Source of the DNA: [Limnothrix rosea] IAM M-220
GTDB lineage: Bacteria > Cyanobacteriota > Cyanobacteriia > Cyanobacteriales > MRBY01
Assembly: GCF_001904615.1 (NCBI RefSeq)
Contig: NZ_MRBY01000022.1
Span: forward strand, 1-58,746
Direction of reading: 5' to 3'
DNA: 58,746 bases
The notes under the pieces were generated by a model. That model saw nothing but the letters and a program-made list of their open reading frames with translations. It did not search any database and was not told the origin of the DNA. The position numbers were made by a program, and so were the translations under genes. The first letter of the stretch is position 1; every line of letters starts with the position of its first letter. Positions 1-58,746 of this stretch are shown here, piece after piece.

Positions 1-461
1 AAGATGAAACGATATCAAGCTGGCTTAGACAATAATTTTTTGCTGAAGATCCTTGCTGATTCGGGCATATTTTGACCTCTTTTTTTGATGCGATTACCCT
101 GCATAAAAACAAGCGATCGTTAAATTCCTATAGTTGGCAGCAAATTGTAGAAAAAATTCTTGGGAAATTAAAAGATTGGGGGTATGGTAAAGAGCTATTG
201 ATTTGGTTACTCTTAAATAAACAAGATTATATCGCTCTAAAGATTGGTCGCTTTCGCCAAAGTGGCGAGGTGCATCAATGGATGTATGATCGTTACTCGC
301 TTGAACGTTTACTTGAAGAATGTGGTTTTGTCGAAGTAAAACAATGCGCGGCACATGAAAGTCGAATTTCTAACTGGACAAGTTTTAATCTAGATACGGA
401 ACCTGATGGTGCGATTTATAAGCCTGATTCTTTATACATGGAAGCAACAAAACCTAACTAG
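1..461 (+). pseudogene. SAM-dependent methyltransferase, C-terminal part, probably frameshifted
   Basis: The last ~95 codons (about 180-461) read like the C-terminal end of cyanobacterial class I methyltransferases that sit in polysaccharide clusters: a VHQWMYDRYSLERLLEECGF stretch followed by a KPDSLYMEATKP tail. The SAM-binding Rossmann half is not in this frame. The frame is closed by a TGA at 57-59, and its only usable start is a TTG at 72. Frame 1 is open from the window edge to a TGA at 73-75 and encodes plausible protein. A frameshift near 60-73 would join the two parts; a short independent ORF from TTG 72 is the alternative. The left edge of the window cuts the gene. It precedes three glycosyltransferases, so a role in glycan modification is inferred. 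Confidence 0.5.
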
Positions 462-467
462 TTAGTA

Positions 468-1700
468 ATGAAAGTTCTTCAGATTAATTCTTGTGATGTA
501 TCGGGTGGAGCTTCCATTGCTGGCTATCGTCTCCATCAAGGCTTACATAAAAAAGGTGTTGATTCAAAGATTTTAGTAGGCCAGAAGCAAGGTGACGATC
601 GCCATGTAAATCAAATCAATAAACGTCGCTATATTAATAAAGCCTTGTCCCGTATTAGTGCGAGTTTTGGTTTGCATTACCTCAGTATTCCTGATACTTG
701 GCAGATCAAAAAACATGCTTTTTACCAAACTGCTGATATTCTAAATCTCCATAATTTGCACGGTGAATATTTTAATTATCTTGCCCTGTCTGCATTAACC
801 GCAGATATCCCTGCTGTATATACCCTCCATGATATGTGGAGCTTTACAGGCCACTGTGCCTATAGTTTCAACTGCGAAAGATGGCAATCCGGCTGTGGTA
901 ATTGTCCTAATCTAAACACTTATCCTGCTGTAAAAATTGACAATACTTACTTTGAATGGCGACTAAAAAAATGGATTTACGAAAAATCCAATTTAACCAT
1001 TGTTACCCCAAGTCAATGGCTTAAAAAACAAACAGAGAAAAGTATTCTTCACAAGAAAAAAATTTACTATATTCCTAATGGCATTCCGACTAATGTTTTT
1101 CAGCCTCTTGATGCTCAAGTATGCCGTAATGTTTTAGATTTGCCCCAAGATAAATATATTCTTGCTGTTGCCGCTCAAAATTTAAAAGATTACCGTAAGG
1201 GCTCGGACTTACTACAAGATGCTTTGAAGCAATTACCGAAATCCTTAAAAAAAGAAATTTGCTTATTGATACTTGGAAGTCAATCAGAAAGCTTTGGGGA
1301 GGATCTTGATATTCAGAAAATATCACTCGGTTATGTGAGTGGCGATCGCCTGAAAGCTATTTTTTACTCTGCAGCTGACCTATTTATCTGTCCAACTCGT
1401 GCTGATAATCTGCCCCTTGTTCTACAAGAAGCAATGGCTTGTGGTGTGCCTCTCGTATCTTTTAATGTTGGTGGTGTACCTGAATTAGTTCGTCCAGAGA
1501 TCACAGGTTATTTGGCAAATCCGGAAAATTCTGAAGATCTCTGTAAAGGGATCGTGCAGTTATTAAAGGATAAAACTTTAAGAAAACAGATAAGTCAACA
1601 TTGTCGTCATATTGCTGAAACAGAGTATTCTATCGAGTTGCAGGCTCAGCGCTATATTGAACTGTATCAACAGATTCTCCAGAAGAGGATTACTACTTAA
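468..1700 (+). CDS. Glycosyltransferase family 4 (GT-B fold)
   Basis: A 410-residue glycosyltransferase with two Rossmann halves. The N-terminal acceptor domain opens MKVLQINSCDVSGGASIAG, with a Gly-rich loop. The C-terminal nucleotide-sugar domain contains PTRADNLPLVLQEAMACGVP and GGVPELV, the E-x7-E-type signature of retaining GT4 enzymes. A cysteine-rich segment (CAYSFNCERWQSGCGNCPN, about residues 127-145) is typical of the WbcM/WcaC-like branch acting on O-antigen or exopolysaccharide. The start is an ATG six bases after the preceding stop, without a clear ribosome-binding site. It probably transfers a sugar from a nucleotide donor at the cytoplasmic face of the membrane during glycan assembly. 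The sugar and acceptor cannot be told from sequence. Confidence 0.85.
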   Translation: MKVLQINSCDVSGGASIAGYRLHQGLHKKGVDSKILVGQKQGDDRHVNQINKRRYINKALSRISASFGLHYLSIPDTWQIKKHAFYQTADILNLHNLHGEYFNYLALSALTADIPAVYTLHDMWSFTGHCAYSFNCERWQSGCGNCPNLNTYPAVKIDNTYFEWRLKKWIYEKSNLTIVTPSQWLKKQTEKSILHKKKIYYIPNGIPTNVFQPLDAQVCRNVLDLPQDKYILAVAAQNLKDYRKGSDLLQDALKQLPKSLKKEICLLILGSQSESFGEDLDIQKISLGYVSGDRLKAIFYSAADLFICPTRADNLPLVLQEAMACGVPLVSFNVGGVPELVRPEITGYLANPENSEDLCKGIVQLLKDKTLRKQISQHCRHIAETEYSIELQAQRYIELYQQILQKRITT

Positions 1701-1756
1701 TTCATATTTCAGTATTTTGTTGAAAATCTTTTCTTGTGAAAACAACTTAAAATATA

Positions 1757-2692
1757 TTGATTGATGAGAAGATCTTGGATATTCAATTATTAACTAATCA
1801 TAAAAAAAATCTACGTAATACCTACATTATTATTCCCGTTCACAATCGACGAGAGATTACCCTGACTTGTATTGAGCAGCTTCAGAAAAATGGAGACTTA
1901 GACCAATATTCTATTGTTGTTGTTGATGATGGCTCTACTGATGGCACTGCTGAAGCAATTCAATCTTTATTTCCTACAGTCCAGATCCTGTATGGCGATG
2001 GTAATCTTTGGTGGACGGGCGCAATCCGAAAAGGAATGGAATATGCCTATCAACAAGGTGCAGAATACTTTATTTGGCTAAATGATGACTGTTTACCCGG
2101 ACAACATACATTAAATCTTTTAGTTGAGTTTTCTGCTAACCACCCTAATACAATTACAGCTTCAGCATGTTATCTAGCAGGGGCAAACATCCCATTTGAC
2201 ACGGGCTGTATAGGGCGCAAAGCATGTACTGCTTTACCTGAAAGCATAAAATCTGTGGATAGTCTTTCTGGTTATTGTGTTTGTCTGCCTCGAATTGTAT
2301 GTGATGTTGTGGAATATCCAAATGCCGAATCTTTACCTCACTACGGAGGTGATGACGCGTATATCTTACAAGCGACGAGAGCTGGTTTAAAAGCTGTTAT
2401 TTTAGGTGATGCAAAAGTAACATTAAGAGATATCGCGACTCCGGCCAAAAACTTCACGCAATATATTAAAAGAATTCAGGGTAAAAGCCTCACACTCCAA
2501 TTAGTTTTCTTCACAAAAAAATCTAAGTATTACCTTTCGGGAAGGTTTTTTCATCTCAAATTAAAATATGGAATAGTGAAAGGTTGTTTGATTTTTACAG
2601 CAAAACTTTTGGCTTGGATATTTCAGTATTACTTGTTTTTAATAAAGCGCTTTATGAATAGCTATTTTAAAACCAATTTGACATCTTTTTGA
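1757..2692 (+). CDS. Glycosyltransferase family 2
   Basis: A 311-residue inverting GT-A enzyme. The nucleotide-binding strand is YIIIPVHNRREITLTCIEQL (about residues 24-43). VVVDDGSTDGTAEAI follows, then GDGNLWWTGAIRKGMEYA and the metal-binding WLNDDC motif (DXD position). GGDDAYILQATRAG lies further on. A hydrophobic C-terminal stretch (about residues 275-300) may anchor it to the membrane. No ATG is available: TAA at 1748-1750 closes the frame and TTG at 1757 is the first conventional start. It overlaps the next gene by four bases (TTGA), so translation is probably coupled. NLWWTG resembles rhamnosyl-type transferases of this family, but donor specificity is not readable. Confidence 0.8.
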   Translation: MIDEKILDIQLLTNHKKNLRNTYIIIPVHNRREITLTCIEQLQKNGDLDQYSIVVVDDGSTDGTAEAIQSLFPTVQILYGDGNLWWTGAIRKGMEYAYQQGAEYFIWLNDDCLPGQHTLNLLVEFSANHPNTITASACYLAGANIPFDTGCIGRKACTALPESIKSVDSLSGYCVCLPRIVCDVVEYPNAESLPHYGGDDAYILQATRAGLKAVILGDAKVTLRDIATPAKNFTQYIKRIQGKSLTLQLVFFTKKSKYYLSGRFFHLKLKYGIVKGCLIFTAKLLAWIFQYYLFLIKRFMNSYFKTNLTSF

Positions 2693-3939
2693 CGCATAAT
2701 AATTTTTTTGATCGAGATAATAGTATGGAAATTGATGATGCCTATAGGTTTCTTCATGTCTTGATGATTCATAATCGCTATCAGTATGCGGGAGGAGAAG
2801 ACAGTTCAACTTTGACTGAAATTGATTTGTTATTACAGTTTGGTCATCATGTAAAGTTGATTGAAAGGCATAATGACGAAATTAAAACCTATTCTCTTCG
2901 AAAAAAAATAAACTTATTTTTTAGGACAGCTTGGAATTCTCAGACGGATAAAAATCTGTGGGCTTCGCTGAAAAAAGGTCATCCTGATTTACTTCATGTG
3001 CAGAATTTTTTCCCTCTTTTTTCTCCTTCGGTACATGCGGTAGCTCAATCTTTAAATATTCCAACGATTCAGCATTTACATAATTTTCGGCTGGGTTGTT
3101 TGAATGCTTCTCTGTTTCGAGAAAATCAGATTTGTGAGGTTTGTGTTGGGAAAAATCCGTGGCGAGGTATTCTCTATCGTTGCTATCGTAATTCTTTGCC
3201 GGCTTCTCTGGGTGTTTGGAATATGCTGGCTTACAATCGTTACCGCAAAACTTGGCACAAAGATGTCAGTGCATTTATTACGCCTAGTCAGTTTGCTGCA
3301 AATAAGTTGATCGAGATAGGTATTCCCGGCGATCGCCTGCACGTCAAACCGAATATTACGGTGGATCCTCTCATTGGGGGAGTTATTCCGCCCTTACCAG
3401 AAAGACCCACTTTTTTGTTTATTGGTCGTCTTTCATCAGAAAAAGGCCTAGACATGTTACTTCAAGCTTGGGAAAAACTGAATGAACCTGAATGGAAGTT
3501 GAATATTGTGGGAGAAGGGCCACAACGGCAGGAACTTCAAGAATTTGTTAATGAGCGTAATTTAAAAAATGTCAGCTTTTTTGGTCAACAATCAAAAGAT
3601 CAAGTCGTAGAGCATATTAAAAATGCCACAGCTATTGTGGTTCCTTCGCAGTGGTACGAGACCTTTGGGCGCGTCGTCATTGAGGCTTTTGCTTGTGGTC
3701 GTCCTGTTATTGCCGCGGACTTAGGTGCTCTCTCTGAGTTGGTTGAAAATAATACAACTGGTTTTCTAGTAGCTTATAACAGCATTCATGTTTGGGCTGA
3801 AAACATGGCATGGGCGGGTAATAATTATTTTGAAATGACTGCAATAGGACAGAAAGCTCGACAGGAATATTTACGACTTTATACACCTGAAGTTAATTAC
3901 CAGAAAACTATTGATATTTATCAATCAGTTTTGAAATAA
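2689..3939 (+). CDS. Glycosyltransferase family 4
   Basis: A GT-B glycosyltransferase of up to 416 residues. The N-terminal half contains HNRYQYAGGEDSSTLTEIDLL, found in a family of polysaccharide GT4 enzymes (more than 20 residues are not needed to recognise it: key residues are AGGED). The C-terminal half has FLFIGRLSSEKGLDMLLQAW, GEGPQRQEL and VPSQWYETFGRVVIEAFACG, which supply the nucleotide-sugar site and catalytic Glu pair. The TTG at 2689 overlaps the upstream stop, but an ATG at 2725 (13th codon) would also preserve the domain, so the N-terminus is uncertain. It is the last gene of the AT-rich glycan cluster. Role: sugar transfer in extracellular or O-antigen-like polysaccharide assembly. 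Confidence 0.8.
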   Translation: MTHNNFFDRDNSMEIDDAYRFLHVLMIHNRYQYAGGEDSSTLTEIDLLLQFGHHVKLIERHNDEIKTYSLRKKINLFFRTAWNSQTDKNLWASLKKGHPDLLHVQNFFPLFSPSVHAVAQSLNIPTIQHLHNFRLGCLNASLFRENQICEVCVGKNPWRGILYRCYRNSLPASLGVWNMLAYNRYRKTWHKDVSAFITPSQFAANKLIEIGIPGDRLHVKPNITVDPLIGGVIPPLPERPTFLFIGRLSSEKGLDMLLQAWEKLNEPEWKLNIVGEGPQRQELQEFVNERNLKNVSFFGQQSKDQVVEHIKNATAIVVPSQWYETFGRVVIEAFACGRPVIAADLGALSELVENNTTGFLVAYNSIHVWAENMAWAGNNYFEMTAIGQKARQEYLRLYTPEVNYQKTIDIYQSVLK

Positions 3940-4028
3940 GATAGTCGAAATTTTATGTGGGTTTACATCTTACTAAAAATCAATGTATTTTAATATCTTG
4001 GTGCTGATATTATTTTTGATTGGGTGAG

Positions 4029-4058
4029 TTAACTATTAAGCTTTTAATCAAGTATAAT
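4029..4058 (+). promoter_or_regulatory. Possible sigma-70 promoter of folC
   Basis: A perfect TATAAT hexamer lies at 4053-4058, about 38 bases before the folC ATG. A weak TTAACT at 4029-4034 gives an 18-base spacer. Position and -10 match are suggestive only. Confidence 0.35.
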
Positions 4059-4096
4059 TAGGCGGGGAATTTCTTGGCATTGTAATTGTTGATTTT

Positions 4097-5341
4097 ATGA
4101 ATCAAACTGATATTGAAGAGCTGCTTTATACTTTTAAACACTTTGGAATTAATTTGGGTTTAGGTCGTATTCAAACATTACTGAATCAACTAAATAACCC
4201 AGAGAAAAATGCGCCAATTATTCATGTAGCAGGAACGAACGGGAAAGGTTCTGTTTGTGCTTATTTGTCATCAATTTTATCGGTGTCAGGCTATCGGGTT
4301 GGTCGGTTTACATCGCCTCATTTGGTGAGTTGGACAGAAAGAATTTGTATTAATAATCAACCCATTACTTCAGAACGGTTATTAGCAGTTTTAAAAGAGG
4401 TAACGGCGGCGATCGCCCCAGATAGTGAAACACCAACGCAGTTTGAAATTATTACGGCAGCGGCATTTTTGTACTTTGCGCAGGAAAAAGTTGATGTGGC
4501 AGTAATCGAGGTTGGTTTAGGTGGGAGATTGGATTCGACGAATGTGTGCGATCGCCCCCTTGTTTCGGTGATTACCTCTATTGGGATGGATCACTGGCAA
4601 AGACTAGGCAAAACCCTCGATAAGATTGCTGGGGAAAAAGCAGGAATTTTAAAACCGGATTGTCCGGCTGTGATTGGAGAAGTACCAGAGATTGCGGCGA
4701 AAGTGATTCGTGAAAAAGCTGAATCGGTTAATGCTCCCACTACATGGATTCAAGCGGCAAAAAAAACTGAGTCTGGCTCAGCGAATTACCAAGGATTTGA
4801 ATATGAATTGCATTTATTAGGGGATATTCAGCTTCATAATTCGGCGATCGCCATTGAGACGATTTATGAATTAAGAAAACAAGGCTGGCACATTTCCGAT
4901 GCACAATTGCGCAGAGGCATTAAAAATACCCGTTGGGCTGGACGAATTGAATGGCGACAGTGGAAAGATCACGAGATTTTAATAGATGGTGCACACAATG
5001 GCGTTGCTGCTGAAGAGTTGCGCAAATATGTGGAGACCTTAGAACAGCCCGTAACTTGGGTGATGGGAATGCTTTCGACAAAGGATCATCAAAATATTTT
5101 TAAAGCATTATTACGACCGGGCGATCGCCTCCATTTAGTTCCCGTTGGCGGTCATAGCAGCGCAAAGCCTAGCGAATTAGGTATGTTGGCGCAATTAATT
5201 TGCCCTGAACTTGACCAATGCCAAACCCATACCACTTTACCCGCAGCCCTTGATTCGGCGATCGCCACCGGAGAAACTGTAGTGTTATGCGGTTCACTGT
5301 ATTTATTAGGGGAATTCTTGGGCTATGAAGCCAAAATTTAA
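4097..5341 (+). CDS. folC: Bifunctional folylpolyglutamate/dihydrofolate synthase
   Basis: A 414-residue Mur-ligase-type enzyme that adds glutamate to dihydropteroate and tetrahydrofolate using ATP, in the cytoplasm. Visible motifs are the P-loop IIHVAGTNGKGSVCAYL (about residues 41-57), the folate-family signature DVAVIEVGLGGRLDSTNV (about 135-152), the central-domain GEKAGILKPD with its lysine, and the C-terminal Mur segment ILIDGAHNGVAAEEL. The length matches the family. ATG 4097 is the natural start. The last 17 bases overlap the next gene, so a small operon with the two following genes is likely. Two other pterin/folate genes (folE, pabC-like) lie elsewhere in the window. Confidence 0.93.
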   Translation: MNQTDIEELLYTFKHFGINLGLGRIQTLLNQLNNPEKNAPIIHVAGTNGKGSVCAYLSSILSVSGYRVGRFTSPHLVSWTERICINNQPITSERLLAVLKEVTAAIAPDSETPTQFEIITAAAFLYFAQEKVDVAVIEVGLGGRLDSTNVCDRPLVSVITSIGMDHWQRLGKTLDKIAGEKAGILKPDCPAVIGEVPEIAAKVIREKAESVNAPTTWIQAAKKTESGSANYQGFEYELHLLGDIQLHNSAIAIETIYELRKQGWHISDAQLRRGIKNTRWAGRIEWRQWKDHEILIDGAHNGVAAEELRKYVETLEQPVTWVMGMLSTKDHQNIFKALLRPGDRLHLVPVGGHSSAKPSELGMLAQLICPELDQCQTHTTLPAALDSAIATGETVVLCGSLYLLGEFLGYEAKI

Positions 5342-5711
5342 AACCAATTCAGCTTGGGAACAGGCACAACTTTTAATGCAACCAGCCTTTATTCGAGTGG
5401 TAGATAATTTTCGCGATCAGCTGGAAGATTCCGAGTGGGAGGGAGAATATCGAGAAATTACAGAACCCTACCCCGGTTATATCCTCGATCTAAAATGCGG
5501 CGATTGTGAGCAACAAATTAACCTCTGGGAATTGTGCTACCAAATCTGTTTTGTCAGTTATCCGACGGAACCCGATGATGGCGGTAGTTGCGCCGTTGAT
5601 ATTGATACAAACCTTTTTGAAGCGACAGGGGCAGTAGACTGGCAAAAGCTTGAGAATAAAACGCAAATGTTAATCAAGCAGATTTTTGCAACTCTACCCA
5701 AGTCGGACTAA
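5325..5711 (+). CDS. Conserved cyanobacterial protein of unknown function
   Basis: A 128-residue soluble protein that I recognise only as the sort of small acidic protein conserved in cyanobacteria. It contains two cysteine pairs (KCGDCEQQ at about residues 56-63 and LCYQICFV at 69-76) and an acidic tail. No signal peptide or membrane segment is seen. It starts inside the end of folC (17-base overlap), and its stop is immediately followed by the next start codon, so the three genes are probably co-transcribed and translationally coupled. No function is proposed. Confidence 0.75.
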   Translation: MKPKFKTNSAWEQAQLLMQPAFIRVVDNFRDQLEDSEWEGEYREITEPYPGYILDLKCGDCEQQINLWELCYQICFVSYPTEPDDGGSCAVDIDTNLFEATGAVDWQKLENKTQMLIKQIFATLPKSD

Positions 5712-6656
5712 ATGGTAACGGCAACTCAGATTCAAGGCGGCTTAATGGGACTTTGCGTTGGGGATGCTTTGGGCGTTCCGGTGGAATTTTCCACGCGAGC
5801 AGAACGGCGTAATGATCCGGTGATCTCCATGCGGGGCTATGGCACTTATCATCAACCGCCCGGTACTTGGTCTGACGATAGTTCTTTGACGTTTTGTCTA
5901 GCCGAGGCGATCGCCGAAGTAGGTTTAGGGGACGAATTGCCAGAGCATCTCGGCCGCAAAATGGGATTATGGCTACAACAGGCCTATTGGACTCCCCATG
6001 GTGAAACATTTGATGTGGGCAATACAACAGCAGCAGCCATCCGAAAAATGCTGGACGGCGTAAGTCCTTTGGAAGCAGGCGGCAGCGATGAACGCAGTAA
6101 TGGAAATGGCTCTTTAATGCGAATTTTGCCCCTCGCCTTTTTTGCAGAAACCTTATCCTACGAAGAATTACTCGATCTAGCGCACAATGTTTCATCGCTA
6201 ACCCATCGACACCCTCGCTCATTGGTCGCTTGCGGAATTTATCTCAGTATTGCCATTGAATTAGTCGATAATCGTGGTGTGGAGACAGCCTATCGTCGTG
6301 GCACTAAACGGGCGCAGGACTTTTATGAAAACTCTATTTATCGCAACGAATTAGAGCATTACGAAGAAGTTTTGTTGGGTTCCCTCGAAAAACTTTCTAC
6401 TGATGAAATTGAGTCCGATGGTTATGTTGTTAATGCTTTAGAGGCGGCTCTTTGGTGTTTACTGCGTCATGATAATTATGCCGATACAGTTTTAGCTGCG
6501 GTAAATCTTGGGGAAGATACCGACACCACTGCGGCGATCGCCGGCGGATTAGCAGGTATTTATTACGGCTTAGAAGATATCCCTAAAAAGTGGCTGGATA
6601 CCATTCATAAAAAAGACGAAATTTTAAAGTTGGGCGATCGCTTAGCCGCAACGTAA
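5712..6656 (+). CDS. ADP-ribosylglycohydrolase (DraG-like)
   Basis: A 314-residue member of the ADP-ribosylglycohydrolase family, which removes ADP-ribose from proteins or small molecules using a binuclear Mg centre. The family landmarks occur in order: GLCVGDALGVPVEF (about residues 12-25), GTWSDDSSLTFCLAEAI (metal-binding Asp pair, about 51-67), NGNGSLMR, HRHPRSL and the C-terminal GEDTDTTAAIAGGLAG, whose aspartates complete the metal site. All expected acidic residues are present, so it should be active. It begins directly after the preceding stop. A target such as dinitrogenase reductase is not indicated by the context. Confidence 0.88.
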   Translation: MVTATQIQGGLMGLCVGDALGVPVEFSTRAERRNDPVISMRGYGTYHQPPGTWSDDSSLTFCLAEAIAEVGLGDELPEHLGRKMGLWLQQAYWTPHGETFDVGNTTAAAIRKMLDGVSPLEAGGSDERSNGNGSLMRILPLAFFAETLSYEELLDLAHNVSSLTHRHPRSLVACGIYLSIAIELVDNRGVETAYRRGTKRAQDFYENSIYRNELEHYEEVLLGSLEKLSTDEIESDGYVVNALEAALWCLLRHDNYADTVLAAVNLGEDTDTTAAIAGGLAGIYYGLEDIPKKWLDTIHKKDEILKLGDRLAAT

Positions 6657-6710
6657 ATGTCTCTTTAATTCATCTCTTAAAATAGTTAATAACTTTTCCA
6701 TAGAAGAATT

Positions 6711-7349
6711 ATGACTGCTGTCCTCACGCCGAACAAAGTTGACCATCTCAAACAACTTTTCGAGCTAGCACAGGCTCGCCATTCCGGTTCAGAAGAAATT
6801 TTTGTACTAAGCGATATTACTTGGGAAGAATTTAGTGAGTTGCTGGATACACTTCCGGATAACCGCGGCACTTTATTTCGATATTTACAGGGTGAACTTG
6901 AAATTATGGCTCCCGGTCGTAACCATGAACAGGTCAAAAAGCTATTGGGAATCTTATTAGAGTGCTACTTCTTTGAGAAAGATATTGAAGTTATCCCATT
7001 AGGGTCAACGACATTTAAGCATGAGCTTTCCAAAAAAGGAATTGAGCCAGATGAATCTTACTCGTTTGACGCAAACCGAGAATATCCAGATCTCGCCATT
7101 GAAGTGATTTTCACTAGTGGTGGATTGGATTTATTAGAAATCTATCGTGTGATGGAAGTTCAAGAAGTTTGGTTCTGGGAAAAAGAAAAACTAAGTTTTT
7201 TCTGCTTGCAAGAAGATTCCTATCAAGAGGTCAATGAGAGTATTTTTCTTCCCGATGTCGAGAAAGGCTTCTTAGAAAAACTCTTACTCTCCACTGACTC
7301 CCTCAATAAAATCCGTAAATCTTTCCTGCAAAAAATACAGGCTAGTTAA
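6711..7349 (+). CDS. Uma2 family (DUF820) putative endonuclease
   Basis: A 212-residue member of the Uma2/DUF820 family, PD-(D/E)XK-fold proteins that are greatly expanded in cyanobacteria and whose role is unknown. The core is PDLAIEVIFTSGGLDLLEIY (about residues 124-143), giving Asp and Glu of the catalytic site, followed by VQEVWFWEKEKLSFF. An upstream FRYLQGELEIMAPGRNHE block matches the family. Its stop TAA is made from the junction of target duplication and mobile element at 7347-7349. Without the insertion it would end with TAG at the same codon, so the protein is unaltered. It converges on uvrB. Confidence 0.85.
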   Translation: MTAVLTPNKVDHLKQLFELAQARHSGSEEIFVLSDITWEEFSELLDTLPDNRGTLFRYLQGELEIMAPGRNHEQVKKLLGILLECYFFEKDIEVIPLGSTTFKHELSKKGIEPDESYSFDANREYPDLAIEVIFTSGGLDLLEIYRVMEVQEVWFWEKEKLSFFCLQEDSYQEVNESIFLPDVEKGFLEKLLLSTDSLNKIRKSFLQKIQAS

Positions 7350-7543
7350 CGTGAGTTTTGCTTAAGCATGCTCGGAAGTACGACGCGGTGAATGGGAGAG
7401 CGAGAGATCGGGAGATGTTTCTATGCCAACAATCCTACTAGCTTTCAAAAAATGCAAATTTTCGTGGCTTCCCCGTGTCTCTCCTTCTCCGTGTCTCCTT
7501 TTCTCTAAAGAATTTTGGCTACATTCTTATCCATAACTGACGT
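7349..7543 (+). mobile_element. MITE-like element, copy A (195 bp)
   Basis: A non-coding element with imperfect terminal inverted repeats, ACGTGAGTTTTGCTTAAG at the left and ACGTCAGTTATGGATAAG (reverse complement) at the right, 14 of 18 positions matching. It is flanked by a perfect 6-base direct repeat TAGTTA (7343-7348 and 7544-7549). The interior is purine/pyrimidine-skewed, has a CCGTGTCTC motif twice and no ORF. Related copies occur at 10394-10575, 40032-40223 and 58694-58746. The structure fits a transposase-less element mobilised in trans; the helper family is not identified. Confidence 0.85.
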
Positions 7544-9552
7544 TAGTTAGAAATTTCAGTGCGATCGCCCAATAATTTTTTCCTCATCTTTTTGATTTGG
7601 TCGCGAATTAAAGCCGCTTGCTCGAACTCTAAGTTTTTGGCTGCATCCTTCATTTGTTCTTCCAGTTGATTAATCACCTCTGGCATCTTTTCGAGGGGAA
7701 CATCATTGATATGCTCTACAACTTGCTGAACTTCCTGCGCATTGAGGCGACGGGAGATATCAAGGAATGACAGAATTGGGTTTTGCTCTCGCTTGATGAT
7801 GGGTTGCGGCGTGATGTTGTGTTTTTTGTTGTAGGCCGTTTGAATCTTTCGACGACGCTCTGTTTCGGCGATCGCCCGCTCCATACTATCAGTGAGATTA
7901 TCAGCATAAAGAATAGCCTGACCCATAATATTACGCGCCGCCCGACCAATAGTTTGGATGAGAGACCGTTCCGATCTAAGAAAACCTTCTTTGTCCGCAT
8001 CCATAATCGCCACGAGGGAAACCTCCGGCAAATCAAGGCCTTCCCGCAATAGGTTGACACCGACTAGGACATCAAACTCACCATTCCGTAACGCCTGAAT
8101 AATTTCGATGCGCTCAATCGATTTAATCTCCGAGTGGAGATACTGCACCGCCACCCCCTGCTCACTAAAATAATCCGTTAAATCTTCCGCCATTCGCTTC
8201 GTGAGCGTTGTGATTAGCACCCGTTCATTTTTCTTCGTGCGTTTATGGATTTCGCCGAGGAGATCATCCACCTGACCATCCGTTGGCCGCACAAAAATCT
8301 CTGGGTCAAGCACTCCCGTAGGACGAATCACCTGCTGTACAACCCGCTCTTCCGATTGCTCAATTTCCCAAGCACTAGGCGTTGCCGACACAAACACACA
8401 TTGATTGACTTTTTCCCAAAATTCCTCAGATTTGAGAGGACGATTATCCGCAGCACTAGGCAATCGGAAACCATGGTTAATCAAAACCTTTTTGCGGGCT
8501 TGGTCACCGTTATACATGCCTCGAATTTGCGGCACAGTCACATGGGATTCATCGACGACCAGTAGCCAATCATCAGGAAAATAATCCACCAAACATTCCG
8601 GTGGAGAACCCGCTTCCCGACCGGCCAAATGCCGCGAGTAATTTTCCACACCATTGCAATAACCCACTTCCTGCAAAAGCTCTAAATCGTAGCTTGTACG
8701 TTGTTTTAAGCGTTGGGCTTCAAGGAGTTTGTTTTCCTTTTCCAGAAAAGTTAATTGGGACTCTAATTCACTTTTTATCTGTTCACAGGCAATTTCGAGC
8801 TGTTCTTGGGGGGTGACAAAGTGACGGGCGGGGTAAATATTCACCTGGGTCAAACTTTGGAGAATTTCACCAGTCACGGGATCAAGAAATCGAATGGACT
8901 CAATCTCATCACCAAAAAATTCGATACGAATTACCCGGTCTTCGTAGGCCGGCACAATTTCTAAAATATCGCCCTTCACTCGAAAATTACCGCGCATTAA
9001 TTCCGTATCGTTACGGCTATATTGCACCGTCACCAACTTCCGTAAAACTTCACGCTGGTCAACTTCTTCACCCACTTCGATTTTGATGGCTGCTTTTAAA
9101 TATTCTGCGGGCATCCCCAGACCGTAAATGCAGCTAATGGATGCGACGACAATTACATCTTTTCGTTCAAATAGCGATCGCGTGGCCGAGTGGCGCAACA
9201 TATCAATTTCATCGTTAATGGAAGCTGTTTTCTCGATATAGGTATCTGTAACGGGAATATAAGCTTCGGGCTGGTAATAGTCGTAATAACTGATGAAATA
9301 TTCAACGGCATTGTAAGGAAAAAATTGCCGCAGTTCGTTGCAAAGCTGTGCCGCAAGGGTCTTATTGTGAGCCAGCACCAAAGTCGGTTTCTCGATCTGG
9401 GCAATTACCGACGCCATCGTGAAGGTTTTACCCGTGCCTGTCGCACCGAGGAGGGTTTGAAATTTTGACTCGGATTGTAAAGATTCAACAAGTTCGGCGA
9501 TCGCCTGAGGTTGGTCGCCAGTGGGTTCAAACGGTGCATGCAGACGAAACAA
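7543..9552 (-). CDS. uvrB: UvrABC excinuclease subunit B
   Basis: A 669-residue nucleotide-excision-repair helicase-like ATPase that receives damaged DNA from UvrA and recruits UvrC. Motifs in order: Walker [18 protein letters not shown] (about residues 34-50), the beta-hairpin [12 protein letters not shown] (about 90-101), Walker [20 protein letters not shown], motif [16 protein letters not shown] and QTIGRAARN, and a C-terminal UVR domain ([20 protein letters not shown]) for UvrC contact. The length is normal. The stop codon TAA uses one base of the mobile element and two of its target duplication; the inferred ancestral stop is TAG in the same place. It is divergent from the gene at 9761. 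Confidence 0.96.
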
Positions 9553-9760
9553 AGTTAACTCCCTCGATAGACATAACTTAAACTAATGAGATACTTTAGA
9601 AACAAAGTTGTGAATTAATAACAACTTCTGCATAAGATCAGCAAAGAATCTTTGTCCCATAATTTGGGATAATTAAAGTATCGCAAAAAAACTTTAATAC
9701 AGATATCCTACTCAAAACCTTGTTAGTAGGTGTTGGCTCAGCTAGATTAGGAGAGACCCA

Positions 9761-10135
9761 ATGACCACCGAAAATACATCTTCCAGCACGTCTAAGACGA
9801 CGAAAACGACAACCACTCGCAGCCGTAGCACCGCTAAAAAAGAGGAGAAAGAAGTAACAGCTCTTTCCATAAAAGAACCTGCTAAGCTCGGTTTGCCGAA
9901 CAATCGTCCCATCGAACCCAGTCACTTAAATATCACAAGTACCTACAGATCCATAGGTGCAGATCGTCCTGTCACATCCGGCACGATGGAGATTTCCAGC
10001 ACAATGACAATCTCCGGTAATCGTCCCATTATGGCAAGCCACCTCCATGTAAGCGAGACTTTTATTATGGGTAAGCGTCCCATCGCTCCCAATGAAACAC
10101 CTGATATGGCAGATTTGATTGGCTATCTCGATTAG
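9761..10135 (+). CDS. Small RPI-repeat protein, cyanobacterial, unknown function
   Basis: A 124-residue protein. Residues 1-35 are Thr/Ser/Lys-rich and disordered-looking. From about residue 46 there are 19-20 residue repeats, each opening with (N/D/K)RP(I/V): NRPIEPSHLNITSTYRSIGA, DRPVTSGTMEISSTMTISG, NRPIMASHLHVSETFIMG and a partial KRPIAPNE. The alternation of small polar and hydrophobic residues suggests a short beta-solenoid. The C-terminus is acidic (ADLIGYLD). A GGAGAGA ribosome-binding site lies about five bases before the ATG. I recall similar cyanobacterial proteins without a known role. No signal peptide is seen. Confidence 0.8.
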   Translation: MTTENTSSSTSKTTKTTTTRSRSTAKKEEKEVTALSIKEPAKLGLPNNRPIEPSHLNITSTYRSIGADRPVTSGTMEISSTMTISGNRPIMASHLHVSETFIMGKRPIAPNETPDMADLIGYLD

Positions 10136-10393
10136 TCACTCTTTTGTCGAGGGTATTGCTGGGTTTTTTGTTTTTTAGATCCGAGCATGAAGTTCAACGC
10201 ATATTTTTAAATAAATCCTTCGTTTACAGCGGGGGGTTTATTTTTTTTACGGTTCTCGAACATAAGACTTTGTTTGGCGACAACGGTCTGCTTTTGGTAA
10301 TGCGAAAAATCGACCAAGTCGCGAATTTTTGCAGCTTCATAGTTCAAGGGACTTTGGCCTTTTAGATTTAGTCTAGATTTGTTTTGCTAGGTA

Positions 10394-10575
10394 ACGCCAG
10401 TTTTGGAGAAGAATGTAGCCAAACTTCTTTAGAGAAAAGGAGACACGGGGAAGCAACGAAAATTAAATTTGCATTTTTTGAAAGCTAGGATGGTTTGAAT
10501 AGAAACATCTCCCGCTCTCTCGCTCTCTCATTCTCCGCGTCATACTTCCGAGTATTCTTAATGCAAAACTCATGT
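10394..10575 (-). mobile_element. MITE-like element, copy B (182 bp)
   Basis: Same element as 7349-7543 in the opposite orientation. It begins ACGCCAGTTTTGGAGAAGAA and ends GCAAAACTCATGT. Flanking hexamers TAGGTA (10388-10393) and TAGGCA (10576-10581) match at five of six positions, consistent with an aged target duplication. It is shorter than copy A because it has only one copy of the internal GGAGACACGG motif. No ORF. Confidence 0.8.
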
Positions 10576-10780
10576 TAGGCACAGTCAAAATCAATAAGTT
10601 TAGGACGATAAAGTCGGGGATTTGTGAAATTTTAGCGAAGTAAATGCAACCTTTTAAACCCCAAGGTTTTTGTACTAGTCTTGCGAGTCTTTGCTATACG
10701 TTATTGTCACTCTCCTCTGGGGCGATCGCCCTGTTGGATAAACATGAATGCCGTTTTTTCCCTCAATTTTCCCTCAATAG

Positions 10781-10807
10781 AAAAACAGGCATCTCGATAG
10801 ACACCTG
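10781..10807 (-). terminator. Rho-independent terminator of petC-petA
   Basis: Read on the minus strand, CAGGTGTCT-ATCG-AGATGCCTG forms a 9-bp stem (with two G-T pairs) and a 4-base loop, followed by five T. It lies about 55 bases after the petA stop. Confidence 0.8.
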
Positions 10808-10863
10808 CTTACACTTTTTGTAAATATGAAATTGCTTCGGCAAATTAAACTAAAGTTCGTAGT

Positions 10864-11841
10864 TTAAAAATCTAGTTGACCAGCAGCCTGTACGCGCTCA
10901 ACTTGCTTCTTCTTAAGAACTAAGAAGATTTGAGTCAACATAATACCAGCAACAAATGCCATGTAGCCATAAATACGTGCAGGGTTCTGGAGAACAACTT
11001 CAGTATCCTTCTGGCCAAAACCACCAACGTTAGGATTGTTGGTCAAAGGCTCACCAGCGGCGATCGCCTGACCTTCAGAAACGATAACTTCAGGGCCTGC
11101 AAGGACATTATCAACCACATCACCATCAGCCGTAGAAATAGTGACATTGTAACCACCAGCTTCATCTGCCACAATCTCGGAAATCGTACCAGTAGCGGAA
11201 GCCTTAAATTGGTTGTTGTTAGTAAGATTACCAGCAGGATAAAGCTGACCGCGACCACGGTTCGCACCGAGGTGTACAGCGTATTTACCGTAGTTGATAT
11301 CCTTATCAGTCTTCGGATCAGGAGATAATACCGGGAAAACAATCTCTTGATACTGATCACCGGGAAGCGGGCCAATAATGACTACATTCTCTTGGTCAGC
11401 TGTATAGGGCTGGAAATACAAACCAGCAGTTTTTTCTTTTAATTCTTCAGTTAAACGATCTTCAGGAGCAATCTTAAAACCATCGGGCAGCATCAAAACC
11501 GCACCAACATTTAAACCGCCTTTAGAACCATCGCCAAGAACCTGTTGGCTATCAAGATCGTAAGGGACTTTAACAACAGCTTCGAAAACCTGATCCGGTA
11601 ATACGGATTGGGGAATTTCAACTTCTGCTTCTTTCTGAGCAAGGTGACAGTTCGCGCAAACGATGCGACCAGTTGCTTCACGGGGAGTTTCAGGTGCAGT
11701 TTGCTGTGCCCAGAAAGGGTAAGCGGCTGCTGATTGGGGTAGTACTAAATCGCTGGCGATCAATAGACCGAAAGCAGCTACAACTACTAGAAGTGCAGTT
11801 TTGATCCGCTGCCCGATCGCCGTCATTTCGGAAATTTTCAT
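10864..11841 (-). CDS. petA: Cytochrome f (apocytochrome f)
   Basis: Subunit of the cytochrome b6f complex, which passes electrons from the Rieske centre to plastocyanin or cytochrome c6 in the thylakoid lumen. Starting at ATG 11841 gives 325 residues. A signal peptide with a hydrophobic core (ALLVVVAAFGLLIA) ends in SAAAYPFW, so the mature Tyr1 is the axial haem ligand. The c-type haem site is CANCH. The large and small lumenal domains follow, then one C-terminal transmembrane helix (GYMAFVAGIMLTQIFLVL) and a basic stromal tail. A longer reading from TTG 11892 adds 17 residues with no family support. It lies 55 bases behind petC, as in the usual petCA operon. Confidence 0.97.
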   Translation of the reverse strand: MKISEMTAIGQRIKTALLVVVAAFGLLIASDLVLPQSAAAYPFWAQQTAPETPREATGRIVCANCHLAQKEAEVEIPQSVLPDQVFEAVVKVPYDLDSQQVLGDGSKGGLNVGAVLMLPDGFKIAPEDRLTEELKEKTAGLYFQPYTADQENVVIIGPLPGDQYQEIVFPVLSPDPKTDKDINYGKYAVHLGANRGRGQLYPAGNLTNNNQFKASATGTISEIVADEAGGYNVTISTADGDVVDNVLAGPEVIVSEGQAIAAGEPLTNNPNVGGFGQKDTEVVLQNPARIYGYMAFVAGIMLTQIFLVLKKKQVERVQAAGQLDF

Positions 11842-11896
11842 CGTGAGTTTTTGCAAGGGATTTATCTTATGGATGAACCGAGATGGGGTCAAAAAA

Positions 11897-12439
11897 TTAT
11901 GCCCACCAAGGATCTTCTTCGGTACGGAAATCAGTCTCTGTCCAGTCAGTAAAGGAGACTTTATCGTCTTCCGTTACATCAGCATGAACAAGGGCAAGGG
12001 ATAACGGTGCAGGACCACGGACAACTTTACCCGCTTCGTCATACTGGGAGCCGTGGCAAGGACACATAAATTTGTTTTCAGCCGCGTTCCAAGGAACAAC
12101 GCAGCCTAAGTGGGTACAAATTGCATTCACACCGTAACTTGCAATCGCGCCGTCGCCTTCGATCACAATATAAGTGGGGTCGCCTTTCAGTCCCTGGGCA
12201 AGGGAGCGATCGCCTGCAGTATGGGTTGTGAGATACTCACTAACAACAATGTCATTACCTAGAGCATCCTTGGCAATGACACCGCCGCCATCACCACCAC
12301 TGGAGGCAGGAATAAAATATTTAATAACAGGATAAAGTCCGCCAAGGGCAGTTCCCGCCGCAGTACCTACCCAAAGGAGGTTTAAAAAATTGCGGCGACC
12401 TAAATCTGGCACATCGGAGGAACCGGATAGCTGAGTCAT
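11897..12439 (-). CDS. petC: Cytochrome b6f Rieske iron-sulfur protein
   Basis: A 180-residue Rieske protein that accepts electrons from plastoquinol and hands them to cytochrome f. A short N-terminus with [21 protein letters not shown] shows the twin-arginine-like pair and single membrane anchor (about residues 14-36), followed by a Gly-rich hinge (SSGGDGGG). The [2Fe-2S] ligands are in [10 protein letters not shown] and CPCHGSQYD. It is first in the petC-petA operon and faces away from the DUF3067 gene; the 225-base divergent gap should contain promoters for both. Confidence 0.97.
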
Positions 12440-12664
12440 AATTCGGAGCCTATTTGTATAGTTTTGTAAACGTTTCTACAATACTTCTTATGAAGAATAT
12501 CATCTATGAAGACAAGCACAGCAGCAGTATTCAAATGGTCTAGCCGATTTGATGTTGCCGTGAACCTTAAGGAAGGTTAACAAATTTCTTTACTTAAATT
12601 ATGACAGATCTAGGCTACTGGTGAGCGTACTAACAGTGTGCCTAAGACGGAACTTGGAGACAGT

Positions 12665-12976
12665 ATGACGGGTAGTGAGCTACGGGAGATTGTTTGGCGT
12701 AAATGGGGACGTTCTTTTGATGTCCAGCTACGGCAGATTAAGGGGGATTGGTATCTACAGGTAATGTGGAAATATTTAGAGCAGGTTTCTTTTCCCCTAT
12801 CGGAGCAAGAGTATGAGGCTCATCTCCAGGCGATCGCCAACTATTTAGGGGAATGGGGCGTTGCAGAACAGGTTGCCACTTTCCTCGAGCAAACCAAAGA
12901 GCAACCGCGCATCGGTAAGGCCGTCAGTGTGCGCTTAGAACTAGGAGCGAGGGCTTCGGAATGGACGCTCGACTAA
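12665..12976 (+). CDS. DUF3067 family protein
   Basis: A 103-residue cyanobacterial/plastid protein of the DUF3067 family. Landmarks are MTGSELREIVWRKWGRSFDV at the N-terminus, DWYLQVMWKYLEQVSFPLSE in the middle and GKAVSVRLELGARASEW near the end. I chose ATG 12665 over GTG 12638 because GGAGA lies about five bases upstream and the family normally begins at MTG. Its last 16 bases overlap the next gene, suggesting coupling. The function is unknown; its position divergent from petCA is only circumstantial. Confidence 0.85.
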   Translation: MTGSELREIVWRKWGRSFDVQLRQIKGDWYLQVMWKYLEQVSFPLSEQEYEAHLQAIANYLGEWGVAEQVATFLEQTKEQPRIGKAVSVRLELGARASEWTLD

Positions 12977-13506
12977 TAAAAGCTTTTTTGCCCATGGTTG
13001 CGATCAGTCTCATCTGGCAAACAGGGGCGATCGCCGAAACCCTGTTCCCAGTGATTCAAGGATGGACATTTAGCCAACAGGAACAAAGCTTAGCTTTTCA
13101 GACCCATGCCGGAGCGCAACCAAGCTTTTTTGTATTACGAGAACCGAGCCGCATTGTTGTTGATGTGCAAGGTGCAAGCTGGGAAAAAGGCACTGTCACT
13201 CAGCCATTCCGCGGCAAAATTAGCCAAATCCGAGTAGCCGAATTTACAGAGGGCGTGACACGTTTTGTTTTAGAAACATCAAACCCCAACACAGTTATTA
13301 ATACCACGACCCTTAAGTTGCGCTCCTTTCCGACCGATGACGGAGATACCCTCTGGCAACTAAGCCTCGGCAACACCAGCAATGCGAACGCTCTAAATAG
13401 TACGACGAACCATCATCAAAACTTCCCACCAGCGTTATTGCCCCCTGTGATTCGCGGTTCTGTGACGGTTCCCTCACCACCAATTCCTGACAATTTACGG
13501 AAATGA
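12961..13506 (+). CDS. AMIN-domain periplasmic protein
   Basis: A 181-residue secreted protein. An N-terminal signal (LIKAFLPMVAISLIWQTGAIA, cleavage near residue 25) is followed by an AMIN domain (about residues 35-130): SFFVLREPSRIVVDVQGASW, then ISQIRVAEFTEGVTRFVLET. AMIN domains bind peptidoglycan or target proteins to the envelope, as in AmiC and PilQ. The tail is Asn/Pro-rich and there is no amidase domain, so the protein is a stand-alone targeting module. It overlaps the DUF3067 gene by 16 bases. Confidence 0.8.
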   Translation: MDARLIKAFLPMVAISLIWQTGAIAETLFPVIQGWTFSQQEQSLAFQTHAGAQPSFFVLREPSRIVVDVQGASWEKGTVTQPFRGKISQIRVAEFTEGVTRFVLETSNPNTVINTTTLKLRSFPTDDGDTLWQLSLGNTSNANALNSTTNHHQNFPPALLPPVIRGSVTVPSPPIPDNLRK

Positions 13507-13759
13507 CCTCAGTGGGGTGAAGACAGTAGCAAGATTTTCTGTGGCGATCGCCCCCTAACTAAACAAGCGCATTAGAAAAATAAACTTTTCTAACAACTTA
13601 GTTAAGATATAGAAGGACAAATGAATTAGCGTTTTTTACGCAATATTGCTTGTCTTGGGTGTTATCGCTACGGGAAAACTGACGCTATATTTGGCATCTT
13701 TTCTAGTCAAATTCATTATTTCATCACTCGAAATAGTGGATTTTTGTCACGAGGCATCC

Positions 13760-15469
13760 ATGACCGAGCTGCAACTCCGCGTACAAACCGAAGGCAATCC
13801 AGAAGAAATACTCGACCTTGACCAACATGAGATCGTGATTGGCCGTTTGCCAGAATGTACTCTTACCCTGGCTCTCACCCAAGTCTCCCGCTACCATACC
13901 CGCCTACAACGAAGAAATGACCAATGGTATGTCGAGGATCTGAAAAGCACCAATGGCACCTTTCTCAATGAACAACGCCTGCGGGATGTGCAACTCCTCA
14001 AACATGGCGATATTTTACGCATCGGCAAAACATCAATACTTGTAGTCTTAACAACACCAGAAACAGAAACCAATACACAGCTAAATTACCGCCTCACGAA
14101 TCCCATACTCCCCGACGACGTAGAAAACACAGATGTTCGCACGATTCTTCGCAATGCAGAAGAACTCAAAGAACAGTGGATTCAAGGGGAAGAAAATAGT
14201 ACCGACGAAGCTCAGTCGAAAACGGTGATCGCCCGCCTTAAGGATCTCGTTGAAATTGCCCAAAAACTGAGTTCTGCCGAATCAATAGAAGGGATTTTTA
14301 GCCTGATTCGCGATGTGGTTTTTCGAGAATTGCCGACTTTAGAACGGATGGCGCTACTGACCGATACCCATGGCACAGGCAAATTAGAACTGCTCAATGC
14401 CTCCGCCCGCAACTTTCCCGACGATCACCCCATTGTGCGCAATAGCTCTTGGATTAGTAAATCCATTTGCCAAAAGGTCTTCCAAGAAAAAGTCGCTTTA
14501 AAGTCCGTTGATGCCCAAAGCGATTCTCGTTTTCAAGGGGAAGACAGTATCCTCGCCAAGGGGATTCGGGGCGTTTTAGCGGTTCCTCTCTGGGATAAAA
14601 GCGAAGTGGTGGGGGTTCTCTACGGTGATGCTCACCTGCGTCTAGAGGACTCAGAACCGATCGCCGACGATGATTTAAGTTTCTTTTCGACTATCGGTAA
14701 TTTGGTGGCAGCCAGTGTCCAACGGTGGCTGCTTAGTCGCCAATTGCAAGAGCAAGCTCATATTCGTCAAAAGCTGGAGCGTTACCACTCACCGGGTGTG
14801 GTGCAGCAGCTCATTTCCGTTGGGGCGCTCGATAATGGGCGACTCCCTCCAAAGGAAGCTGAAATTAGTATTTTATTTGCAGATATTGTGGGTTTCACCT
14901 CGATGTCAGAAGCCCTAACGCCCAGTGAAATTGCAGAGCTACTCAATATCTTTTTTGAAGAAATGCTGCAATCGGTCTTTGAGCAAGGGGGAACCCTCGA
15001 CAAGTTTATTGGGGACTGCATTATGGCGTTTTTTGGTGCGCCGGAACCCCAAGAGGATCACGGAGAACGGGCGATCGCCGCGGCTTTAGGCATGTTAAAT
15101 CGTCTCGATAAGCTCAATGCCCAGGGCAAATGGAGTAAGCCCATCCAGCTACGCATCGCCGTCAATAGCGGTAAAGCCTTCGTCGGTGATGTGGGGAGTT
15201 CCCAACGCTTGGACTACACCGTTCTTGGAGCCACCGTTAACCTTGCCTCCCGCATCGAATCCATTTGTCCGCCGGGCGAATGCGTCATCAGCGACCCAAC
15301 CCATGACCTAATTACGCCCAATTACCAAAAACTTTTTTCTCCCATGGGAGAAGGGCGCTTTAAAGGTATTGATCGTCCCATTAAGGTTTATCGCACCTAT
15401 CGCCACCAAGCCCGCCAGCATTTGATGAATAAAAAAACAGAGGCGGTGAAATCTAAACAGTCAACTTAA
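13760..15469 (+). CDS. Class III adenylate cyclase with FHA and GAF domains
   Basis: A 569-residue signalling enzyme predicted to make cAMP. The FHA domain (about residues 5-96) has VIGRLPEC, SRYHTRL and STNGTF, the phosphothreonine-binding residues. A GAF domain follows (about 155-325). The cyclase domain (about 366-530) has FADIVGF with metal ligand Asp375, LDKFIGDCIMAFFG with Lys415 and Asp419, RLDYTVLG with Asp485, and VNLASR with the transition-state Asn/Arg. The Lys/Asp pair indicates ATP rather than GTP. ATG 13760 has GAGG just upstream and begins the FHA domain; the longer frame from 13646 adds unsupported residues. It converges on ispD with a seven-base gap. Confidence 0.88.
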   Translation: MTELQLRVQTEGNPEEILDLDQHEIVIGRLPECTLTLALTQVSRYHTRLQRRNDQWYVEDLKSTNGTFLNEQRLRDVQLLKHGDILRIGKTSILVVLTTPETETNTQLNYRLTNPILPDDVENTDVRTILRNAEELKEQWIQGEENSTDEAQSKTVIARLKDLVEIAQKLSSAESIEGIFSLIRDVVFRELPTLERMALLTDTHGTGKLELLNASARNFPDDHPIVRNSSWISKSICQKVFQEKVALKSVDAQSDSRFQGEDSILAKGIRGVLAVPLWDKSEVVGVLYGDAHLRLEDSEPIADDDLSFFSTIGNLVAASVQRWLLSRQLQEQAHIRQKLERYHSPGVVQQLISVGALDNGRLPPKEAEISILFADIVGFTSMSEALTPSEIAELLNIFFEEMLQSVFEQGGTLDKFIGDCIMAFFGAPEPQEDHGERAIAAALGMLNRLDKLNAQGKWSKPIQLRIAVNSGKAFVGDVGSSQRLDYTVLGATVNLASRIESICPPGECVISDPTHDLITPNYQKLFSPMGEGRFKGIDRPIKVYRTYRHQARQHLMNKKTEAVKSKQST

Positions 15470-15476
15470 AATTTAA

Positions 15477-16160
15477 TTAACCGAATCGCCGCTGGAGAAT
15501 AAATTCGGCGATCGCCAAATCCACAGGCGTTGTAATTTTGAGGTTGGTTTCTTCCCCTTCCACAATTTTGACAGGTAAACCACATCGTTCAAACAATGCC
15601 GCATCGTCCGTCACTTCCCAGCCTAGAGCTTTACCCTTGTCATGACTGTCCTTAAGGCGTTTTACCGCAAAACCTTGGGGCGTTTGAGCCGCCCATAGCT
15701 TAGAACGATCCGGCGTTTCTTTGATAATCCCCGCATCACCAACGACCTTAATCGTGTCTTTGACTGGCACTGCCGCAATTAAACCCTCGCAAGTTGCCAG
15801 CGCAGCAGCACAACGATCAAACAGCTCAGATGTGGCCAAGCACCTTGCTCCATCATGGATTAAGACCGCCTCTGCCTCGGTTGGTAAAGCTTGAAGACCG
15901 TTGTAAACCGATGCTTGGCGCGTTGCTCCCCCTTGAATCAACATCACAGGCTTGGTGAGATTAAGTTGAGCCAGCATCTCTTTAAAGTCAGGAAAATCAA
16001 TAGGTTGTCCGATAATGCCAATCCAAGCAATCGATTTTGCTGCCTCTGCCGCCTTTAATGTCCAAGCAAAAAGCGGTTCACCTCGGAGCGTTAGGAGTAA
16101 TTTGTTGCGATCGCCTCCCATCCGTTTTCCGACACCCGCCGCCGGAAGTAATAAATACAT
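15477..16160 (-). CDS. ispD: 2-C-methyl-D-erythritol 4-phosphate cytidylyltransferase
   Basis: A 227-residue enzyme of the MEP isoprenoid pathway that joins CTP and MEP. The N-terminal CTP-binding loop LLPAAGVGKRMGGDRNKLLL (about residues 3-22) carries the Arg and Lys of the active site. ILIHDGARC-type residues appear as VLIHDGARCL (about 100-109), VKDTIKVV carries the MEP-contacting segment, and TPQGF and VTDDAALFE are family signatures. ATG 16160. It is divergent from the GT9 gene. ispF of the same pathway lies at 21853. Confidence 0.95.
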   Translation of the reverse strand: MYLLLPAAGVGKRMGGDRNKLLLTLRGEPLFAWTLKAAEAAKSIAWIGIIGQPIDFPDFKEMLAQLNLTKPVMLIQGGATRQASVYNGLQALPTEAEAVLIHDGARCLATSELFDRCAAALATCEGLIAAVPVKDTIKVVGDAGIIKETPDRSKLWAAQTPQGFAVKRLKDSHDKGKALGWEVTDDAALFERCGLPVKIVEGEETNLKITTPVDLAIAEFILQRRFG

Positions 16161-16252
16161 AATCGATACTTTTCCTAAGTTACTAAACGTTTCAGCCTAT
16201 TCTCTTCTAAAATGAGGCTGGATAAGTAAATTCAAGCAAATTGCTCTCAACG

Positions 16253-17209
16253 ATGCGAATATTAGCCCTTGTTCCCGGAGGAGTCGGCGACCAAATCCTC
16301 TTTTTCCCTACCCTCGCAGATCTCAAAGATCAGTATCCCGAAGCGATGGTGGATGTTTTGGTTGAACCTCGTGCCAAAGCGGCTTACCGTGTTTGTCCCA
16401 CTGTCCATGAAGTTTTGACCTTTGACTTCAAGGATCGCAATGGTCCCGCCGACTACCTCAACATACTCGGTACGATCCGCGATCGCGAATATGAGATTGC
16501 AATCACGTTTGGTCAAAGCTGGATCGTGAGCTTACTGTTATGGCTCAATGGCATTCCAACGCGCATTGGCTATAAAACTGAGACATCTTGGTTTATTTCC
16601 AATAATGCTCCCCTGAACGAGGATCAGTACAAAGCAAATACCTATCATGATCTCCTCAAGGGTCTAGACATTGACAAGCCCTGTGGCGCACCAAAAATTA
16701 ATGTTCCCAATTCTGATATCCAATGGGCAGAAGCAGAGCAAAAACGCCTCAGCATTAATGATGGCTATGTGCTTATTCATGCCGGCGCAAGTAGAGTGTC
16801 CCAAAGTCAAGGGATCCGTAAGCTCTATCCCATTGAAAAATGGCAAGAGATCATCGCTGATATTCAAGGAAAACAACCCAATTTACCCATCGTCCTTCTC
16901 CATGGGCCAGAAGATTATGATTGGGTTACTCAACTCGTCGAACTCTTTCCTGATCTGAGGGTGACATTACCTGAAGATGTGGGCAAGTCAGCGGCAATGA
17001 TCGCTGGTGCAAATTTGGTGGTTTGTACGGATAGTGCGCCAATGCACCTAGCTGTCGCTGTTGGCACTTACACGGTAGCGTTATTTGGCCCCACAAAAAT
17101 GGAGCGGCTTTTGCCTCCGCAAACGGACAAGTTTATTGGTATTCAATCTCCTACTGGACGTATTGAAGATATTAAACCGACTGAGGTTCTCGCTAAGATT
17201 TGGCGGTAA
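16253..17209 (+). CDS. Glycosyltransferase family 9 (heptosyltransferase-like)
   Basis: A 318-residue GT-B protein of the ADP-heptose:LPS heptosyltransferase family. It shows MRILALVPGGVGDQILFFPTL at the N-terminus with the catalytic-base Asp in GVGDQ, YVLIHAGASRVSQ in the middle (shorter loop than enteric WaaC) and CTDSAPMHLAVAVGTYTVALF, the nucleotide-sugar binding signature. I took ATG 16253; a TTG at 16241 is also in frame. Cyanobacterial LPS usually lacks heptose, so the true donor is open. It converges on mnmE. Confidence 0.85.
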   Translation: MRILALVPGGVGDQILFFPTLADLKDQYPEAMVDVLVEPRAKAAYRVCPTVHEVLTFDFKDRNGPADYLNILGTIRDREYEIAITFGQSWIVSLLLWLNGIPTRIGYKTETSWFISNNAPLNEDQYKANTYHDLLKGLDIDKPCGAPKINVPNSDIQWAEAEQKRLSINDGYVLIHAGASRVSQSQGIRKLYPIEKWQEIIADIQGKQPNLPIVLLHGPEDYDWVTQLVELFPDLRVTLPEDVGKSAAMIAGANLVVCTDSAPMHLAVAVGTYTVALFGPTKMERLLPPQTDKFIGIQSPTGRIEDIKPTEVLAKIWR

Positions 17210-17381
17210 CTTTTCGCGCTTTTTCCGTTGGGGCGATCGCTTCTTGGCAATATTTGCTGGGTTTGGATAGCGTTGTTTGGTTTCTACAAAAAACCGAGGC
17301 GATCGCCCCCTATTCTGGCATGAGCCAAGGCGCGCCATGACTCATCAAAGGCGATGGGACTTAAGCCGTAGTTGACAGCAT

Positions 17382-18752
17382 TTATTTGCCGATACAAAAA
17401 CGACTAAAAATTCTATCTAGCACCGACTCGGTGACACCTTCCCCGGTAATTTCGCCGAGGGCTTGGATGGCTGTCCGCAAATCGATTGTCCAGAAATCTA
17501 GGGGCAACTGCTCGGAAATCGTATCGGCCACCTGCTCAAGGGATTGTTTTGCCCGGGTGAGTGCTGCTGCTTGTCGTTGGTTGATCGCAAACTCTAAGTC
17601 TGCGGCTCCAACGCTTCCTTCGGCAACGGTCATGGCGATCGCCGTTTCCAGTTCTTCAATGCCCTGGTTCTGTGCTGCTGTGGTGTAAACCACTTGGGTA
17701 ATATTTTCAGGAATAGCGATGGTTTTGGGGTCAGCTAGATCTGTTTTGTTGATCACAAGAATTAAGGGGCGATCGCCAACTTTCTCGAAAATGACTTGAT
17801 CCGCTGCCGTCCAACCTTCCCCTGCATCAATCGTAAACAAAACAAGATCAGCCCTTTGGGAAGCTTGCAAGGATCGCTCCACACCGATTTGTTCGACCGT
17901 ATCTTCTGTTTGCCGAATACCCGCCGTATCTAAAACCTGTACCGGAATTCCTTGGACAACGAGTTGCGATTCCACCACATCCCTTGTTGTCCCCGGCAAG
18001 TCCGTCACAATGGCGCGATCACTGCGACTCCAAGCGTTAAGCAAGCTCGATTTCCCCACATTAGGGCGACCGACAATGGCCACCTTAAGACCACTCCGCA
18101 ATAACTCACCCCGATCAGACGTTTGCAAAATGTGAGTCACCGTCGCTAAAACTTTTGTCAGGTCTTCTTGGATACCGACTTCATCGAGGGGCGGTAAATC
18201 ATCCTCAAAATCGATTCGCGCTTCTACTTCCGACAAAATATCAAGACATTGGGAGCGTAACTCTCGAATTGGTTGCGCTAATCTACCCTGAATTCCGGCA
18301 AGGGCAACTTGGGCTGATTGGGGAGATTTTGCTCCAACAAGTTCAGCCACACTTTCTGCTTGGGTGAGATCGATCCGTCCATTGAGAAACGCTCGCAGGC
18401 TAAATTCCCCGGGTTCCGCTAATCTTGCGCCTGCATCAAGACAAAGTTGTAATACCTGCTGCACGGGCATAATACCGCCATGGCAATGAAATTCCACCAC
18501 GTCTTCTGCGGTAAAGGAACGCGGTGCAAGCATTAACATTAACAGTGCTTCATCGATGAGTTGTTTGGTGGCGGGGTGGCGGACATAGCCATATAAAATC
18601 CGATGGCTCTCCCATTTTTGTTGCCCCGGACTATGGAAAAGTTGCTGGGCGATCGCCGGAGCATCAGCTCCCGATAACCGAACAATGCCGATGCTGCCTT
18701 GGTTTGGCACGACCGCACTGGCGATCGCCACGATGGTATCACCAAGATTCAC
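17382..18752 (-). CDS. mnmE: tRNA modification GTPase MnmE
   Basis: A 456-residue GTPase that, with MnmG, installs the cmnm5 group on wobble U34 of certain tRNAs. Its N-terminal folate-binding domain (about residues 1-120) contains [10 protein letters not shown] and FHCHGG. A helical domain is interrupted by the G domain with G1 [14 protein letters not shown] (about 226-239), G2/G3 TTRDVVE and DTAGIR, and G4 NKTDL. The C-terminal RFCIGK provides the cysteine motif. Full length, normal. It begins three bases after ssb, so the two genes probably share a transcript. mnmG is at 52811. Confidence 0.96.
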
Positions 18753-18755
18753 AGC

Positions 18756-19223
18756 TTAAAAGGGGATGTCATCAAGGTTGGGTTCAGGGTCTGCCGGAGG
18801 TGTGTAAGTGGGAGTCGGCGTTACCGCAGGGGCAGGAGGCTGCTGGTAGGTCGAATTTAGCGGTACAACATTGCTGGGGGTGGGAGCCGGTGTCATTGGT
18901 GCTGGGCTGGGCATGGCCATACCAGAACCAACAGACTGGATCTGCGAAATTACAAATTCTGCCTTCTTTTCCTTAAACCCCTCAGGGCGGTCAATCGTAT
19001 TCATGGTCAAACGACCAACTAAGATGACTTGATCTCCCTCATGGTGAGATTCCTGCACTTGAGTCCCCATATTCCCCCAGGCGATCGCCTTAATTTGACA
19101 GGCGGGGTCACCATCCCGCAATGCGGGAAACTGAATTAACATTTGGGCAAGGGGAGTATTGTCGGGGGTATAGCGTAGTTCTGGTTCGCTCATGATCTGA
19201 GCCATTAATACGCAACTATTCAT
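18756..19223 (-). CDS. ssb: Single-stranded DNA-binding protein
   Basis: A 155-residue cyanobacterial-type SSB. An OB-fold (about residues 1-105) opens MNSCVLMAQIMSEPELRYT and includes GDQVILVGRL and RPEGFKEKKAEFVISQI. A Pro/Thr-rich linker follows, ending in the acidic tip NLDDIPF, the standard protein-interaction tail of bacterial SSBs. It coats ssDNA in replication and repair and recruits partners through the tip. It lies three bases upstream of mnmE on the same strand. Confidence 0.88.
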   Translation of the reverse strand: MNSCVLMAQIMSEPELRYTPDNTPLAQMLIQFPALRDGDPACQIKAIAWGNMGTQVQESHHEGDQVILVGRLTMNTIDRPEGFKEKKAEFVISQIQSVGSGMAMPSPAPMTPAPTPSNVVPLNSTYQQPPAPAVTPTPTYTPPADPEPNLDDIPF

Positions 19224-19313
19224 TCGTCTGCTATCTCGCTGCTATTCACCATATTTGGTTCGATTGTACTCTTTTTATCCGGCCTTGGGCATGGTCTGCG
19301 GGAATTTTAAGCC

Positions 19314-19844
19314 TTAAAATCGCAAGCCGAGACCACCTTGAATAGCAAGGGCTGTACCGCCACCTTCTTCGTAAGCGTCAAAAGCAACAACGGCATTACC
19401 GTAAACAACTGTGTTGCCGTTGGGAATAGCGTAGTCAATACCGGGCTGGAGCACGAAACTTGTTTGGTCGCCGACGGGGGAAGGAGTCTCACCATTTGCA
19501 AAGGACACACCCGCACCAACGTAAGCATCAGTCTGCCAAGAAAGGGGAATATCGTAGGAAATCGTTGGCACAACGGCAGTACTATCACCGATAAAAGCTT
19601 GGGTGCGAATGGAGATAGGCGCTTCTAAAAACTTGTAGCGAGCCGAAATGACAGCGCCAATTTGTTGGCCGTCACCGTTGTCGTCGGAGGTAATACCAAT
19701 GGAACCACCCACACCGATATAGCTACCGTAGGCCGCTTGGGCTTGGGCTGCCGTTTGGCTGCTTAGGACAGCTGCAGTGGTCATAACAGTGGCGGCGATC
19801 GCCACCCTTGTAATTTTGTTTGCTCCAGCAGAAAAAGAGATCAT
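19314..19844 (-). CDS. Outer-membrane beta-barrel-like protein
   Basis: About 176 residues. A signal peptide (basic start, hydrophobic stretch VAIAATVMTTAAVLSS, cleavage near AQAQA) is followed by a small barrel-like domain of alternating polar and apolar strands, beginning AYGSYIGVGGSIGI and ending GGLGLRF with the C-terminal Phe recognised by BamA. I placed the start at ATG 19844, about eight bases after GGGGAG; ATG 19850 is possible. It resembles the OmpA-like or opacity-type eight-strand barrels, but no specific family is recognised. Confidence 0.7.
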   Translation of the reverse strand: MISFSAGANKITRVAIAATVMTTAAVLSSQTAAQAQAAYGSYIGVGGSIGITSDDNGDGQQIGAVISARYKFLEAPISIRTQAFIGDSTAVVPTISYDIPLSWQTDAYVGAGVSFANGETPSPVGDQTSFVLQPGIDYAIPNGNTVVYGNAVVAFDAYEEGGGTALAIQGGLGLRF

Positions 19845-20052
19845 AAACATTACTCCCCAGCCCATTTGTGGTGTTACATCGACGTTGATTTTGGAATTGC
19901 TGCCATTTTAGGCTAATTCACGGGTTAATACCACTGTTTGTCAATTGAGTTGACACCCTATGGACGGCCGTTCCGGTTGATTCTCAATATTGCCCGGCAG
20001 TGCCACAGTTTAAACCAAGGTAATTGTCGGGATTCAACCGTCAATATGATCC

Positions 20053-21606
20053 CTAAATGCGATGTAAAACCACAATGCCCTGTTGCACTAATTCCCAAGT
20101 ATCCGAGTCTTCGGTGGGTGATACCCTAGCGGGCTTTAGGAGCTTGGCTTTTTGGACAGTATCGGCTTGGTAGCCATAGCAAATAAAGAGGTTTTTGAAA
20201 TGGGTGTAATTGTCTGTTGTGATGGACAAATTCGCTTTAGGGATTAAATAATCAATGTTTTTAAAATGGGTTGTCCAATAATCGCCATCTGCTGTTTGGG
20301 TGAGGAGCAACATGGGTGTAAATTCGGATTCGTCGTCGAGATAACTTTCTTGGTGGGAGATACTGAGGGCGATCGCCTCATCTGCTAGCTCCGAGGCATT
20401 GTTGTTGTAGCGATCTACGAGTTCGTCGTAAACATTGGGGAGGTGTACGGGAAAATCCTCATCGTCGTCATCCAGTGACTCATCTGGCAGTGTCTCTAGT
20501 ACGACGGTGTCAGACTCTGTCGTTTCTGTTGCGTTGGCCGCACTACTCGATGTTTCTGTATCTAAGGCTGGTGCTGCGGCCAGGCTAATGAGTTTGTTGG
20601 TGAAGGGATCATCACGTCGCTCAAGTAATTTTGGTTTTAGCTCATATTTTTGTACCAAGCTGGCAATCAGCTCTTCTTCTAAACCGTAGATATCGTTGAG
20701 GGAAAATTGATAGTTTCCGGGCTGATCAACTTTGTCTTGGAAGATTTTGCCGAAATAATAAAACAGAATAAAAACGAGTACCGTTGTCGGCAGCATCACA
20801 ATCAGCGGCAAAAACAGAATGATGCGGTGGGTTGTTTGCACCCGCTGTTTGAGGATTTCGTTTTCTTCGGCGAGGCGGGCAATGGTTTGCTGAAGACCGC
20901 TATCGGGGGCATTGAGGGTGCTATGGAGGCTGAGGGTGGTGTAGAGATATTGAATCGAGGTGTCGAGGTTTGGGGCGATCGCCCCTTTGGTGGCCGTTTG
21001 ATTAAGTTCTTTGAGATTTGCCGCAAACTCGTTTAACTGCTGATCGAGATAGGTCGTAATTTCAGTTTCCGTGACGCTGCCGTAAAAACCATAGCTACTA
21101 TCGGGCAAATTTTCCCGTTCGAAAAAATCTAAAAATTCCTGTACTTGCCGAATCGCGGCAGGCTCAAAACCACCAACAAATGGCTCTAATAATGCGAGTA
21201 AATTTTGTAAAATAACGCCCTGTTGCTCTAGTTCTGTTTTGAGGGCAAGTTGTTGCTGTTGGTCTTCAAAGCGTCCCAGCTGAGTTTCTAGGACACCAAT
21301 TTTTTGCTGCAAATCTTGCACCTTACCGACATAGGTTTCGAAGAAAGTGGCATTAAAGGGTTTGGTTTGTCGATCAATCGCCCCTAATTCGCTAGGTAAC
21401 TGCCGTAGAGCGTTGCGTTCTGCCAAAAATCCTTGATTTAGCTGCAGTAATCCCTGTAAAAAGTCTTTGTTTATCGCTGTTTCTGTTGGCTGGGCGAGGA
21501 CAGGTTGAGCGAGATTTGCGGGGACAAAAGGCAGGCGATCGCCCCCAGTTGCACCGGCAATAATCGAGAGAGTTAAGAAGAAATTGCGCCAGTTGTGACC
21601 AAGCAT
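20053..21606 (-). CDS. Coiled-coil membrane protein of unknown function
   Basis: From ATG 21606, 517 residues; a longer frame begins at 21663. A hydrophobic N-terminal segment (FFLTLSIIAGATGG) looks like a signal peptide ending near NLAQPVLAQ. A predicted helical, coiled-coil region (about residues 80-260) precedes one strong transmembrane helix (IILFLPLIVMLPTTVLVFILFYYFG, shown only by its ends: IILF to YYFG). The C-terminal ~200 residues are probably cytoplasmic, with an acidic linker (LDDDDEDFP) and a globular end containing DSDTWELVQQGIVVLHRI. The topology suggests an envelope-spanning sensor or scaffold. No family recognised. Confidence 0.7.
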   Translation of the reverse strand: MLGHNWRNFFLTLSIIAGATGGDRLPFVPANLAQPVLAQPTETAINKDFLQGLLQLNQGFLAERNALRQLPSELGAIDRQTKPFNATFFETYVGKVQDLQQKIGVLETQLGRFEDQQQQLALKTELEQQGVILQNLLALLEPFVGGFEPAAIRQVQEFLDFFERENLPDSSYGFYGSVTETEITTYLDQQLNEFAANLKELNQTATKGAIAPNLDTSIQYLYTTLSLHSTLNAPDSGLQQTIARLAEENEILKQRVQTTHRIILFLPLIVMLPTTVLVFILFYYFGKIFQDKVDQPGNYQFSLNDIYGLEEELIASLVQKYELKPKLLERRDDPFTNKLISLAAAPALDTETSSSAANATETTESDTVVLETLPDESLDDDDEDFPVHLPNVYDELVDRYNNNASELADEAIALSISHQESYLDDESEFTPMLLLTQTADGDYWTTHFKNIDYLIPKANLSITTDNYTHFKNLFICYGYQADTVQKAKLLKPARVSPTEDSDTWELVQQGIVVLHRI

Positions 21607-21852
21607 AAAATCGGTGGTTTGGTGTCCATAAAATTGTGCCCGGCATGAGTTGCTGAAGGACACCTGCGGTTAAAAGTCGGGATTTGATGAAAGTAGAAGC
21701 AATGATCAAAGAAATAATGAGCCGACCCATTGCACCGTACCCGTAACGGCGATCGCCAAGCAAGAAATTCAGTAAGACGATCGGTGATCGAATTTACTAG
21801 ACAGACATGATACCCTACGAGTTGGCTTCAGTTCATCCCCCTCACTCTGTCC

Positions 21853-22332
21853 ATGAATATCCGCATTGGTAATGGCTACGATGTTCACCGTCTTGTTGCA
21901 GGTAGACCTCTCATTTTGGGCGGTATCAAAATCGAACATCATTTAGGTTTGGATGGGCACAGCGATGCCGATGTCTTGATCCACGCCATTATGGATGCGA
22001 TGCTCGGAGCACTCAGTCTCCGTGATATTGGCTATTATTTTCCCCCCAGCGATCCTCAGTGGAAAGGGGCGGACAGTGTCAAACTCCTTAAGCAAATTGA
22101 CCAGCTGATTAAAGAAAAAGGCTGGCAGATCGGTAATATCGACTCGGTCATTGTCGCCGAACGCCCCAAATTAAAACCCCACATTCCGGCAATGACGAAA
22201 CGTTTAGCAGAAGCATTAGAGATTGATTTAGACCAAGTGGGCATTAAAGCCACAACAAATGAAACATTAGATGCGATGGGTGAAGAAAAAGGAATTTGTG
22301 TCCATGCTGTCGTTTTACTTACAAAAGACTAA
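21853..22332 (+). CDS. ispF: 2-C-methyl-D-erythritol 2,4-cyclodiphosphate synthase
   Basis: A 159-residue MEP-pathway enzyme that cyclises CDP-ME 2-phosphate. Metal ligands are in GNGYDVHRL (Asp and His, about residues 6-14) and [18 protein letters not shown] (about 34-51). [10 protein letters not shown] and [19 protein letters not shown] complete the active site at the trimer interface. The length is normal for a stand-alone enzyme. ATG 21853. ispD is about 6 kb upstream on the other strand. Confidence 0.96.
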
Positions 22333-22589
22333 CTGGTTAACGTTTGTTGTACTTGGCAAAAAACTGAATGGGATGACATCAGCGATTACAACAGAACTAT
22401 TCAGCTTTCGCGTGTAAAAAATTTCTGGAATAACAGGATTTCATGTTGAGTGATTACAGTATGAATATCCAAGGCGATCGCCAAAAAATCTGGTGCTAGC
22501 ATTGGCGCAGAGGGGCAAAAATCACGAGATCTAAGCTGCTCTGACATTCTCTTCGATCAACATTTATTGCAAGACTTAGAAAAAAGACC

Positions 22590-23906
22590 ATGGCAAAATC
22601 GATTGTGACCTTAGTTGACCAACTGCCTGAGGACAATATCACCACAAAAGTTTTAAATGCCCTAGATTTTGTCTTCCCCGGCGAGTGGGTCAATGTGAAT
22701 AGCTTTGACGATGCGATTCGTTCCATCACCAAAGAAAGCGATCCGGCAATGGTACAACGCATCCGCGACAAGGCGATCGCCCTCTATGACGACAAAAAAA
22801 ATGGCTATCGAGGCGCAGTCTCTCTCTACCAAACCGTTGATAAAGCAGACGCAGCTCTAGGCACTGCCGCCCTAGCAAATAAAATTGGCGAAAAAATTGG
22901 TCTATTGGGCTTTCTGAATAAAATCACTCCGAAAGCGGATACGAGCCAAACCATTGACCTGATTCTAAAAATTTCCGTTGAAATCCTCGCCTATTGCAAA
23001 CTTAACGGCATTCCCAACGCCAACCCCAAACTATTTGTTCAGGCTTTGCGGGAAAATTACCAAGGCGCGGCCTTAGTGCGGATGGCGACCCTCGTTTGTG
23101 TAGATGGCTTATTACCCCTCGGCCCTGATTTCCTCGAAAAAGTTCACGAATTTGTCGGTAGCTCTAATCAGTCTGAAATCCAGCAAAATACTGGCTACAC
23201 AGTCCTCGGTTCGGCGCTACCCGGTGAAGACAACAAATCTAAAATCAGCTTTCTGAGCGAAAATTTTGAGGCTGTGCGCGGCTGGATGCAGGAACTGATT
23301 AATAAAACAGGTGTTACCCAAAGCGACGTTTTTGGTCATGTCGGTAGCTTTATTCAGTTTGCTGACGATAATCTCGATTTTGTGGCGGCCTTTCTCGACC
23401 AAACCACGAATTATTTTGAGCATACCGGGATTCAAACGGTCGCAACTCACCTCATCCGCGATGCATACATTGCGGTAAAAGAAGATTTGGGGATGCCCGC
23501 GTTGGCGGCGGCAACAATTCCCTTGGCGGGCGAAACACGAATGCAAGAGGTTCCCGCTGGGGCAACCACGATGCAATCGATCCGCCCCCAGCTACGCCAT
23601 GTGCAAACAGACACCATTTTACCCATTCCAGATACATCGATTGTTCACATCGGCAAGCCCAACGACCGGGTCACAACGGAAATTGACTTATCCCGCTATC
23701 CCGACGGTGATGTGGTTTCGCGGATGCACGCCAATCTCTGGACAGAAAATGGTCAAGACTATTTTCTTCTTGATGTGGGTAGTTCCAATGGCACGTTTGT
23801 AAACGGAAAAATGCTTACGCCGAAACAAAAAATCACTCTAAAAAATGGCGATCGCCTTGATTTTGGTCGCGATCAGAAGGTCAGTCTGATTTTTGAGATG
23901 CCTTAG
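22590..23906 (+). CDS. FHA-domain protein with a large helical N-terminal domain
   Basis: A 438-residue cytoplasmic protein. Residues 1 to about 300 are alpha-helical and match no family I know; they open MAKSIVTLVDQLPEDNITTK. After a linker, the C-terminal FHA domain (about residues 345-435) has VVSRMHANLW, VGSSNGTFVNGK and LKNGDRLDFG, so the phosphothreonine pocket (Ser, His, Asn) is intact. The usual leading GR motif is replaced by HIGKPNDRVT. It probably reads a phosphothreonine made by a Hanks-type kinase. It stands alone, 258 bases after ispF. Confidence 0.8.
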   Translation: MAKSIVTLVDQLPEDNITTKVLNALDFVFPGEWVNVNSFDDAIRSITKESDPAMVQRIRDKAIALYDDKKNGYRGAVSLYQTVDKADAALGTAALANKIGEKIGLLGFLNKITPKADTSQTIDLILKISVEILAYCKLNGIPNANPKLFVQALRENYQGAALVRMATLVCVDGLLPLGPDFLEKVHEFVGSSNQSEIQQNTGYTVLGSALPGEDNKSKISFLSENFEAVRGWMQELINKTGVTQSDVFGHVGSFIQFADDNLDFVAAFLDQTTNYFEHTGIQTVATHLIRDAYIAVKEDLGMPALAAATIPLAGETRMQEVPAGATTMQSIRPQLRHVQTDTILPIPDTSIVHIGKPNDRVTTEIDLSRYPDGDVVSRMHANLWTENGQDYFLLDVGSSNGTFVNGKMLTPKQKITLKNGDRLDFGRDQKVSLIFEMP

Positions 23907-23968
23907 TTTTAATGGTTTTAAACTGGGGGCGATCGCCGAATCACTTTAATCAGTTCCTATTAGATTAA

Positions 23969-24598
23969 ATGTCACAAAAAAACGGCCGTTTTCAGCTCAA
24001 ATTGTATTGGCAATGGGTCGGGCTGAATGCCCTCGGTTTCGGTATTGCGACAACGATCTGCTTCTCAACAAAAATCTCTGAATTTAACATTGAGATGTTG
24101 TGGCTATCAGGGTTAGTTGTCGGTAGTATTACGGGAATTTGTCAGGCGATCGCCCTGAAGCAAAAAATCCCCAAACTACGCTATTGGCAATGGATATTGG
24201 CAAATATTGTTGGCGGTTATGCCGGAACATTGGGGGCTCTGCTCCTCATTTCGGCAACATTAGACTCTAATCTACAAGCCTCTCCCTACGTTATCTTTTT
24301 AGCTTTTGGGGCGCTGATTGGCATTGCCATTAGTTTCACCCAAACATTTATGTTGATGCGTCGTGCCCGTGGTGTTTGGACTTGGGGTCTCATAACCATC
24401 ATCGCGCGGGCGATCGCCTGGAGTTCTGTCAGCTTATTTATTCCCCTGCTTTTTCCTGAGGGCATAGAGTTAACAGAGAGTATTTTGCCTGTCCAGGTAT
24501 CACTTGTGGGCGGAACGTTTGGCGGCATGATTTATGGAGTAATTACAGGTTTTGGCCTGAATTGGCTTCGACTAAAAACCATTGTTCAAAAAGCATAA
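23969..24598 (+). CDS. Multi-pass membrane protein of unknown function
   Basis: A 209-residue protein with about five to six hydrophobic helices: WVGLNALGFGIATTICF, MLWLSGLVVGSITGICQAIAL, WILANIVGGYAGTLGALLLI, YVIFLAFGALIGIAISFTQ, LITIIARAIAWSSVSLFIPL and VSLVGGTFGGMIYGVITGF. Glycines are spaced as in packed helical pairs. No catalytic or transport motif is visible. It converges on the ComM-like gene with three bases between stops. Confidence 0.7.
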   Translation: MSQKNGRFQLKLYWQWVGLNALGFGIATTICFSTKISEFNIEMLWLSGLVVGSITGICQAIALKQKIPKLRYWQWILANIVGGYAGTLGALLLISATLDSNLQASPYVIFLAFGALIGIAISFTQTFMLMRRARGVWTWGLITIIARAIAWSSVSLFIPLLFPEGIELTESILPVQVSLVGGTFGGMIYGVITGFGLNWLRLKTIVQKA

Positions 24599-24601
24599 AA
24601 T

Positions 24602-26131
24602 TTACTGCATTCTGTCAATCGTGCGGTACTGGATTGCCTCAGCAATATGAGCAGTTTGAATATTTTGTTCACCAGCGAGATCCGCAATTGTTCGCGAGAC
24701 TTTGAGAATTCGATCCATCGCCCGTGCTGACAAACCTAGTTTCCGAATCGCTGCTTCTAATAACTTCCGGCTCGCTTCATCCAGCACACAGTGCTCTCGC
24801 AGATCGGCCGACTTCATCTCAGAGTTGCAATGAACTTTCGGATTTGCTTTAAAACGCTCCGTCGCAATTTCCCGTGCTTGATTGACTCGCTCTCGAATAG
24901 GTTCTGAACCTTCGCCTGTATCCTGTCGCATCATTTCTTCGGGTTTGAGGCGATTTACCGCGACTTGCAAGTCAATGCGATCCATCAAAGGCCCCGACAA
25001 TTTTGCCCAATACTGTTCCCGCGATCGCGGGCTACAACTACATGCTTGAATCGGATCACCAAAATAGCCACAGGGACAGGGATTTGTGCTGGCGACAAGG
25101 GTAAATTGCGCTGGAAATTCCACTGATTGGCGGGTGCGGGAAATCGTCACAAAACCATCTTCTAAAGGCTGCCGCAGAAATTCGAGGACATTACGTTTAA
25201 ACTCAGTGAGTTCGTCGAGAAAAAGCACACCGCGATGAGCCAGCGAAATTTCTCCCGGACGGGGAAAGCTGCCTCCACCTACCAATGATGGCCCCGATGC
25301 CGAGTGGTGTGGGCTGCGGAAGGGTCGAGAGGTGACTAATTCTCCCCGCTCTTTTAATAAGCCGGCAACGGAGTGAATTTGTGAGACTTCTAGGGCTTCA
25401 TCGAAACTAAGCTGGGGCAAAATCCCCGGTAAGCGTCGCGCCAACATTGTTTTGCCGCTACCTGGTGGCCCGACAAAAATCAAATTATGTCCTCCCGCTG
25501 CGGCAATTTCTAAGGCTCGTCTGGCATGGGTTTGACCTTTTACATCTTTTAAATCCGGCACAAAATGTCGCGATCGCCGAATGGCTTGGCGCATATCTGA
25601 CTGGATAGATTTGTGATCTTTAGGATTGGCTAATAACTCGACAACATCTTGGAGATCTTTGCAGCCATAGACCGTTAACCCCTCCACAACTGAGGCTTCT
25701 TCGGCATTCGCCTTGGGGACAATCATGCCTTGAATACCGAGCCGTTTTGCCGCCGCTGCAATGGGAAGTACTCCGGCCACCGGACGAAGGGTTCCGTCGA
25801 GGGATAGCTCTCCGAGAAATAAAAAATTATCTAGCAGAGCCATTTCAACCTGTTCCGTCGCCGCTAAAATGCCGATCGCCATGGGTAAATCAAAACTAGG
25901 TCCTTCTTTCCGTAAATCCGCTGGCGCTAGGTTCACCAAAATTTTACGGACAGGAAAACCAAAATCGGAATTTTTGACGGCTGCTTTGACCCGTTCTCGC
26001 GACTCCTGCACTGCTGCATCCGGCAATCCGACAATGATCATCTTCGGCAACCCGCCAGAAATATCCACTTCCACCGCCACTTTCAGCGCATCTACTCCAA
26101 CAATGGTCGCACTCCAAACCCTTGCTAACAT
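24602..26131 (-). CDS. YifB/ComM family Mg-chelatase-like AAA+ ATPase
   Basis: A 509-residue protein with an N-terminal Lon-protease-like ChlI domain (about residues 1-170, with NLAPADLRKEGPSFDLPMA), a central AAA+ Mg-chelatase domain with Walker A FVGPPGSGKTMLARRLPG, FRSPHHSASGPSLVGGG, Walker B GVLFLDELTEF and the cysteine-rich STNPCPCGYFGD...CSCSP zinc-like loop, and a C-terminal helical domain ending YRTIDRM. The Haemophilus/Vibrio homologue ComM is a branch-migration helicase in natural transformation, so a recombination role is likely here. Length normal. Confidence 0.93.
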   Translation of the reverse strand: MLARVWSATIVGVDALKVAVEVDISGGLPKMIIVGLPDAAVQESRERVKAAVKNSDFGFPVRKILVNLAPADLRKEGPSFDLPMAIGILAATEQVEMALLDNFLFLGELSLDGTLRPVAGVLPIAAAAKRLGIQGMIVPKANAEEASVVEGLTVYGCKDLQDVVELLANPKDHKSIQSDMRQAIRRSRHFVPDLKDVKGQTHARRALEIAAAGGHNLIFVGPPGSGKTMLARRLPGILPQLSFDEALEVSQIHSVAGLLKERGELVTSRPFRSPHHSASGPSLVGGGSFPRPGEISLAHRGVLFLDELTEFKRNVLEFLRQPLEDGFVTISRTRQSVEFPAQFTLVASTNPCPCGYFGDPIQACSCSPRSREQYWAKLSGPLMDRIDLQVAVNRLKPEEMMRQDTGEGSEPIRERVNQAREIATERFKANPKVHCNSEMKSADLREHCVLDEASRKLLEAAIRKLGLSARAMDRILKVSRTIADLAGEQNIQTAHIAEAIQYRTIDRMQ

Positions 26132-26290
26132 TATGGTTCCCTGTCGTTTTGCTGACTGGCATTATAAAAGATTGGCGATCGCCGCCACACGAAGAGTTCG
26201 TGTAGATTTATAGATAGTGAGACCGAGCGCAATATTGAAATTTATCGCAGCAACCTGAGTGGCGATCGCCCCAAGTCGTAAACTGAAAAT

Positions 26291-26812
26291 ATGGTCTTTT
26301 CTCGTCTCCGAAAATTAATTTTGCTTGTCGGCACAACTTTGGCCTTATCCAGTTGCGCAGGCACTGCACGTATCGTTAATTTTCCCCTCGACCCCGGTGG
26401 ACGGAGTTTAAATAGCCGCTCCCTTGATCTTGATCCCGAAATTTCTGGCAACTATATTGTCTTCGCTTCAGATCGCAATGGTTCCCAAGATATCTATTTA
26501 TTTGATGTTAATACTCGCCAAACAACGCCTGTTTTGGGCTTAAATTCCCTTGATGAAATTGCGTCACAACCCTCTATTTCTGAAGATGGTCGGTACATTG
26601 TTTTTGCAGCTAGTCGGCGGGGAGAATCAGATATTTATCTGTTTGACCGGGAGTTTCAACAAAAACGCAATTTAACTAATAATACTTACCAAGAAGTACG
26701 CAATCCCAATATCAGTGCCGACGGTGCCACAATTGTTTATGAAATTGCTGAAAATGGTCAGTGGGATTTAGTTCTAATTGATCGATCCGGCGATCGCCTT
26801 GATATTGACTAA
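26291..26812 (+). CDS. Short TolB-like (PD40 repeat) lipoprotein
   Basis: A 173-residue lipoprotein. The lipobox LALSSC gives lipidation at about Cys21. Three WD40-like PD40 blades follow: EISGNYIVFASDRNGSQDIY, SISEDGRYIVFAASRRGESD and NISADGATIVYEIAENGQWD, each ending in IYLFD-like or LVLID strands. TolB has six blades, so this is a half propeller that may need a partner or dimerisation. It ends 12 bases from the convergent acyltransferase gene. Confidence 0.8.
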   Translation: MVFSRLRKLILLVGTTLALSSCAGTARIVNFPLDPGGRSLNSRSLDLDPEISGNYIVFASDRNGSQDIYLFDVNTRQTTPVLGLNSLDEIASQPSISEDGRYIVFAASRRGESDIYLFDREFQQKRNLTNNTYQEVRNPNISADGATIVYEIAENGQWDLVLIDRSGDRLDID

Positions 26813-26823
26813 ATTTAAACTCC

Positions 26824-28011
26824 TTAAGAAATCTTGAGTTGAACCTCGGATTTTTTGAAGGGAATATCCTCATTAATCGCATCAATTTCTGACTGTTCCA
26901 TCTCATTAATCTCGTCAATATAAGCCTTTAAAATTTGCTGCATCTTCGGCTGATAAAACTGGTGGAGACTGTAATTCGGTCTTGCTGGAAAGCCCCGACG
27001 GCGTTTATGTTTGCCGCCAGCACCGGGGTCGTACATCTTTACACCATTGGCGATCGCCCACTGAATCGGTTTGTAATAGCAAGCTTCAAAATGGAGACAA
27101 TCATACTCATCAAAAGCTCCCCAATAGCGACCATACATATTTTCATTTTTGCGGATACAAAAAGATAATCCAACGGGATGCTGATCGTCTTTTTCTGTGT
27201 AAGCCGTCGCTAAAACAACGCGGTGGCGATAGGTCGTTGCCAGATTCGCAAAAAAGCGTTTGGTGAGATATTTACTCCCCCAAAAAAACTTATCGCAGGT
27301 ACTACTATAAAACCGATAAATAAGGGGAAAATAATGGTCAGGAATTTCATCACCCGTCAAAATTTTCATCTGCAAACCCGCTTTATCTACCGCCTTCCGT
27401 TCGCGCTTAATATTTTTACGTTGATTTGAAGTGAAAATACCTAAATAATCATCGAAGGTTTCAAAGTTTTCATTCCCCCAAATATAACCATGGTGCAGCC
27501 ACGCACTAAAGCCCAACTGCTCCATAATATTTTTCCATTTAGGATCCACAAAAAGAAAATTACAACCGGAAATGTTGTGGCGATCGCAAAACTGATTAAT
27601 CGCAGCAACCATTAGACGGCAAATTTCCAGCTCATCCTCACTAGCATCAATCAAAAATCGATACCCAACCGCGGGTGTAAAGGGAGTCATCCCCACCATT
27701 TTCGGATAATATTCATGGCCTAAACGGTGGGACAAATCCGCCCATTGGTGATCAAAGACAAATTCACCGTAGCTATGGCCTTTGATGTAGAGGGGAGCCA
27801 TGGCCACAAATTCACCATCCCGCTTTACCGAAAGATGACAAGCCTGCCAACCGGAACGATGACCGACACTGCCGGAAACTTCAATATTATTGAGCCATTC
27901 CCACTCAAGAAAAGGTGTTTTCAGGGGTTGTGCTAACGCGTCCCAAATGTCCTTCGGGATTTCTGCGATTTGACTGTGCCATGTAACCGTGTATTGAGAC
28001 GTTGCGACCAT
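26824..28011 (-). CDS. FemAB-like GNAT acyltransferase (PF04339 type)
   Basis: A 395-residue protein of the family often named peptidogalycan biosynthesis or FemAB-like N-acyltransferase. Landmarks: TPFLEWEWLNNIEVSGSVG near residue 35, PLYIKGHSYGEFVFDHQWA, the Arg-rich FTSNQRKNIKRERKAVDKA and GRYWGAFDEYDCLHFEACYY, then PGAGGKHKRRRGFPARPNYS. It probably has two GNAT folds. The substrate is unknown. Cytoplasmic, no signal. It converges on the PD40 lipoprotein. Confidence 0.85.
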   Translation of the reverse strand: MVATSQYTVTWHSQIAEIPKDIWDALAQPLKTPFLEWEWLNNIEVSGSVGHRSGWQACHLSVKRDGEFVAMAPLYIKGHSYGEFVFDHQWADLSHRLGHEYYPKMVGMTPFTPAVGYRFLIDASEDELEICRLMVAAINQFCDRHNISGCNFLFVDPKWKNIMEQLGFSAWLHHGYIWGNENFETFDDYLGIFTSNQRKNIKRERKAVDKAGLQMKILTGDEIPDHYFPLIYRFYSSTCDKFFWGSKYLTKRFFANLATTYRHRVVLATAYTEKDDQHPVGLSFCIRKNENMYGRYWGAFDEYDCLHFEACYYKPIQWAIANGVKMYDPGAGGKHKRRRGFPARPNYSLHQFYQPKMQQILKAYIDEINEMEQSEIDAINEDIPFKKSEVQLKIS

Positions 28012-28164
28012 AGTTTAGGCAGGCATTTCAAGTTTTTACTACCTTAATTGATCTATTTAGATTTTGCATTGTAATCACGGATTAAGGGCAGATCTTGGTG
28101 TTGCTCCTACAGAAATTTTGGGATTGACTGCTATCGTAAAAAGCAAATGGCAAGTGATTAGGTA

Positions 28165-28716
28165 ATGTCAGATTTTACTTTGGCAAAGATTCGAGGTTTT
28201 CCGTGGCTCTCTCTCTGTTTATTTTGTTTAACCTACGGCATTTTTGGCTGGCTAGTGGGGAGTTTTTTAAACGACTGGCAAGCTTGGATATTAACTCACC
28301 AAAATTGGTTTTTCTGGGACATTAATGAGGCGATCGCCCGCCAGATGAGTATTGGCTTTGGGGCAAGCTTAGTTTTTATCCTAATGGTCATTCTGACTGC
28401 TCCACTACACCTCGTGAGGATTTGCTTTAGCAGTTGGCTTCGTTCCGACACCCGCGCTTTTATCTCCGTCTTAGGCTGGGCCTTAGCAGCGGTGCTCATT
28501 ATCACCTGGTTCCACTATTTTGCCCGGTTGTTTGTACTTATTTCCGCTGGAATGCTGTGTCACCTCGATTTACAACTATGTGGTTGTCGAGCTTGGCAAG
28601 TATTTGTTGTGCTCACGATCCTCAGCTTAGGCAGCTATACTCTCGGTCTCCATGGCTTCATGCAGTGGGGAACACCGCTCACAAGTGTGCTACAAAGCGT
28701 TCGTTTTTTGGTGTAA
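28165..28716 (+). CDS. Membrane protein of unknown function
   Basis: A 183-residue protein with about four hydrophobic helices: LSLCLFCLTYGIFGWLVGSF, SLVFILMVILTAPLHLVRIC, VLGWALAAVLIITWFHYFAR and VFVVLTILSLGSYTLGLHGF. Several cysteines cluster in the third loop (MLCHLDLQLCGCRAW). No family recognised. It converges on the PPIL-repeat gene with a 22-base gap. Confidence 0.7.
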   Translation: MSDFTLAKIRGFPWLSLCLFCLTYGIFGWLVGSFLNDWQAWILTHQNWFFWDINEAIARQMSIGFGASLVFILMVILTAPLHLVRICFSSWLRSDTRAFISVLGWALAAVLIITWFHYFARLFVLISAGMLCHLDLQLCGCRAWQVFVVLTILSLGSYTLGLHGFMQWGTPLTSVLQSVRFLV

Positions 28717-28738
28717 TGCTAGTGATTAGTGCAACGTT

Positions 28739-29575
28739 TTAACGGCCTTGGATCGGGGGATAGATTGTTTTGTTAGAAGGTTGGGAAAGTGGGGTGATGG
28801 GTTGCTCCGGTGCATATCGAATCTCTGCGGCCAAAATTGGTGGCTCAAAGGATTCAATGGATTTCTTTGGGGCGATCGCCCCCTTATCTTCCGAAAATTG
28901 CGCCAAAATCGGCGGCTCACATTGTTTGCCAGTGGGTGTCGACAAAAGCAGTTGTGGCACATTGCTTAAGGCTTGAATGGTTGCGGCGAGAATAGGTGGC
29001 TGCCACGAAACAACTTTAAAACTTGAAGCTTTAAAACTTGAAGCTTTCTGAGCTTGCTTCGGTGTGCGAGCGAGAATGGGCGGGTCAATGGTCTTGCCAG
29101 TTGGACTAGGGATTGGTGGTTGGGAAATTTGTTGTAGCGGGCGAATGTCGGCAACCAAAATAGGTGGTTCCATTGTGATTGGCGCAGTGCCAGCCTGGGT
29201 TTGCTCTGGGACGGATTCGACAGCGCTAATGGTTTGAATATTTTGCCGTTCAAGTTCCCGTAATTCTAGTTCCCGCACTTGTGTCTTGAGGGCTTGAATT
29301 TTTTCGTTGAAATCAAGGGAAAGAGACTGAATTTCTAGCTCATGTTTACGTTGATATTCTGTTTGTAGTTCGGCGATCGCCTCTTTGAGACGAGTTTCAT
29401 GGGCGATTTCCGCATCAGTAAGAGCACGACGAGCCTTGGCCAATTCACGTTCAGATTCGTCCAGTCGGTCTAAATCCTTCATTTGGATGAAATATAGTAC
29501 CGCCGCCCCCAGCCCAAACCCAATAATGCCAAAAATTAAAGCGTTCACAAACCTTACCCTCCCAAACAAACCCAT
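28739..29575 (-). CDS. Membrane-anchored coiled-coil protein with PPIL repeats
   Basis: A 278-residue protein. One N-terminal transmembrane helix (ALIFGIIGFGLGAAVLYF, about residues 12-29) is followed by a charged coiled coil (about 30-110). The rest is a low-complexity tail in which PPI(L/Q/P) recurs about seven times at 16-35 residue intervals: EPPILV, QPPIPS, DPPILA, QPPILA, EPPILA, EPPILA and YPPIQG. The spacing and Pro content suggest linear docking motifs rather than a fold. A perfect 15-bp tandem duplication at 29015-29044 encodes the doubled KASSF. It has a Zip/EnvC-like outline, but no family is recognised. Confidence 0.75.
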   Translation of the reverse strand: MGLFGRVRFVNALIFGIIGFGLGAAVLYFIQMKDLDRLDESERELAKARRALTDAEIAHETRLKEAIAELQTEYQRKHELEIQSLSLDFNEKIQALKTQVRELELRELERQNIQTISAVESVPEQTQAGTAPITMEPPILVADIRPLQQISQPPIPSPTGKTIDPPILARTPKQAQKASSFKASSFKVVSWQPPILAATIQALSNVPQLLLSTPTGKQCEPPILAQFSEDKGAIAPKKSIESFEPPILAAEIRYAPEQPITPLSQPSNKTIYPPIQGR

Positions 29576-29624
29576 TCATATGGGCTGTAATTTCAGTGAT
29601 CGATCTTAACCTAATGTGTCCACC

Positions 29625-30281
29625 CTAACCCTTTGCCCATCGCCGCCACACACGATAAAGATGCCGCACTTGGTCTAGCAAAATGTAGGGAATTTTTAGA
29701 TTAAGCTTGGCGATTATGGGTTGATATATCCAAGCATAAGCTCGCTTGAGATCATCCCAAGCATGGCAGGGAGCCGAATGAAGAAAATCTGAGATATCCA
29801 CCACCAATCCTTTCCCCGTTGCACTAAGCATCACATTTTTGCCATGGACATCATGGGGAGTTAGGCCCCGCTGACGTGCATAGTCTAAAGCTTCGTCAAC
29901 TTCAGTAATCACCTGTGGCGGAATCGCGATGCCTTGGTGCAGACAATCGTACAAAGTGATACCGTCAAGACGCTTTAAAACAAGATATCCATCTTCTGCA
30001 TGGTGACATTCAGAGAAAGCTGGGTGGCAGCCAAGACGCTGATAAACATCCACTTCTGCCGCAAAACCGTCACGACCCGGAGCATAAATTTTAGCAACCC
30101 AATCAGGGAAATCGGGATGAATAAATACAGCTGCGTAGTTACCTGTGCCTAATACTTGCCACGGTGCTGGACAATGGTAAACAACCACAGGATGGTAAGG
30201 ATGTTCGCTGGCAAATTGAAGTTGGGGTCGCAATTCTATTCTGAGACGATCACAGAATTCTTTTAGTAAAACATCCGACAT
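29625..30281 (-). CDS. Atypical protein-kinase-fold protein
   Basis: A 218-residue minimal kinase-like protein. The glycine loop is GTGNYAAVF (about residues 45-53), the ATP-anchoring Lys is in WVAKIY (Lys64), the catalytic loop is TPHDVHGKNVML (Asp144, Asn149) and the metal Asp is in VVDISDF (Asp162) where DFG normally sits. All catalytic residues are therefore present but in noncanonical surroundings, as in Rio/Bud32/LPS-kinase-like families. There is almost no C-lobe beyond the metal site. It may phosphorylate protein or a small molecule; the substrate is unknown. Confidence 0.75.
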   Translation of the reverse strand: MSDVLLKEFCDRLRIELRPQLQFASEHPYHPVVVYHCPAPWQVLGTGNYAAVFIHPDFPDWVAKIYAPGRDGFAAEVDVYQRLGCHPAFSECHHAEDGYLVLKRLDGITLYDCLHQGIAIPPQVITEVDEALDYARQRGLTPHDVHGKNVMLSATGKGLVVDISDFLHSAPCHAWDDLKRAYAWIYQPIIAKLNLKIPYILLDQVRHLYRVWRRWAKG

Positions 30282-30590
30282 AAAACGTTTTTACTGTAAT
30301 AACTTCAACTTCAACACCCTGTAAGTAAACTGGTAATTTTTACTTGGGGCTGAATTTTGATGCTGTTGTGTTTATTAATTGTAAAAACTTGTCGTGTGAT
30401 CTAGCAATTACCCTATAATTTTTCCTGTTTTTCAGCACGAGACCCTAGGACTAGCCGAACTTTTAGGCCATAAATCATGAACGCTACTATGGGTCAAGAC
30501 AAAACTTGTAACTCGCACCATTTCAGTAATCTGGTCAAAAAATAAACCGCCAGAACGAGAAGCACCCAAAAATTATGACTCGTTCTTGAT
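30282..30590. other. 309-base intergenic region
   Basis: AT-rich, lying between the kinase and patU genes. It contains a TATAAT-like CCTATAAT near 30412 and an AGAACGAG/CTCGTTCT inverted repeat at about 30550-30590, with a 17-base loop. A 22-codon ATG frame at 30478-30546 exists but has no support. No gene is recognised. Confidence 0.5.
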
Positions 30591-31610
30591 TTAGACAGAT
30601 TGAAGGGCGATCGCCACCGTGAGAGGTTCCTGATTAGCCTGATTTAAAGTAATCGTAATGGGGTAGATGCCGTTTTCTTGACAGTCAACTAAAGTCAAAC
30701 ATAGATCGCCCGGATACATCCGCGATGCACTAGCAGAGCCTTGGGCACTTTCCCAAGTGACATGGCCACCTTGGGGGACACGCACCAACACACGAATGGT
30801 TTTACCAAGGGTCAAGTCAGATGCCGTAATATATTGTGCCTCGACGGCGATCGCCCCGACAGTCGTTTCAAACTTTGCCGATTTAAAAGGAGACTCAGAC
30901 GATAGAGAAATCACAAGATTCTCCATAATCTTTTGCGCCGCCAACATGGACATCACAATTTGCTGCTGCTCATTGGCCGTTTCGTAGTTCCCCTCAAGGA
31001 CAGCCGTAGCATCAGAACGACTCGGTTGCGGCGTGGTCACGATCCAATTGGCCATTTTGTGCAACATCATCGGATCCACATCAAATAAAGACTCCACCGC
31101 TTGCACAAGCTTAATGCCCTGAGGATTCAGCGATCGCATCGCTTCAGAACAAGACTGGATGAGCGCCTTTAAAGTCGATTGAGGCAAATTAAACGGATTC
31201 TCAAATGCCGCTAACTGAGGCTGCCAGAGAGAATCCTGCAGTGCCTGTTCCGCTTGTTGCTCCTCAATGAAATAGGCCTCATTGCCCGTTTCCCAAGGAA
31301 AGCGAGGGGGGTTGTTTTCAGTTTCCTGAAGCAAGCGATCCTTTAATAAATTTTGGTAGCGCGTTTCAATCGCGTTGAAAGTGGTCATATTCGTTGATAA
31401 TTCCTCGTCAGTAACATGGTCTGGTAGAAGCTCCGATGACAACAATTCAGCCCCTATTGCATCCCTCTCAAGTTCAGATACCGAATCAGGATAATTGCTT
31501 GACCAAGGCTGATGTTTTTCTTCATGTAAACCCAGTTCTTTCTCCGACGCTGTCGGAGGATTAAGCGAATTTTGGGAAGCATTTGTTTGTTTATCCATGT
31601 CACTATTCAC
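30591..31610 (-). CDS. patU: PatU-like protein
   Basis: A 339-residue soluble protein directly downstream of the hetZ homologue (75-base gap, same strand). The N-terminal ~90 residues are acidic and disordered-looking, then PPRFPWETGNEAYF (about residues 100-113) carries the RFPW motif I associate with PatU. A conserved helical region follows (QSTLKALIQSCSEAMRSLNP to LEGNYETAN). The C-terminal ~90 residues look beta-rich. In Anabaena hetZ is followed by split patU5/patU3 genes that act in heterocyst patterning; a single undivided patU occurs in other filamentous cyanobacteria. The name rests mainly on synteny and general resemblance. Confidence 0.6.
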   Translation of the reverse strand: MNSDMDKQTNASQNSLNPPTASEKELGLHEEKHQPWSSNYPDSVSELERDAIGAELLSSELLPDHVTDEELSTNMTTFNAIETRYQNLLKDRLLQETENNPPRFPWETGNEAYFIEEQQAEQALQDSLWQPQLAAFENPFNLPQSTLKALIQSCSEAMRSLNPQGIKLVQAVESLFDVDPMMLHKMANWIVTTPQPSRSDATAVLEGNYETANEQQQIVMSMLAAQKIMENLVISLSSESPFKSAKFETTVGAIAVEAQYITASDLTLGKTIRVLVRVPQGGHVTWESAQGSASASRMYPGDLCLTLVDCQENGIYPITITLNQANQEPLTVAIALQSV

Positions 31611-31685
31611 GTCGAAATATTTAAGATCAGGACAGTTACTTACGTATTTTTTGAAAAAGTTATAAAAATACGCCAGTGAATCTAA

Positions 31686-32891
31686 CTAAGTCAGGGTTTT
31701 GTTACGGAGATCCCAAGCGGTCTCTAGGAGCTTTCCCCAGAGTTTATCAGTTTGAGATGGTGTCAGGGAAAGGCTTTTGGCTATTTCCTTATGGGTTAGT
31801 CCCTGTTGCTTTAGCTCCAGTAGTTTTTGTTGAGGGTCACTTAATTCTTCAAGGAGATTGTCCCACTGGCTCGGTGTTAACCCAAGATTTTGTTCCAAAG
31901 TCGCCCCAAGCCACTGGTGTACCAATTCCCAATTGTGGGACAGGGCAAAACGAATTAAATGGTATTTAAAGCGTTGTTGTAGATAGTCTCGCTGGCGAGG
32001 CGTTAAGCCTAGTACAGACTCGATTTCAGCCGTTGCACAGTCCCGCAGCCGCAAGACAAAATAGTCTATGCAATCTAGTTGCTGTTTTTCTTCTAAATAT
32101 TGGATTAGCTCTTGGGCAACGGTTTCCCGGAGGTTGCGGTCGGTGAGTTCGTTATCTTCACCTTGGGTTGCCATGTACGTACGTAGTTGTTGCATGGCTA
32201 CGCCTTCCCATTCTTTGTCGTCACGACTAAAGGAGCTTTCGGCTGCGGTCATATCGACGGAAGCTTCTAGGGGTTGCTGCTGGGAAAAGGTTTGGGCTCT
32301 AAGGATGATGAGTTGCTGCGATCGCCCCCGGGAAAAGGTAATCCGACGCTTCGCATAACGCTCGGTAAAGGCCATGTATTCAGATAATTCTAGGAGGCTA
32401 CGGGGACTATAGGTGGGTAAAACATCGGCTTCTCGCCGGAAGGCATTTAATGTTTCTGCGTAAAAACCTTGTAAAAAGTCTTCAATGAGATTGACCTTCG
32501 CCTGATAGCTGGAAATCCCTTGCCGGAGAGAAATGTAGCGATAAATAATGGCGCTTAGGGTACTTTGCAGCTCAACCCTGCCGCGCCTTGAGCCGAGTTT
32601 GTAGTAGTTTAGGCATTGGCGAATGCGGTGTTCGGCAAGGTTTTTTTGCCATTTGCCGACCTCGCCTGTGCGTTGAATGCGATCGCTTTCTCGGCAGATC
32701 CGATTGACTTCTTCCACGATGCGCTCTGCCACCTGATGACATTGCGATTCAGACGCTTTTGTTGATTGCTCTAATTGCTGTTGGGTGAACTGAACAAGTG
32801 ACTCCACGTTTGCGTAGGTAACCCCTCTGAAGTTGCTAATTGTCATTTTAGGTGAATAATTCAAATGAAGCCCATAATCTCTTAGATCCAT
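31686..32891 (-). CDS. hetZ: HetZ homologue
   Basis: A protein of up to 401 residues that closely resembles HetZ, a regulator needed early in heterocyst differentiation in Anabaena. Characteristic blocks are LGSRRGRVELQSTLSAIIYR (about residues 97-116), LLELSEYMAFTERYAKRRI, QQLIILRAQTFSQQQP and LTPRQRDYLQQRFKYHLIRF. The C-terminus has an HTH-like KEIAKSLSLTPSQTDKLWGK, giving a sigma-factor flavour. ATG 32891 and ATG 32846 are both possible starts; neither has a clear ribosome-binding site. No heterocyst genes are seen here, so the role may be more general, such as in cell division or motility. Confidence 0.85.
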   Translation of the reverse strand: MDLRDYGLHLNYSPKMTISNFRGVTYANVESLVQFTQQQLEQSTKASESQCHQVAERIVEEVNRICRESDRIQRTGEVGKWQKNLAEHRIRQCLNYYKLGSRRGRVELQSTLSAIIYRYISLRQGISSYQAKVNLIEDFLQGFYAETLNAFRREADVLPTYSPRSLLELSEYMAFTERYAKRRITFSRGRSQQLIILRAQTFSQQQPLEASVDMTAAESSFSRDDKEWEGVAMQQLRTYMATQGEDNELTDRNLRETVAQELIQYLEEKQQLDCIDYFVLRLRDCATAEIESVLGLTPRQRDYLQQRFKYHLIRFALSHNWELVHQWLGATLEQNLGLTPSQWDNLLEELSDPQQKLLELKQQGLTHKEIAKSLSLTPSQTDKLWGKLLETAWDLRNKTLT

Positions 32892-33141
32892 TCAGCTTTG
32901 GAGAGTATTTGCGGAGCTTATATTCTTTCTCAAGATTTTTTGCGTAAATCCTGACAAAAGGAGAAATGTTTACGTCAAAATGACTACGTAGTGCAGGTCT
33001 GTTGTGTCGTCCGAGGTTGGGGATAGGCGCAATCTTTGGGGCTTGGGGTTTAAGGGTTTGTCGAGTTTTTGCTTGGCTTTGTGTTTAAGGTTGGTGCGTG
33101 ATGTTTTGTAGCAGGGCGGTGAGTGTAGGGGATAAAAAATA

Positions 33142-33720
33142 TCATTCTAGTTTTGTCCATAGCGCAACGCCTCCTCCTTTGCCTCGTGCGGCGATCGCCT
33201 GTTCAGACATATAAAAGTAACTAAAAAATGGTTGTTTCCCAATGGGCATATCGTGAAACTTTTTTGTGTCAGTGCCGCCTCTAAGATCTCCTTCGTACAG
33301 CTTTAAGCCGCCTAGTTTGACGATGATGTGGGTAAAGTCAAATCCCATTAGACGTTTTTGTGCCTGAAATTTAATGGGGCCAGACACGGCAAGATCAAGT
33401 AGCCCAAATTTTACGGAGTTTAGAACTGTGCCTTTTTGCCATTTGGTTGATGGGTCATTGTCGGGCGCGGCTGAATAGGCGATCGCCACGGTAATTAAAC
33501 GGGGTAGATAGCGCCCTTTGCCTATCACATTGCCTGCATTTTTTTGTGCTTTTTTTGTGCCTGTAATAAACGTGAGTCGCCAGTTTCCGAGTAGCTGCTC
33601 GAAGTCGTAAACACGCTTTTCTTTTTTTGCTGATTTTTCGAGGGCAAGTAACTGCGATAGCAACGCCTCTGATGAGGGGCGATTGTTTTTTAGATCTAAA
33701 TGTTCGAGGGTGGCAGTCAT
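33142..33720 (-). CDS. Fibrillin/PAP-like protein
   Basis: About 192 residues from ATG 33720 (a TTG at 33759 would add 13). The block YDFEQLLGNWRLTFITGTKK (about residues 42-61) resembles the lipocalin-like opening of plastid lipid-associated proteins (PAP/fibrillin). Further beta-rich segments follow (SVKFGLLDLAVSGPIKFQAQ, GLKLYEGDLRGG), and it ends with YFYMSEQAIAARGKGGGVAL. Such proteins bind lipids or carotenoids near thylakoids. The assignment is by pattern and moderate. Confidence 0.65.
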   Translation of the reverse strand: MTATLEHLDLKNNRPSSEALLSQLLALEKSAKKEKRVYDFEQLLGNWRLTFITGTKKAQKNAGNVIGKGRYLPRLITVAIAYSAAPDNDPSTKWQKGTVLNSVKFGLLDLAVSGPIKFQAQKRLMGFDFTHIIVKLGGLKLYEGDLRGGTDTKKFHDMPIGKQPFFSYFYMSEQAIAARGKGGGVALWTKLE

Positions 33721-33816
33721 TACGGCAAAAAAGAAAGGACTGATTACATTCTCCAACAAAAATCAACGAAATATTGTTGGTAGTACCAGCCCTCATGGGA
33801 GATTTTGTCTCAGGGT

Positions 33817-33995
33817 TTAGGCTGCGCCGTAGGTCAGAAAATCGGTGTACCCCTCAGCGCCAGCGGGAGAATACCACGTGGATACGTCTGCATCTGGATT
33901 GAGCGCCCAGTCGTGGGAGCCGTTGCCCCACGGTTTTGCAGGGCTAAACCTTAAAAATCAAGGGATTCGAGCAGTTTTGGTGAAGAGGTACTCAT
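33817..33995 (-). pseudogene. Remnant of an old-yellow-enzyme (ene-reductase) gene
   Basis: On the minus strand ATG 33995 opens MSTSSPKLLESLDF, like the start of OYE/NemA-type flavin oxidoreductases, and then meets TAA at 33951-33953. In the next frame, to the TAA at 33817-33819, about 43 codons end with NPDADVSTWYSPAGAEGYTD followed by FLTYGAA, like the GGAEGYTDYP tail of the same family. The roughly 300-residue FMN-binding barrel between them is missing. The simplest reading is a large internal deletion leaving both ends. Identification from short ends is tentative. Confidence 0.5.
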
Positions 33996-34153
33996 AAAAT
34001 TTTTTTTGCTCGATGACCTAACGTTTTTGGACTAATTTTAACTAATCAGTCAATTATTGAGCTTGGTGTAGCAGATACATGGGGACTCAGTTTTGCAGAT
34101 TTCCCCACCAAATGACAATTAAAGGTGTGGCGATCGCCCCATGCCCAGAAGTA

Positions 34154-34174
34154 GAAAATTATCATTCTCGTTTT
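34154..34174. promoter_or_regulatory. Possible Fur-like box
   Basis: GAAAATTATCATTCTCGTTTT resembles half of the Fur consensus (ATNATCATT-type hexamers). It lies about 135 bases before the GT2 start and about 160 bases upstream of the ene-reductase remnant on the other strand. It could be chance in AT-rich DNA. Confidence 0.25.
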
Positions 34175-34306
34175 ACATAAGATTAAGTAGCAGAAAAATA
34201 CTAAAAAAATATGTCCCCACTAATCTAGACGGCGATCGCCAAGATTCCGAGACTCCCCTAGGTCATTATTAAAATCCGGTAACATAGAGCAGTCTTCTAC
34301 GCCTGG

Positions 34307-35260
34307 GTGAAAATTTTGGTTTATATCAGCGTCGTGATTCCGACCTACAATCGCAAACCAATTTTGACAAAATGTCTCGATGCCCTAGAACAACAGCAAG
34401 TCCCCGAAGAATTACAAAATGGTGGCTACGAAATTGTCGTTGTTGACGATGGCTCCACCGATGGCACTGTGACGTGGCTCCAAAATGACGCGACTCAGTA
34501 CCCCCACGTCCGTCTCTTTGAACAAGCCCATAAAGGCGCAGCCGCAGCCCGCAATCTCGGCGTTGAGCAAGCCAAGGGTGACATTATTATTTTCATTGAC
34601 AGTGATTTAGTCGTCACAGAAACCTTCCTCGCGGCCCATCTCGAAGGTCTGCGCCAAGGCAAACGCAAACTGAAAAGCGATCGCCTCTTTACCTACGGTC
34701 GTGTCATTAATACCGCTAATTTTGCCGAGCCAACTTCAGAACCCTTTAAAGTCACCGATTATTCCGCCGCCTATTTCGCCACGGGCAATGTGGCGATCGC
34801 CCGCCAATGGCTCCTCGAAGCAGGCCTATTTGATACCGGCTTTCAGCTCTACGGCTGGGAAGACCTTGAACTCGGTGTACGCCTCAAAAAACTAGGTTTA
34901 ACATTAATTAAATGTCCCGATGCAGTGGGCTACCATTGGCATCCCCCCTTTAGCCTGGAGCAAATCCCACAATTAATCGACCAAGAAATTCAACGGGGCA
35001 AAATGGGTGTCGTGTTCTACGAAAAGCATCCGACCTGGGAAGTGCGCATGATGATCCAAATGACAATCTTGCACCGTATCCTCTGGGGTGTGCTATCCCT
35101 AGGCGGTTGGCTCAACGAAAAACGCCTAAAACCTCTTTTAACTTGGCTCATTAAACGCGGAAAATCCCAGCTCGCCCTTGAAGTAGCTCGTATCTTCCTA
35201 AATTGGTACAACGTTCAAGGGGTTTATGCAGCTTATCGTGAAGCAAAAACTTCTTCCTAA
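34307..35260 (+). CDS. Glycosyltransferase family 2
   Basis: A GT-A glycosyltransferase of up to 317 residues. ISVVIPTYNRKPILTKCLDA (about residues 7-26), VVVDDGSTDGTVTWL, HKGAAAARNLGVEQAKGDII and FIDSDLVVT (metal-binding DXD-like) give the donor site. Further on, FATGNVAIARQWLLEAGLFD and YGWEDLELGVRLKKLG mark the acceptor half, with the catalytic ED. The start is GTG 34307; a GTG at codon 9 would start just before the first beta strand. It is monocistronic and lies away from the glycan island at the window start. Substrates are unknown. Confidence 0.82.
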   Translation: MKILVYISVVIPTYNRKPILTKCLDALEQQQVPEELQNGGYEIVVVDDGSTDGTVTWLQNDATQYPHVRLFEQAHKGAAAARNLGVEQAKGDIIIFIDSDLVVTETFLAAHLEGLRQGKRKLKSDRLFTYGRVINTANFAEPTSEPFKVTDYSAAYFATGNVAIARQWLLEAGLFDTGFQLYGWEDLELGVRLKKLGLTLIKCPDAVGYHWHPPFSLEQIPQLIDQEIQRGKMGVVFYEKHPTWEVRMMIQMTILHRILWGVLSLGGWLNEKRLKPLLTWLIKRGKSQLALEVARIFLNWYNVQGVYAAYREAKTSS

Positions 35261-35532
35261 AGACTATTTATTCCCCAGAAAGGAAGGCCGCCCCAACGAA
35301 TTACTTGACATAGGTACAGCCATTGAGCTATCAATTAGCAACCTTGATTGTCCAACCCCTAGACAACTTTCAGGACATACTACGATTTTGAAATTTCCAT
35401 GTAGAGCAATGTAGCGCTGTAAACCATCGCGATATTTGCCTATAGACTCTCTGAAATTTAGTATTAATCCTTGTCTTTCGATGTATCCCTGAGTCCCGAC
35501 TCTTTCGAACTTCATCTCCTGCGCGAACTATT

Positions 35533-36999
35533 GTGATCTCAACTTCTAGCCTCCAGCCATCTGCAAATGTCCCAGGCTCTCAGCACCAAGAGTCACATTT
35601 AGCTGCGCAAAGCCAACAGACGCAAGGAGAAACTGTGCCTGCTGCCGACCCCATCCAAGACGATGTTGAGTTCCTTAAAGCCCAAATTGCGAAGCTCAGC
35701 CGTGAACAAACTAAAATCCAAGATCTTTTAAGTTCTTTGGGTTTTGCGCTGCGTAGTTTTAATAATTTAAATCAGTTTTTAGAGTTGACTCCCCTGATGT
35801 CCGCGCGGGTTTCTGATGCTGATGGTGGTGCGTTGCTCACCTTTACGCAGGAAGGTCGCATTTGCCTCGAAAAAATTTATTGTGCTCAAGGCGATCACTG
35901 CGGTGTCATTAAACAAACTTTTAATCAGTTAGAAAGTTTTGGAGCTGGTGGTTCTGCTCCTTTGGATTTAGATCGTATTGATGATTGGTTGCAATCGGAG
36001 CTAGAGGATATTGCGATTCTTCACAGTACGTCTATCCTTGTTAAAAATACCGAGCGCGGCCGACTTTATATTTTTAGTGTTGATGAGGCGTATGTTTGGG
36101 ATATTACCCGTCGTAAATTGGTGCAATTAGTCGCGGATCAAACGGCTGTGGCGATCGCCAATAATGATCTCACCAGTAAATTGCGCCAGAAAGAAAAGCA
36201 AGACCGCGAACTCGAAATTGCTTCGGAAATTCAAAATCATTTACTGCCCCGTGCCTGTCCACAAATTAATGGTTTGGCGATCGCCGCCGAATGTCGCAAT
36301 GCCTACCGAGTCGGCGGCGACTATTACGACTTTATTCCGTCAAACTATGACCGGGTACGCCATCAAGATGACCCAAAATTAGTACAGTGTGTGCCTTGGA
36401 GCATCGTCATTGGTGATGTAATGGGTAAAGGTGTGCCTGCGGGTTTAATTATGACCATGACCCGGGGGATGTTGCGGGCAGAAGTCCTAAACCGCCACTC
36501 GCCAGCTAGGGTTCTTACCCATTTAAATCGGGTCATGTATCCAGACCTTGATAATTCCCATCGCTTTGTGACGCTGTTTTATTCTGAGTATGATCCGTCG
36601 AGCCGCAAACTCTCTTTCTGTAATGCGGCTCACCATCCGCCGTTGTTATGGCGTGCCCAGTCGGACACCATCGAAAAGCTAGATACTTGGGGCATGTTGA
36701 TCGGTCTGGATATGGATTCTAAGTATGAAGAAAGCGAAGTGACTCTAGAGCTCGGCGATATCGTTCTTTATTACACCGATGGTTTTACTGACGCGGTGAA
36801 TGCCCATGGCGATCGCTTCGATGAAGAAAATCTTTACCAAAGTTTCCAAGATGCCTGCCGTACCCACACCACTCCAAACGAGATTGTTGCAGCCCTATTT
36901 AAGAAAGTAGGACAATTTACCTATCCTAAAATTCGTAATAGTGACGATATGACTTTGGTGGTTGTGCAGGTACAATCGGAAACTGTTAAGCCCTGTTAG
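35533..36999 (+). CDS. GAF-domain PP2C-type (SpoIIE/RsbU) phosphatase
   Basis: A 488-residue signalling phosphatase. A Gln-rich N-terminus (residues 1-40) and a short coiled coil precede a GAF-like domain (about 60-235, with MSARVSDADGGALLTF). The linker coiled coil EIASEIQNHLLPRACPQING leads into the SpoIIE phosphatase domain (about 255-485): RVGGDYYDF, GDVMGKGVPAGLIM, NAAHHPPLLW, and VLYYTDGFTDAVN carry the Mn/Mg-binding aspartates. It probably dephosphorylates an anti-sigma-antagonist-type Ser/Thr phosphoprotein. The start is GTG 35533. Confidence 0.88.
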   Translation: MISTSSLQPSANVPGSQHQESHLAAQSQQTQGETVPAADPIQDDVEFLKAQIAKLSREQTKIQDLLSSLGFALRSFNNLNQFLELTPLMSARVSDADGGALLTFTQEGRICLEKIYCAQGDHCGVIKQTFNQLESFGAGGSAPLDLDRIDDWLQSELEDIAILHSTSILVKNTERGRLYIFSVDEAYVWDITRRKLVQLVADQTAVAIANNDLTSKLRQKEKQDRELEIASEIQNHLLPRACPQINGLAIAAECRNAYRVGGDYYDFIPSNYDRVRHQDDPKLVQCVPWSIVIGDVMGKGVPAGLIMTMTRGMLRAEVLNRHSPARVLTHLNRVMYPDLDNSHRFVTLFYSEYDPSSRKLSFCNAAHHPPLLWRAQSDTIEKLDTWGMLIGLDMDSKYEESEVTLELGDIVLYYTDGFTDAVNAHGDRFDEENLYQSFQDACRTHTTPNEIVAALFKKVGQFTYPKIRNSDDMTLVVVQVQSETVKPC

Positions 37000-37025
37000 T
37001 CATCACTTACTTCCCCCCCCATCCC

Positions 37026-37262
37026 ATGTCTTTTCAAAAGCCTCTAACTTCCGTTCCCGCAGCTCAGCAAGCTGGGTTGCTCGAAACTTTACCTCAGCCA
37101 GAATTAGTGATTGGCCAACAGCTCAGCGGCTATGTGGAAGATCCAGATGTTCTCGGGCAGATCCAAACTGGTCTGACTAATTTTGTTGAATCTGGTCAGC
37201 TTTGGGCGATGATCGGCGGTTTTATTTTGGGTTATATGTTTGCGGGTCTGCGCCGCGGTTAA
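37026..37262 (+). CDS. Small membrane protein, conserved in cyanobacteria
   Basis: A 78-residue protein with one C-terminal hydrophobic helix (LWAMIGGFILGYMFAGLRRG) capped by a basic end, so the N-terminus is probably lumenal, periplasmic or peripheral. It lies 26 bases after the phosphatase stop on the same strand. No function is known to me. Confidence 0.6.
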   Translation: MSFQKPLTSVPAAQQAGLLETLPQPELVIGQQLSGYVEDPDVLGQIQTGLTNFVESGQLWAMIGGFILGYMFAGLRRG

Positions 37263-37338
37263 ACACTCTGTATCACCGTAAAATTACGGTATGCTTAGGA
37301 CATTGTCGCTTTGCTAGTGATCATCACCTTGATTCATT

Positions 37339-38211
37339 GTGTCGTTTCGGATTCCTGTGCCTAGATTTTTTCGCGATCGCCAACGAAGACCTTGGATTTC
37401 TCCGTCAATTCTGAAACAGGATTGGGTGGATGTGCCCAATATTGTCGCGTTAAGTCGTTCGGTCAATTGGCAACAGTTCCTTGCCCTAAGTAGTGTTAGT
37501 GCTGTTTCTGTGAATTTATGGGCATGGCAGTGGGAATTGGTGGCGGCAACGGGTATTGGGGCGGCAATGATGGCAGCGATTTATACGGCCTATGACCTGC
37601 CTTGGCCAAAGTATATTGACATTTTTGAGCGACTATGGCGCAGTGATTATCAGCGCTTACTTGTTTCTGTGGCGGCTGGTTCTCTTGGTGTTTTTACAAG
37701 TTTTGGGGCGATCGCCCTGTGGGAGTCGGTAGATAACCATTGGTTGGTGCTCGTCTTGGGCGGTCAAACGCTAATGATTGCGGCTCTGCTCTTACTGACG
37801 ATGAAACAATCATGGGGAAAAGACAAGCAGGATAAGCAATTTGAAACAGCCCTCGGTGATCTATGCCATGACAGTCGGGTGAAGCGTTTAGCCACCATTC
37901 GTTTTTTTCGGCAGCGACTCCTTGATCAAGGTTTAACGGCTGAGCAGCAACAGGTTCTCTATACGTTTTTGCACTTAGCTTGGCGTGAAGAAACGGACGC
38001 AGTGTTACGGGAAGCATTACTTTCTACTTTGAGTTTGGCTCAAAAATTTGAACAGGGTATCAATCCACCTACGCCTTTAGCTTCACCGAGGGTAAATAAT
38101 GAACCGCTACGGCTACAAAAGTTTTCATCCATTGAGCGGCCATTGTGGCGATCGCCCCAGTCCCAGCGGCCAGTGAAAATGACCCGAACATTTCAAGATG
38201 AAGGCATTTAG
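37339..38211 (+). CDS. Membrane protein with a helical (armadillo-like) C-terminal domain
   Basis: A 290-residue protein. The N-terminus is basic, then hydrophobic segments at about residues 50-80 (FLALSSVSAVSVNLWAWQWE, VAATGIGAAMMAAIYTAY) and 108-155 (LLVSVAAGSLGVFTSFGAIA, WLVLVLGGQTLMIAALLLL) form two to four membrane helices. The segment after about residue 165 (LGDLCHDSRVKRLATIRFFR) is helical and HEAT/ARM-like. The start is GTG 37339. It is followed 32 bases later by the LpxB-like gene on the same strand. I know it only as a conserved cyanobacterial family. Confidence 0.7.
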   Translation: MSFRIPVPRFFRDRQRRPWISPSILKQDWVDVPNIVALSRSVNWQQFLALSSVSAVSVNLWAWQWELVAATGIGAAMMAAIYTAYDLPWPKYIDIFERLWRSDYQRLLVSVAAGSLGVFTSFGAIALWESVDNHWLVLVLGGQTLMIAALLLLTMKQSWGKDKQDKQFETALGDLCHDSRVKRLATIRFFRQRLLDQGLTAEQQQVLYTFLHLAWREETDAVLREALLSTLSLAQKFEQGINPPTPLASPRVNNEPLRLQKFSSIERPLWRSPQSQRPVKMTRTFQDEGI

Positions 38212-38243
38212 TGGGGCTGTCGTCCCCTCGCCCGGAAGAATCT

Positions 38244-39521
38244 ATGGCATCGAAACCTTTTGACCTGATCATTCTTAGTAATGGACCGGGGGAGATCACC
38301 ACTTGGGTAAAACCCGTTGTGCGAGCTGTGAGGGAAAGATTTGGGACATTAGTGCGTATTTCTGTGGTGCTGTCTCCCTGTAGCCACAGCACAGGCCGGG
38401 AGGCGGCGATCGCCCAGAGCTATCCAGAAGTGGATCGGGTACAACGTGCAGAATATTTTTTTCCTTTTTTGCTTTTCGGTAAAACCGAAAGACATTGGGG
38501 CTGGTTTAAACAGGGCATTGTGGTGTTTCTCGGTGGCGATCAATTTTTTCCCCTCATTATTGGTAAGCGCCTCGGTTTTAAAACGCTAATTTACGCTGAA
38601 TGGGAAGCCCGCTGGTGGCGATATATTGATGCCTTTGGGGTGATGAGCCATAAAGTTTTGGCAAAAGTCCCGCCCCGTTACCAGCACAAATTTACGGTTG
38701 TCGGCGATTTAATGCGTGATATTACCGCAGATGCATCCAAATCGGACAATGTCCAAGAGGTGATTATTGGTTTATTGCCCGGTTCTAAGGCGATGAAATT
38801 AACCCAAGGCCTACCGCTAACCTTGGCGATCGCCGAACAACTCCATTTCCAAAAACCCACCATAAAATTTGTCTTACCCGTCGCTCCGACCCTCACCCTA
38901 CAAGACCTCGCTAAATTTGCAGACCCAATACAAAACCCTGTTGTGGCATTGGTCAATGGTCAAACCGCCCAACTAAAACAAATCGGAGAAACACCTTTCC
39001 TAGAGACCCCCACTGGCTTGCAAATTGAACTGATCTGCGCATTTCCAGCCCATGGAGTTTTGCAGCAATGCAGCCTCTGTTTAACGACAATTGGTGCAAA
39101 TACTGCCGAGCTAGGGGCATTAGGTGTTCCCATGATTGTGCTACTACCCACCCAACAAATTGATGCCATGCAAGCTTGGGACGGTATTCCGGGCTTGATT
39201 GCGAAGATCCCGTTATGTGGTGCTTGGTTTATTCGCTGGTTTAACCGCCGTATGGCGCAATGGATCCAAAAACATCAGCATTATTTTGCTTGGCCAAATA
39301 TCTGGGCAAAAGGCCAAATTGTGCCTGAGCTGGTGGGGGATCTCACGGCAGAGCAAGTGGCGGATTTGGTGATGGATTTTTTAGAGCATCCGCAAAAACT
39401 ACAAACGATACGCGCCGATCTTCGAGAATGCCGAGGGGAAAGCGGTGCAGCGAAAAAGCTGACCCAAGTAATCGCAAAAACCCTCAGGACCCATGGGGAT
39501 CGCCGCAGACATGGCCATTGA
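38244..39521 (+). CDS. Lipid-A-disaccharide synthase-related (LpxB-like) protein
   Basis: A 425-residue GT-B protein of the cyanobacterial lipid-A-disaccharide synthase-related family, distinct from true LpxB. It opens FDLIILSNGPGEITTWVKPV, where true LpxB has AGEASGD. Later blocks are FLGGDQFFPLIIGKRLGFKT, YAEWEARWWRYIDAFGVM and EVIIGLLPGSKAMKLTQGLP, and the C-terminal LCLTTIGANTAELGALGVPM corresponds to the sugar-nucleotide site. ATG 38244 is preceded by GGAAG and fits the fold; an in-frame upstream start would overlap the previous stop. The acceptor is unknown. Confidence 0.82.
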   Translation: MASKPFDLIILSNGPGEITTWVKPVVRAVRERFGTLVRISVVLSPCSHSTGREAAIAQSYPEVDRVQRAEYFFPFLLFGKTERHWGWFKQGIVVFLGGDQFFPLIIGKRLGFKTLIYAEWEARWWRYIDAFGVMSHKVLAKVPPRYQHKFTVVGDLMRDITADASKSDNVQEVIIGLLPGSKAMKLTQGLPLTLAIAEQLHFQKPTIKFVLPVAPTLTLQDLAKFADPIQNPVVALVNGQTAQLKQIGETPFLETPTGLQIELICAFPAHGVLQQCSLCLTTIGANTAELGALGVPMIVLLPTQQIDAMQAWDGIPGLIAKIPLCGAWFIRWFNRRMAQWIQKHQHYFAWPNIWAKGQIVPELVGDLTAEQVADLVMDFLEHPQKLQTIRADLRECRGESGAAKKLTQVIAKTLRTHGDRRRHGH

Positions 39522-39626
39522 CTTACCCTGAATCCGGACACAATTTACCCAGATTGCGTTTATTTTTTTGACTTAATGGTCAAGCTAAATTTGGGATGAT
39601 GAGTCTACTCACATTTTGGAAAAACT

Positions 39627-40409
39627 ATGGCTGGTCGTAAACTCACATTTAAACGGGAAGTTGTTTTAGATAAAGCAATGGCTCTCTTTTGGGAGAAGGG
39701 TTACCCTGCGACGGGTTTGACCGAATTGCTAGAGTGTATGGGTATTAAGCGCCAAAGTCTTTACAACACATTTGGTAATAAGCATGGGCTTTTTCTGGAG
39801 GCGATCGCCCACTATAGCTCAACGATTGTCAAAAATTGAGAAGCTGAATTGTTAATGCCGGGTTCGGCGATCGCCAATATAGAAGCCTTTTTTGAGCGCA
39901 TCATAAAAAATGCCAGCATTCTAGGCTGTAGAGGCTGTTTCATCGTTAATACGATGGTGGAGCTTGCCCCCCACGATCCACAGGTTGCCACTGAAGTAGA
40001 ACAGCTTTGCCAACAGGTCGAACGTACCTTTACGTCAGTTATAGATAAGAATTTAGCTGATATTTCTTTAAAGAAAGGAAGACAAGGAGAGGTAGAGACA
40101 CGGAGAACCAACGAAAATTTGCGTTTTTTGACCCCTAGGATTGTTTGGATAAAACATCTCCCTATCTCTCGCTCTCTTATTCGCCGCGTCGTATTGCCGA
40201 GTATCCTTAAGCAAAACTCAGGTTACCTTTGAAACCGCCCTCAAACAGGCGATCGCCGAAGGTGACCTCCCAGAAGACTTCGCCACAAAAAAATTGCCCG
40301 CTACCTGTACCATATTGCCCTTGGCCTCAATGTCCGCACCAAAGGTATCCCTAACCCCAACGAGCTACGGGAAACCCTCGATCTTGCCCCCACAGTTTTA
40401 CATCCATAG
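39627..40409 (+). pseudogene. TetR/AcrR family regulator, inactivated three times
   Basis: Codons from ATG 39627 encode a TetR HTH (LDKAMALFWEKGYPATGLTE then GIKRQSLYNTFGNKHGLF). The reading continues in the same frame after an in-frame TGA at 39837-39839 into the ligand domain (GCRGCFIVNTMVELAPHDPQ). Mobile-element copy C then interrupts it at 40032-40223. Removing the element and one TACCTTT copy restores QQVERTFETALKQAIAEGDL. A run of seven A at about 40288-40294 is one short, and shifting frame there restores ARYLYHIALGLNVRTKG to a TAG at 40407-40409. Nonsense codon, insertion and frameshift together mean it is dead. A target gene is not evident. Confidence 0.88.
40032..40223 (-). mobile_element. 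MITE-like element, copy C (192 bp)
   Basis: Same family as 7349-7543, in reverse orientation: left end ACGTCAGTTATAGATAAGAA, right end AAGCAAAACTCAGGT. It is flanked by a perfect 7-base direct repeat TACCTTT (40025-40031 and 40224-40230). It is more diverged internally than copies A and D. Its insertion in the tetR gene provides an independent test of the boundaries, because excision restores the codons. Confidence 0.87.
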
Positions 40410-40530
40410 AGCTATAGTCAAAACTATCAAAATCCAGACATTTAATAGGCTTCAAAGCCTTGTGGTGTAAGAATTTAACCCGTTAAAACCCTACCAATCT
40501 TACCCGCTACGACTATAACTTTCATCCCAC

Positions 40531-40559
40531 AAAAAAACTCCCCACCAAAAGATGGAGAG
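40531..40559 (-). terminator. Rho-independent terminator of the BI-1 gene
   Basis: On the minus strand CTCTCCATC-TTTT-GGTGGGGAG forms a 9-bp stem with two G-T pairs and is followed by seven T. It lies about 70 bases past the stop of the Bax-inhibitor-like gene. Confidence 0.8.
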
Positions 40560-40625
40560 CGAACAAGTGACTAACTAAAAATCTTTAACATTGCCACCAA
40601 ATTTAAACAATTCGTTTGTTCATGA

Positions 40626-41354
40626 TTAGTCGCGACTGTTAATCGCAATCAAGAGACGAAGAATAAACACAAACAAGTTGATGTAGGTGAGATACATCGA
40701 CAGAGCCGCCGAGAGATATTGCTCATCACGGTAGGTGCGAGGCAATACATAGAAATCAACAACAGCACAGCCAGCAAATAGCAATGTACCAAGACCAGAA
40801 ATACCCACTTCTAGCCAGCTAGGGGTATAGACACCAAAGAAGCTAAAACCGAGTTGCGCCACGAGGACAACCAGCAAAGCTGTAATACCGAGACGCACTG
40901 TTTGAGCCAGAGCTAAGCCATCTTCGTCAGACAGATTTGAACCAATGTTACGGGCAACAATGAAGGTTACGCCGCAACCTAACGCCGCAATACCGACACC
41001 TTGAATACCCACACCAGCAGTACCAAGGGCGAGGGCAACTAAACCTGTGAGAGTATAGCCAGAAAGTAAACTGTAGACGGCTAAAAGAGGCAGTGCTGTG
41101 GTGTTATTGCCTTTCTCTGCAACACCGCGAGCGACGAAGAAAAGTACGAGCTCAGCAATGAGGGCAACCCAGAAAGTCGGCATAAAGATGCCGGGATTAG
41201 TCTGGATAACGCCAAGGCCACCATAGGTTCCCAGAGCTGTTAGAACTAAACCACCACCAAGATAGGGAAGCGCGTTTTTAATAACGTCAGAGCCAACGAG
41301 GTCTTGTCCCTTGGCCTGCCGTATGGCATCGCGGAAATTACTTGTGTTACTCAT
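40626..41354 (-). CDS. Bax inhibitor-1 (BI-1/YccA) family membrane protein
   Basis: A 242-residue protein with seven predicted helices, typical of BI-1. It has a hydrophilic start (MSNTSNFRDAIRQAKGQDLV), then GGLVLTALGTYGGLGV, FWVALIAELVLFFVARG, LLAVYSLLSGYTLTGLVALA, GIAALGCGVTFIVA, ITALLVVLVAQLGFSFFG, ISGLGTLLFAGCAVVDFYVL and a last helix YLTYINLFVFILRLLIAI. BI-1 proteins are proton- or calcium-leak channels or regulators of membrane proteases; the bacterial role is unclear. A strong terminator follows. Confidence 0.88.
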   Translation of the reverse strand: MSNTSNFRDAIRQAKGQDLVGSDVIKNALPYLGGGLVLTALGTYGGLGVIQTNPGIFMPTFWVALIAELVLFFVARGVAEKGNNTTALPLLAVYSLLSGYTLTGLVALALGTAGVGIQGVGIAALGCGVTFIVARNIGSNLSDEDGLALAQTVRLGITALLVVLVAQLGFSFFGVYTPSWLEVGISGLGTLLFAGCAVVDFYVLPRTYRDEQYLSAALSMYLTYINLFVFILRLLIAINSRD

Positions 41355-41498
41355 AAAGACTTGTTTTTATCCAGAAATTATTGGCTTAGTTATATTCTGG
41401 CAAAATTTGGGGGCGATCGCAGTACGGATTTCTTTACTGTTGGTAGAGCTTGTGGCGATAATGGGAGGTGGTAAACGTTGTCAATAAACGAGATCACC

Positions 41499-42470
41499 AT
41501 GCCGAAAACGGAGCGTCGTACATTTTTATTGGACTTTGAGAAGCCACTGTCTGAGCTAGAATCACGAATCGATCAAATTCGAGAGCTGGCAGAAGAAAAT
41601 AATGTCGATGTCTCGGAGCAGATCAAGCAGCTTGAAGAGCGTGCCGATCAGCTCAGAAACGAAATTTTTAGTGCCCTCACCCCCGCCCAAAGATTACAGC
41701 TGGCTCGCCATCCCCGTCGCCCTAGTACCCTCGACTATGTGCAAATGATGACGGATGAATGGTTTGAGCTCCATGGCGATCGCGGTGGGTCTGATGATCC
41801 GGCGCTCATTGGCGGTATTGCCCGCTTTGATGGACAGCCGGTGATGATGCTTGGTCACCAAAAGGGTCGTGACACAAAGGATAATGTTGCCCGCAACTTT
41901 GGGATGCCTGCTCCCGGTGGCTATCGCAAGGCAATGCGCCTGATGGATCACGCGAATCGCTTTGGGATGCCCATTTTGACGTTTATTGATACTCCCGGTG
42001 CTTGGGCTGGTCTTGAAGCGGAAAAACTTGGTCAGGGGGAGGCGATCGCCTACAACTTACGGGAAATGTTTAGTCTTGATGTACCGATTATCTGCACTGT
42101 CATTGGTGAAGGGGGTTCCGGCGGTGCGCTTGGTATCGGTGTCGGCGATCGCGTTTTAATGCTCCAACACAGCGTCTACACTGTCGCAACCCCTGAAGCT
42201 TGCGCTGCGATTTTATGGAAAGATGCAGGAAAATCGGAGCAAGCAGCTGCAGCCCTTAAAATTACGGCAGAAGACTTAAAAAAACTAAGTATTATTGACG
42301 AAATTGTGACCGAGCCGCCCTCTTGTGCCCATTCTGATCCAATCAATGCAGCACGCTTACTAAAACAAACCATTCAGTCTAATTTACAGACTTTGATGCA
42401 GATGACTCCCGACCAACGTAAGGATTTGCGTTACCAGCGTTTCCGTAAAATCGGCGTGTTTTTAGAATGA
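41499..42470 (+). CDS. accA: Acetyl-CoA carboxylase carboxyltransferase subunit alpha
   Basis: A 323-residue subunit that pairs with AccD to transfer carboxylate from biotin to acetyl-CoA, the first step of fatty-acid synthesis. It opens [17 protein letters not shown], so ATG 41499 is preferred over TTG 41478. A coiled N-terminus ([20 protein letters not shown]) precedes the crotonase-like core with [40 protein letters not shown] and [20 protein letters not shown]. The oxyanion-hole glycines are present. Full length. Confidence 0.96.
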
Positions 42471-42759
42471 CCTTAAACCTTCTATAATGATTAAGGTTTA
42501 GGATGCTATACTAGTTTGGTAACATTCTGTAATATTCTTCATGCTTTGCTAGGGCATTAACATCCAAAGTACTAAGGTGGTAAAGCGGTACAAGTAATCG
42601 AAGCTTGCTTTAACCAATCATTTACAAAATTTGTCCAAATTTAGTCCCCCTGACGGCAACCCCATGTGGGATTGCTCTTTTTGGTCGCGAATATTTTCTG
42701 GACGAACCCGAAATAGGCTGAAGAGATTTGGCGTCAATACAAAGTAATGTTTGATTCGT
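42471..42759. other. 289-base intergenic region with terminator-like hairpins
   Basis: CCTTAAACCTT (42470s) pairs with AAGGTTTAGG about 11 bases later. TATAAT occurs at 42483-42488 and TATACT at 42507-42512, and a terminator-like hairpin with a T run ends at 42682. No ORF is credible. It could hold a small RNA of about 165 bases between 42515 and 42682; I recognise no known family. Confidence 0.4.
42656..42682 (+). terminator. Terminator-like hairpin
   Basis: GCAACCCC-ATGT-GGGATTGC pairs with one C-A mismatch (seven pairs) and is followed by TCTTTTT. It lies 186 bases after accA, so it either ends the accA transcript or a separate short RNA. Confidence 0.6.
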
Positions 42760-43488
42760 ATGAATTTTTCTGCTGATAAAAAGCGAGCCATTGTGACAGG
42801 AGCCAATAGTGGTATCGGTAAAGCTACGGCCCTAAGCTTGGCGCAAGCTGGCATTGATTTGGCTTTGGTGGGGCGTTCGATTGACTGCCTCGAAGAGGTT
42901 GCTATTGCCGCCCAAGGGCAGGGTGTCGATGTGGAGACCTATGCCTTTGACCTATTGCAGCTTGCTCAAATCAGGGAAAAATTTGAGGCGATCGCCGCTG
43001 AATTGGGTCAAGTTGATGTTTTAATCAACAATGCTGGTATGGGTTATACCCATAGTCTTGAGCAGACCAGTTTGGCAGATTGGCAACAGGTTATTGATCT
43101 CAATCTCACCAGTTCTTTTCAGGTCACTTTGGGTGTTCTACCTCGAATGCGTCAGCAGCAGCAAGGACAGATTATTAATGTTTCTTCCACTGCTGCGAAA
43201 ACAGTGTTTCCTGAGTGGGGAGCCTATTGCGTTAGTAAAGCTGCGCTGAATGCACTATCCCCGGCGATCGCCGCCGAAGAATGTGCCAATGGCATTCGAG
43301 TGACCACAGTCATGCCCGGAGCTGTGAATACCCCGATTTGGGATACAGAAACCGTCGATGCCGACTTTGATCGTGCCATGATGCTCACTCCGGAAAATGT
43401 TGCAGAGACGATCCTTCAAATTGTGCAGCTACCCGCTAGCGCAAACATTGAAGAAATTGTAGTCACACCTAGTGCAGGAGCGTTGTAA
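42760..43488 (+). CDS. Short-chain dehydrogenase/reductase
   Basis: A 242-residue classical SDR from ATG 42760 (TTG 42751 adds three residues). The cofactor loop is [15 protein letters not shown] (about residues 10-24). [11 protein letters not shown] is the NNAG motif, [21 protein letters not shown] contains the catalytic Ser, Tyr and Lys in order (YxxxK), and [11 protein letters not shown] follows. An acidic or polar residue after strand 2 is not clear, but VGRSID with Arg suggests NADPH preference. Substrate unknown. The folE ATG follows 64 bases later. Confidence 0.88.
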
Positions 43489-43552
43489 CTTACGTTACGG
43501 CCGACTATCCATCTGCACGAATTTATCTTTATCTCTAGTAAAAAAACACATT

Positions 43553-44272
43553 ATGACGACATCTTCTATCAACGGTAACAACAGTAGTTCATCCTCCATC
43601 GCTACAGATGCTTTGGGTCGCGATTTGGCAGATATTGTCACTCGTCCAGACCGCAATAGCAATGATGGCAAAACGGCAAGTATTCGTCCTTCTAGTGACG
43701 AGAGCCAGAAAAAAATGATGGAAGCTGTCTATACAATGTTGGAATCTGTCGGCGAAGACCCTGAGCGTGAAGGTCTCCTGAAAACACCTAAGCGTGTTGC
43801 TAAGGCAATGGCGTTCTTGACCCAAGGCTATAACCAATCCCTTGAAGAGTTGGTTAATGGTGCGATCTTTGACGAAGGCCACAATGAGATGGTTTTAGTG
43901 CGCGACATTGATTTTTTCAGTCTCTGCGAACATCATATGTTGCCGTTTATGGGTCGTGCCCATGTCGCTTATATTCCTAACCAAAAAGTTGTGGGTCTCA
44001 GTAAGTTAGCTCGTATTGTTGAGATGTATTCTCGCCGTTTGCAGGTTCAGGAGCGTTTGACTCGTCAAATTGCTGAGGCTGTAGAGGAGATTCTCGAACC
44101 CCGAGGTGTTGCTGTTGTTATGGAAGGGATGCATATGTGTATGTCTATGCGTGGTGTGCAGAAGCCCGGTTCTTGGACTGTAACGAGTGCCATGATTGGC
44201 TCTTTTCAGGATGAACAAAAGACCCGTGAGGAATTTCTTAATTTGATTCGTCACCAACCGAGTTTTATGTAA
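43553..44272 (+). CDS. folE: GTP cyclohydrolase I
   Basis: A 239-residue enzyme that converts GTP to dihydroneopterin triphosphate, first step of folate/pterin synthesis. The Ser/Asn-rich N-terminal ~45 residues are variable. The conserved core has [20 protein letters not shown], the zinc motif [20 protein letters not shown] (Cys and two His), [20 protein letters not shown], and [23 protein letters not shown] 43553 starts the polar leader; a longer frame from 43472 overlaps the SDR gene and lacks support. A terminator follows the stop. Confidence 0.96.
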
Positions 44273-44337
44273 GGTCTGATGGCTAAAAATTTGGATTTTT
44301 AGAGCGTTTTTTCAGGGAATTCTTTAATAATTTTTGA

Positions 44338-44362
44338 GGCAGCTTTGTGGCTGTCTTTTTTT
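44338..44362 (+). terminator. Rho-independent terminator of folE
   Basis: GGCAGC pairs with GCTGTC across a TTTGTG loop and is followed by seven T. It lies about 65 bases after the folE stop. Confidence 0.75.
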
Positions 44363-44725
44363 ATTGCTGATTTTGTCCCCACGAATTATGTTGGGCTTTA
44401 GGGTGAGGAGTTTAGTTCGGGTCTTCAAAAAAAAGTGTAGGCGATCGCCTGATGTTCAGGGCAAGCCTGATCCATAACTCAACGTGAGTTAAATCCACAA
44501 TCTTTTTATAGCAAGCTTTCTAGCCATTTAGTCTTTTTTTGTGATCTGGTAGGAATTCTCAATAACTTTAGCTTATCGCTAATAAAATCGCTGGAAGCCT
44601 ATAGCTTCGTTTTCGTTATTTTTTGACCGTGTGGATTAGTGGAATGTCGGTTTGAACCCTAAGGTCTTTGGATTTATCTTGGGATTCTTGGCTGTAGTTT
44701 CTGTTTCGTGATGGGGAGCGGTCAC

Positions 44726-44758
44726 AAAAAAATCCCTTGCGGCGATCGCCAACAGGGG
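44726..44758 (-). terminator. Terminator of psb32 with a HIP1 palindrome at its apex
   Basis: On the minus strand the arms TCCC/GGGA and TTG/CAA enclose GGCGATCGCC, whose own palindrome extends the stem; seven T follow. It lies 45 bases past the psb32 stop. Confidence 0.65.
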
Positions 44759-44802
44759 AAAATGGAGTTACAAATTTATTAAAGTGATGTATTTCTGGAT
44801 GT

Positions 44803-45615
44803 TTAAGATTCAGACTCGGAAGTATTTGCTTGATTAAACATAGGTGCAATAAATGCGACTAAACCACCCATCAAAAAACCCATAACATTACGGAAAAGAG
44901 GTAACCATTCGGAAGTACGGGTGACGACAGGGCCGACACCAAAGGCGAGGAATAGGATGCCCCAGAGTGGTGAGAGAATTAACGCCCATTGCCATGCAAA
45001 AACTTGGTCGTCATTACGGGGAACAGCGGCAAATCCACAAATTACACCGCCAAGGATTGAGCTAATTAAAGTTAAAATCCACTGTTCTCTGGGTAGACCG
45101 GGTACAACGATACAACCTCCTTCTCTGGTTAAACAGGTTTTTGCTGTTTCTAAGGCTTCGGCGATCGCCATATTTTCGCCATGGTCACGCACATAGTACA
45201 TATTGCCAAAGCGGGTTTGTAGCTCAATCCAGAAGGTACGAGGCATCAATTCATAAACGTCGTCACCGATACTGAAAGCGAGAAGATTGCCGCCGCGACC
45301 ATCCGCAACCAATAAAATACTTTTATCATCTAATCCCCAATACTCTTTGACTGCACGACCTGGTGAACGCTCAAATTGAGTGAGAACGCGCATTTTCCAG
45401 CCTGTTTGTTCTTCAAAATCCAAGAGATCTTCGACGATATTTTCTTCTTGGAGCTGAGGGAGGAAGTTTGCTAAGTCAACAACGGGAGTCTCATAATCTG
45501 GCAGCAGCTCTGGATTATTAACGGCTTGGGCAGGGGTGGCGATCGCCCAGACCACTACCGCAAAGCAGACAGCGAAAAGATTGCGGAGCCATTTACGGGG
45601 GAAAAGATGATTCAT
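44803..45615 (-). CDS. psb32: TPM-domain protein, Psb32-like
   Basis: A 270-residue protein with a signal peptide (LFAVCFAVVVWAIATPAQAVN, cleavage near residue 31). The TPM domain (about residues 38-165) has TPVVDLANFLPQLQEENIVE, LTQFERSPGRAVKEYWGLDD and KSILLVADGRGGNLLAFSIG. Two to three membrane helices form the C-terminus (WILTLISSILGGVICGFAA, WQWALILSPLWGILFLAFGV, VMGFLMGGLVAFIAP). Psb32/TLP18.3 proteins protect and help repair photosystem II at the lumen side. The length and topology fit Psb32. Confidence 0.8.
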   Translation of the reverse strand: MNHLFPRKWLRNLFAVCFAVVVWAIATPAQAVNNPELLPDYETPVVDLANFLPQLQEENIVEDLLDFEEQTGWKMRVLTQFERSPGRAVKEYWGLDDKSILLVADGRGGNLLAFSIGDDVYELMPRTFWIELQTRFGNMYYVRDHGENMAIAEALETAKTCLTREGGCIVVPGLPREQWILTLISSILGGVICGFAAVPRNDDQVFAWQWALILSPLWGILFLAFGVGPVVTRTSEWLPLFRNVMGFLMGGLVAFIAPMFNQANTSESES

Positions 45616-45779
45616 AGGGTTTGGTTAATCTTGTTTAGTCAGCGGCTTTATCCATCTAATTATGAAAATCGATGGCGAGTTTATTACAGGTTGTTACTTT
45701 ATCTTAAGTATTTTAAGGTTTTTCTCGCGTTTTTTCGAGGTATTTTGTCCGTCATTTTCCCAGACCCTAGGGGGTGAGG

Positions 45780-46586
45780 CTAAAGACTCTTACTGTAACC
45801 GCTGAGTTTTTGTAGGGCACGGACGGCGGCATGGTCAGGGTCGCACACATATGGCAGGCTTGAGTTTTTGATATTCGTCAGGGGAATTACACCGACAACG
45901 CTATTGCTGTAGGCGATCGCCTCAAACTGTTTTAGGTGCTCACTTGTCCAGGGGATTTCGACAATGGATTGGCCAGTGTGCTGCAATTGACTCATGAGAT
46001 GGGCACGCATTACGCCCGGTAAAAGCCCTTGGGCTGGCGGAGTACACCATTGTTCGCCGTCAAATCCCCATAGGTTTCCTGTGGCTGTTTCGAGCCAATC
46101 GCCATGGACACCGATTAAAATTGCTTCGCCTGCCCCTTGGGCGATCGCCCCTTGTAGTGCCTGCCATGCACCAAGATAATTTCCGGTTTTAAAATCCGCC
46201 AAAGACCTTCGATAAATGCCATCTGCGGCCAGCCAAGCCTGAATGCCCCGTTGCTGTTTTGTCACCAACTCGGTGGGTAACTGTCGCCCAATGATAAGTT
46301 CACGGCCATCGTGCAAAAGGGTAATACGAACAACTGGGTAAAACTCCGCAACCTTTGTCGCACCCATTTTAATGGCTTGCCAGTTTGGCTGTGGCCAATT
46401 TAATTGTTTGATCGTGTTGTGCAGGCGATCGCAGTGGGCTGGCCAATGGGAGAGGGGACTCTGTAGATCCCCCTCAAAGACCCGAAGGGTCGTAAAAATT
46501 GTTGCACCAAATAAAAAGCTTGGGTCAGTGACCGAAAGCGTCAGATCTGTCCCCTCAAACCAATGGCCTGCAAACCAATAGCCCAT
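45780..46586 (-). CDS. pabC: Aminotransferase class IV, probable aminodeoxychorismate lyase
   Basis: A 268-residue fold-type IV PLP enzyme. It opens MGYWFAGHWFEGTDLTLSVT and GATIFTTLRVFEG. The PLP lysine should lie in FKTGNYLGAWQALQGA, typical of cyanobacterial 4-amino-4-deoxychorismate lyase (pABA branch of folate synthesis). LIGVHGDWLETATGNLWGFD and TPPAQGLLPGVMRAHLM complete the cofactor site. Branched-chain or D-amino-acid aminotransferase is a less likely alternative. It lies just downstream of the CNB-domain gene on the same strand (4-base gap). Confidence 0.8.
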   Translation of the reverse strand: MGYWFAGHWFEGTDLTLSVTDPSFLFGATIFTTLRVFEGDLQSPLSHWPAHCDRLHNTIKQLNWPQPNWQAIKMGATKVAEFYPVVRITLLHDGRELIIGRQLPTELVTKQQRGIQAWLAADGIYRRSLADFKTGNYLGAWQALQGAIAQGAGEAILIGVHGDWLETATGNLWGFDGEQWCTPPAQGLLPGVMRAHLMSQLQHTGQSIVEIPWTSEHLKQFEAIAYSNSVVGVIPLTNIKNSSLPYVCDPDHAAVRALQKLSGYSKSL

Positions 46587-46590
46587 GACC

Positions 46591-47154
46591 TTAAGGTGCT
46601 TGCTCCACAGTTGTTTGGGATTTTACCCGCCGCAAAAGCCAGTCAAAACGAGTAGAGGCTAATTCAAAATTTTCGATGGCACTGTTGGGGAGTTCGTCGG
46701 CACTAAAGCTCTGGTTAAAGACAAAATCTTTATCCTGACCAAGGGTGCTCACGGTATTGCGTAGACGATGGGCTAAAAATGTGGCGATCGCCCGATAAAA
46801 CCGAGCCGAAAACCCAATATCCTGCTGGAGGCGTAGGGAAATTTTTGGACGAGGGATCGACAAAATCAAACATTCTTCGAGGGTCTCAATACTCGCAGTG
46901 GGCAGATCATTATCCATAAAAGATAACTCTCCAAAAATTTCACCACTCGTTAAAACCGCGATTTCACGGATCCTATCCAAAGTGCAAATGGAAACCGATA
47001 CCGAACCCTCAAGGAGAATATAGAGATTTTCTAAGGGCTGATTTTCCGTCACCAATGAAGTTGTTGGCGGAATCCGTGCTACCTGTCCAGCTGTAATTAG
47101 CCAATCAATATCATCATCATTAAGCTCTCCGAACAGAAATAACACCTTCTGCAT
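46591..47154 (-). CDS. Cyclic-nucleotide-binding-domain protein without HTH
   Basis: A 187-residue protein from ATG 47154 (a GTG at 47172 adds six). The CNB beta-roll (about residues 5-120) contains LYILLEGSVSVSICTLDRIR and GEIFGELSFMDNDLPTASIE. The phosphate-binding cassette has the Glu, but Pro where the cAMP-contacting Arg normally precedes the TA/SA motif, so ligand binding is doubtful. The rest is helical (FYRAIATFLAHRLRNTVSTL), without a DNA-binding HTH. This matches a cyanobacterial CNB subfamily of unknown role. A CHASE4 adenylate cyclase lies nearby, divergently. Confidence 0.8.
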   Translation of the reverse strand: MQKVLFLFGELNDDDIDWLITAGQVARIPPTTSLVTENQPLENLYILLEGSVSVSICTLDRIREIAVLTSGEIFGELSFMDNDLPTASIETLEECLILSIPRPKISLRLQQDIGFSARFYRAIATFLAHRLRNTVSTLGQDKDFVFNQSFSADELPNSAIENFELASTRFDWLLRRVKSQTTVEQAP

Positions 47155-47317
47155 AATGAGTTTCCCTAGCACTAATGGCTCTTCCTACAGCTAGTTTATC
47201 TTGGATACATGGGCGACCCCCTTTAATCTGGATAAGGGAATTCGTTAATCTGCAAGATACTCCCTTAGATTGTCATGAGCTGTCACCAAAACCTTTTCAT
47301 AACAGGAAAAATGAGCC

Positions 47318-47602
47318 CTACAGTCGAGTGCGCAACATAAATTGATAGTCGCCTCCCGGTTCTAGGTGATAGTCGCTGTGCTCCAGGAAGCGCCCTAAAG
47401 GCTCAAAAATCAGTGCCCGTCCAAGGGAGGGATGAACGCGCAATTTCCCCTGGCGAAAATGCCACTGGAAACTCCATTCATAGGAACCAGCACGAACTTC
47501 TCCAAGGATTTTTCCTTGCTGCCAAGATTGTTGCAGGATACGGACATGGGCGGTTGTTTCGGGTAACACTGGGGCTTTCAATGGCTCCGTTACATTGAGC
47601 AA
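47318..47602 (-). CDS. DUF3146 family protein
   Basis: A protein of up to 94 residues, conserved in cyanobacteria as DUF3146. The block VLPETTAHVRILQQSWQQG, then GEVRAGSYEWSFQWHFRQGK and PSLGRALIFEPLGRFLEHSD, defines the family. The only early start is TTG 47602; GTG within KAPVLPETT would also fit, so the N-terminus is uncertain. Function unknown, soluble. Confidence 0.82.
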   Translation of the reverse strand: MLNVTEPLKAPVLPETTAHVRILQQSWQQGKILGEVRAGSYEWSFQWHFRQGKLRVHPSLGRALIFEPLGRFLEHSDYHLEPGGDYQFMLRTRL

Positions 47603-47779
47603 TAATGTGTATTGTGAATGTTTTGCTTGGAATTTGCCTACCCTTGACTAAGTTTTCATGACAAATTGCTCTGGATAACGGGCGATCGCCAAGATTGAAA
47701 AGTAAAGTTAGCATAGGGACAATTTCCCAGATCGTTTGCTCTTTTTGCCCATACTCACCCCTCACCTTCAGCATCTGCT

Positions 47780-49537
47780 ATGCGTCTTCGTCAGAAAACA
47801 TTACTTCTCATTAGTACTTTGCTTGTCAGCCTAATTGGGGTGCTCTATGGGAGTCTTTCCGCGATCCTGGGGGGGAGTTTTGCGGAGCTAGAAGCGAAAG
47901 ATACGGAGCGGAATGTACAGCGGGTGAAGGAAGCCCTCTTTGAAGAGATTGAGCAGTTGAGTGTTTCTGTATATGACTATGCTGCTTGGGATGACACCTA
48001 TGACTATGCCGTTGGTGAAAATCCTGAATATCCTGAGGTCAATTTAATTGAAGAGTCCTTTGCGGGTCTAAAAATTAATGCGATCGCCCTCTTGGATAAC
48101 GACGCAAATATTATTTTTGGGACAGGTTTTGACCGCGAAACAGAAGAAAAAGTTGATCTACCGCCCGGACTAATCAACCAATTTGAGCAGGGCAATCCCC
48201 TTGTTACCCATGTCGATGAGGAAAGCGAAACGACGGGCATTTTAATGCTGAGAGATAAAGCGATTTTATTAGCGTCGCAGCCAATCTTAACCAGTGAAGG
48301 AACTGGGCCGAGTCGCGGCACATTTTTGCTGGGGAGATTTCTCGACGGCGATCGCATTGAAGCATTATCAACTCGCACCAAACTCGATCTAAAGTTTTAT
48401 CCTCTCAAGGAAGCCTTAGCCGATGATGCCCTATCCCAAATCGCGAATAAACTTCAGGCTCCCGACGCGGTGCCCATGGAAATTCGTCCGGTTGATGGCG
48501 ATATCATCCATGGCTATGGTCTAATTCATGATCTTAATGACCAGCCAGCATTGCTACTTAAGGTGATTATTCCGCGGGATATTCACAAACAAGGCCAAAA
48601 GAGTCTTTTTTATTTGGTGGTGTCCTTGAGTAGTGTGGGCATTATCTTTGGGGTCGTTATTATGGTGCTCCTAGAAAAATTTGTTCTCAAGCGAGTCACG
48701 AGCCTCAGTGCAGAGGTCGAAACCATCGGCACTCAAAATAACTTAGCTTTAAGGGTGAAAGAGTCTGGTCAAGATGAAATTAGTGCTTTAGCCAACAGTA
48801 TCAACAGCATGCTGGAACAAATTGAGGTGGGAGCAAAACAGCTTGCCGTTGAACAAGAAAAGGCAGAACGACTACTCCTCAACATTTTGCCTGAGCCGAT
48901 CGCCGAACAACTCAAACAAAGCCAAGATGCGATCGCCGAACATTTTGACGAAGTAACAATTTTATTTGCAGACATCGTTGGATTTACACCCCTATCGGCG
49001 AAATTAGGGCCGATTGAACTGGTTAATCTTCTGAATCGGGTATTTTCAACCTTTGATCACTATGCAGAACGCCTAGGCCTCGAAAAAATCAAAACCATTG
49101 GTGATGCCTATATGGTGGCAGCAGGATTGCCCCTGCCCCGCCGTGACCACGCCGAGGCGATCGCCGAGATGGCTTTAGCGATGCAACAGGCTGTGACTGA
49201 ACTACAAAACGAACTAGACGAAGATGTCAAAATTCGCATAGGTATCAACACTGGCGTCGTCGTCGCCGGGGTGATTGGCACCAGAAAATTCATCTATGAC
49301 CTTTGGGGCGATTCAGTTAATGTGGCGAGTCGCATGGAATCTTCCGGCGAACCGGGTAGCATCCAAGTAACCGCTTCAACCTATGAGCTATTACGCAAAA
49401 AATATGTCCTAAAACACCGCGGCAAAGTCGCCATTAAAGGCAAAGGTGAAATGGATACCTATTGGCTCCTCGGTCGTAAACGCCAAACGAAAGCGCGGGT
49501 AAGGGTGAAAGCAGGGCTGGCAGCAACAAGACGCTAA
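47780..49537 (+). CDS. CHASE4-HAMP class III adenylate cyclase
   Basis: A 585-residue membrane receptor cyclase. The first transmembrane helix (about residues 7-30, LLLISTLLVSLIGVLYGSLS) is followed by a periplasmic CHASE4 sensor with its signature YDYAAWDDTYDYAVG (about 65-79). The second helix (about 275-298) leads to HAMP (KRVTSLSAEVETIGTQNNLA) and the cyclase domain (about 391-560): FADIVGF with Asp398, EKIKTIGDAYMVAAG, KFIYDLWGDSVNVASRM. The Lys/Asp specificity pair predicts cAMP production. The basic tail RKRQTKARVRVKAG is unusual. ATG 47780. Confidence 0.9.
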   Translation: MRLRQKTLLLISTLLVSLIGVLYGSLSAILGGSFAELEAKDTERNVQRVKEALFEEIEQLSVSVYDYAAWDDTYDYAVGENPEYPEVNLIEESFAGLKINAIALLDNDANIIFGTGFDRETEEKVDLPPGLINQFEQGNPLVTHVDEESETTGILMLRDKAILLASQPILTSEGTGPSRGTFLLGRFLDGDRIEALSTRTKLDLKFYPLKEALADDALSQIANKLQAPDAVPMEIRPVDGDIIHGYGLIHDLNDQPALLLKVIIPRDIHKQGQKSLFYLVVSLSSVGIIFGVVIMVLLEKFVLKRVTSLSAEVETIGTQNNLALRVKESGQDEISALANSINSMLEQIEVGAKQLAVEQEKAERLLLNILPEPIAEQLKQSQDAIAEHFDEVTILFADIVGFTPLSAKLGPIELVNLLNRVFSTFDHYAERLGLEKIKTIGDAYMVAAGLPLPRRDHAEAIAEMALAMQQAVTELQNELDEDVKIRIGINTGVVVAGVIGTRKFIYDLWGDSVNVASRMESSGEPGSIQVTASTYELLRKKYVLKHRGKVAIKGKGEMDTYWLLGRKRQTKARVRVKAGLAATRR

Positions 49538-49653
49538 AAATTTAGAGAATCATGATTAATATAGTTCAATCTTTTTTTCCACCAGAACTATAAGAAATTA
49601 AATGGAAAAATTAAATTGAGCGAAACAACCCCCCTAGCCTTGGCGAGGAGCCG

Positions 49654-50718
49654 TTAGCTGGCGAGGAAAAAATGGGGCTGATTAGTTTGTACTTTTACCT
49701 CAACGCGGGAACCCACTGGCACCATTGTTTGAATACCTGTGCGAGCGTGGAGATATTTGCCCGAATCCGTCTGGAGACAATAACGATATTCTCGACCTAA
49801 AAACTGGCGCTCACGCACCACAACCGGAGCTTCCGCTTGGGGAATTAATTCTAGTTCTTCCTCGCGCACCATTAGCTCACCTTCAGCAATATCGACTGGG
49901 GTAATCGCTGCAACTCGAAATTTACCAATTTCCGTTTCCCAAGTGTCGCCACTAATTTTGGCGGGAAGAAAATTCGCCTGGGTCACAAATTCGGCGACAA
50001 AGCGAGAGGATGGATTGGTATAAATTTCTTCTGGTGTACCGAACTGCTCCATTTTCCCGGCTCGCATCACTGCAATGCGATCTGATATTGCTAAAGCTTC
50101 TTCTTGGTCATGGGTCACAAAAATGGCAGAAATGCCTGCTGCTTTGATGATCTGGCGGATTTCTTGGCGCAGATGATGGCGGACTTGGACATCTAGGTTG
50201 CTTAGGGGTTCGTCTAGCAAAATAAGGGCGGGACGAGGGGCAAGGGCACGGGCAAGGGCGATGCGCTGTTGCTGGCCACCGGAAAGCTCGTGGGGATAAC
50301 GGTGTTCTAAACCTGTTAGGCCGACTAAGGTCAAAGTCTCTTGAATCCGTTTCTTGATGGCTTGTTTGGATAATTTTTTGTTGCGGTGGCGCAGGCCAAA
50401 GGCAATATTGTCGGCGATCGTAAAGTGGGGAAACAACGCATAGTCCTGAAAAACCATGCCTGTGTTGCGTTGTTCTGGCGGAATATTTCGTTCTGGGGTG
50501 CTGACAATGTCTGAGTTTAGGGTGATGTGTCCACTGGTGGGGGCTTCGAATCCAGCAATTAATCTTAGTAGTGTTGTTTTGCCGCAGCCGGAAGGGCCTA
50601 ATAAACCTAGAATTTCTCCCTGTTGCAGTTGAAAGTTGATGTGACTCAGTGCGGGTATCTCATTTGTCGCAAAAACTTTGCAAAGTTCTTTAATCTGCAG
50701 GATGGGAGCTGGGTTCAT
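49654..50718 (-). CDS. ABC transporter ATPase, iron(III)/FutC-like
   Basis: A 354-residue ATPase. Walker [19 protein letters not shown] (about residues 38-55), Q-loop [11 protein letters not shown], signature [16 protein letters not shown], Walker [14 protein letters not shown] and H-loop VTHDQEEAL are intact. The C-terminal ~110 residues form a TOBE-like domain ([20 protein letters not shown] to [14 protein letters not shown]). The combination is that of FbpC/FutC-type ferric iron importers; sulfate or polyamine import are alternatives. The permease and binding protein are not in the window. A Fur-like box lies upstream. Confidence 0.8.
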
Positions 50719-50786
50719 AGTACGTGGTCTTTCAGTCTACTAAGGTGATGGGCTGCGATCGCCAACTCGAATATTAGCAGGGCAGC

Positions 50787-50805
50787 AAATAAGAATCATT
50801 CTCAA
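50787..50805 (-). promoter_or_regulatory. Probable Fur box upstream of the ABC ATPase gene
   Basis: AAATAAGAATCATTCTCAA matches the Fur 6-6-1-6 hexamer pattern moderately, about 70 bases before the gene start. It would place the ATPase under iron repression, consistent with an iron importer. Not verified by footprint. Confidence 0.45.
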
Positions 50806-51004
50806 CAGCTGCATCTTAGCATAAGTCAACTTCTCTACGGAAATTTTGGAAAATTTACTTTGTCTTAATTTTTTGGGCAAGAACAAATTGTGATTTGAGA
50901 CGATCTAGGGGGGACGGCGATCGCCAACTTTGGTGTGTTTCCCGAAAAATTACGAGGTAAGCTAGAAATGTAAAATAGAGAACTCAAAAAATCACACAAC
51001 ATTA

Positions 51005-51388
51005 ATGAATCTACCGAAAAATCTTGAGGCACTAGAGAGCGGGCGTTTAGCGTGGAGTATTGCTGAGGCGGCGGATGACCGAAAAGCGGAAAATATCGTC
51101 CTGTTAAAAGTTAATGAAGTGTCCTATTTGGCGGATTTTTTTGTCGTGGCGACGGGCTTTTCTCGTACCCAAGTGCGGGCGATCGCCGATGCCATTGAAG
51201 ACAAACTAGAAAAAGAATTTGAGAGAGTTCCCCTCAGAAAAGAAGGCCATAACGATGGCACTTGGGTATTGCAAGATTATGGTGAAGTGATTGTCCATGT
51301 TTTTCTCCCCCAGGAGCGGGAGTTTTATAATCTCGAAGCATTTTGGGGACATGCTGAAACCATTGAGTATCAGCCCGTTTCTCCCTAA
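51005..51388 (+). CDS. rsfS: Ribosomal silencing factor RsfS
   Basis: A 127-residue Iojap-family protein that binds ribosomal protein L14 (uL14) and blocks 30S/50S joining when nutrients are scarce. Motifs are [40 protein letters not shown] and [20 protein letters not shown], followed by [12 protein letters not shown], which is the uL14-binding stretch. ATG 51005. A strong terminator follows. Confidence 0.93.
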
Positions 51389-51832
51389 CTGTTCTGTAAC
51401 GATTCGTTTCACGAAAGACTCATTTTCAAGATGCTTTCTGTAGCTTTAAATAATCACAAAACCCCTAGGGGTAGAGCGTTTCCTAAATATCAGGGAACGT
51501 TTTTTTATGAGTAAGAGTTTATAAAACTTGATAATTTGTCTTCGGACAAGTATTTGAAACAATCCAGAAATCCTTTGTTATGGACGAAAAGTCCTTTCAT
51601 ATAGAGAAAAAACGCATTACTTTAGAAAAGCGTCAATAAAAATACGTCAATTTACGCAAGAAAAACTTTAGTGAACTTTTTTGGCGATCGCCATCATTTA
51701 TACCGCTTAATATTTTTTTAAGATATACAATCAAAAGTGGAAAAGGGCAAAAAATAACGATGTCAAACCGAGGCATTTACCTTGGGCAACATCGACCGTC
51801 ACATACTGCCGTGCGGGGAGTGAGAAGGGTTT
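51389..51832. other. 444-base intergenic region
   Basis: It contains a perfect palindrome ACCCCTAGGGGT at 51461-51472 and the rsfS terminator. From about 51510 on it is AT-rich leader sequence of the pentapeptide gene with no further feature seen. Confidence 0.6.
51477..51506 (+). terminator. Rho-independent terminator of rsfS
   Basis: CGTTTCCT pairs with AGGGAACG around a seven-base loop (one T-G pair), followed by seven T. Confidence 0.85.
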
Positions 51833-52612
51833 ATGAAAGTTCAACAATTACTAAGGGCCTACGAGCATGGCGAGCGAGATTTTTCTGGCATCAACTTGCA
51901 GGGCGAAGACCTCAGCGGTGAGACCCTCGTTGGTGTTGACTTTCGTGGTGCGAACTTGATCGGCACTAACCTGAAGCGTACCTTTTTGATCCGGGCGAAT
52001 CTTTCTGGCGCATTAATGAATTGGGCAAATTTGTCCCATGCCAAATTAAATGATGCAAAGTTTGCAGATACGGATCTCACAAAAGCAGATCTGCAAGGCG
52101 CTTTTATGGTGAATACCAAATTTCCTAGGGGACGTTTGTGCGGTGCTAAGTTAAATCATGCGAACTCTCGCGGTGCAAACTTTTGGGGCGCGAATCTTTG
52201 TGGCAGTGATTTGGTGGGGATTAATTTAAGGCAGTCTAATCTCAATGGTGCCAATCTGAAGTGGACGAACTGCAAAGAGGCTCGCTTTAGCCATGCCAAA
52301 CTTTATGGCGCTTCTTTGCAAGATTCTGATTTTAGTTGTGCGTTTTTAAGGGACGTTAATTTTGAGGGCATGGATTTAGAAGGGCTAAATTTTTCTGAGG
52401 CGACAATTCAGGGCACAAGCTTTATCAATGCGAATCTTCGTCACTGCAATTTTAGTGAGGCCTATATTTGTCAGTCTTACTTCAATCAAGCAGATATTCG
52501 TTATGCGAATTTTTCTGATGCAAGGCTTGAAGAGGTGGAATTTGATGGGACGCTAATAGAAAAGACAAATTTCGTCAATACAAATTTCACCCCTAGTTCT
52601 GATATTGCCTAG
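51833..52612 (+). CDS. Pentapeptide-repeat protein
   Basis: A 259-residue protein made almost wholly of A(D/N)LXX-type pentapeptides from about residue 20 to 250, for example DFRGANLIGTNLKR, ANLSGALMNWANLSHAKLND and ADLQGAFMVNTKF. Over 40 tandem units would build a right-handed quadrilateral beta-helix of about ten coils. No signal peptide or other domain. Cyanobacteria encode many such proteins; some mimic DNA and inhibit gyrase, but most have no assigned role. The ATG is preceded by GAAGGG. Confidence 0.88.
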   Translation: MKVQQLLRAYEHGERDFSGINLQGEDLSGETLVGVDFRGANLIGTNLKRTFLIRANLSGALMNWANLSHAKLNDAKFADTDLTKADLQGAFMVNTKFPRGRLCGAKLNHANSRGANFWGANLCGSDLVGINLRQSNLNGANLKWTNCKEARFSHAKLYGASLQDSDFSCAFLRDVNFEGMDLEGLNFSEATIQGTSFINANLRHCNFSEAYICQSYFNQADIRYANFSDARLEEVEFDGTLIEKTNFVNTNFTPSSDIA

Positions 52613-52810
52613 GTTGAGGCTTTGTCTAGGGAAACTGCCATAGGTGAACTTATAGGCAAACCATCGGCGAAAAATTCCCGGAGAGAGGAGTCTATGGGGC
52701 GATCGCCGGGCATTTTTTTGTGGGGAAATTAGCGAGTAGATAGAGAATAAACAAGTTAAGATTAGGGACTGAGCCACAATACTAATCATTGCAACCACAA
52801 CCATTTCGCC

Positions 52811-54715
52811 ATGCTGAGAACCCCCGTCGATTTTCAAGATGAATTTGATGTGATCGTCATTGGTGCAGGACATTCTGGCTGCGAAGCCGCATTAGCCGCC
52901 GCTCGTTTGGGATGCCGTACTTTAATGCTGACCCTCAATCTCGACAAGATCGCCTGGCAACCCTGTAACCCTGCGGTAGGCGGCCCAGCAAAATCTCAGC
53001 TCACCCATGAAGTCGATGCCCTCGGTGGCGAAATCGGCAAAATGGCAGACCGCACCTATCTTCAAAAACGGGTTCTCAACTCCTCGCGAGGGCCTGCAGT
53101 ATGGGCATTACGGGCGCAAACGGATAAGCGAGAATATGCGGCGGTAATGAAAAATATCGTCGAAAATCAAGAAAATCTCGTGATCCGCGAAGGTATGGCT
53201 ACGGATCTCGTGCTCGGCAATAATGACGAAATTTGTGGTGTCCAAACCTACTTTGGCACTTGTTTTGGCGCTAAAGCCGTTGTGTTGACCACGGGCACAT
53301 TTCTCGGTGGCACAATTTGGATTGGCAATAAATCTATGCCTGCCGGACGCGCAGGAGAATTTGCGGCTGTCGGCATGACCGAAACCTTAAACGAATTAGG
53401 TTTTGAAACGGGTCGCCTGAAAACGGGTACTCCAGCGCGGGTTGATAAACGCTCCGTTGATTACAGCAAAATGGAGGAGCAGCCAGCCGATGAAGAAATT
53501 CGGTGGTTTAGCTTTGACCCAGAGGCTTGGGTTGAACGGGAGCAAATGCCTTGTTATTTGACGCGTACGACTCAGAAAACTCACCAAATCATTAAAGACA
53601 ATCTCCACCTGTCGCCTATTTACGGTGGGTTTATCGATTCCAAAGGCCCCCGCTACTGCCCCAGCATTGAAGACAAGATTGTTCGTTTTGCGGATAAAGA
53701 CTCCCACCAAATTTTTATTGAGCCAGAAGGTCGCACCATTCCAGAGCTTTATATTCAGGGCTTTTCAACAGGTTTACCGGAAAACCTCCAACTGCAAATG
53801 CTGCAAAGTTTACCGGGCATGGAAAACTGTGTGATGCTGCGTCCTGCCTATGCGGTGGAATATGACTATTTGCCTGCGACTCAATGTTTCCCGACGTTGA
53901 TGACTAAGAAAGTGGAAGGTCTATTTTCGGCGGGTCAAATTAATGGCACAACAGGTTATGAAGAAGCGGCGGCTCAAGGTCTTGTAGCGGGAGTGAATGC
54001 GGCAAAATTTGCTCAACAGAAGGAAATGGTGATTTTCCCACGGGAGCAAAGTTATCTCGGTACATTAATCGATGATCTTTGTACGAAGGATCTGCGGGAA
54101 CCCTACCGGATGCTCACCTCGCGCTCGGAATATCGCTTAATTTTACGCTCTGATAATGCGGATCAGCGTTTAACTCCCCTTGGTCGTGAAATTGGTTTAA
54201 TCGGCGATCGCCGCTGGAATTTGTACCAACAAAAGCAAGCCAATATCACTGCCGAAAAAGAACGTCTGCATAGCCAACGCGTTAAGCAGTTAGAAGAGTT
54301 GGGACAGCGTATCGCAGCGGAAACGGGCAATAAAATTAAAAGTTCTGTGACCCTAGCCGATTTATTGCGCCGTCCGAAGTTTCATTATGGGGATTTAGAG
54401 CACTATGGCCTTGGCGATGAAACCTTAACTCAGGCAGAAAAAGAAGGTGCAGAAATTGATATTAAATATTCTGGCTACATTAAGCGTCAGCAAAATCAAA
54501 TTGACCAAGTGAGTCGCCATACAAATCGTAAATTACCGGAAACTCTGGATTATTTGACCGTTGAAACGCTTTCTATGGAAGCTCGTGAAAAACTAAATAA
54601 AGTTCGTCCCCTCACCATTGGTCAGGCTACGCGCATCGGTGGCGTGAATCCAGCGGATATTAATGCGCTTTTGGTTTTTCTAGAGGTACAAAATCGTCAA
54701 ACAGTTAAATCCTAA
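52811..54715 (+). CDS. mnmG: tRNA uridine-5-carboxymethylaminomethyl modification enzyme MnmG
   Basis: A 634-residue FAD/NADH enzyme that works with MnmE on wobble U34. The FAD Rossmann motif is [20 protein letters not shown] (about residues 14-33), then [20 protein letters not shown] with the active-site Cys, [18 protein letters not shown] and [20 protein letters not shown], with [20 protein letters not shown] containing a second FAD signature. The C-terminal helical domain (LEHYGLG to [19 protein letters not shown]) binds MnmE and tRNA. Normal length, ATG 52811. The stop is followed within two bases by a palindrome array. Confidence 0.97.
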
Positions 54716-54717
54716 AA

Positions 54718-55040
54718 TGTAGGGTGCGTTAATGAAATGTAACGCGCCTTTTTCCTGAAAATTGCAATGATTATCCGTGCGTTACGCTCTGCTAACGCAC
54801 GCTACAGGTCAATACCATTAGATATTTGACTGTGTGTATTACGCATCGCTAATCCACGCTATCAAATGTAGGGTTCGTTAATGAAATGTAACGCACTTTT
54901 TTATAGATTCTGATGTTGGTTTTGTGCGTTACGCCTCTCTGAGGTGTAGGGGCATGTTAATGAAATATAGTGCAATGCGCCCTTTTTGTAAGCGCTGATA
55001 TTTAGTTTTGTGCGTTACGCTTCGCTAACGCACGCTACGT
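54718..55040. repeat. Three-unit array of palindromic TAACGCA repeats
   Basis: A near-identical opening TGTAGGGTGCGTTAATGAAA (or variants) occurs at 54718, 54867 and 54945. Each is followed by a T-run and then a (T)GCGTTACGC...CTAACGCACGCTAC closing palindrome; the second unit is partly degenerate. The array fills the gap between mnmG and the lyase-like gene. It belongs to the dispersed palindromic repeats known from cyanobacteria, and the hairpins may serve as bidirectional terminators. Confidence 0.75.
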
Positions 55041-55060
55041 GTTTTGAGCTGATTTATGGT

Positions 55061-55960
55061 TTAGTCCCAATCATCGTCGTCTTCATCGAGCTGGCGCTCG
55101 AGTTGGGAGATTGCTAGGTTAAAAATGGGCTTGAGGGCTTCATTTAGCTCTTGTTTTGCAGCCGTTTGTAGTTGGGGAATAACGGATGTGTCTTTAATTT
55201 TCATTAAAGCTAATGCGGCTGATTTTCGGGTTTCGCTTTCGGGATGATCGAGTAGGGTTAAAAGTTTGGGGATGGCAGGTTTGTGGGCGAGATTTCCCAA
55301 AACTGCTGCTGTTTCGCATCGAACGGTTTCGCTGTCATCATCGAGAAACTTGACTAATGCTTCAAAGTCTTCGGCTTCGCCTTTGTCTGCCGCAATTTTG
55401 GCGATCGCCCCGACGATGGCACTACGGACAGATTCTGAGTCAGAATTAATTTCTTGGTAGAGATAGTCCTTCGCATCAGCACCGATAAACGCCAATGCCC
55501 ATGCCGCATGACCCTTGGTGCTTTCAGAGGTTTCGGGGTCTTTGACGAATTTTAAAAGTTCTTGGGCTGCCGCCTCACCCATCCGCGCTAAAGCACCAAT
55601 GGTGGAGCCTTTCACCACCGTATCATCATCATTGAGGTGGGCATAAACAAGAGATTCTACCGCTGAGGTATCGGCAATGAGGGTAATAGTTTTTGCACAA
55701 GCACGACGAACAACAACATTTTTATGATTCAGCAAGCCATCAATCAAAAAAGGTGTGGCAGGTTTACCCAACAGACCAATCGTTTCTGCCCCCGCCAATC
55801 TGGTTAAACCACGGGTATCGCCCATACATTCCACTAATTTTTTAATGCGATCGCCGTCACTGGTATCAAAGGTTTTTTCAACGGCCTCTTGACGGGCGAT
55901 CGCCAGAAATTCATCTACTTCTGCTTCCGAAGCAAATAAAGTATCAATAGTTTCAGTCAT
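55061..55960 (-). CDS. HEAT-repeat phycobilin lyase of the E/F type (CpeF-like)
   Basis: A 299-residue all-helical HEAT/PBS-lyase repeat protein from ATG 55960 (an upstream in-frame start adds 11). Repeats include LTRLAGAETIGLLGKPATPF, VVRRACAKTITLIADTSAVE and TVRCETAAVLGNLAHKPAIP, and it ends with an acidic tail (DEDDDDWD). Length and composition resemble CpeF/MpeV-type bilin lyases better than CpcF or CpeZ (about 205 residues). It lies near cpeY in head-to-head orientation. Identification of the exact chromophore or subunit is not possible here; a scaffold HEAT protein such as IaiH is an alternative. Confidence 0.6.
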   Translation of the reverse strand: MTETIDTLFASEAEVDEFLAIARQEAVEKTFDTSDGDRIKKLVECMGDTRGLTRLAGAETIGLLGKPATPFLIDGLLNHKNVVVRRACAKTITLIADTSAVESLVYAHLNDDDTVVKGSTIGALARMGEAAAQELLKFVKDPETSESTKGHAAWALAFIGADAKDYLYQEINSDSESVRSAIVGAIAKIAADKGEAEDFEALVKFLDDDSETVRCETAAVLGNLAHKPAIPKLLTLLDHPESETRKSAALALMKIKDTSVIPQLQTAAKQELNEALKPIFNLAISQLERQLDEDDDDWD

Positions 55961-56101
55961 GGATTTAGTGGAAAAGTAAAGAAACAAGCGCAACGATATC
56001 GCTACGCTTTTTTGGATTTATCGGAGATGATTTATTCCCAACAAATTAATCTGCTTTTTTTTGTAAACTAACTTAATAGTGATGCAAATAAAAGTTAACT
56101 A

Positions 56102-56317
56102 TTAGTGAGTTGCAGCATGTTGTGTTTTTAAAGCTTCAAGGGCATTATCGATTTTCACGAGCTCAGGCTCAAGGACACCCATCATTTTTGATTTTTTAAT
56201 CTTCGCTTTCTTGGCCGTATCGGTCATTTCTGTGACGAGACGTTCACGATACTGGGTGAGTTCTTCAATGGCTGCAGCAAGCTCTTCGGCGGAAGCTGGG
56301 GTCGTTTCTTGGGACAT
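56102..56317 (-). CDS. Small coiled-coil protein next to bilin lyases
   Basis: A 71-residue, highly charged helical protein with a heptad-like SAEELAAAIEELTQYRERLV and TDTAKKAKIKKSKMMGVLEP. No signal or membrane segment. It lies about 140 bases upstream of the HEAT-repeat lyase on the same strand and diverges from cpeY. I do not recognise a family; being in phycoerythrin context, it may be a small accessory protein (inference). Confidence 0.6.
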   Translation of the reverse strand: MSQETTPASAEELAAAIEELTQYRERLVTEMTDTAKKAKIKKSKMMGVLEPELVKIDNALEALKTQHAATH

Positions 56318-56560
56318 GGTAAAAATATTCCGTAAAAATTTAAAACAATATTTTAATAATTTAGATATTCTAATCAGCGACTGGCGAACATTGTCGTGAT
56401 TTGCCCTATCTAGACTACCGATTTTTGTTCCTTGGTTGCCTGAACTTTGCAGATTGTAAAGCTGAATGTTGATTTTTGTATTTGTGCGAATCCCTCTGAG
56501 ATAATGAAACCTCCCGTAAAAACTTTTTTAAAAATAGGCTTTATTTCTTAGGTTTCCGGT

Positions 56561-57844
56561 ATGGATAAACGGTTTTCAAATATGTTTGGGTTGACGGAAG
56601 ATCAGGCGATCGCCCTACTAGAAACCCCCCTTGAACAGCTCGCTGCCCCAACGGAACATTATGTGGCTGTTTCGACTTTGATTAATTTTCCGACGGAACG
56701 TTCTGTTAACGCTTTAATTGAGGTTTTAAGTAAATCTTCAGCGGAGCTCTATGACCGCATCACGCGCCGGAAAGCCTTGGAAAGTTTAGGTCGCCTCCAA
56801 GCGACTCGTGCTTTGGCCAATGTACGCCATTGCTTAGATGATGATGATCGTTATACCGTGGAAAATGCGGCCTGGGCGATCGGTGAAATTGGCACAACGG
56901 AAACGCAAATTTTAGAAGATATTACACGGTTGCTAGAACGGCCGGAGCAGAGCTATCGCACGATTATTCAAACCCTCGAAAAACTGAATTATGTGCCGGC
57001 GGTAGACCGAATCCGTCAGTTCGCTGACCATGAGGATAAAACCATAGCCAGTGCGGCGATCGCCACCATTTGTCGTCTCACAGAAAATTACGATGCCATT
57101 GGTAAGGTCTTAGAATTTCTTGAAGACGCTAGCGTTACGGTGCGGCGGTCTGCAATTCAGGACTTAATTACCGCCAAATATTATCAGGCTATAGGGGCGA
57201 TCGCCCGGTGTCCCGTATCCTTGGTGTTTAGATTACGTGGCATTCGCCTACTGGCCAACGATGGTTTTACGGCGGGTGATTTGGCCTTTGCAGACATTGA
57301 GTCTGACCTAGATGCCGTGATTTTAGATCATCCTAAAACTTTAGAATTAGTCCATGAATATGATCAAAAGCCGACGTTAGATTTTGCGGTGCGGGAACTG
57401 TACCACACAGATTTTGGCCGTTGCTACCTTGCCATTAAAACCCTTGAGGAATTTTATCCGGAGGAAACGCCCGCCGCACTGTTTGAGACATGGAAAGAGG
57501 AAGCCCACAATGACTATGGCGCTCATTACCACGTCATTAAGCTATTCGGTTGGCTCAAGCATCAGCCCGCCTATGACTTGTTTGTGGAGGCCATTAATAA
57601 TCGTGCTCCCCAATTTCAAAAATCCCGCGCAGCGGCGGCGATCGCCCTCAGTGAAATTGGTGACCAACGGGCCATTCCTCTCCTCAAAGAAAGCCTACAA
57701 ACCGGAATTTTTGACTTGCAATATGCGTCTTTATTAGGACTAAAAAAATTGGGTGAAACGGTTCAATTAGACTGGCTACCCGAAAATGCCGATCCCCTGA
57801 TTCGCGCGAAAGCTGCGGCGATCGCCCCAATATCTACTCCATAA
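56561..57844 (+). CDS. cpeY: Phycoerythrobilin lyase subunit CpeY
   Basis: A 427-residue HEAT/PBS-lyase repeat protein matching CpeY from memory: MDKRFSNMFGLTEDQAIALL at the start, ITRRKALESLGRLQATRALA and DRYTVENAAWAIGEIGTTET in the first repeats, ARCPVSLVFRLRGIRLLAND centrally, DFGRCYLAIKTLEEFYPEE, and DYGAHYHVIKLFGWLKHQPA followed by FQKSRAAAAIALSEIGDQRA. CpeY, usually with CpeZ, attaches phycoerythrobilin to alpha-phycoerythrin (CpeA). No cpeZ or phycoerythrin subunit gene is in the window. Its last 11 bases overlap the convergent DUF4230 gene. Confidence 0.85.
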   Translation: MDKRFSNMFGLTEDQAIALLETPLEQLAAPTEHYVAVSTLINFPTERSVNALIEVLSKSSAELYDRITRRKALESLGRLQATRALANVRHCLDDDDRYTVENAAWAIGEIGTTETQILEDITRLLERPEQSYRTIIQTLEKLNYVPAVDRIRQFADHEDKTIASAAIATICRLTENYDAIGKVLEFLEDASVTVRRSAIQDLITAKYYQAIGAIARCPVSLVFRLRGIRLLANDGFTAGDLAFADIESDLDAVILDHPKTLELVHEYDQKPTLDFAVRELYHTDFGRCYLAIKTLEEFYPEETPAALFETWKEEAHNDYGAHYHVIKLFGWLKHQPAYDLFVEAINNRAPQFQKSRAAAAIALSEIGDQRAIPLLKESLQTGIFDLQYASLLGLKKLGETVQLDWLPENADPLIRAKAAAIAPISTP

Positions 57845-58565
57845 AGTTGTCGGGTTCAGTTTTTATTTGATTACCACCACACACGGCTGGCTTTGTAGTT
57901 TCAATGTCAACGGTGGCAAAACCTGTGTTGCTGAGCAAACCGGCAAGGGCAACCTCTGCCTGTTCATTAGCCTGTCCAAAAATACCTTGGTTACAGGCAT
58001 GAATAGCGAGACGATTTAGGGTATCACGCTGCGTAAATTCCAATAATTCTGGAATTTTATCGGGGCCAAGATTGAGAAAGCCACGGTCGTAGTCATAAAT
58101 TCGCGAACGTTCAACGTCAATTTTTTTATCAAGGATTTTGGGTTCCGGCAATGTCACCACGAGGCGATCGCCGTCCGTTTTCACTGCATCATCAGTCAAG
58201 GTACTCAAATCAATACCCGCCCGCACCTCACCATAGGCAACATAAAGCAAGCGACTTTCTCCCACTACCAAATCCCCCAGCTGACGAGTCTGAGAAGCAG
58301 GCACAACTGTCTCCATTGCAAAGACCGTCGTTGTCAGTTCACTGACCCCACGAATTTGCTGAACAATTAGCGTTGGCGATTCGACCTCAGGCTCCTGAGT
58401 TTCAACCTTCAGCCAATTCCCCGCGTTCTGAAACCAACGCCAACTAAATTGCCCAAATTGGAAAAACGCGACAACTAATAAAATGGCAATGCCACTACTA
58501 CCGAGTAGCAAAGTCGTTCGCAAAATATTAAACGGTAGATGAAGTAGAGACCGGCGATCGCGCAT
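57834..58565 (-). CDS. DUF4230 family membrane-anchored protein
   Basis: A 243-residue protein. One N-terminal transmembrane helix (about residues 14-38, ILRTTLLLGSSGIAILLVVA) is followed by the DUF4230 domain (about 65-215): IRGVSELTTTVFAMETVVPA, LYVAYGEVRAGIDLSTLTDD, LPEPKILDKKIDVERSRIYD. The rest is probably periplasmic. ATG 58565. Function unknown; the fold is thought to relate to envelope or lipid-binding proteins in other bacteria. It converges on cpeY with an 11-base overlap. Confidence 0.85.
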   Translation of the reverse strand: MRDRRSLLHLPFNILRTTLLLGSSGIAILLVVAFFQFGQFSWRWFQNAGNWLKVETQEPEVESPTLIVQQIRGVSELTTTVFAMETVVPASQTRQLGDLVVGESRLLYVAYGEVRAGIDLSTLTDDAVKTDGDRLVVTLPEPKILDKKIDVERSRIYDYDRGFLNLGPDKIPELLEFTQRDTLNRLAIHACNQGIFGQANEQAEVALAGLLSNTGFATVDIETTKPAVCGGNQIKTEPDNFME

Positions 58566-58693
58566 GATATTTGCTGCAACCCAAAAAAAACAGCTTCACC
58601 CATTGTAACGAGCTATTTTTGAAATTTTCTTGACACAGCCGATTACAATCAAGCCGAAAAAACTTGCTATTCCGTAGAGCCATAAATTACCTA

Positions 58694-58746
58694 ACGTGAG
58701 TTTTGCTTAAGCATGCTCGGAAATACGACGCGGTGAATGGGAGAGC
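58694..58746 (+). mobile_element. MITE-like element, copy D (cut by the window end)
   Basis: The 53 visible bases match copy A at all but one position (an A at 58722 where A has G): it begins ACGTGAGTTTTGCTTAAGCA and runs into the window edge. The left flank TACCTA is a candidate target duplication. It lies about 130 bases upstream of the DUF4230 gene, pointing away from it. Confidence 0.85.

Follow-up and report, generated by a model that had tools for sequence, protein, structure and literature searches.

The results presented here reveal that [Limnothrix rosea] IAM M-220 (G000 in the comparisons) harbors a genuine, adjacent hetZ-patU pair on contig NZ_MRBY01000022.1, positions 1 to 58,746 of which constitute the window analysed here (Table 1). 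The pair is probably a vertically inherited unit of an ancestral multicellularity set, one that sets cell fate along the filament in a host without nif. The host itself is probably filamentous, in the genus that also includes Picosynechococcus.

The identity of both genes, proposed in a first-pass annotation of the window, was borne out by searches against profiles and genomes. HetZ matched the NCBIfam profile heterocyst_HetZ with 600.6 bits against a cut-off of 550 (E 9.2e-181), over residues 33-397 and the full length of the model. This was the best match, as scores against the paralogue families HetZ_related (490.4, cut-off 612) and HetZ_rel_2 (83.9, cut-off 400) were below their thresholds. 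Two more HetZ-like genes of the same genome, on contigs C20 and C21, fall below the cut-off. A further in-frame ATG corresponds to HetZ residue 16, and the choice of the start in Table 1 over this one is tentative. By tblastn, PatU matched the reading frame that follows hetZ in all 30 phylum loci compared (L006-L035, E 1e-19 to 7e-41), and it scored 400.7 bits (E 6.9e-120) against a profile of 13 such ORFs, its own sequence being one of the 13 rows. PatU had no match to a Pfam or NCBIfam model, and its comparison with PDB sequences gave no match, with just scattered weak ones at E up to 10. HetZ is 88% identical to its counterpart in G339, and PatU is 78% and 57% identical to those of G339 and G341, the two other pair-bearing members of the genus. 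The claimed adjacency also holds, and with this layout hetZ and patU are likely a single transcription unit.

Table 1. Features of the hetZ-patU locus: feature, positions in the window, strand, description, and basis.
hetZ	31686..32891	(-)	401 aa, ATG start at 32891	NF037963
sigma-70 region-4-like helix-turn-helix, HetZ residues 343-379	31755..31865	(-)		Pfam PF08281
hetZ stop-patU start gap	31611..31685	(-)	75 nt, both genes on the same strand	
patU	30591..31610	(-)	undivided single open frame of 339 aa with a GTG start	homology to ORFs downstream of hetZ
PatU residues 69-231, predicted helical domain	30918..31406	(-)		AlphaFold2 model
PatU residues 233-336, predicted beta-strand domain	30603..30914	(-)		AlphaFold2 model, Foldseek
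hetZ upstream region	32892..33141	(-)	without the HetR-recognition sequence GGGN5CCC	

Among 339 sampled genomes, which are related and do not give independent counts, HetZ was found in 71, PatU in 71 and HetR in 73; 74 have any of the three and 69 have all three. Three genomes count against the explanation preferred below: G227, with HetZ and PatU and without a HetR_C match, G022 (family f6), without an intact pair, and G253 (f7), with HetZ in two pieces. Outside the host, 69 of the sample's 70 HetZ loci also have PatU. The same is true of all 79 named HetZ loci compared (drawn from the 80 top-ranking of at least 543 relatives, L060 left out), some of which belong to genomes of the sample; the named loci compared include Nostoc, Calothrix, Cylindrospermum and Fischerella. 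An undivided patU, which the annotation had singled out and which is confirmed by the single open frame, is the common state. Split or shortened frames, defined by internal stops or an open frame under 290 aa, occur in 23 of 37 genomes within f6, the family that contains heterocyst formers, against 0 of 34 outside it (71 PatU genomes).

The host was first described as having no visible heterocyst genes. This stands for the window and for nifD, whose best match in a genome estimated to be 100% complete was 48.9 bits against a cut-off of 653.55, in a search under which Synechococcus elongatus, the control, also has a match. It does not stand for hetR, which is present on a contig other than that of the pair, so that the core set of hetR, hetZ and patU is complete. 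Nor does the pair stand alone, since the same genome has a patX-like gene in addition to hetR. The genome searches covered HetZ, HetR, PatU, nifD and two flanking genes. The suggestion of a role older than heterocysts is supported by the missing nifD here and by 17 of 70 genomes, in 10 families, that have HetZ and PatU without nifD. No copy of GGGN5CCC lies in the 1,200 bases ahead of the conserved HetZ region. The sequence precedes hetZ in 0 of 3 genomes of the host genus compared to 33 of 38 in f6, and is near chance elsewhere, a distribution not found in the literature searched. The absence outside f6 suggests that hetZ was placed under HetR through this site late, in a step tied to heterocyst evolution.

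A heterocyst-making ancestor could instead have lost nif, leaving hetZ-patU to drift as a remnant. The lack of nifD in the host would fit such a history, as would HetZ of G341, whose C-terminal domain lies in a different frame. However, dN/dS between G000 and G339 is 0.03 for hetZ (a rough value because dS, at 2.2, is saturated) and 0.16 for patU, so both genes look constrained; for patU the range among the three genomes is 0.16-0.21. The missing HetR site in the genus and the occurrence of the pair without nifD in 10 sampled families also argue against a remnant, which is considered very improbable.

A contrast lies within the genus, where HetZ and PatU are present in three of six genomes (G000, G339 and G341) and missing from PCC 7117 (G058), PCC 7003 (G083) and NIES-970. 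PCC 7117 and PCC 7003 keep HetR, encoded between aspS and recA as in the host, but patX is missing from its place. In the host, 3,037 bases separate hetR from the next shared gene and contain patX, egtC, an egtB-like gene and a second peptide ORF; PCC 7117 and PCC 7003 have 280-283 bases in their stead. HetR R223, needed for peptide binding (PMC7476756), is conserved as arginine in all 70 rows compared outside the genus, a count that omits the divergent paralogue rows G170b and G213b, and also in the three HetZ-bearing genomes; PCC 7117 and PCC 7003 have alanine there, and both have D270 changed to histidine. The absence of patX from its place and of R223 coincides with that of hetZ-patU, which suggests one linked set, although the absence is probably one loss event and n is about 1. 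Relatives named as Synechococcus-type strains have neither hetZ nor patU, nor patX at its place, and the absence of the pair from relatives named as single-celled strains fits an older filament role over a role in nitrogen-fixing cells.

Changes in HetR of PCC 7117 and PCC 7003 are not confined to peptide binding. Among positions conserved in at least 90% of 70 rows, those changed in both strains make up 23 of 80 for the DNA-binding part, 18 of 69 for the flap and 13 of 34 for the hood; the host has 12, 15 and 2, respectively. These losses extend beyond the peptide-binding hood and count against the main reading. The HetR branch of the relatives without HetZ is long (1.17 vs 0.16), but strong acceleration was set aside and kept as a minor point owing to the risk of long-branch attraction and to the divergence of neighbour genes (51-89%), which HetR (61-62%) does not far exceed. 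In relatives without the pair, the two genes sought from its flanks are distant from each other, so their positions give no evidence for or against a deletion scar. The genus contrast, with pair, R223 and patX, was not found in the literature searched, nor was "Leptolyngbya PCC 7376" with hetR. Papers that name PCC 7002 together with hetR and hetZ do not discuss the contrast in the passages searched. Since the abbreviations for the trees of PMC2821919, given in a supplementary legend, include PCC 7002, a homologue in that strain may have been noticed before.

Horizontal gain of hetZ-patU by part of the genus could explain the contrast, rather than loss by the others. In the stretches compared, hetZ and patU are all that G339 has in common with either G000 or G341, which leaves neither a conserved locus nor a scar, and the genus tree is unrooted. 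In contrast, HetR is syntenic in members of both kinds and its five genus rows form one clade (100/100), which indicates that the genus ancestor had HetR. G116 is also the sister row in both the HetR and the HetZ tree, though the support is only moderate (77/86 and 84, respectively), and in the 73-row HetZ tree the three genus rows occupy one side of a branch with SH-aLRT 100. Horizontal gain is considered improbable.

The patX-like gene lies on contig C11, near hetR and divergent from it, and is a 71-aa ORF with the motif RGSGR that qualifies as a putative exported protein by the hydrophobicity rule only. The second peptide ORF beside it carries RGCGR, not RG(S/T)GR, in all three pair-bearing genomes. 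RGCGR was not found in the literature searched on RGCGR and PatX; the main PatX paper (Elhai and Khudyakov 2018) lay outside that search and may discuss some of these points. In G000 and G339 the DIF1 sequence TCCGGA begins 67 nt ahead of patX, and it is absent upstream of patX in G341. DIF1 was rejected as a mark of patX genes in general, since exact TCCGGA precedes 3 of 24 patX-like ORFs, a set of 24 that includes the three RGCGR ORFs, vs 0.98 expected, which is near chance; it is used here only as a feature common to G000 and G339. The near-chance frequency over all lineages and the absence in G341 count against HetZ-to-patX wiring in this genus.

The helix-turn-helix-like C-terminus noted for HetZ was likewise recovered, with 27.3 bits against Sigma70_r4_2 (cut-off 25.7), and this family is matched by 27 of 38 relatives (best E 2.5e-8, under a limit of 10). 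In the predicted model (pLDDT 67.9), residues 337-401 match ten sigma chains with Z of 8.2-8.8 and rmsd of 1.3-1.9 over 56-64 residues, and LuxR-type helix-turn-helix chains score almost equally. By sequence profile and predicted fold, the C-terminus is a sigma-region-4-like domain, a point not found in the literature searched. HetZ had no match among PDB sequences. The best Foldseek matches of the model were whole sigma-28 chains (E 0.07, TM 0.16/0.27), but HetZ was rejected as a full sigma factor by fold search. The chain-spanning alignments have rmsd of 11-29, and for mostly helical models the structure-comparison tool warns that Z up to about 13 may reflect nothing beyond a shared arrangement, so the C-terminal domain alone is used from this search. 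A second region-4-like helix-turn-helix at residues about 272-318 was also discarded (12-15 Pfam bits in three of five segments, below the cut-off, and none in the host's own segment). The AlphaFold2 model of PatU has a mean pLDDT of 78.7, and residues 1-68 are without predicted structure. Its beta-strand domain gave just fn3/Ig/YEATS-type matches (best Foldseek E 8.7e-3), so weak and generic that function from fold was dropped.

It is possible, though doubtful, that HetZ is a sigma-like promoter-recognition protein at DIF1, with PatU an anti-sigma-like antagonist binding the same C-terminal part. In Anabaena, DIF1 promoters carry the element at -35 (PMC6133370) and require HetZ, and HetZ minus residues 289-401 loses PatU3 binding (PMC7377430). 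The terms "sigma", "DNA-binding" and "helix-turn-helix" are absent from the main text of PMC7377430. Against this proposal, the candidate factors named for these promoters are SigC, SigE and SigF (PMC6133370). In contrast to sigma-70 factors and sigma/anti-sigma pairs, no region 2 was recognised in HetZ by sequence, with no Pfam region-2 family among the 25 shown of the 59 families listed for the 38 relatives.

In the preferred explanation, HetR, PatX, HetZ and PatU would form an ancestral regulator set for multicellularity, with hetZ-patU as its vertically inherited two-gene unit. HetZ would be a DNA-binding activator whose C-terminal domain probably contacts the promoter, PatU would bind and restrain HetZ and also slow septation as PatU3 does in Anabaena, and HetR would read an exported RGSGR peptide signal. 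The likely output would be which cells of the filament stop dividing or break, and thus filament length and fragmentation, by analogy with Anabaena wiring. HetZ-dependent DIF1 promoters, PatU3-HetZ binding and the effect of PatU3 on division are established in Anabaena only (PMC7377430, PMC12288457). The fragmentation idea for HetR-PatX was already proposed (PMC7761841, PMC12756182).

Alternatively, HetZ-PatU may be a divisome brake in every cell, without patterning or a peptide signal in this species. Anabaena PatU3 limits septal peptidoglycan synthesis, interacts with ZipS and is cleaved by HetF (PMC12288457), which agrees with the annotation's guess of a role in cell division. Transcriptomes of Leptolyngbya BL0902 indicate that PatX does not act through HetR (PMC11298460), which favours such a brake and weakens the peptide step of the preferred explanation. 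A brake in every cell is nonetheless rather unlikely, given that patX, the peptide-binding arginine of HetR and hetZ-patU are absent together.

The pair in non-heterocystous species is not new. Work published by 2010 at the latest already describes it and suggests a more general function, and hetR, hetZ and patU3 belong to a published core set of filamentous cyanobacteria (PMC2821919). The host has hetR, hetZ and patU of this set, whereas its genus includes members without hetZ and patU, two of them with changed HetR. Leptolyngbya sp. BL0902, filamentous and non-heterocystous, also has hetR, patX and hetZ-patU (GFS31_16620-16630) without nif, in print since 2024 (PMC11298460). There, hetR is reported to follow patX directly and apparently to share its transcript (PMC11298460), whereas in the host the two genes are divergent and the RGCGR ORF comes after patX. 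The hetZ-patU5-patU3 genes of Anabaena/Nostoc PCC 7120 (alr0099, alr0101) represent the same two families in the same order, and PatU3 binding there needs the C-terminal part of HetZ (PMC7377430); the host differs in its undivided patU, the lack of GGGN5CCC upstream of hetZ and the lack of nifD. The first-pass annotation was right in part, on identity, adjacency, undivided patU, the DNA-binding-type C-terminus and the older role, but the pair is neither alone in the genome nor the first of its kind to be reported.

Finally, hetZ-patU accompany hetR and patX, whose role in non-heterocystous cyanobacteria has been called a mystery in print (PMC11298460). The genus offers a compact natural contrast between members that have the full set and others that lack hetZ and patU, as well as patX at its place. 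The latter include Picosynechococcus strains akin to the laboratory strain PCC 7002, with at most a HetR that lacks the peptide-binding arginine, so inserting or deleting a few genes in closely related strains would put the question of role to the test. If the sigma-like reading of HetZ were true, hetZ-patU would work as a sigma/anti-sigma-like switch that governs cell fate in the filament and predates heterocysts.

The two ORFs that the first-pass annotation paired as hetZ and patU are both present in the window (see table), and their proposed identities hold. The hetZ product exceeds its family cut-off, and the HTH-like C-terminus attributed to it corresponds to a Sigma70_r4_2 helix-turn-helix. 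The product of the patU ORF matched none of the curated families. In 30 of 30 loci from across the phylum, the ORF that follows hetZ is homologous to it, and a PatU profile of 13 rows, one of which is the window ORF, scores it at 400.7 bits; judged by homology, the ORF is PatU.

Positions of the hetZ-patU pair in the window and of RGCGR ORFs in extracted loci (L numbers)
Feature	Position	Strand	Details
hetZ	31686-32891	minus	401 aa; NCBIfam NF037963, 600.6 bits (cut-off 550)
Sigma70_r4_2 helix-turn-helix	HetZ residues 343-379		27.3 bits (cut-off 25.7)
patU	30591-31610	minus	339 aa; GTG start; downstream of hetZ, 75-nt gap
RGCGR ORF	L187:10228-10398	plus	contig C11 of the window's genome or one of two relatives
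RGCGR ORF	L185:6334-6504	minus	contig C11 of the window's genome or one of two relatives
RGCGR ORF	L186:10246-10434	plus	contig C11 of the window's genome or one of two relatives

The window's patU is a single undivided ORF, as first described, and this is the rule. By our reading of the PatU search results, split or shortened frames occur in 0/34 genomes outside f6, a family that includes heterocyst formers, versus 23/37 inside it. One f6 member, G282, is probably the heterocyst former Nodularia spumigena CCY9414 (PMC3610870). The pair belongs to an already described kind: hetZ and patU3 are among the genes listed as a core set for filamentous cyanobacteria (PMC2821919), and Leptolyngbya BL0902 is described with the same pair, likewise without nif (PMC11298460).

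Across a sample of 339 genomes spread evenly over the phylum, HetZ scored over its cut-off in 71, PatU was matched in 71 and HetR_C in 73; all three occur together in 69 of the 74 genomes having any of them, counts that do not equal independent events because the genomes are related. Apart from the window's own locus, the sample has 70 HetZ loci, and PatU accompanies HetZ in 69 of them; it does so too in all 79 named HetZ loci examined, a set taken from the 80 top-ranking of at least 543 relatives. The five genomes without all three proteins are G022, G253, G227, G058 and G083, the last two having only HetR of the three proteins. In G022 (L170:2923-5751), which has nifD, most of HetZ forms an in-frame fusion with a TgpA/transglutaminase-like membrane protein, and the genome gave no PatU match. 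G253 (L180) has HetZ as two pieces ~1.36 kb apart, with PatU intact behind them. G227 (L144/L265), a 6.2-Mb genome, encodes HetZ (638 bits) and PatU and gave no HetR_C match. The C-terminal HTH of HetZ lies in the -1 frame in G341 (L037, ~2490; also L060) and G213 (L171, ~2990), members of different orders; in both, the frame changes at the same codon pair (CTC AAA AAC / CTC AAA AAG). Among 153 loci, HetZ is broken only in these two genomes and, in another manner, in G022 and G253; the frame switch may be a chance deletion, an assembly error or a programmed frameshift. A record titled Prochloron sp. MAG holds a HetZ gene (L136:2787-3908) followed after 314 nt by a weaker match to PatU. Prochloron is a unicellular genus, and the record may reflect a binning error or a real exception.

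The view that no heterocyst genes are visible holds for the window itself; in the whole assembly (4.07 Mb, 92 contigs, estimated completeness 100, contamination 0.03), hetR is present and nifD was not found by genome search. In the sample, 17 of 70 genomes with HetZ and PatU, from 10 families, are likewise without a nifD match beyond weak ones of ~1e-9 to 1e-15. A 71-aa ORF upstream of hetR, transcribed divergently, has RGSGR, the PatX-type peptide motif, and a hydrophobic N-terminus, and by that description is PatX; the DIF1 element TCCGGA begins 67 nt before it. The filter for such ORFs gave one match in 40 HetZ loci (204,061 bases) and none in the window. PatX-like ORFs with three or four RG(S/T)GR copies per protein lie upstream of hetR in G213 (L255) and G170 (L256), and the same two genomes carry a second, very divergent HetR paralogue (L263 and L262, respectively; end branches >1 change per column).

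In the genome collection, the family of the window's genome (G000) is represented by six members, which belong to a single genus. HetZ and PatU are present in G000, G339 and G341 (Limnothrix sp. RL_2_0); searches found neither in G058, G083 or G340, apart from a lone PatU match in G083 (E 0.12). The HetZ model had no match whatever in these three, and thus they have no HetZ paralogue either. By plasmid stretches of 100% identity, G058 is Picosynechococcus sp. PCC 7117, G083 is PCC 7003 and G340 is [Synechococcus] sp. NIES-970; G339 is presumably Leptolyngbya sp. PCC 7376. From these names we take PCC 7117, PCC 7003 and NIES-970 to be unicellular and the other three filamentous. An unrooted tree of one flanking protein separates the two sets with support 1.000, and that of a second flanking protein, leaving out G339, supports the group without HetZ at 0.48. 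Agreement of sister groups between the HetR and HetZ trees has moderate support only.

G340 gave no HetR_C match. In G058, G083, G000 and G339, hetR lies between aspS and recA, and the distance to the next shared gene is 3,037 bases in G000 versus 280 and 283 in G058 and G083; the longer stretch holds patX and egtC together with another peptide ORF and a gene resembling egtB. HetR identity to G000 is 61-62% for G058 and G083 versus 90% for G339, a divergence only somewhat exceptional because neighbour proteins in the same loci show 51-89%. R223, arginine in 70/70 rows from other genera (excluding two paralogue rows), is kept in the three HetZ-bearing genomes and is alanine in both G058 and G083. 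Both also carry D270H (aspartate in 70/70 rows) and E222K, and G083 carries D256N. In Nostoc HetR, R223W abolishes peptide binding (PMC7476756). Absence of the peptide gene from its usual site thus coincides with absence of the peptide-binding arginine. HetR without PatX is also reported as a recurrent pattern (0110; 12.0%; survey of 474 genomes; PMC12756182). The within-genus contrast and the R223 change were not found in the literature searched, outside which lies the main PatX paper of 2018.

Adjoining patX in 3/3 HetZ-bearing genomes of the genus is a second small ORF, whose product starts like a signal peptide and has a conserved end, TC...RGCGRR. Its dN/dS is 0.25-0.28, a rough value given dS of 1.3-2.4. 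At the 72 hetR loci from other genera, the filter used for patX found no RGCGR ORF, and the word RGCGR does not occur in the top-ranked papers on RGCGR and PatX. The ORF is a candidate second HetR-type peptide signal.

HetR is reported to control hetZ through a recognition site, and HetZ to control patS, patX and hetR via DIF1 promoters (Du et al., PMC7377430). We scanned the 1,200 bases (372 for G039) that precede the conserved part of HetZ for the HetR sequence GGGN5CCC, with expectations from mononucleotide shuffling. It occurs in 33/38 f6 genomes versus 3.1 expected, 454-558 bases upstream in 31 of the 33, versus 5/32 (6.4 expected) outside f6 and this genus and 0/3 (0.4 expected) within the genus. 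HetR of other lineages might use a different site; the scan thus shows that the Anabaena-type site is lacking, not that HetR control is. Neither this family-limited site nor the RGCGR ORF was found in the literature searched, the main 2018 PatX paper again lying outside it.

Locally, the predicted HetZ model (mean pLDDT 67.9, from 38 sequences) best matches sigma region 4, aligning to ten sigma chains with rmsd 1.3-1.9 over 56-64 residues and Z 8.2-8.8, values common for helical folds. LuxR-type HTHs reach Z 7.3-7.9, near the sigma values, and therefore structure alone does not tell the two apart. Pfam favors sigma region 4 (27.3 bits versus 12.3 for GerE), and sigma-28 chains head a non-significant Foldseek list (E 0.07). 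DIF1 lies at -35, with SigC, SigE and SigF as candidate sigma factors (PMC6133370), and HetZ lacking residues 289-401 fails to bind PatU3 (PMC7377430). Together, the predicted fold, the DIF1 position and the lost binding suggest that HetZ may be a sigma-like activator and PatU, predicted to have an unstructured N-terminus, a helical part and a beta-strand domain, its anti-sigma-like partner. The pair is likely an inherited part of an ancestral HetR/PatX/HetZ/PatU multicellularity set. Since PatU3, which is cleaved by HetF, restricts septal wall synthesis in Anabaena (PMC12288457), division control would, by analogy, be a plausible output of hetZ-patU in a filament without heterocysts.
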